DNA of 21,653 nucleotides from a virus: IMG/VR virus record IMGVR_UViG_3300010149_000220, positions 1 through 21,653 of that record; one strand, 5' to 3'. Made by a program: the position numbers and the translations under genes. The number at the start of each line of letters is the position of its first letter. The stretch's first letter is position 1. Below the pieces are notes generated by a model. The model made no database searches. It saw only the letters and a program-made list of their open reading frames with translations, and was not told the origin of the DNA. Below are positions 1 to 21,653 of this stretch, piece by piece.

Positions 1-82
1 AATTGACGGTACAGATGAGTATGCTTACTATAATAATTATGTTGGTGGACGCTTCACCCGTCCTATTAAAGGAGAACATTTA

Positions 83-394
83 ATGATAGAAAATGACAGA
101 GAAAAAGAAGTCCTTCATAAACAAATTAGAACATTAAAAACTCAATTAGAAAGAGCCAAGAAAAGAATTAAAAAATTAGAAAAAGAAAACACATTTGAAT
201 ATGATCCTTCTTTCTTTAATAAAAATAATAATTCAAACGTTATTGATTTTCAAAAATATTATAAGAACATAAAAACAACTAAAAAAGAATACACGGAATT
301 ACAAAACTTCATGGTTGAATGTGGTTATGATCCTGAAGATAATGAAGATGTTTCAAGATTTTGGGAAGACATTGAAGAAGGTCAGTTAAGATAA
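83..394 (+). CDS. Hypothetical coiled-coil protein
   Basis: A 103-residue hydrophilic protein of unknown function. Residues about 4-40 are rich in Lys, Glu, Arg and Leu with heptad-like spacing, suggesting a coiled coil; the C-terminal part is acidic (DPEDNEDVSRFWEDIEEG). The ATG at 83 is preceded by a strong Shine-Dalgarno (AAAGGAG, 69-75; 7 nt spacing), which is why it is chosen. The same reading frame is open to the left edge, however, so a longer gene entering from outside the window cannot be excluded. A second frame ends in a TAATG overlap with this start (stop 81-83), which could be the tail of an upstream gene. The stop is immediately followed by the next start (395), so the two are probably co-translated. 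Confidence 0.65.
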   Translation: MIENDREKEVLHKQIRTLKTQLERAKKRIKKLEKENTFEYDPSFFNKNNNSNVIDFQKYYKNIKTTKKEYTELQNFMVECGYDPEDNEDVSRFWEDIEEGQLR

Positions 395-580
395 ATGTCT
401 AAGAACCTTTGGCAAAAAGAAAGAAAACAATTGTTTCGACAACTAACAGAACAATATCAGAATGAAGGTTATGATATTAAAACAGCACGTAAATTAGCAA
501 GGGAAGAAACTGAAGAGATAATGTCTCATGAATTAAACTTTGTGGATAACATTCAAAATGATATTGAGGAATACAATTAG
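395..580 (+). CDS. Hypothetical small charged protein
   Basis: A 61-residue, highly charged, probably helical protein (MSKNLWQKERKQLF...). No recognised domain, signal peptide or membrane segment. Its ATG directly abuts the stop codon of the preceding gene (TAA at 392-394), and a purine-rich GAAGAAGG lies about 13 nt upstream, so translation is probably coupled to the upstream gene. The stop codon is immediately followed by a strong hairpin (581-613). Small proteins in this position of T7-like genomes are often host-takeover or accessory proteins, but nothing in the sequence shows this; function unknown. Confidence 0.6.
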   Translation: MSKNLWQKERKQLFRQLTEQYQNEGYDIKTARKLAREETEEIMSHELNFVDNIQNDIEEYN

Positions 581-613
581 CCAACGACCCCCCTCCTCTG
601 AGGGGGTCGCTGG
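581..613 (+). promoter_or_regulatory. GC-rich hairpin overlapping the next gene's ribosome binding site
   Basis: Immediately after the stop codon at 580 the sequence can fold with CCCCCTC pairing to GAGGGGG across a CTCT loop, extended by CGA/TCG past one bulged C, and by outer CCA/TGG past a mismatch. It stands out in otherwise AT-rich sequence. It is not followed by a T-run, so it is not a classical intrinsic terminator. The right arm (GAGGGGG, 600-606) is the only Shine-Dalgarno-like sequence for the ATG at 617, so folding would hide that site. Translational control element, RNA-processing stem, or factor-assisted terminator are all possible. Confidence 0.65.
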
Positions 614-616
614 CAT

Positions 617-778
617 ATGAGATTATGGAATCTTGTTGTTAAAAAATATAACGAGGAAATCATATTAGAAAGTTTTTATAATCTAAAAGATGCAAAAGAG
701 GCTCTTGATAATAGAATTACTCTATGGTATCACCTTGGTAAAGACTCACGTTACTCTTACAAAATTAAGGAAAGTTAA
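617..778 (+). CDS. Hypothetical 53-residue protein
   Basis: A short open frame filling the space between the hairpin and the gene at 785: ATG at 617, TAA at 776-778. The predicted protein begins MRLWNLVVKKYNEEIILESF and continues with a helical LKDAKEALDNRI stretch and an aromatic C-terminal part (LWYHLGKDSRYSYKIKES). No recognised family. The pattern of short strands followed by an amphipathic helix with conserved-looking Trp and Tyr is typical of small phage proteins. The ribosome binding site is the GAGGGGG at 600-606, 10 nt from the ATG, which lies within the 3' arm of the preceding hairpin. Only 6 nt separate its stop from the next start. The reading frame exactly fills the gap, which supports it being real. 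Confidence 0.55.
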   Translation: MRLWNLVVKKYNEEIILESFYNLKDAKEALDNRITLWYHLGKDSRYSYKIKES

Positions 779-784
779 TAAGAA

Positions 785-973
785 ATGGAAAGTTTAATCA
801 AGATATCAAAGAGTAAAGACAGGCAAAGTCCTGTCATTGAATACCTTACATTATTTAATTCAATGGAAAAGGTTGATCAAATCGAAACATTAGTATCAAT
901 AGAAAAGGAGATTGCAGCAACACGAAGAGATATTTGTGATGAAATATTTAAACTTAGCAAAGGAAAGTTTTAA
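785..973 (+). CDS. Hypothetical small protein upstream of primase-helicase
   Basis: A 62-residue, mostly helical protein (MESLIKISKSKDRQSP..., then ...EKEIAATRRDICDEIFKLS). No motif is recognised. Its stop overlaps the primase-helicase start by one base (TAATG), so translation is probably coupled and the protein may act with the replication module, though this is inference only. The upstream ribosome binding site is weak (AAG-rich), and the previous small gene ends 6 nt before. Confidence 0.55.
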   Translation: MESLIKISKSKDRQSPVIEYLTLFNSMEKVDQIETLVSIEKEIAATRRDICDEIFKLSKGKF

Positions 974-2631
974 TGGCTGAAAGATGGCTAAAGAGGGGAC
1001 CATGCCCTGATTGTGGTTCCAGTGATGCGAATGTCCAACACTCTGATGGGCATTCTTTTTGTTTTAGTTGTAACACAAGATTCTCTAATAAGGATAATGA
1101 GGAAGAAATGAATTATAATATTGAAGAGAAAGACTTTGATGATGTACCTCCTGTCATGACAAATGTTGGATATTATTCTGAAATAAAATCAAGAAATATT
1201 ACTGAGAAAACTGCTCGTAAATATAACACATGGGTGAGTGATGCCGGAGGAGTTGATCAAAGTCGTCATATCTATCAGTACTTTAATGATAAAGGAGAAC
1301 ATGTTGCCAGTAAAATTAGAAATGTTGAAGAGAAAAATTTCTGGACTGAAGGTGACATAGGAAAAGCAGATCTCTTTGGACAACATTTATTTAACAAGGG
1401 TGGTAAATATGTCACAGTATGTGAGGGTGAAATTGATGCGATGTCAGCTTACGAATTACTTGGATCTAAATGGCCTGTAGTTTCAATTAAAACTGGTGCT
1501 AAATCTGCTGCTCAAAATTGTAAAGACTCTTTTAAATTCCTGGATAGCTTTGAAAATATTGTATTATGTTTTGATAATGATAAGCAAGGTAAGGAAGCAG
1601 CCGAAGAAGTAGCCAAAGTATTTGAACCAAACAAATGTCGTATTGTTAAGCTCGATTTAAAAGATGCTAATGAATATCTAATGGTTAATCAAAGAGAAAG
1701 ATTTACAAAAGCATGGTGGGAAGCTGAACCATACACCCCTGCTGGAATTATTAATCTTGATTCTTTAAGTTCCACATTATTTGATGAAGACTTTTGTTAC
1801 ACATGTGCTTATCCCTGGGAAGGATTAAATAAGAAAACTTTTGGAATGAGATCTGGTGAACTTGTAACATTTACAAGTGGTGCTGGCATGGGAAAGTCCA
1901 GCATCATGCGAGAATTAATGCATCATATACTTAATCAAACTGAAGATAACATTGGTGTACTTGCACTGGAAGAAAGTTCAAAGAATACAATATTTAACAT
2001 CATGTCTGTGGAAGCTAACTCACGTTTATACATTAAAGAAATACGTGAGAAATATAGTTTGGAAGAGCTTCAGGGATGGTTAAAAAATACAATAGGAACG
2101 AAACGCTTCTATGCTTATGATCACTTTGGCAGCATAGATAACAATGAAATATTAGATAAAGTTCGATACATGGCAAAGGCACTTGATTGTCGTTGGATTT
2201 TTCTGGATCATTTATCAATCCTTGTATCAGGTCAGGAAGACAATGGCGATGAAAGAAAGTCCATTGATATTTTAATGACTAAGTTAAGAAGTCTTGTGGA
2301 AGAAACAGGAATTGGTTTATTATTAGTAAGTCATTTAAGAAGACCAATGGGTGATCGTGGACATGAGGATGGTCGTGAAGTATCACTCTCACATCTAAGA
2401 GGATCAGCTTCAATAGCACATCTATCAGATAGCGTTATAGCTCTGGAAAGAAATCAACAAGCCGATAATGATTTTGAAGCTAACACAACAACTCTTAGAA
2501 TACTAAAGAATAGATACACAGGTGACACAGGTATTTCAACTTACTTGCATTATGATAGCGACACAGGTAGGATGACTGAAGTAAATTCCGCAACTGATTG
2601 GGATGATGATGAGTACAACGAAACCCTTTGA
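973..2631 (+). CDS. T7 gp4-like DNA primase-helicase
   Basis: Bifunctional replication protein of 552 residues that would unwind the fork and make RNA primers. Visible in order: a zinc-binding region with Cys11, Cys14, Cys30 and Cys33; a Toprim primase domain with the Glu motif at about residue 151 (EGEIDAMS) and the acidic DND motif at 201-203; a RecA/DnaB-type helicase domain with Walker A GAGMGKSS (303-310) and Walker B ending in Asp412-His413 (IFLDH). Length is close to T7 gp4 (566). It begins in a TAATG overlap with the upstream gene and overlaps the next gene's start region. An in-frame ATG at 1108 (Met46) preceded by GAGGAAG could give a second form lacking the zinc finger, as in T7 gp4B. 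The polymerase follows downstream, so they are likely partners at the fork. Confidence 0.95.
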   Translation: MAERWLKRGPCPDCGSSDANVQHSDGHSFCFSCNTRFSNKDNEEEMNYNIEEKDFDDVPPVMTNVGYYSEIKSRNITEKTARKYNTWVSDAGGVDQSRHIYQYFNDKGEHVASKIRNVEEKNFWTEGDIGKADLFGQHLFNKGGKYVTVCEGEIDAMSAYELLGSKWPVVSIKTGAKSAAQNCKDSFKFLDSFENIVLCFDNDKQGKEAAEEVAKVFEPNKCRIVKLDLKDANEYLMVNQRERFTKAWWEAEPYTPAGIINLDSLSSTLFDEDFCYTCAYPWEGLNKKTFGMRSGELVTFTSGAGMGKSSIMRELMHHILNQTEDNIGVLALEESSKNTIFNIMSVEANSRLYIKEIREKYSLEELQGWLKNTIGTKRFYAYDHFGSIDNNEILDKVRYMAKALDCRWIFLDHLSILVSGQEDNGDERKSIDILMTKLRSLVEETGIGLLLVSHLRRPMGDRGHEDGREVSLSHLRGSASIAHLSDSVIALERNQQADNDFEANTTTLRILKNRYTGDTGISTYLHYDSDTGRMTEVNSATDWDDDEYNETL

Positions 2632-3079
2632 CTATGATCTTTATCAAAAGTCTGATCCCATAGCTAAAGAAGCTATGATAAATTGGCTAGATAAAAATAA
2701 CTTTATAAACATAAATCAAAAAGAAACTATGTCCTTTGATATTGTTTGTAATAAATTAGAAACAGATCTTGATGCTCCTATCAAACATTTTTACGAAGTT
2801 GAAATAAAATATGGATGGAGGGGGGATTGGCCTCCCTCCTGGAAAGAGATTAGAATTCCTTACAGGAAATCAAAACTCATTGATCGATGGACGAGTCAGT
2901 TCATTTATGATAACTTAACTTTTGTTGTTTTTAGAAAAGATTGTAAACAAGCTTGGCATATCCCAGGCGAAGTAGTTGCTAATAGTAGTGTAAGAGAAAC
3001 GCCAAATAGGAAAATGAAGGAAGGTGAATTATTTTATCACATCAAAACAAAAGATGCAACGCTGGTCAAGATGGAATAA
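2609..3079 (+). CDS. Hypothetical protein, possible PD-(D/E)XK nuclease
   Basis: A protein of about 156 residues in the slot between helicase and polymerase. Three consecutive ATGs (2603, 2606, 2609) are possible starts; 2609 is taken, with no good Shine-Dalgarno and a 23-nt overlap with the helicase gene, suggesting coupling. An Asp44 followed by a strand with Glu63-Val-Glu65-Ile-Lys67 resembles the D...ExK core of PD-(D/E)XK nucleases, and the following W..DWPPSWKEIRIPYRK stretch is a plausible continuation. T7 endonuclease I occupies a similar genomic neighbourhood and uses the same fold, but I see no clear homology to it. The nuclease call is an inference from motif and position. Confidence 0.55.
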   Translation: MSTTKPFDYDLYQKSDPIAKEAMINWLDKNNFININQKETMSFDIVCNKLETDLDAPIKHFYEVEIKYGWRGDWPPSWKEIRIPYRKSKLIDRWTSQFIYDNLTFVVFRKDCKQAWHIPGEVVANSSVRETPNRKMKEGELFYHIKTKDATLVKME

Positions 3080-4719
3080 AAGCTGTTATAGATATTGAAA
3101 CAGATGGATTGAAAGCAAAAGTAATCCATTGTATTGTTTCAAAAGATTACAACACAGGAGAAATAAAAACATGGAGACAAGAAGAATGTAAAGATTTTGT
3201 TAAGTGGTCAAAAAATGTAAGCCAATTTATTATGCACAACGGAGTATCATTTGATGCTCCAATTCTTAATCGTATTCTTGGTTGTGGAATACAGTTAAAT
3301 TCAGTTAGAGATACCTTAATCGAATCACAACTCTATGATCCTCTTAGAGAGGGAGGGCATAGTTTAGAAAAGTGGGGTGAAAAATTAAACTTTCCTAAAG
3401 GAGAACTTAATGACTATAAAGAATACAATGAAGACATGCTGCAATATTGTGTCCGTGATACGGAACTTACATGGAAAGTTGCACATAAGTTGGATGAAGA
3501 AGGTGAAAAGTTTTCAGAAAAATCTTTAGCACTTGAACATAAGATACGAGCAATAATAGATAAACAACAAAAGAATGGATTTGCTTTTAATATAAAAGAA
3601 GCAATAATCTTTTTAGCAAAACTTGAACAAGAAGAACAGGAACTACAAAGAAAAGCCGAAGAAACTTTTGAACCAACAGTAGTAAAATTAAAAACTAAAA
3701 CTAAATATATTCCCTTTAACATTGCTAGTAGAAAACAAATAGCTGAAAGACTTCAAGAGAAAGGATGGAAACCCACACACTATACTGAAAAACAAAATAT
3801 AATTATTAATGAAAAAACTTTATCTGAAATTAAAGAACCAGAAATAAAACCTTATGCTGAAATGTTCAGTAGATATTTTTTATTACAAAAAAGAACAGGA
3901 CTATTAAAATCCTGGATCAAAGAGTGTGATGAAGATAATAGAGTACGAGGAAGAGTTTTAACTTTAAAGACTGTTACGGGACGTATGGCACACCATAGCC
4001 CTAATATGGCACAAGTTCCTGCTACATATTCTCCATATGGAAAAGAATGCAGAGATTTATGGACAGTCTCAAACTCTGATACATATTCTTTAGTTGGAAC
4101 AGATGCTTCAGGTTTAGAATTAAGATGTCTTGCACATTATATGAAAGATAAAAACTTTATTGATGAAGTTTTAACTGGAGATATACATACAGCAAATCAA
4201 AAGGCAGCAGGTTTAGAAACAAGAGATCAGGCAAAGACTTTTATCTATGCCTTTCTTTATGGTGCAGGACCAGCTAAGATAGGTAAAGTTGTTGGAGGGA
4301 ATGCTGAGTATGGTTATAAACTAATTAATAATTTTCTTAAAAAACTTCCAGCACTTGAAGAACTTCGTGACAAAATATTCAAAGAAGCAGAAGGAGGATG
4401 GATTGAAGGACTTGATGGTAGATTTTTAAAAGTTAGATCAACACATTCAGCACTTAATACTTTAATTCAAGGAGCAGGAGCAATTGTTTGTAAACAATGG
4501 TTAATTTATATGATGCTTATGACTAAACGAGCAAACCTTGATGTTCGATTAGTGGCATCAGTTCATGATGAATATCAATTTGAAGTTCTTAATAAACATA
4601 TTAATAAATTTTGTACTATAACTAAACAAGCTATGAAGGAGACAACAAAAATGCTACATATGAAATGTGAATTAGATTGTGATTATAAAGTAGGAAAAAC
4701 ATGGAAGACGACTCATTAA
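3076..4719 (+). CDS. Family A (T7-like) DNA polymerase with 3'-5' exonuclease; AUA start proposed
   Basis: Replicative DNA polymerase. The first ATG/GTG/TTG in frame (TTG 3109) would cut off the exonuclease motif I, which is clearly present just upstream (VIDIETDGL). Starting at ATA 3076 gives a 547-residue protein with Asp6 and Glu8 (Exo I), Asp60 (Exo II, NGVSFDAP), Asp128 (Exo III, YCVRDTE), TGRMAHHSPN, motif A (D343-A-S-G-L-E348), motif B (R383, K387, Tyr391, Tyr395-Gly396; almost identical to T7) and motif C H497-D-E499. Upstream in this frame is a stop at 3025-3027 and no ATG, GTG or TTG. It is much shorter than T7 gp5 (704). Tyr391 is the position equivalent to Phe762 of E. coli Pol I. 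ATA overlaps the upstream TAA stop (ATAA). One G in place of A at 3078 would make this a normal ATGA overlap. Confidence 0.93.
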   Translation: MKAVIDIETDGLKAKVIHCIVSKDYNTGEIKTWRQEECKDFVKWSKNVSQFIMHNGVSFDAPILNRILGCGIQLNSVRDTLIESQLYDPLREGGHSLEKWGEKLNFPKGELNDYKEYNEDMLQYCVRDTELTWKVAHKLDEEGEKFSEKSLALEHKIRAIIDKQQKNGFAFNIKEAIIFLAKLEQEEQELQRKAEETFEPTVVKLKTKTKYIPFNIASRKQIAERLQEKGWKPTHYTEKQNIIINEKTLSEIKEPEIKPYAEMFSRYFLLQKRTGLLKSWIKECDEDNRVRGRVLTLKTVTGRMAHHSPNMAQVPATYSPYGKECRDLWTVSNSDTYSLVGTDASGLELRCLAHYMKDKNFIDEVLTGDIHTANQKAAGLETRDQAKTFIYAFLYGAGPAKIGKVVGGNAEYGYKLINNFLKKLPALEELRDKIFKEAEGGWIEGLDGRFLKVRSTHSALNTLIQGAGAIVCKQWLIYMMLMTKRANLDVRLVASVHDEYQFEVLNKHINKFCTITKQAMKETTKMLHMKCELDCDYKVGKTWKTTH

Positions 4720-4997
4720 AAGATAAGTTTAAATCTCTTTATGTGTCCGTAATCTTTCAAGCATTAATGGACTTAAAAAAATTAAATACATCAATAACTG
4801 ATACGAGTGTGTCCCTTCATAGTGAGGCAGCACATTCATGGTTTTTTACTACGAGTGGTACAGTGTGTAAAGATTTTGAGGAAGTGTGTGATAACGCAGA
4901 TTTAAAACCAACATTTGTCAGGCAATTTGCTTACGATGTTATCAATGCAGGAGATGATAATAATGTCGAAAAAAGAATTACAAAATTCTTTACCTAA
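4701..4997 (+). CDS. Hypothetical small protein after DNA polymerase
   Basis: A 98-residue protein of unknown function. ATG 4701 lies inside the last codons of the polymerase gene (19 nt overlap) with AGGA a short distance upstream (in GTAGGAAAAAC), so the start is well supported. The N-terminal half is helical (VSVIFQALMDLKKLN); the middle has HSEAAHSWFFTTSG followed by CKDFEEVCDNADLKPTFVR. A pattern of hydrophobic helix, 'eA..WF' and 'dFe.vCe.a.l.p.fvR' is common in small proteins near replication genes of marine and T7-like phages, from memory; its role is not known to me. It overlaps the following DUF3310 gene by 35 nt. Confidence 0.7.
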   Translation: MEDDSLKDKFKSLYVSVIFQALMDLKKLNTSITDTSVSLHSEAAHSWFFTTSGTVCKDFEEVCDNADLKPTFVRQFAYDVINAGDDNNVEKRITKFFT

Positions 4998-5253
4998 ACA
5001 AAATGAAAGATTCGATGACTATGTACTTAGAAGATATCAGGAAGAACACGCATTAAAAAAACAAATAGGAGGACAGCATTATAAAGATTGTGGTATACAA
5101 CCAGTAGAATATATTCATGCCAATGATCTGGATTACTTTGAAGGAAATATTATCAAGTATGTTACCAGACATAGAACAAAAGGAGAAGGCAAAAAAGATA
5201 TTGAAAAAGCTATTCACTATGCTCAACTAATACTTGAACTTAATTATAAATAA
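4963..5253 (+). CDS. DUF3310 domain protein (T7 gp1.7-related)
   Basis: A 96-residue protein. ATG 4963 is chosen over upstream in-frame codons because a good Shine-Dalgarno (GCAGGAG, 4947-4953) sits 9 nt before it. The N-terminal 30 residues are charged. The rest matches the DUF3310 pattern: IGGQHYKDCGIQPVEYI, then a conserved FEGNIIKYVTRHRTKG and KKDIEKAIHYAQLIL. In T7 the domain occurs in gp1.7, a thymidylate/nucleotide kinase, so a role in nucleotide metabolism is plausible, but this short form may be just a binding module. It is followed 20 nt later by the ribonucleotide reductase gene, which fits such a role. Confidence 0.82.
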   Translation: MSKKELQNSLPKQNERFDDYVLRRYQEEHALKKQIGGQHYKDCGIQPVEYIHANDLDYFEGNIIKYVTRHRTKGEGKKDIEKAIHYAQLILELNYK

Positions 5254-5273
5254 AATACTAGAAGGGGAACAAA

Positions 5274-6950
5274 ATGTTTAAATCAAATCGAAATCCACAG
5301 TTTCGATCAAAATTCAGTGAAGATATTTTTAATACAAAATATTCACATGAAGGAGCAGAAACTTTTCATGAGCTTGCTTGTACATTAGTTAATGATGTAT
5401 GCCAAGATCATTTAACAAAAGATGCAAAAGAAGAATTAATAGATCATATATCTAATTTAAGATTTATTCCAGGAGGAAGATATCTTTATTATGCTGGAAG
5501 AGAAAAGAAATTCTTTAACAATTGTTATCTTTTAAAAGCAGAAGCAGATACAAGAGAAGATTGGGCAACATTAAGTTGGAAAGCTGAATCCTGTCTTATG
5601 ACAGGGGGTGGTATTGGTACTGATTATTCTGTCTATCGTCAAGAAGGTCAAACTTTAAAAGGAACAGGCGGCATTAGTAGTGGTCCCATACCAAAGATGC
5701 AAATGATAAATGAAATTGGTCGGCATGTTATGCAAGGGGGTTCTCGAAGATCAGCTATTTATGCTAGTTTAAATTTAAAACATCCAGATATAGATAAGTT
5801 TCTTGTGGCAAAAAATTGGTTTGATATGCCTATTGCAGGTACAGATAAAACTATTTTTGATGTTAAACAAGATGACTTTAACTTTCCCGCACCATTAGAC
5901 ATGACAAATATATCAGTTAATTATGATACAGAATGGTTACTTAACTATTGGGAGACAGGAGAAATAGGAAATGTCTTTAGGACTAATATACGTCAGGCTC
6001 TTAGAACTGCTGAACCAGGATTCTCATTCAACTTCTTTGAAAAAGAAAATGAAACATTGCGAAACGCTTGCACCGAAGTTACATCAGAAGATGATAGTGA
6101 TGTATGTAATTTGGGGAGTCTTAATTTTGCTAGGATTGATGACCTTAACCAGTTGCGGGAAGTCGTTAAACTTGCAACAAAGTTTCTATTGTGTGGAACA
6201 CTTAAAGCACAACTCCCCTATGAAAAAGTATATAATGTTAGAGAAAAAAATAGACGTTTGGGATTGGGAATCATGGGACTTCATGAATGGCTCATACAAC
6301 GTGGAGGTAGGTATGAAACAACTCCTGAATTGCACCGCTGGCTTAAAGTATACGAAGCAGAATCAGATAAAACAGCCAGAGATTTTTCAACCATACTATC
6401 AATTTCAAAACCAGTGGCAGTCAGAGCAATTGCACCAACAGGAACCATTGGAATATTGGGAGGAACTTCCACTGGAATTGAACCTATCTTTGCCGTGGCC
6501 TATAAAAGAAGGTATCTAAAAAATAAAAGATGGCATTATCAATATGTAGTTGATAGTGCAGCACAAGAAATGATTGATTTATATGATATTAAACCAAATC
6601 AAATTGAATCGGCATTGGATCTTTCAAAAGATTATGAACGTAGATTAAACTTTCAAGCTAATGTACAAGAGTATGTGGATATGTCTATATCCAGTACTAT
6701 CAATCTTCCTTCCTGGGGAACAGAAAACAATAATGAAGATATGGTTGAGGACTTTGCTCAAACTTTAGCCAAGTATGCTCACAGATTACGAGGCTTTACT
6801 TGTTTCCCTGATGGATGTCGAGGAGGACAACCTTTAACTCCCGTTTTATATAATGAAGCAATGGAAAAATTAGGAGAAGAATTTGAAGATAACATACAAG
6901 CACATGATATATGTGATATCAGTGGAACAGGAGGAGTATGTGGAATTTAA
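5274..6950 (+). CDS. nrdJ: Class II (adenosylcobalamin-dependent) ribonucleotide reductase
   Basis: Enzyme of 558 residues that would reduce ribonucleotides to deoxyribonucleotides for phage replication. Landmarks: RFIPGGRYLYYAG; Cys84 in FNNCYLL; the class II-like TGGGIGTDYSVYR glycine-rich stretch; N264-A-C266-T-E268, the N-x-C-x-E active-site triad; Cys278 in DVCNLGSLN; APTGTIGILGGTSTGIEP; and a C-terminal cysteine pair (Cys547, Cys556) suited to thioredoxin-type re-reduction. No ATP-cone and no neighbouring NrdB-like gene are seen, both fitting class II rather than class I. A strong Shine-Dalgarno (GAAGGGG) precedes ATG 5274. If correct, activity depends on cobalamin supplied by the host or environment. 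Confidence 0.9.
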   Translation: MFKSNRNPQFRSKFSEDIFNTKYSHEGAETFHELACTLVNDVCQDHLTKDAKEELIDHISNLRFIPGGRYLYYAGREKKFFNNCYLLKAEADTREDWATLSWKAESCLMTGGGIGTDYSVYRQEGQTLKGTGGISSGPIPKMQMINEIGRHVMQGGSRRSAIYASLNLKHPDIDKFLVAKNWFDMPIAGTDKTIFDVKQDDFNFPAPLDMTNISVNYDTEWLLNYWETGEIGNVFRTNIRQALRTAEPGFSFNFFEKENETLRNACTEVTSEDDSDVCNLGSLNFARIDDLNQLREVVKLATKFLLCGTLKAQLPYEKVYNVREKNRRLGLGIMGLHEWLIQRGGRYETTPELHRWLKVYEAESDKTARDFSTILSISKPVAVRAIAPTGTIGILGGTSTGIEPIFAVAYKRRYLKNKRWHYQYVVDSAAQEMIDLYDIKPNQIESALDLSKDYERRLNFQANVQEYVDMSISSTINLPSWGTENNNEDMVEDFAQTLAKYAHRLRGFTCFPDGCRGGQPLTPVLYNEAMEKLGEEFEDNIQAHDICDISGTGGVCGI

Positions 6951-6958
6951 AACGACTC

Positions 6959-6987
6959 TTGACAAATAATAAAACAACTATTATAAT
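6959..6987 (+). promoter_or_regulatory. Perfect-consensus sigma70-type promoter for hsp20
   Basis: TTGACA at 6959-6964, a 17-nt spacer (6965-6981) and TATAAT at 6982-6987: both hexamers match the bacterial housekeeping consensus exactly with optimal spacing. It lies in the 96-nt gap between the ribonucleotide reductase and Hsp20 genes. Initiation would be expected near 6994, leaving a leader of about 53 nt. The -35 reads CTTGACA, which also resembles the CTTG start of heat-shock sigma (RpoH) promoters, so dual recognition is possible. Confidence 0.85.
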
Positions 6988-6994
6988 AAATATA

Positions 6995-7040
6995 TGGTGC
7001 CAATAGTGGGCCACAAAATATCAACTTGCTTAGAAAGGAG
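6995..7040 (+). promoter_or_regulatory. ROSE-like RNA thermometer in the hsp20 leader (predicted)
   Basis: Two hairpins can form in the short hsp20 leader. Hairpin I: 6995-6998 pairs with 7010-7013 and 7000-7002 with 7007-7009, with one bulged G (6999) and a four-base loop; it would begin at about the first transcribed base. Hairpin II: C7025-U7031 pairs with A7035-G7040, with U7026-A7039, U7027-G7038, G7028 unpaired, C7029-G7037, U7030-A7036, and loop 7032-7034. The UUGCU (7026-7030) against AGGA (7036-7039) of the Shine-Dalgarno, with the odd G, is the signature of ROSE thermometers, which control hsp20 genes in alpha- and gammaproteobacteria. The pairing is seen by eye; temperature response is inference. 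Confidence 0.6.
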
Positions 7041-7046
7041 AATGAT

Positions 7047-7502
7047 ATGAACGTACATGCATCTTTAACGAGTAATCATCCATTTTTTTCAAACTTCTCT
7101 AATTGGGCTATCGGACATGATAGATTGTTTAGAGAAATGTTAAGGGTGGTTGATAATGCACCTTATCCAAACTCTGTTATGTCTGGTTATCCACCACATA
7201 ATCTTATTAAAGATGAGGTAGGAAAGTATAGAGTAGAGTTAGCAGTTGCCGGATTTAATAAAGAGGAGTTAGTAATTAAAACAGAGGCTGGTAAGCTTAT
7301 TATTAGTGGTAAAAAAAAGATGCAAACAGATGATGAAGAAAAAGTTGTTCACAAAGGAATTGCTCATAGATCCTTTGAGAAAGTTTTTCATCTTGCAGAT
7401 AATGTAGTTGTGGAAAATGTGTCTCTTGAAAATGGTATGTTATCAGTTAAGTTAGAACAACTCATACCAGAAGAAAAGAAACCCAAGTTCTATAATTTAT
7501 AA
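7047..7502 (+). CDS. Small heat shock protein Hsp20 (alpha-crystallin family, IbpA-like)
   Basis: ATP-independent chaperone of 151 residues that would hold unfolding proteins. The alpha-crystallin domain spans about residues 50-140: IKDEVGKYRVELAVAGF, EELVIKTEAGKLIISGKKK, GIAHRSFEKVFHLADNV and the hallmark ENGMLSVKLEQLIPEEKKP near the end. The N-terminal 45 residues (FFSNFSNWAIGHDRLFREM) resemble the IbpA type. ATG 7047 follows AAAGGAG (7034-7040) with 6 nt spacing; the TTG at 7026 lies inside the leader and is not the start. Hsp20 is a known accessory gene of marine phages. Here it has its own promoter, leader hairpins and terminator, so it seems to be a separate unit between the replication block and the glycan cassette. 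Confidence 0.95.
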   Translation: MNVHASLTSNHPFFSNFSNWAIGHDRLFREMLRVVDNAPYPNSVMSGYPPHNLIKDEVGKYRVELAVAGFNKEELVIKTEAGKLIISGKKKMQTDDEEKVVHKGIAHRSFEKVFHLADNVVVENVSLENGMLSVKLEQLIPEEKKPKFYNL

Positions 7503-7510
7503 GTACATTA

Positions 7511-7538
7511 GGGGGAGTGCGTATTAGCTCCCCCTTTT
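7511..7538 (+). terminator. Rho-independent terminator after hsp20
   Basis: A perfect 7-bp GC-rich stem, GGGGGAG (7511-7517) pairing with CTCCCCC (7528-7534) across a 10-nt loop, followed by TTTT. It starts 8 nt after the Hsp20 stop codon. With the promoter at 6959 it bounds a single-gene unit; the short T-run suggests some read-through into the following cassette, where I found no separate promoter. Confidence 0.85.
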
Positions 7539-7561
7539 CATACTAACACAGGAGATATATA

Positions 7562-7729
7562 GTGAAAAAAACAAGAGCAGCTAAAATAGATGGTGGTGTT
7601 TTTTACAGAGCAGCAGAAAGAAATAATCTACCAACAGATAATAGAACTTTAAATAAAATTGTAAAGCTTGTGAATGAGGGGATGACTGTAAGCAAGGCGG
7701 CTAAAACAGTAGCGCAGAGGACAACATGA
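7562..7729 (+). CDS. Hypothetical 55-residue basic protein, GTG start
   Basis: A short gene starting with GTG at 7562 after GGAG (7551-7554, 7 nt spacing), and ending in an ATGA overlap with the following glycosyltransferase gene, both of which support it. The protein (MKKTRAAKIDGGVFYRAAER...) is basic, with about ten Lys/Arg residues in 55. Its second half, KIVKLVNEGMTVSKAAKTVAQ, resembles the first two helices of a helix-turn-helix such as those in resolvase and Terminase_2-type proteins. It may be a small DNA-binding regulator of the cassette, but this is inference. No family recognised. Confidence 0.6.
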   Translation: MKKTRAAKIDGGVFYRAAERNNLPTDNRTLNKIVKLVNEGMTVSKAAKTVAQRTT

Positions 7730-8496
7730 AAAAACAACCTAATACAGTTTACATAGGTTATGATCCTAGAGAAGATGTAGCCTATGAGGTTTTAAAGTTT
7801 ACAATAGAAAGAATAGCCGTAGACAATGTACGTATTGTTCCTATTAGGCGTGATGTTGTTGAAAGAATGGGCATCTACAATAGAAAATATGATATTGTTG
7901 ATGGGCAAAACATAGACCAGATTGATGGTCGTCCGTTCTCAACTGAATTTAGTTTTACAAGATTTCTTGTACCAGCATTGAATATGTATCAGGGATGGGC
8001 CTTATACATGGACTGTGATATGTATCTCAGAACAGATATTAATGAATTGTTTGAAGAATATAATATGGATTATTATCCACTCTATTGTGTTAAACATGAC
8101 TATACTCCTGGTGATAGTAAAAAAATGGATGGTCGTAGTCAGACAAACTATCGTAGAAAAAACTGGTCAAGCCTGATGTTGTGGAACTGTGGACACGAAC
8201 TTAACAAGAGTCTTACAGTACATGATGTTAATCACCAGCCTGGATCTTGGCTGCATGGCTTTGAATGGTTGCCTGAGAAAGATTCTGACATAGGAACAAT
8301 AGATGAAGAATGGAATTGGCTTGATGGTCACTCTAATCCAGAACTAAAAGCAAAGAACGTACACTTCACAACAGGTGGTCCCTGGTTTAAGGATTGGCAA
8401 TGTAAACGTCCTATTGATGGGATGTATGCTGCCGAATGGAATGGAGATTATACTTATCTTGCAGGACATGGAAAGATAAAACCTTATGAAGTATAG
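7726..8496 (+). CDS. Glycosyltransferase (GT8-like, alphaproteobacterial type)
   Basis: A 256-residue predicted nucleotide-sugar-dependent glycosyltransferase. Visible: N-terminal strand VYIGYDPREDVAYEVLKFTI; STEFSFTRFLVPAL; a metal-binding DxD motif Asp96-Cys-Asp98 in ALYMDCDMYL; KMDGRSQTNYRRKNWSSLML; EEWNWLDG; and a late His213 in HFTTGGPWF, which in GT8 enzymes can help bind metal. This set matches, from memory, a family common in alphaproteobacterial chromosomes, so capture from a host is plausible. AGAGGA precedes ATG 7726, which overlaps the stop of the 55-residue gene; its own end overlaps the next gene by 11 nt. The acceptor is not evident: candidates are virion proteins or host surface glycans. 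Confidence 0.82.
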   Translation: MKKQPNTVYIGYDPREDVAYEVLKFTIERIAVDNVRIVPIRRDVVERMGIYNRKYDIVDGQNIDQIDGRPFSTEFSFTRFLVPALNMYQGWALYMDCDMYLRTDINELFEEYNMDYYPLYCVKHDYTPGDSKKMDGRSQTNYRRKNWSSLMLWNCGHELNKSLTVHDVNHQPGSWLHGFEWLPEKDSDIGTIDEEWNWLDGHSNPELKAKNVHFTTGGPWFKDWQCKRPIDGMYAAEWNGDYTYLAGHGKIKPYEV

Positions 8497-10849
8497 AATA
8501 GTCACCTGCTTTGATGAAACAAAGCTTAAACAAAATACAAATAAATTATTGGAGCAATTCAAAAGTAACTGGCAACCTAATATAGAGTTCCATTGTTATT
8601 ATTATAATCTTGATATAAAGAATTATTCCTTACCTAAAGCAAAGAATATAAAGTACCACAATCTTGAATCCATATCTGAATATAAAAAGTTTGTGGAAGA
8701 TAACAAAGTACATGATGGTACTGAAGATAAAACCATAGCATACACAGAGATGCTTGATGCTCTGAGTGCAGCCCCTAAAGTTTTCTCTATTAGTGAGTGT
8801 GCTTTCAATCATGAGGGTGGTTGGATTATTTGGGTAGACCCTCTTTCAATAACTCTAAAAGATATTAGAAAGTCTTCTCTTGATACTATCTTTCCTAATG
8901 GAAAAAGTAATACTGATTTTGTTTTTATTCCTGAGAGTGACTACTTCATGGGATTTAATATAGGCAGACAAACTCCTGTTGATCTTCTGGGAGATTGGAG
9001 AGGTGCTTATATTTCTGGAGAATTCATGAACTATAGAGAATGGTCTGGTTCTTTTGTATTAAATAGGTTGGCTACAATCTACAATGCTCATGGTATGAAC
9101 ATCACTGAGATAGATAAGATAACATCCTTATTAGTAAGTTTGAAAGATAAGGATGTCTATGCTATGAGAGATGGTTCAGGCAAAAGGATAATTCCATTGT
9201 CAGAAACGGATACATCTCCAGACATATTACCGAATAGATATAAACAATTAGCTGATATGATCCGCTTTTATAAACCCAAAACAATCCTTGAAACAGGAAC
9301 TTGGAATGGTGGTCGTGCCATTGAAATGTCTCTTGCTGCCTTTGAGAACAGTGATGAGGTACATTACATAGGCTATGATTTGTTTGAGGATGCTACAACT
9401 CAAACAGATATGGAAGAGTTTAATGCCAAGCCTCACAACACAGAAGCGGCTGTTATTAAAAGGCTGGATGAATTTAAAGAACATATTAAAACAGAAAGAC
9501 AAAAAGAATTTACCTATAAACTTCATAAGGGTAATGTGCGTAATACCTTAAAGAAAGAACACTGGCCTATATTTTTAGATGTTGATCTAGCTTTAATGGG
9601 AAGTGGTAACAGCATTCCAACAACTAAACATGAATATGAAATGCTAAAAGGTATTCCAATTCTTGTGGCTGATCATTACTTTACCAAGGATGAAGATGAC
9701 AAGATAGCCGAAGAACACTATCAAGGTGTTAAGGAAGTCTTTGATAGTGTTATCACAAAAAAAGTAGATGCACAGGAAACAACAGAGGATGGTTGGACTA
9801 ACTTTGATGAGAAGTCAACCACAAGAAAGTATTTATTACCTTCTGGAGATAAGGTAGCTGTTGGTGGTCACACACATTTGGCAGTCTTTCTTCATGATCC
9901 AAAACTAGATGATGTTCCTGAAGATCTTAAACGTGTGCCTATAGTAGTACACCCCAGAGATTGTGTACCAAAAGATTATATTAAATCTAACATCCAAGCA
10001 AACATGAAACTTCTTGGTAAGGATAAATGGATACAAAAGCATGTTCCCCATAACGAAATGGGTATTATAGTTTCTGGTGGTCCTTATCTGGACTATAAAA
10101 AACTAAAAGAATTTGTAGATGAACATCCCAATAGTAAAGTACTTGGTGTTAAACATGCTTATCCACATCTTATGGAGCATGATATATTTCCCTGGGGTTG
10201 TATTGTCCTTGATCCTCGTCCCATAACAGGGAAGAGTACACACAATATTGTAAGAAAAGATTTGTTTGAAAACTTACACCCCAAGACAAACTTCTTTATA
10301 GCATCCATGACTGATCCCACAGTAACTAATTTTCTAAAGGATAAAGATGCAAGGATGTGGGGATGGCATGCCTTTACCGATTCATTAAGGGCAGATGAGC
10401 AACAAGGACAGGCAATACAAAATCAACAGGTAGTTCTTAACGAAGAGTTGGGTATACCTAAAGGTGCTACCTTAATTACAGGTGGTACGTGTGCAGCCAT
10501 GCGAAGCATAGGTATGTTACATACAATGGGCTTTAGGAATATACATCTTTTTGGTTTTGATTGTTGCAGGGATGAACCAACTGATGAGGAGAAAACAGAA
10601 ACAACAGGTGATATAGATGGTGGTGAAACACCCAAACCAAAGTACATTGAAGTAAGTGTCAAGGACAAGTCATACTGGACTACGGGTGAACTTCTGGCAA
10701 TGGCACAGGATTGTGAGAAGATCTTTAGTGATCCTGGTCTTGATGGAGTTCTAACCTATCATGGAGAAAACACAATGGTAGCTGATCTATGGACAATAAA
10801 AGAACAACAGGAGCAGCGTAAAGCTTTTGATGGGTATTACGATGATTGA
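8486..10849 (+). CDS. Fusion protein: glycosyltransferase-like, methyltransferase-like and DUF115/MptE-like regions
   Basis: A 787-residue protein in which three regions can be seen. Residues 1 to about 225 resemble a glycosyltransferase fold (MKYRIVTCFDE; GGWIIWVDPLSITLKDI; MNYREWSGSFV) but lack a clear DxD. Residues about 245-480 look like a class I SAM methyltransferase: ILE269-T-G-T-W-N-G-G (motif I), HYIGYDLF, and IFLDVDLALMG. Residues about 520-787 resemble DUF115/MAF_flag10 (6-hydroxymethylpterin diphosphokinase MptE-like): V529-S-G-G-P, LGVKHAYPHLM, WGCIVLDPRP, and T665-G-G-T-C followed by GFRNIHLFGFDCC. MAF-type proteins act in flagellin and surface glycosylation. No Shine-Dalgarno is seen; its ATG lies inside the previous gene's end, so translation is probably coupled. 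Substrate unknown. Confidence 0.75.
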   Translation: MKYRIVTCFDETKLKQNTNKLLEQFKSNWQPNIEFHCYYYNLDIKNYSLPKAKNIKYHNLESISEYKKFVEDNKVHDGTEDKTIAYTEMLDALSAAPKVFSISECAFNHEGGWIIWVDPLSITLKDIRKSSLDTIFPNGKSNTDFVFIPESDYFMGFNIGRQTPVDLLGDWRGAYISGEFMNYREWSGSFVLNRLATIYNAHGMNITEIDKITSLLVSLKDKDVYAMRDGSGKRIIPLSETDTSPDILPNRYKQLADMIRFYKPKTILETGTWNGGRAIEMSLAAFENSDEVHYIGYDLFEDATTQTDMEEFNAKPHNTEAAVIKRLDEFKEHIKTERQKEFTYKLHKGNVRNTLKKEHWPIFLDVDLALMGSGNSIPTTKHEYEMLKGIPILVADHYFTKDEDDKIAEEHYQGVKEVFDSVITKKVDAQETTEDGWTNFDEKSTTRKYLLPSGDKVAVGGHTHLAVFLHDPKLDDVPEDLKRVPIVVHPRDCVPKDYIKSNIQANMKLLGKDKWIQKHVPHNEMGIIVSGGPYLDYKKLKEFVDEHPNSKVLGVKHAYPHLMEHDIFPWGCIVLDPRPITGKSTHNIVRKDLFENLHPKTNFFIASMTDPTVTNFLKDKDARMWGWHAFTDSLRADEQQGQAIQNQQVVLNEELGIPKGATLITGGTCAAMRSIGMLHTMGFRNIHLFGFDCCRDEPTDEEKTETTGDIDGGETPKPKYIEVSVKDKSYWTTGELLAMAQDCEKIFSDPGLDGVLTYHGENTMVADLWTIKEQQEQRKAFDGYYDD

Positions 10850-11552
10850 AATAGATCCTTATACGAGTAGGCACGGTCCTTCCATAAAATATGTTTCATA
10901 TTTAAAAGAATATGAACAGTTTCATCTTATGGGTAAGGGGATGTTCAATGGTAGAAGTCTTCTTAAATTTGTGGAGATAATCCAAGAGTATTTATATCGT
11001 AATAAATGTAAAACTTTACTAGACTATGGTTCAGGAAAAGGTCAACTCTATACGGAAGACTTCTCTGAGATAACTGATGAGATTGACAGGCCCCTCCCTG
11101 AGTACTGGAATCTTGATGAGTATCAACTCTTTGATCCCGCCTATGAAGAACACGCAAAGCTACCTGTCCACAAGAAGGATGCCGTAATATGTACTGATGT
11201 TCTAGAGCATATACCAGAGACAGATCTGGGATGGGTTGTAGATGAAATATTTTCGTATGCAAGGAAGATGGTCTTTCTAAATGTAGCTTGCTTTGAAGCT
11301 ATAAAGACGTTTAAAGATGGTACTAATGTACACGTATCTGTCTTTAGTCCTGATGATTGGTTACAGTTTCTTGCACATAGAAGTAGACAGTTTCCCAAAT
11401 TAGTTATATATGTGTTTGCTGATACAATAGATGCAAAGACAGATGAATTTCTAACAAGAGGATTTAGAATAGATCAGTATCCTCGTATCATTGAATTAAA
11501 GGATAAGGAGAGAACAGCATGTTTGGAATTGCCGAATCAGTCATCGGGGTAG
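10842..11552 (+). CDS. Class I SAM-dependent methyltransferase
   Basis: A predicted methyltransferase of 236 residues. Motif I is LLD61-Y-G-S-G-K-G67; D119-V-L-E-H123 (DVLEHIPE) is a typical motif II/post-motif signature of the Methyltransf_11/23 type. ATG 10842 is chosen because GGGT lies a suitable distance upstream and it overlaps the previous stop by 8 nt; an in-frame ATG at 10830 and TTG at 10827 are alternatives that add five residues at most. The 3' end overlaps the holin gene by 34 nt. With the two preceding genes it forms a glycan/methyl-transfer cassette; it might methylate the sugar or the target added by the glycosyltransferase, but the substrate cannot be read from sequence. Confidence 0.82.
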   Translation: MIEIDPYTSRHGPSIKYVSYLKEYEQFHLMGKGMFNGRSLLKFVEIIQEYLYRNKCKTLLDYGSGKGQLYTEDFSEITDEIDRPLPEYWNLDEYQLFDPAYEEHAKLPVHKKDAVICTDVLEHIPETDLGWVVDEIFSYARKMVFLNVACFEAIKTFKDGTNVHVSVFSPDDWLQFLAHRSRQFPKLVIYVFADTIDAKTDEFLTRGFRIDQYPRIIELKDKERTACLELPNQSSG

Positions 11553-11929
11553 CTGGCAAAGTCCTTGACAAGTTTGTTGAGGACAAAGATCTTAAAACAA
11601 AACTGGAAGCTGAGTTAAAATCACAGGTCATTTCCCTGGATCTTGCTCAAGCACAAGCCAATATAGAACAATCGAAGCATCCAAGCCTCTTCGTTTCTGG
11701 GGCTAGACCTAGCATCATGTGGGTATGTTGTTTTGGTTTGGCATGGCAATTCGTTCTGCAACCGATAGCGGTATGGCTTATAGCTGTAACAAATTCTGAT
11801 CTTACTTTACCTCTCATTCCCACTGAAGGACTCATAAGTTTAACGATAGCCCTGCTTGGCCTGTCAGCATCCAGAAGTGCAGAGAAGTTCAAAGGTGTGG
11901 CACGAAACAATATGAAGCGTCTAAAATAA
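11519..11929 (+). CDS. Holin, GTA-type three-TM family
   Basis: A 136-residue membrane protein predicted to permeabilise the inner membrane at lysis. The first 55 residues are amphipathic and charged (VLDKFVEDKDLKTKLEAELKS), followed by SGARPSIMWVCCFGLAWQF, a hydrophobic span at about 66-90 and another at 103-117, and a basic tail (RSAEKFKGVARN...). The 'RP.IMW' motif and 'LLGL..SR..EK.KGVAR' ending match the GTA_holin_3TM family. ATG 11519 follows AAGGAG (11505-11510) by 8 nt. It overlaps the methyltransferase gene. The endolysin is on the other strand (15508-15891), so lysis functions are not in one operon. Confidence 0.85.
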   Translation: MFGIAESVIGVAGKVLDKFVEDKDLKTKLEAELKSQVISLDLAQAQANIEQSKHPSLFVSGARPSIMWVCCFGLAWQFVLQPIAVWLIAVTNSDLTLPLIPTEGLISLTIALLGLSASRSAEKFKGVARNNMKRLK

Positions 11930-11932
11930 TAT

Positions 11933-12190
11933 ATGACTGCTTTTATAAAAAAAACTCTGTCGCAAAAAACAAAAGATTGGTATATAAAATGGGTAGCTTC
12001 GGTCATTCTTATTATTGGGATAACCTTAACAGCTAATAACATATACCCTTTAAATTTATTCTTTGATGTTGTTGGATTGACAGGATGGTTTATTGTTGCA
12101 ATGTTATGGAATGATCATGCATTGATTGTTATTAATTCTGTTTCAATCGTTATATTACTTAATGGAATATTAAATTATTATGTTAAATGA
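11933..12190 (+). CDS. Small hydrophobic membrane protein
   Basis: An 85-residue protein with a basic N-terminus (MTAFIKKTLSQKTKDWYIKW) followed by three hydrophobic stretches: ASVILIIGITLTANNIYPL, FFDVVGLTGWFIVAMLW and ALIVINSVSIVILLNGIL. It is probably an inner-membrane protein with two to three spans. It lies 3 nt after the holin stop without a clear Shine-Dalgarno and overlaps TerS by 11 nt. It could be an antiholin or second holin by position, but similar small proteins also occur outside lysis genes, including in marine bacteria. The family is not identified with certainty. Confidence 0.7.
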   Translation: MTAFIKKTLSQKTKDWYIKWVASVILIIGITLTANNIYPLNLFFDVVGLTGWFIVAMLWNDHALIVINSVSIVILLNGILNYYVK

Positions 12191-12707
12191 GAAGCAAGAG
12201 AAGTTTGCACAATCTTATATCTTACACAGAAATGCTACTGAAGCAGCAAAAGCTGCGGGTTATTCAAATTCTTCAGCAGCTAATCAAGGCTATAGACTTC
12301 TTCAAAATCCAGAAATAGTTGAACGAATAGAAGATCTTGAAAAAGAACTTGAAACAAATTTAAATGTTGTGGAGGAAATTGAAAATCAATATACCTTTGC
12401 AAAAACGCATGGACATACAAATAGTGCAATTAAAGCACTTGAATTATTATCTCGTATCAGAGGAGCATCTGATGATGATAATATAAAAGTAGATCGTGAA
12501 GCTTTGGAAAGAGAAATAGCAAATAATATTGATATTATTGGAGAAGAAAAGTTTTTAAATATTCTTAATCAAACAAAACTTTTTAAAGAGTCTACCGATT
12601 TAATTAATGAAGAAGAGGAAATACAGGATGTTAAAGAATCAAATGGATCATATGAACTTTCTTATGAAGGAGATTCGGATACTGGAGAAGAAGATACAAC
12701 CTCATGA
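12180..12707 (+). CDS. terS: Terminase small subunit (Terminase_2-type)
   Basis: A 175-residue DNA-recognition subunit of the packaging motor. Residues about 3-45 (NEKQEKFAQSYILHRNATEA, AKAAGYSNSSAANQGYRLLQ, NPEIVERI) fit the Terminase_2 pattern: a helix-turn-helix followed by an oligomerisation helix region rich in Glu/Leu up to about residue 95, and an acidic tail (EEEEIQDVKES, YEGDSDTGEEDTTS) that probably contacts the large subunit. No large subunit follows on this strand within the window, which is unusual because the two are usually adjacent. The start overlaps the previous gene; the ATG is part of TTATTATGTT without clear Shine-Dalgarno. Confidence 0.85.
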   Translation: MLNEKQEKFAQSYILHRNATEAAKAAGYSNSSAANQGYRLLQNPEIVERIEDLEKELETNLNVVEEIENQYTFAKTHGHTNSAIKALELLSRIRGASDDDNIKVDREALEREIANNIDIIGEEKFLNILNQTKLFKESTDLINEEEEIQDVKESNGSYELSYEGDSDTGEEDTTS

Positions 12708-12807
12708 TACTGGACATATACATACAACAATAAACACATTAGAGAATAGAGTAGAAGAAATACAGAATGAGATCCTATTTCATGCAGGTATAAAGCAAAA
12801 TAAGTAG
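12664..12807 (+). CDS. Possible small coiled-coil protein overlapping terS end
   Basis: A 47-residue hydrophilic open frame (TAG at 12805-12807) filling the 106-nt space between TerS and the HNH gene. Its C-terminal 35 residues, THIN-like and helical (HTTINTLENRVEEIQNEILF), look like a real protein. The start is doubtful: ATG 12664 has no Shine-Dalgarno; in-frame ATA 12679 has a perfect AAGGAG (12667-12672) 6 nt before it, giving about 42 residues. An in-frame ATG at 12607 would give 66 residues but overlap TerS deeply. Function unknown; position suggests packaging or regulation. Confidence 0.4.
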   Translation: MKEIRILEKKIQPHDTGHIHTTINTLENRVEEIQNEILFHAGIKQNK

Positions 12808-12813
12808 AAAGAA

Positions 12814-13230
12814 ATGATTTGTTATTATTGTGGTTCTCTTAATGGAGATACTTTAGATCATATTATACCCTATTCTTTTTACTCACTACATCATAAAAGA
12901 ATAAAATCTTCAAGCTATAATGATCCAGTTCCGGTTGTTCCCGCTTGCAGGGAATGTAATAGTACCCTTCATAATATATTATATATTGATATTAGAGATA
13001 GAGCAGATATTTTAAAAGAAAGATATTTAAAAAAATATGCTAAAATTTTAAAAACGCCACACTGGGATAAGAAAGATATATTGAAACTGGGAAAAACTTT
13101 AAGAGCCGTTATAATAAAAGACACTTTTATTAAGAAAGATATCCTTGAAAGACTAGATTATCTGGAAATGATAGCAAACCTTGCTGAAGATCCCTTTTTA
13201 GAAGAAAAAAAGGCTCTAGGATGGATGTAG
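12814..13230 (+). CDS. HNH endonuclease
   Basis: A 138-residue protein with a compact zinc-binding HNH motif in its first half: Cys3 and Cys6 (C-Y-Y-C), D15-H16-I-I-P19, then Cys45-R-E-Cys48-N49 followed by His53. This is the order seen in HNH nucleases with a structural zinc. The second half is helical and basic (KERYLKKYAKILK) and may bind DNA. Free-standing HNH proteins beside terminase genes are frequent in phages and in some cases are required for terminase cutting of DNA, so a packaging role is plausible; a homing endonuclease is the alternative. The Shine-Dalgarno is weak (GAAAGAA). It is the last plus-strand gene. Confidence 0.82.
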   Translation: MICYYCGSLNGDTLDHIIPYSFYSLHHKRIKSSSYNDPVPVVPACRECNSTLHNILYIDIRDRADILKERYLKKYAKILKTPHWDKKDILKLGKTLRAVIIKDTFIKKDILERLDYLEMIANLAEDPFLEEKKALGWM

Positions 13231-13243
13231 AATAGCCTTCATT

Positions 13244-13266
13244 TAAAAAAATGTCCGATGACACAT
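13244..13266 (-). terminator. Possible intrinsic terminator of the minus-strand operon
   Basis: Read on the minus strand, the gap between the two convergent gene sets contains ATGTGTC, a loop ATC and GGACAT, followed by TTTTTTT (13250-13244). The stem has 6 pairs, including one G-U, and one bulged G, so it is weak, but the T-run is good. The gap (13231-13316) contains no gene. I see no equally good structure for plus-strand transcripts. Confidence 0.45.
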
Positions 13267-13316
13267 GGGCATATATGATACGTCTGTAGCCCCCCTTAAA
13301 ACTCGTTTAAATGGAT

Positions 13317-13580
13317 TTAGTAAAATGGGTTAGTTATATCACCCTCTTCATGTGTTATACTCCTAACTTCATTAGGAAAGAAGTGTAAGAGAGTATTCTC
13401 CACCCCTATCTTTAGAGTAATTGTACTGGCTGAACAACCAGCACACGACCCACTTAATCTTACATGAACATTTCTGGAATCTTCATCATAATCTAATAGT
13501 TCTATTATGCCACCATGCATGGCAAGAGAGGGTGAAACATATTCAGCCAGAACATTTTCAATGTCCATCCTTATAGACAT
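13317..13580 (-). CDS. NifU/Nfu-type iron-sulfur cluster scaffold protein
   Basis: An 87-residue protein matching the C-terminal NifU domain: IENVLAEYVSPSLAMHGGII..LLDYD, then VHVRLSGSCAGCSASTITL with Cys46-x-x-Cys49 that would hold a [4Fe-4S] cluster between two subunits, then IENTLLHFF-like GVENTLLHFFPNEVRSI. Such proteins deliver clusters to target enzymes. Full-length host NfuA proteins have an additional N-terminal domain, absent here. The ATG immediately follows the upstream TAG (TAGATG), so it is co-translated with the small membrane protein before it. It is the last gene of the late-type operon. Which phage or host Fe-S protein it serves is not evident from sequence. Confidence 0.9.
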   Translation of the reverse strand: MSIRMDIENVLAEYVSPSLAMHGGIIELLDYDEDSRNVHVRLSGSCAGCSASTITLKIGVENTLLHFFPNEVRSITHEEGDITNPFY

Positions 13581-13784
13581 CTATTTAGATGCCCATTTGT
13601 CCACACACTTCTTTCCGATATACATCAGAGCAACGATGACTAATATAATAGATACATCCACACCCCATCCATAACCAGTGGATAAACTAACGCCAGCAAC
13701 ACTTGGTCCTTTATCTGGCTTGGCTATTGTCTGATGGATCTCCACATTGTTCTGACCTTCACCAATGTTAATTGTTTTGTTCAT
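13581..13784 (-). CDS. Small single-span membrane protein
   Basis: A 67-residue protein: a soluble N-terminal 35 residues (MNKTINIGEGQNNVEIHQTI..., GPSVAGVSLSTGYGWG), a single membrane segment at about 42-57 (VDVSIILVIVALMYIG) and a basic C-terminus (KKCVDKWASK), predicting N-terminus outside and C-terminus in the cytoplasm. AGGA is found 6 nt upstream of the ATG (AGGATAACAG). It abuts the NifU-like gene. Small membrane proteins in a row here suggest membrane or lysis functions. Not recognised. Confidence 0.6.
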   Translation of the reverse strand: MNKTINIGEGQNNVEIHQTIAKPDKGPSVAGVSLSTGYGWGVDVSIILVIVALMYIGKKCVDKWASK

Positions 13785-13836
13785 CTGTTATCCTATACAT
13801 AATAGTTTTAAGATAGAGTATGAGAGATAGACATCT

Positions 13837-13929
13837 CTATTTAGGGGGAGGGTTATCAATGAGACAAGCAGCAATGCCAATACCAATAACCAGTGCGATG
13901 ACATAGATTAGTAGACCTGTAGTACTCAC
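13837..13929 (-). CDS. Very short membrane or lipoprotein-like peptide, GTG start
   Basis: A 30-residue frame starting with GTG at 13929-13927 inside the stop of the preceding gene (GTGA overlap) and ending with TAG at 13839-13837. It reads MSTTGLLIYVIALVIGIGIA then ACLIDNPPPK: one continuous hydrophobic segment, a possible lipobox (IAAC) and a short proline-ending tail. The gene before it is an N-anchored coiled-coil protein, so the pair resembles an i-spanin/o-spanin arrangement. Against this, mature o-spanins are much longer and the N-terminus lacks positive charges. A hairpin (AGAGAT..ATCTCT, 13823-13838) overlaps its stop. Confidence 0.45.
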   Translation of the reverse strand: MSTTGLLIYVIALVIGIGIAACLIDNPPPK

Positions 13930-14246
13930 TCGTATTTGTATCCTGAAGGAATTTTAACCTTACCTTGAAGAAGCTCAAAGATCTGACCATGCTGTTTCAT
14001 AATCTCTTTTGATTTATCCTTGCCTTCTGCTATATCTTCCTTAATAGTCTGTAATTCTTTCATTACAAGGGCTAAATCAAACTTCATCTTGGCCTGAGTT
14101 TCTACTACAGATTTCTGAGACTCTTCCTGATAAAACTTATATACTGTTTCTACCTTACTGTCAAGTTTAGATACATACCATATTAGTCCTATGGCTTGTA
14201 GAATAACAGCAAAGATTAAAGCATAGTTTAGCGGTATGGCTTTCAT
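13926..14246 (-). CDS. N-terminally membrane-anchored coiled-coil protein (possible i-spanin)
   Basis: A 106-residue protein: membrane segment at about residues 8-25 (YALIFAVILQAIGLIWYVS), then a long charged helical region (residues 28-95: KVETVYKFYQEESQKSVVE..., KMKFDLALVMKELQTIKEDI) and a short end (KIPSGYKYE). This topology, cytoplasmic start and long periplasmic coil, is that of inner-membrane spanins, and a hydrophobic 30-residue frame follows in GTGA overlap. GGGAG lies 7 nt upstream of ATG 14246, and the ATGA overlap with the gene before it suggests coupling. Its anchor resembles that of the next gene upstream (14243-14530), suggesting paralogy. Confidence 0.65.
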   Translation of the reverse strand: MKAIPLNYALIFAVILQAIGLIWYVSKLDSKVETVYKFYQEESQKSVVETQAKMKFDLALVMKELQTIKEDIAEGKDKSKEIMKQHGQIFELLQGKVKIPSGYKYE

Positions 14247-14530
14247 TTCTTACTCCCATTATAGATCTTATCATTAAGTTTCTGTACTTGCATTTCAAGC
14301 TGACCTATCTTTAGATCCTGTCTAACGTCACTAGGTAAAGAACCACTACCCCACTTTCCAGCGGGCCATAATTCAACAAAGTTTGAGTTCTTTCCTACGT
14401 CCTTACTGATCATCTTTATTTGAAAGTCGTTATGTTGTACTGATGCACTCAGACCTGCCAACCACCACACAACAGCAGCAGCCTGAACGAACAGACCAAC
14501 AGCAAGAGGTATAATAAACTTGTGATCCAT
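14243..14530 (-). CDS. N-terminally anchored small protein
   Basis: A 95-residue protein with an N-terminal membrane segment (residues about 5-27: FIIPLAVGLFVQAAAVVWWLAGL), a middle part with a tryptophan and glycine cluster (VELWPAGKWGSGSLPSD) and a short C-terminal helix (IGQLEMQVQKLNDKI). It begins with ATG 14530, 1 nt after the previous stop, with AAGG upstream. It overlaps the following gene by ATGA. The anchor pattern is shared with the gene at 13926-14246. Unknown function; with its neighbours possibly part of lysis or superinfection exclusion, unproven. Confidence 0.6.
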   Translation of the reverse strand: MDHKFIIPLAVGLFVQAAAVVWWLAGLSASVQHNDFQIKMISKDVGKNSNFVELWPAGKWGSGSLPSDVRQDLKIGQLEMQVQKLNDKIYNGSKK

Positions 14531-14531
14531 A

Positions 14532-15107
14532 TTAAATTGCCTTTTGTTTATAGTTATAAGGATTACGTGCTATACGACCACCTTCTTTTTTATTAAACTT
14601 TTCTACTTTAATAATTTTATCTCCAAAATGTATACCACCTACTTCCCCGTCTTTAGTTATAAAAGGTCTTCCACTTGATTTTAATGGACTACGACTTGAA
14701 AATATTTCTACTGGATACTTACCTTTAGCAGGGATTCCACTATACTTAATCTTTTCCACAGTTGATCCTGGTTGTCTGGGACCATATTTTTTATTCAATA
14801 CTATTTTAGCTTTATTTTTTCCTCCTGGAACAAAGGAAACATCAACATCTTTATTTTGAAACCATCCTGCTATATTTAATAAATTATTTTTATCTACAAA
14901 AATAGTTTTCTGAGATGGATGTTGCGGAGTACCTGTTTTATGTGTTTCACCCTTGCTAACTTTTGGCCCTCCAAGATATCTTATAGTTCTATTCTCTTCA
15001 TCAAAATCGTATTTAGAAGGTGTTAAAGGTGTACCATCCAGTTCTTTACGTTCAGTAGCAAACCTAGAAATAAGACGTTTGAGTAAATCTTTTTTTATTT
15101 TGCTCAT
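14532..15107 (-). CDS. Hypothetical protein with C-terminal GGRIARNP motif
   Basis: A 191-residue basic protein, no membrane segment or signal peptide. N-terminus is helical and basic (MSKIKKDLLKRLISRFATER), followed by a beta-rich region (ENRTIRYLGGPKVSKGETHK; PSQKTIFVDKNNLLNIAGWF; VDVSFVPGGKNKAKIVLN) and a C-terminal KKEGGRIARNPYNYK. A GGR motif near the C-terminus also occurs in the neighbouring 133-residue protein. Proteins of this kind occur in marine phage structural regions, where they may be virion-associated, but I do not recognise a named family. ATG 15107 overlaps the previous stop (TAATG) and its ribosome binding site GGAG lies in the previous gene's last codons. Confidence 0.55.
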   Translation of the reverse strand: MSKIKKDLLKRLISRFATERKELDGTPLTPSKYDFDEENRTIRYLGGPKVSKGETHKTGTPQHPSQKTIFVDKNNLLNIAGWFQNKDVDVSFVPGGKNKAKIVLNKKYGPRQPGSTVEKIKYSGIPAKGKYPVEIFSSRSPLKSSGRPFITKDGEVGGIHFGDKIIKVEKFNKKEGGRIARNPYNYKQKAI

Positions 15108-15120
15108 TATTTATAACTCC
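15105..15120 (-). repeat. 16-nt duplicated start-stop coupling module (copy 2)
   Basis: On the minus strand GGAGTTATAAATAATG: it encodes the final Ser-Tyr-Lys-stop of the 133-residue protein, supplies GGAG as ribosome binding site, and contains the TAATG start of the 191-residue gene. It is identical over 16 nt to 15506-15521. Confidence 0.8.
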
Positions 15121-15508
15121 TTACTTTTCCATAGCCTCGTAAAGCAACCCCAACACCAACACGCCCACCAAATTTTTTCTTTGATAAAGTTTTATACTGT
15201 TTTCTTGTTAATAAACCAGCACTTCTTTTTTTTGAAGCTTTAGTAGCATCTTCTTCAGTACCACTAATAATTTTATAGTCTGATTTCTTTATCTTACCCT
15301 GTTCATAAAATTTTTTAATCTGATCATCCGTATATGATACCCCATGATAAATACTAGGAGCAATAAGCCATTTAGTTTTATTTTTATTTAAAGGAATACT
15401 TACTCCTTTTTCAGATACAAACTCGCCTTCATTTGTTTTATAAACAGGTCTTCCAACTCGTGTCTTGACACCAGTTTTTTTCCCCACCAACTCTGGTATC
15501 TCAACCAT
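15107..15508 (-). CDS. Hypothetical protein with GRPVYKTNEGEFVSEK domain and C-terminal GGR motif
   Basis: A 133-residue basic protein. Residues about 18-45 (RVGRPVYKTNEGEFVSEKGV) followed by KWLIAPSIYHGVSYTDDQIKKFYEQGKI resemble a small domain repeatedly found in phage proteins ('R.lyk..dGe.vSE.s......w...PSIy.G......i...y..G'), function unknown to me. The C-terminus is KKFGGRVGVGVALRGYGKVRSYK, a lysine/glycine motif seen in small marine-phage proteins. It starts in a TAATG overlap with the endolysin gene stop, and GGAG lies in the last endolysin codons. Could be virion-associated or regulatory. Confidence 0.6.
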   Translation of the reverse strand: MVEIPELVGKKTGVKTRVGRPVYKTNEGEFVSEKGVSIPLNKNKTKWLIAPSIYHGVSYTDDQIKKFYEQGKIKKSDYKIISGTEEDATKASKKRSAGLLTRKQYKTLSKKKFGGRVGVGVALRGYGKVRSYK

Positions 15509-15521
15509 TATTTATAACTCC
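15506..15521 (-). repeat. 16-nt duplicated start-stop coupling module (copy 1)
   Basis: Identical 16 nt to 15105-15120. Here it encodes the Ser-Tyr-Lys-stop end of the M15 peptidase and provides the ribosome binding site and TAATG start of the 133-residue gene. Confidence 0.8.
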
Positions 15522-15891
15522 ATATCCAGGGACGAGGTGTCTTATCACTATCTTCCATCATATCTATATGAAGAAAACGTCTTTCAAACATTCCTCTTTG
15601 CGATACACCTATTCCTTTGAAGCCATGAACTATAGCAAGACGGAGTAATTTATAGGCTTCATGTCCACCTATAACTACATCAACAGCTTTACCATGTAAG
15701 TGAGCAGAATTAGGCGATCCTCCTATTACCGTATTATAAGACATATCCCTGTATCCAGAAGATATAATCATTGGTTTATTATAATCTTTTCTTAATCGAA
15801 TCAAAGCTTCCATAAAAGCTTCATCCATATTACATTCACCTGTACCTTTACATCTCAATTCATCTTCGGTGAAGAACTCCCAATTAGCCAC
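15508..15891 (-). CDS. M15-family peptidoglycan peptidase (endolysin)
   Basis: A D-Ala-D-Ala carboxypeptidase-like or L-Ala-D-Glu peptidase of 127 residues that would cut peptidoglycan peptides at lysis. The M15 zinc site is visible: SGYR (45-48), then H64 in AHLHGKAVD71 (S-x-H-x-x-G-x-A-x-D) and H108-I-D110. No signal peptide, so export would depend on a holin. The GTG at 15891 is preferred because AAAGGA sits 6 nt before it; the TTG at 15897, which adds two residues, is too close to that site. It overlaps the gene before it by 8 nt. The only holin recognised is on the other strand (11519-11929). Two Cys near the N-terminus (CKGTGEC) may be structural. Confidence 0.88.
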   Translation of the reverse strand: MANWEFFTEDELRCKGTGECNMDEAFMEALIRLRKDYNKPMIISSGYRDMSYNTVIGGSPNSAHLHGKAVDVVIGGHEAYKLLRLAIVHGFKGIGVSQRGMFERRFLHIDMMEDSDKTPRPWIWSYK

Positions 15892-16135
15892 GGCCAATCC
15901 TTTCTAAAATGTTGTCCATCTTATTATCAAGTCTATCAAATCTGTCCATTATCTTTTCTATATCTCTTTCTACTTCTATCTTGGTAGCATAAGTCTTTGG
16001 TATCTCTTCTCTTGTTACACTAATAAGTTTTCTAAGATCAGATAGTTGTGAAGCTATTCCTCGCATCCACCAAAGAAATCCTCCAATTGCTAAACTCAAT
16101 ACGGCATTCCATAACATTGTTGGATCTGATGGCAT
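15884..16135 (-). CDS. Membrane-anchored coiled-coil protein upstream of endolysin
   Basis: An 83-residue protein with an N-terminal membrane segment (about residues 7-24: MLWNAVLSLAIGGFLWWM) and a long charged coil (SQLSDLRKLISVTREEIPKT, EVERDIEKIMDRFDRLDNKM, DNILERIGRG). This is the layout of XhlA-like haemolysin/holin-associated proteins and of several phage membrane proteins just before endolysin, so a lysis role is likely but not proven. ATG 16135 follows AGAGGAA and starts 2 nt after the large virion gene's stop. Confidence 0.65.
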   Translation of the reverse strand: MPSDPTMLWNAVLSLAIGGFLWWMRGIASQLSDLRKLISVTREEIPKTYATKIEVERDIEKIMDRFDRLDNKMDNILERIGRG

Positions 16136-16137
16136 TA

Positions 16138-19100
16138 TTATTCCTCTTCTAAATTTTCCAGGTTAATGTTTAAATCTAATCCTTTCCATGCATTATGATA
16201 TGCACGTAATTTGGATATTACTTCCCCCTTGGGATATGCTAATTTCTTACCTCTTCGTTCTGCATCTGAATACGCTTTTATAATACTTTTAATAAAATCT
16301 TTAGATAAAGTTTCTGGTGAAAATCTTCCTCTTACAATAGAAGAAATCTGTTTTTTTGATAAAGATCCTTTTAATTTTTTATCATGTACCATTCTAAGTA
16401 TTTCCTGATTGGGCATGATATTGGAAAATTTACCAATTAATTTTGCAATACCTTGTTGAGCAACAAACTGTTCTTCAAATAATGTTCCATATTCATAAAG
16501 CATATCTTCTAAATCATAATCTAATTCAGGATCAGATATCTTAGCTAACATTTCTTTTTTAGTTGAAGCAACGTCTTCCAAGACATTTCTTTGTAAATGT
16601 CGGGAAGTAAATCCAAATGTTTTTTTAGGATTAAACTCTTTTTCTCCTGAAACAAGACCAAAAGCAGCCAGGAAAGGACCGTATTTAGTATTTATATTAT
16701 GTCTGGCAAGCCATTCTGAAAGATCGGCAGAATCTTCAAATCGTTTTCTTTCTTCATAATATAAAGGACGAAAGGCTCTTTCTAATTTTGAAAAAGCTTT
16801 ATTATCAAATATACCGAAATCAGCACCCATTTCAACAGCCTGTTTCACAATTCCAGGAGCAATAGTTTCTCCTATGTCTGCCAGTACTGAGGATCTTTCT
16901 TCATCATTTTCTGACTTAACATATGCCACAAAATTTTCTATTTGTTTAGTAGCAAGTGATGGTTCAAGAAAAGAACTTAAATAATTCCATACAGCTCTGG
17001 GAAATAGTTCATCTAAAGATTCAGAAATATTTTCTCCTCTGGCAGCAGAAGTCATGAAAGGTAAGACAATATCTAATACAGCAGCATCCGTATTTGAATA
17101 ACTTAAATCAACATATTTATAACCATCTTTTGTTTTTCTGACCGCAATAGCATGATCCTTTTGCCAGTCATTAAGACCCTCTCTAATGGTATCAGCAGCA
17201 TCAGAAGTTCCATTTATTTGATTCCATGCATAAGCCATTACGGTTGGTGCAGATGCATAAGCTCCTTGTGATAATAGACGTCTTGATCCTGCCCGAACAA
17301 GTTCCATATTATTTGTTTCAAATCCTTTTTTAATTTCTTCTCCGGCAATTTTAAATAGATAATATTTATTCCGTAAGTTTTCTGCTGGGAAAGCACCAAA
17401 GTTACCCATAACAGGAATACCTCTCATTTTTTCAATTATTCGGGGAACACGATCATAAACTGGAACAACATTTAAAGTTTTATCAGCAGCCGTTTCATCT
17501 ATAATTTTTTTATCAAACTCTCCTCTTAAAATTGCTTCTCTATTGGGCATATCATATGCATCAGAATAAGCTTCTCTTATTTTTATCTTGTCAGCTTCTG
17601 ATGTTTTATTCCATATTCTTTGTTCAGACATTCTTTCTGAAAAGAAAGTTCCTAACTTACCAATATCATCTGTTTTAGTATATACATTCATTAAACTTTT
17701 ATCTAATTTTGTATTATCTAATAAAGCTAGTGGATTTCCTGTAAGCAATCGTTTATTAAGTTTAGCATCTGATTCAAGAAAATTATTTCTTTTACCAAGC
17801 CTGTTTAAAATTTGTCCTATTTCAACTTGACTACCTTTTAAACCTAATCTATTTACTTGGTCTAAGAATTCTTTTCTTTGTTCTTTTGTAGCCTTTTTCC
17901 ACCAAAGACCAGCCATTAAACCACCAGTTAAATTACCTGTATTTGCAACATAACCTCCCATACCAAGAGCATTTCTAACATGAGCAACAGGACTATAAAC
18001 TGTTAATCCTTTTTTAAAGTAACCTTGCGCCATACTAAAAATATTTATGGCTTCGCCCATAAGTTTTGTTGTTGGTCCTGCATTTCCTGATTGAGGAAGA
18101 ACTAATCTATCTTGATTAAGCATTTCTTTTATTTTTAATGCCATATCTTTTGGAATATATAATTGTTCAGGATTAATATCTTTATATTCTTTTAGATCTT
18201 TTCCAATAATACGTTGATCACCAATTTTTATCTTATATTGTGGATTTGCTATTTCTACATCACCCCCTAATGTAGGATCACGTAGTCGTCCTGGTATACT
18301 AATTGGAGAATCTGGATTAAGAGGATCATACTCAAATCTATCAACCCTATCACCAAATTCATTATAAATAGGTTCACGATTTTGTCTGGCATACATATTT
18401 GGATGAGTAATTAGGGGAACCATTTCAACAGTTGTTCCATCAGGACGTTTATTAAGGGCTTCAGCTTCTTCTTTCGAACGAGCTATAACACCTAATTTTT
18501 GTCCCCCTATTTCTTGATCTGCTCTTATTTGAGCTTCTACATCAGTTAGCCCTTCTCTTTTATTCTTTGCTATTAATTCTTCTCTTATTTTTCTTGTTCT
18601 GTTTAGTAAGTTATCTTGTAAAGTTCCAGCCATTCTTAGATCAACAATATTATCATTTAAAGCATTAATAGTTTCCATAGCTCTAAAAGCAGCATTAAAA
18701 TTCTGCCCATAAATATGTCGAATAATAGGAGCTATTTCTTCTCTTCTTCTTGTAGTTCCATATTTAAGTTTTTTATCTAAGATAGGTTTATAGGCTTCTC
18801 TAAGCATAAGATCTAAGTGATTATCAATTTCAGTATGATTAGTAGTTCCATTTTTATTTAAAAATCTTGGAAGAATTTTTCTATTGTTATCTATAAAACC
18901 TGCTTTTAATAAACTTTCAGCATTTTTATCTGTGACCTTTAGCTCCGCATCTCCTACAATATCTGTTATATATTTTTTATATTCTGCTCTTACATTTTTA
19001 TTTTCTTGTTTTACGATCCACTTATCAAAAGGTTCTCTTTTTTTGGAAAACTTTTCATACACATCTCTATTATAAGTTGGTTGTCTTTTATAAAGTTCAT

Positions 19101-20217
19101 CAAAATAATTACTACTATAAGGAGTTTCTAATTGCCGAGCTTGAAGAAATTCAACCGTTTTTCTATATTCATTAAGTAAGTCAGTTATTTTTGGATCATA
19201 TTCTTTTAATTGTTTTAGGGCATTAGGATTACCCTCTATAGCATTATTAACTATAGTATTAATATCTCTTTCAGGATTTGAACTTCCTTCTGATTTTAAA
19301 CGTGCTGCTATTTGGGAAACTCTTGTACCTATTTCATTAGTAACAATTTCCATACGTTCAACTTCAGGTCTGAATTCACCTTTTTTTATATTGACAATAC
19401 GATCTACTTGAGCATCTTGTGCTGATGTTGGAAGAAAATTACGTTTAATCCAATTAACTCCCCATTGAGAAGACCAATCAGGACCAGGAGTAACTTTTTC
19501 AGAATGAGGAATTTCTTTAATTAATGAGGGTATTCCTTTTATTAGTCCTGTACTTCCTATATTAATTAGAGCACCAGCGACAGGACTTAAAGTTCCTTCT
19601 AATAAACCTTGTAATGCTATTTGAGAATAATCATATCCCTTATTAGGATCTTTTCTTCCAATTTCCATATCAACATCTTGGGATAAAATACTTTGTGTGG
19701 CACCTCCTGTGCCAGCAATAGTTCCTTCCAAAGCTAGAGCTTTTAATACAGGTTTACTTACAGATGCTTTTAACTTAGCTAACATAACTTGTCTAAAGCC
19801 TTGTTTAGCTGCTTCTTTTGCACTAAAAGCTGCTGCCGTACCTGTTCCAAGAGTAAAGGCTCCTGCAACAACAGATAATAAATTAGTAGGATCTGTTATA
19901 CCATATACACCATAATCCCAAAGTGCTTTACCTGTTGGCGCTCCTCCCTTACTCCAAAAGGAAGGCATTTTATCTAATTTATCTAATGCCTTTTTATAGA
20001 ACCTTTGTGTATCTGCACTAGCATCTGCTATTGTACTACCTTGTGAATAAGTAGAAGCAATGTTTGCATCAAAAGCTCTACGTTTTTCCATAAAAGTATC
20101 AAGAATATCTTTTGGATCTTGAGATACAGTTTCACCTACATCTTTTAAATACCAATAAGCATTAGATAGAAAATCAGAATCTTCCTGCAAAGACTCATAT
20201 GTTACCGGAGAAGCCAT
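16138..20217 (-). CDS. Very large virion protein, probably an internal (DNA-ejection) protein
   Basis: A 1359-residue protein, by far the longest in the window. Residues about 105-180 and 190-235 contain Gly/Ala-rich hydrophobic stretches (ITDPTNLLSVVAGAFTLGTG, ALALEGTIAGTGGATQSIL, LLEGTLSPVAGALINIG) that may insert in membranes; the rest is hydrophilic and helical with many Lys/Glu. Length, Gly/Ala-rich segments and position next to another long structural protein match the internal ejection proteins (T7 gp15/gp16 analogues) of short-tailed phages. I find no clear lytic transglycosylase motif. ATG 20217 is 5 nt after the previous stop; the ribosome binding site is weak. The specific role is inferred from size, composition and context. 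Confidence 0.65.
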   Translation of the reverse strand: MASPVTYESLQEDSDFLSNAYWYLKDVGETVSQDPKDILDTFMEKRRAFDANIASTYSQGSTIADASADTQRFYKKALDKLDKMPSFWSKGGAPTGKALWDYGVYGITDPTNLLSVVAGAFTLGTGTAAAFSAKEAAKQGFRQVMLAKLKASVSKPVLKALALEGTIAGTGGATQSILSQDVDMEIGRKDPNKGYDYSQIALQGLLEGTLSPVAGALINIGSTGLIKGIPSLIKEIPHSEKVTPGPDWSSQWGVNWIKRNFLPTSAQDAQVDRIVNIKKGEFRPEVERMEIVTNEIGTRVSQIAARLKSEGSSNPERDINTIVNNAIEGNPNALKQLKEYDPKITDLLNEYRKTVEFLQARQLETPYSSNYFDELYKRQPTYNRDVYEKFSKKREPFDKWIVKQENKNVRAEYKKYITDIVGDAELKVTDKNAESLLKAGFIDNNRKILPRFLNKNGTTNHTEIDNHLDLMLREAYKPILDKKLKYGTTRRREEIAPIIRHIYGQNFNAAFRAMETINALNDNIVDLRMAGTLQDNLLNRTRKIREELIAKNKREGLTDVEAQIRADQEIGGQKLGVIARSKEEAEALNKRPDGTTVEMVPLITHPNMYARQNREPIYNEFGDRVDRFEYDPLNPDSPISIPGRLRDPTLGGDVEIANPQYKIKIGDQRIIGKDLKEYKDINPEQLYIPKDMALKIKEMLNQDRLVLPQSGNAGPTTKLMGEAINIFSMAQGYFKKGLTVYSPVAHVRNALGMGGYVANTGNLTGGLMAGLWWKKATKEQRKEFLDQVNRLGLKGSQVEIGQILNRLGKRNNFLESDAKLNKRLLTGNPLALLDNTKLDKSLMNVYTKTDDIGKLGTFFSERMSEQRIWNKTSEADKIKIREAYSDAYDMPNREAILRGEFDKKIIDETAADKTLNVVPVYDRVPRIIEKMRGIPVMGNFGAFPAENLRNKYYLFKIAGEEIKKGFETNNMELVRAGSRRLLSQGAYASAPTVMAYAWNQINGTSDAADTIREGLNDWQKDHAIAVRKTKDGYKYVDLSYSNTDAAVLDIVLPFMTSAARGENISESLDELFPRAVWNYLSSFLEPSLATKQIENFVAYVKSENDEERSSVLADIGETIAPGIVKQAVEMGADFGIFDNKAFSKLERAFRPLYYEERKRFEDSADLSEWLARHNINTKYGPFLAAFGLVSGEKEFNPKKTFGFTSRHLQRNVLEDVASTKKEMLAKISDPELDYDLEDMLYEYGTLFEEQFVAQQGIAKLIGKFSNIMPNQEILRMVHDKKLKGSLSKKQISSIVRGRFSPETLSKDFIKSIIKAYSDAERRGKKLAYPKGEVISKLRAYHNAWKGLDLNINLENLEEE

Positions 20218-20222
20218 TAAAT

Positions 20223-21653
20223 TTAATAAACCTTACTTTTAGTAGCTTCACGATCTTTAATTACAGTTCCTGTTTTACCACCAACTCCAAGTCCAGATAA
20301 TCTATTATCTATACCTTTGAGCTTATTGATTAACTCCTTTTTCTTTTTTGGATCAAAATCCATTTGTTCTATCACTGCGATTGCTTCGTGAAGTTGTCCT
20401 TCACCTACTTGGTTTACCATACCTTTCAGGAATTCTCCATAATCAGTCATTATTCCCATTGTTTTTAAAGCATTACTTAACTGTACTTTTTCCATCTCAA
20501 TCGCATAATCTCTTAGTTTTATTTGACGTTCATATGCTCTGGTCGCTCTATCTAAATCACCTTTTGCTTCTGCTGTTGCAATATCTTCAGTAAGTAGATC
20601 ATTAGCATCTTGTAACTTATTCATCTCCTTAAGAAATTCTTTTCTTGAAGGTTCCATTTCAATTTGTGTTTCACCAAAAGCTCTGAATACATTTGTATTA
20701 GGTTTATCAAGATTTACAGAAAGTCGAGCAAGAGTACCTACAATATCTTGTTGCTTGGCCGCTTCTCGAAGTTCTTTCATACGTGTTTCTTTTGCAGTTT
20801 GCGTTGCTTGTTTTGCTTTTAGATCAGTTTGTTGGGCTGCTCTCATCATGTCAATTAATTTATTAAAAGGTTGTTTTGTTTCGTCTATCTTTGGTGGTTG
20901 CGGTTCAATACGTGGTTTATTTGTAATTGCCGCAGCACCTCCTGGTTCTTCAGGATCTACTGTAGATAGGGCAGACAAATAATCAGCAATATGTCCACCT
21001 TCAGCGGCTCTTACCGGAGATGTTCCAAAAGGAGTATAAGCACTACCAAAACCACCAGGACTAAACCCACCAAAACTTCCATATAAAGAACCAAGTCCTG
21101 CCGCTTGACTTAAAAACTTATTAAAAGGACTTGTTTGAGGAGCGCTCGTTGTTCTTACCTGAGATTTTATATCAGGAAACCCTACAATAGTTCCCTGATA
21201 TCTTTGAAGTTGATCTTCATCCCATTTGCTTTCTTCCAAATGTCTTTTATAAGCTTCATCCAAAGCTGCTTGCTGTCTTTGTTGTAGTGTTTCTCCAACC
21301 GAAGATAATCCTCCAAGTTCTCTTGCTTTTGCACCATATCTTTGTGTTCCTAATTGAGTTTGCGCTTGTGCTTCCATCCTCTCTCTGGCTTTTTGTTCTT
21401 GAAATTGTCTTACAGCAGCATCATAAGCTCTTTGTGAACCCTTTGTTTGAATATCTTCAAGTTGTCGCATTTGTGCCTGACCAATTTGAGAAGCTTCAAG
21501 ACCTGCCCTGCTTCCTAAACCAGACATACCTCCTGCATCTACTGCACGTTTTTCAAACGTGGGCATAATATCCCGTTCAAATACTTTCTGAGCTTCACGC
21601 TTTTCAATATCTGTAACTGCCTGTTGATAAGGAGACATATATTCTTTGGCAGT
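20223..21653 (-). CDS. Structural (probable internal virion) protein, 5' end outside window
   Basis: The frame is open to the right edge, reading Thr-Ala-Lys-Glu-Tyr before the first ATG (21638), so this gene is truncated at its N-terminus here; the visible part is 476 residues. The start EYMSPYQQAVTDIEKREAQK resembles the 'YMnPYqq.Vid......' segment of large marine-phage virion proteins, supporting continuation beyond the edge. Residues 1-160 are Gln/Arg/Glu-rich and probably coiled coil, about 175-215 are Gly/Phe/Ser-rich (SLYGSFGGFSPGGFGSAYTP), followed by RAAEGGHIADYLSAL, a Pro-rich linker and a second charged helical region up to about 430. It is followed by the 1359-residue gene in the same operon, so a joint role in the internal core is likely. 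Confidence 0.7.
   Translation of the reverse strand, partial: TAKEYMSPYQQAVTDIEKREAQKVFERDIMPTFEKRAVDAGGMSGLGSRAGLEASQIGQAQMRQLEDIQTKGSQRAYDAAVRQFQEQKARERMEAQAQTQLGTQRYGAKARELGGLSSVGETLQQRQQAALDEAYKRHLEESKWDEDQLQRYQGTIVGFPDIKSQVRTTSAPQTSPFNKFLSQAAGLGSLYGSFGGFSPGGFGSAYTPFGTSPVRAAEGGHIADYLSALSTVDPEEPGGAAAITNKPRIEPQPPKIDETKQPFNKLIDMMRAAQQTDLKAKQATQTAKETRMKELREAAKQQDIVGTLARLSVNLDKPNTNVFRAFGETQIEMEPSRKEFLKEMNKLQDANDLLTEDIATAEAKGDLDRATRAYERQIKLRDYAIEMEKVQLSNALKTMGIMTDYGEFLKGMVNQVGEGQLHEAIAVIEQMDFDPKKKKELINKLKGIDNRLSGLGVGGKTGTVIKDREATKSKVY

Follow-up and report, generated by a model that had tools for sequence, protein, structure and literature searches.

The probable hsp20 transcription unit

The window, that is, the whole stretch of DNA analysed here, is a virus record of 21.7 kb from a marine phage (IMGVR_UViG_3300010149_000220; 21,653 nt) carrying genes for a T7-type primase-helicase, a family A DNA polymerase, a ribonucleotide reductase and a small terminase. 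A gap of 96 nt separates the end of the ribonucleotide reductase gene (6950) from the start of hsp20 (7047). The latter gene (7047-7502, plus strand, like the other features of this locus given below) encodes a small heat-shock protein of 151 amino acids, the translation of which matches Pfam family PF00011 (61.2 bits, E 1.1e-16). The gap holds a sigma-70 consensus promoter (6959-6987) in which TTGACA (6959-6964) and TATAAT (6982-6987) are separated by a 17-nt spacer and agree with the consensus at 12/12 positions. Exactly this arrangement, TTGACA-N17-TATAAT, was present in each of the 18 distinct leaders that the close relatives provide, both boxes and the spacer length being invariant. With a transcription start placed about 7 nt past the -10 box, the predicted 5' leader is about 53 nt long (6994-7046), and the two hairpins described below begin directly after this inferred start. 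A Shine-Dalgarno (SD) sequence, AAAGGAG (7034-7040), lies 6 nt 5' of the AUG (7047-7049).

A terminator-like hairpin, GGGGGAG...CTCCCCC followed by TTTT (7511-7538; -17.7 kcal/mol for the fold of 7504-7540), is located 3' of the gene, and a G-rich hairpin of the same kind likewise follows hsp20 in most close relatives. Since a promoter precedes hsp20 and a terminator-like hairpin follows it, the gene is probably a transcription unit of its own. Elsewhere, the window encodes a NifU-like iron-sulphur scaffold domain (PF01106; 13317-13580, minus strand) and, at 8486-10846, a 787-amino acid protein with an MptE-like domain (PF01973), the neighbour of which is a 256-amino acid open reading frame without a Pfam match.

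Structure of the leader

Hairpin I (6995-7013), identified from the MFE fold and from covariation, pairs UGGU and CCA, placed on either side of the bulged G6999, with UGG-GCCA across the loop AUAG. Hairpin II (7018-7048; MFE fold) is the predicted thermosensor. Its outer stem joins AUAUCA (7018-7023) to UGAUAU (7043-7048), pairing A7047-U7048 of the start codon, and encloses the ROSE core (7025-7040), which both the sequence and the Rfam ROSE_3 alignment resolve into C7025, UUGCU (7026-7030), U7031, the loop AGA, A7035, AGGA (7036-7039) and G7040.

A sequence-only reading of this DNA had placed a ROSE signature at 7025-7040. Its bases proved right letter for letter, and the pairs proposed are all possible (C7025-G7040, U7026-A7039, U7027-G7038, C7029-G7037, U7030-A7036 and U7031-A7035, with G7028 bulged and AGA as loop). 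The core stood as described; its extent did not, the full element comprising two hairpins and about 60 nt instead of 16 nt, and both hairpin I and the outer stem of hairpin II were absent from that reading. In the lower core, ViennaRNA favours a neighbouring register (U7026-G7040, U7027-A7039, G7028 opposite G7038), while C7029-G7037, U7030-A7036 and U7031-A7035 are common to the two versions. Either register is possible, G7028 being bulged in one and facing G7038 in the other.

For hairpin II, the predicted energy is -7.5 kcal/mol at 20 °C, rises to -3.5 kcal/mol at 37 °C and is close to zero at 50 °C; these values are to be read as weak evidence, nearest-neighbour folding ignoring the noncanonical pairs of ROSE cores. 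The isolated 16-nt core hardly folds (probability of C7029-G7037, 0.19 at 37 °C) and is held by the outer stem; in most close relatives, too, core formation is improbable under the nearest-neighbour model (about 0.1), which depends on the outer stem. When at least 30 nt of coding sequence are added to the leader of the window, alternative folds win. The folding energy of the leader is ordinary (z -0.75; 44 of 200 shuffles equally good), and because single-sequence folding energy is not significant, the case rests on comparison.

Conservation and covariation

The close relatives consist of 16 viral contigs with Hsp20 identities of 64-100%, all of which retain the promoter, hairpin I, UAUCAACUUGCU, the SD and UGAUAUG. 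Within this family the loop of hairpin II alternates between UUGCUU-AGA-AAGGAG and UUGCU-AUA-AGGAG, so that its structure survives an indel, and compensated pairs are already present in hairpin I. The outer stem AUAUCA/UGAUAU is kept across the clade of the window and is absent from distant phages. A scan of viral contigs with an hsp20 alignment, from which the best 80 loci were retained, revealed a leader plan shared by nearly all of these distant phages: a variable stem closing YGCC...GGGR, then ACUYGCUUAAU(A)AGGAG.

The pairing of UUGCU with AGGA on which the sequence-only reading turned is kept in 16/16 close relatives, at 74/79 phage hsp20 starts and in 16/18 sampled phage records. At the level of sequence, T(T/C)GCT occurs 2-10 nt from an AGGA SD at the same 74/79 hsp20 starts and at 0/160 other genes, a comparison drawn from phage loci collected through hsp20 similarity alone and in which counts such as 74/79 are inflated by shared ancestry. 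Ancestry alone does not explain stems that change in sequence yet keep their pairs.

A first covariance model, R1, was trained on twelve close leaders that excluded the window and one further locus (L004), and was searched against both strands of 72 loci (291 kb). It gave 41 matches at E<=1, every one at an hsp20 leader, although that of L205 stops 10 nt before the AUG. A second model, R2, built from the R1 matches and run on 66 further loci, gave 54 matches, 52 of them at hsp20 starts and two off target at E 0.62 and 3.1. A covariance-model check had been proposed with the original reading, and in it the window rose far above background, with 63.2 bits under R1 (E 5e-13) and 59.8 bits under R2, against at most 20.2 bits under R2 for the decoys, 46 viral loci that contain the exact core nearly always inside a coding gene. 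Exact-core matches outside hsp20, being nearly all intragenic and not scoring with the model, were rejected as candidates. A viral coding family (L022, L035, L083 and others) in which the DNA TATCAACTTGCT(A/C)AAGGAG encodes YQLA(K/Q)GD and mimics the ROSE core by chance serves well as a decoy set.

An ordinary SD that merely happens to have a complementary stretch 5' of it would fit the weakness of the 16-nt hairpin alone. It would fit neither the near-universal occurrence of the core at phage hsp20 starts, as opposed to 0/160 other genes, nor the confinement of model matches to hsp20 leaders; chance, to which we give a negligible probability, is refuted by the comparative data.

Hairpin I has undergone compensatory changes of both partners at all 8 of its pairs among 39 distinct leaders, and 97.1% of its cells are paired. 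Its covariation (0.456) exceeds that of shuffles (0.158 +/- 0.012) and of slid versions (<=0.071), and the result was repeated in an independent set (0.436 versus 0.155 when shuffled). The compensatory changes looked for in the leaders of relatives are present in hairpin I, whereas the pairs of the SD core are nearly invariant and covariation supports them far less, the core helix being paired in 99.2-99.5% of cells across leaders of both sets. A bulged G is conserved in hairpin I (40/41 and 51/53 leaders) and another in the core of hairpin II (40/40 and 53/53, i.e. 93/93 aligned cores). Across these phages the leader is a conserved and covarying structure, linked almost exclusively to hsp20.

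A conserved structure that serves mRNA stability or a steady level of translation, without temperature sensing, would also fit the position of hairpin I at the predicted 5' end and its sequence, which varies freely as long as the pairs are preserved. Stabilisation of mRNA by a stem at the 5' terminus has been discussed for Pseudomonas (PMC3669281), and the ordinary folding energy agrees with such a role. This explanation nevertheless accounts neither for the strict conservation of U(U/C)GCU facing the SD, with the G bulged in 93/93 aligned cores, nor for the restriction of the core to hsp20, and we consider it improbable.

Relation to known RNA thermometers

The Rfam family ROSE_3 (RF02523) aligned over its full length (1-69) to 6991-7052, with the core and the AUG in register (20.8 bits, E 0.026), and was the only credible match among 4227 Rfam families in the 221 nt scanned. 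This score lies below the ROSE_3 gathering cut-off of 43 bits, and the leader of the window is not assigned to RF02523; in other phages ROSE_3 scores ranged from 24.9 to 34.1 bits. Rfam gave no matches at gathering threshold in the window or its close relatives, and the families ROSE (RF00435) and ROSE_2 (RF01832) matched neither the window at gathering threshold nor its leader at E<=10. A fourU thermometer was rejected, the anti-SD strand being UUGCUU and no UUUU occurring within 6994-7049.

Many bacteria use two-hairpin switches of this kind to confine the translation of small heat-shock chaperones to warm conditions. By the features used in the literature, the leader is ROSE-like. Its 3'-proximal hairpin pairs U(U/C)GCU imperfectly with the SD, G7028 being the odd base; it falls within the range of two to four hairpins with the SD in the last (here hairpins I and II); and it precedes a small heat-shock gene (PF00011) as its 5' leader.

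The two-hairpin thermometers of Pseudomonas ibpA have been proven experimentally: the SD lies under U(U/C)GCU, and hairpin II melts while hairpin I stays closed (PMC3669281). The element of the window resembles these ROSE_3 leaders in its two hairpins, in a leader of about 60 nt, in its U(U/C)GCU-SD pairing and in its place before a small heat-shock gene, as well as in a hairpin I with a core of the GAUGCC...GGGUC type and a bulged G. It differs from them in being viral, in scoring below the Rfam cut-off and in its sigma-70 rather than sigma-32 promoter; moreover, the AUG is unpaired in Pseudomonas ibpA, whereas the AU-rich outer stem of the clade of the window pairs part of it. Long ROSE elements, which occur in rhizobia and enterobacteria and include that of E. 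coli ibpA, share U(U/C)GCU opposite the SD, the odd G and the link to small heat-shock genes, but have three to four hairpins (PMC3669281) and were not matched by the Rfam scans of the window leader. In Synechocystis, the small heat-shock gene hsp17 likewise has its ribosome site covered by a hairpin, but this thermometer is a single hairpin with a 1x3 bulge and is not of the ROSE type (PMC4477652), which is the type that cyanophages carry.

Phage thermometers counted earlier, no more than two or three in all, are those of lambda cIII, SPbeta blyA and a sigma-70-factor gene of Caudoviricetes (PMC10586365, PMC11182007). They likewise make access to a ribosome site in phage mRNA depend on temperature, but are of fourU or alternative-structure types and belong to other genes.

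The alignment to ROSE_3, the conservation among relatives, the held-out model and the restriction of matches to hsp20 together bear out the earlier proposal of a ROSE-type element before this phage hsp20. We regard the leader of the window as probably a short, two-hairpin RNA thermometer of the ROSE-like kind, the temperature response of which we infer. From the strong sigma-70 promoter, host RNA polymerase would produce a short transcript. At low temperature, hairpin II would pair UUGCU with the AGGA of the SD and, in the clade of the window, would also sequester part of the AUG, so that little Hsp20 would be made. On warming, the weak bulged-G core would open and ribosomes would load, while hairpin I would remain folded and prop hairpin II. 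Hairpin II is taken as the sensor because of the analogy with the Pseudomonas ibpA leaders. Temperature-dependent opening of this kind may be of benefit during infection.

Distribution among phages and in SAR11

The element was found in 16 of the 18 phage records sampled, cyanophages included: P-SSM2, P-HM2, S-RSM4, Syn30, S-CRM01, ACG-2014d, ACG-2014f, S-RIM8, S-SM2, P-TIM68, S-RIM2, P-RSM1, AG-345-O18 (a single-cell virus assembly and not an isolate), the pelagiphage HTVC115P, Melnitz-3 and the Pseudomonas (P. aeruginosa) phage phi30-2, in which it takes a weaker form. It was not found in the two others, S-TIM5 and Vibrio IBT_VpB-34. Among the phage hsp20 genes examined, a ROSE-like leader is close to general and reaches beyond the phage group of the window. 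The promoters upstream are diverse: of 75 phage leaders, 29 have T4-type late boxes and 21 have TATAAT, these two groups overlapping, and in 28 none was recognised.

In SAR11, all 17 hsp20 leaders read show the two hairpins and the core alike, and covariance-model matches were obtained too. These loci came from a genome scan with a broader hsp20 alignment, the close-family alignment having found none. The plan is identical to that of the window, but the SAR11 leaders differ in their sigma-32-like promoter (CTTGAAA...CCATAT before 13 of the 17 leaders, by a simple pattern), in an AGGAGG SD and in having no AUAUCA/UGAUAU outer stem. As SAR11 uses a sigma-32-like promoter and the phages use others, the phages appear to have retained the RNA element with promoters of another kind. 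In these Pelagibacteraceae loci (L239-L314), the two-hairpin ROSE-like leader behind the sigma-32-like promoter falls below the Rfam cut-offs.

Several unusual loci were also encountered. In one clade (that of L211; L316-L330), viral Hsp20 proteins have Lys at the site of IbpA R93, with a shortened core, CUCGC...GGAG, and a conserved hairpin I in the leader. Searches found no relatives of the hsp20 genes of L228 and L229. In the unverified record 'Pseudomonas phage Y7' (OQ572409.1; L221), an IbpA-like gene is accompanied by a ROSE_3 element of 69 bits; this may be bacterial DNA within a phage record.

Possible autoregulation by Hsp20

IbpA of E. coli represses its own synthesis by binding to its ROSE leader, for which R93 is indispensable; an aromatic side chain at 34 and cationic ones at 97 and 98 are also required (PMC10474464). 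The phage leader may, by the same token, serve chiefly to bind Hsp20, which would thereby repress its own synthesis, misfolded proteins such as capsid intermediates titrating the chaperone and releasing translation. It would then be a sensor of aggregation more than a thermometer, though both functions can coexist, as they do with E. coli IbpA. Among phage and SAR11 Hsp20 proteins, the equivalent of Arg93 is present in 127/130, position 34 is aromatic in 130/130 and position 97 is R/K in 128/130. The YGC/GG motif with its bulged G is fixed in both hairpins while the stem around it covaries, which fits a protein or tertiary contact; in lineages without R93 (the L211 clade, L228 and L229) the core is atypical or missing; and self-repression would account for the use of the leader in seawater, a setting of rare heat shock. 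Against this, R93 and Y34 sit in the conserved motifs GIAxRxF and YPP and may be conserved for other reasons, position 98, a requirement in the E. coli protein, is K/R in just 17/130, S-TIM5 and L191 keep R93 without the canonical element, and the L211 clade has Lys at 93 yet retains a modified ROSE-like leader. The link between R93 and the leader is suggestive only. On balance, a leader devoted chiefly to self-repression is possible but rather unlikely. Because residues 93, 34 and 97 and the bulged-G motif are conserved, we nevertheless take autogenous aggregation sensing, with putative binding by phage Hsp20, as a serious extension of the thermometer or a rival to it.

A wider scheme can be put forward tentatively. 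Marine podoviruses and T4-like cyanophages might share a viral ROSE regulon, in which the switch was kept while sigma-70 or late promoters replaced the heat-shock promoter. Hsp20 would bind both YGC/GG motifs, the leader would report aggregation during virion assembly, and cross-talk with a ROSE-controlled hsp20 of the host might occur.

Novelty and significance

No description of ROSE elements in phages was found in the literature searched, outside which lie most subscription journals, and an earlier notice is possible; two papers on cyanophage Hsp20 mention no thermometer. The ROSE switch has apparently gone unnoticed in viruses until now. SAR11 likewise gains an unreported ROSE-type element, no account of one having been found in the literature searched. 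A regulatory RNA would here have been kept across distant phage lineages despite differing promoters.

The hsp20 gene is a core gene of T4-like cyanophages, and its role in capsid maturation has only been guessed (PMC3037559). If nearly all of these phages carry a ROSE-like leader, the chaperone supply of the virus would be tied post-transcriptionally to temperature or aggregation. Such a link would matter for infection under ocean warming, and cultured phages allow tests.

Two published annotations bear on the element. In S-PM2d, ATTCAAACTCGCTTAAATA before hsp20 was listed as a putative Pho box (PMC10976474, Table 2); the same work found neither PhoB binding nor a response to phosphate, and the Pho-box reading of this core is rejected. 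The putative Pho box ATTCAAACTCGCTTAAATA of the S-PM2 hsp20 leader reads as a ROSE core. In P-HM2 (GU075905.1; locus L224, 529-603), hsp20 has been annotated to begin 24 codons too early, which leaves the ROSE element inside a misannotated hsp20 N-terminus; translation likely begins at the ATG of MEIQRY.
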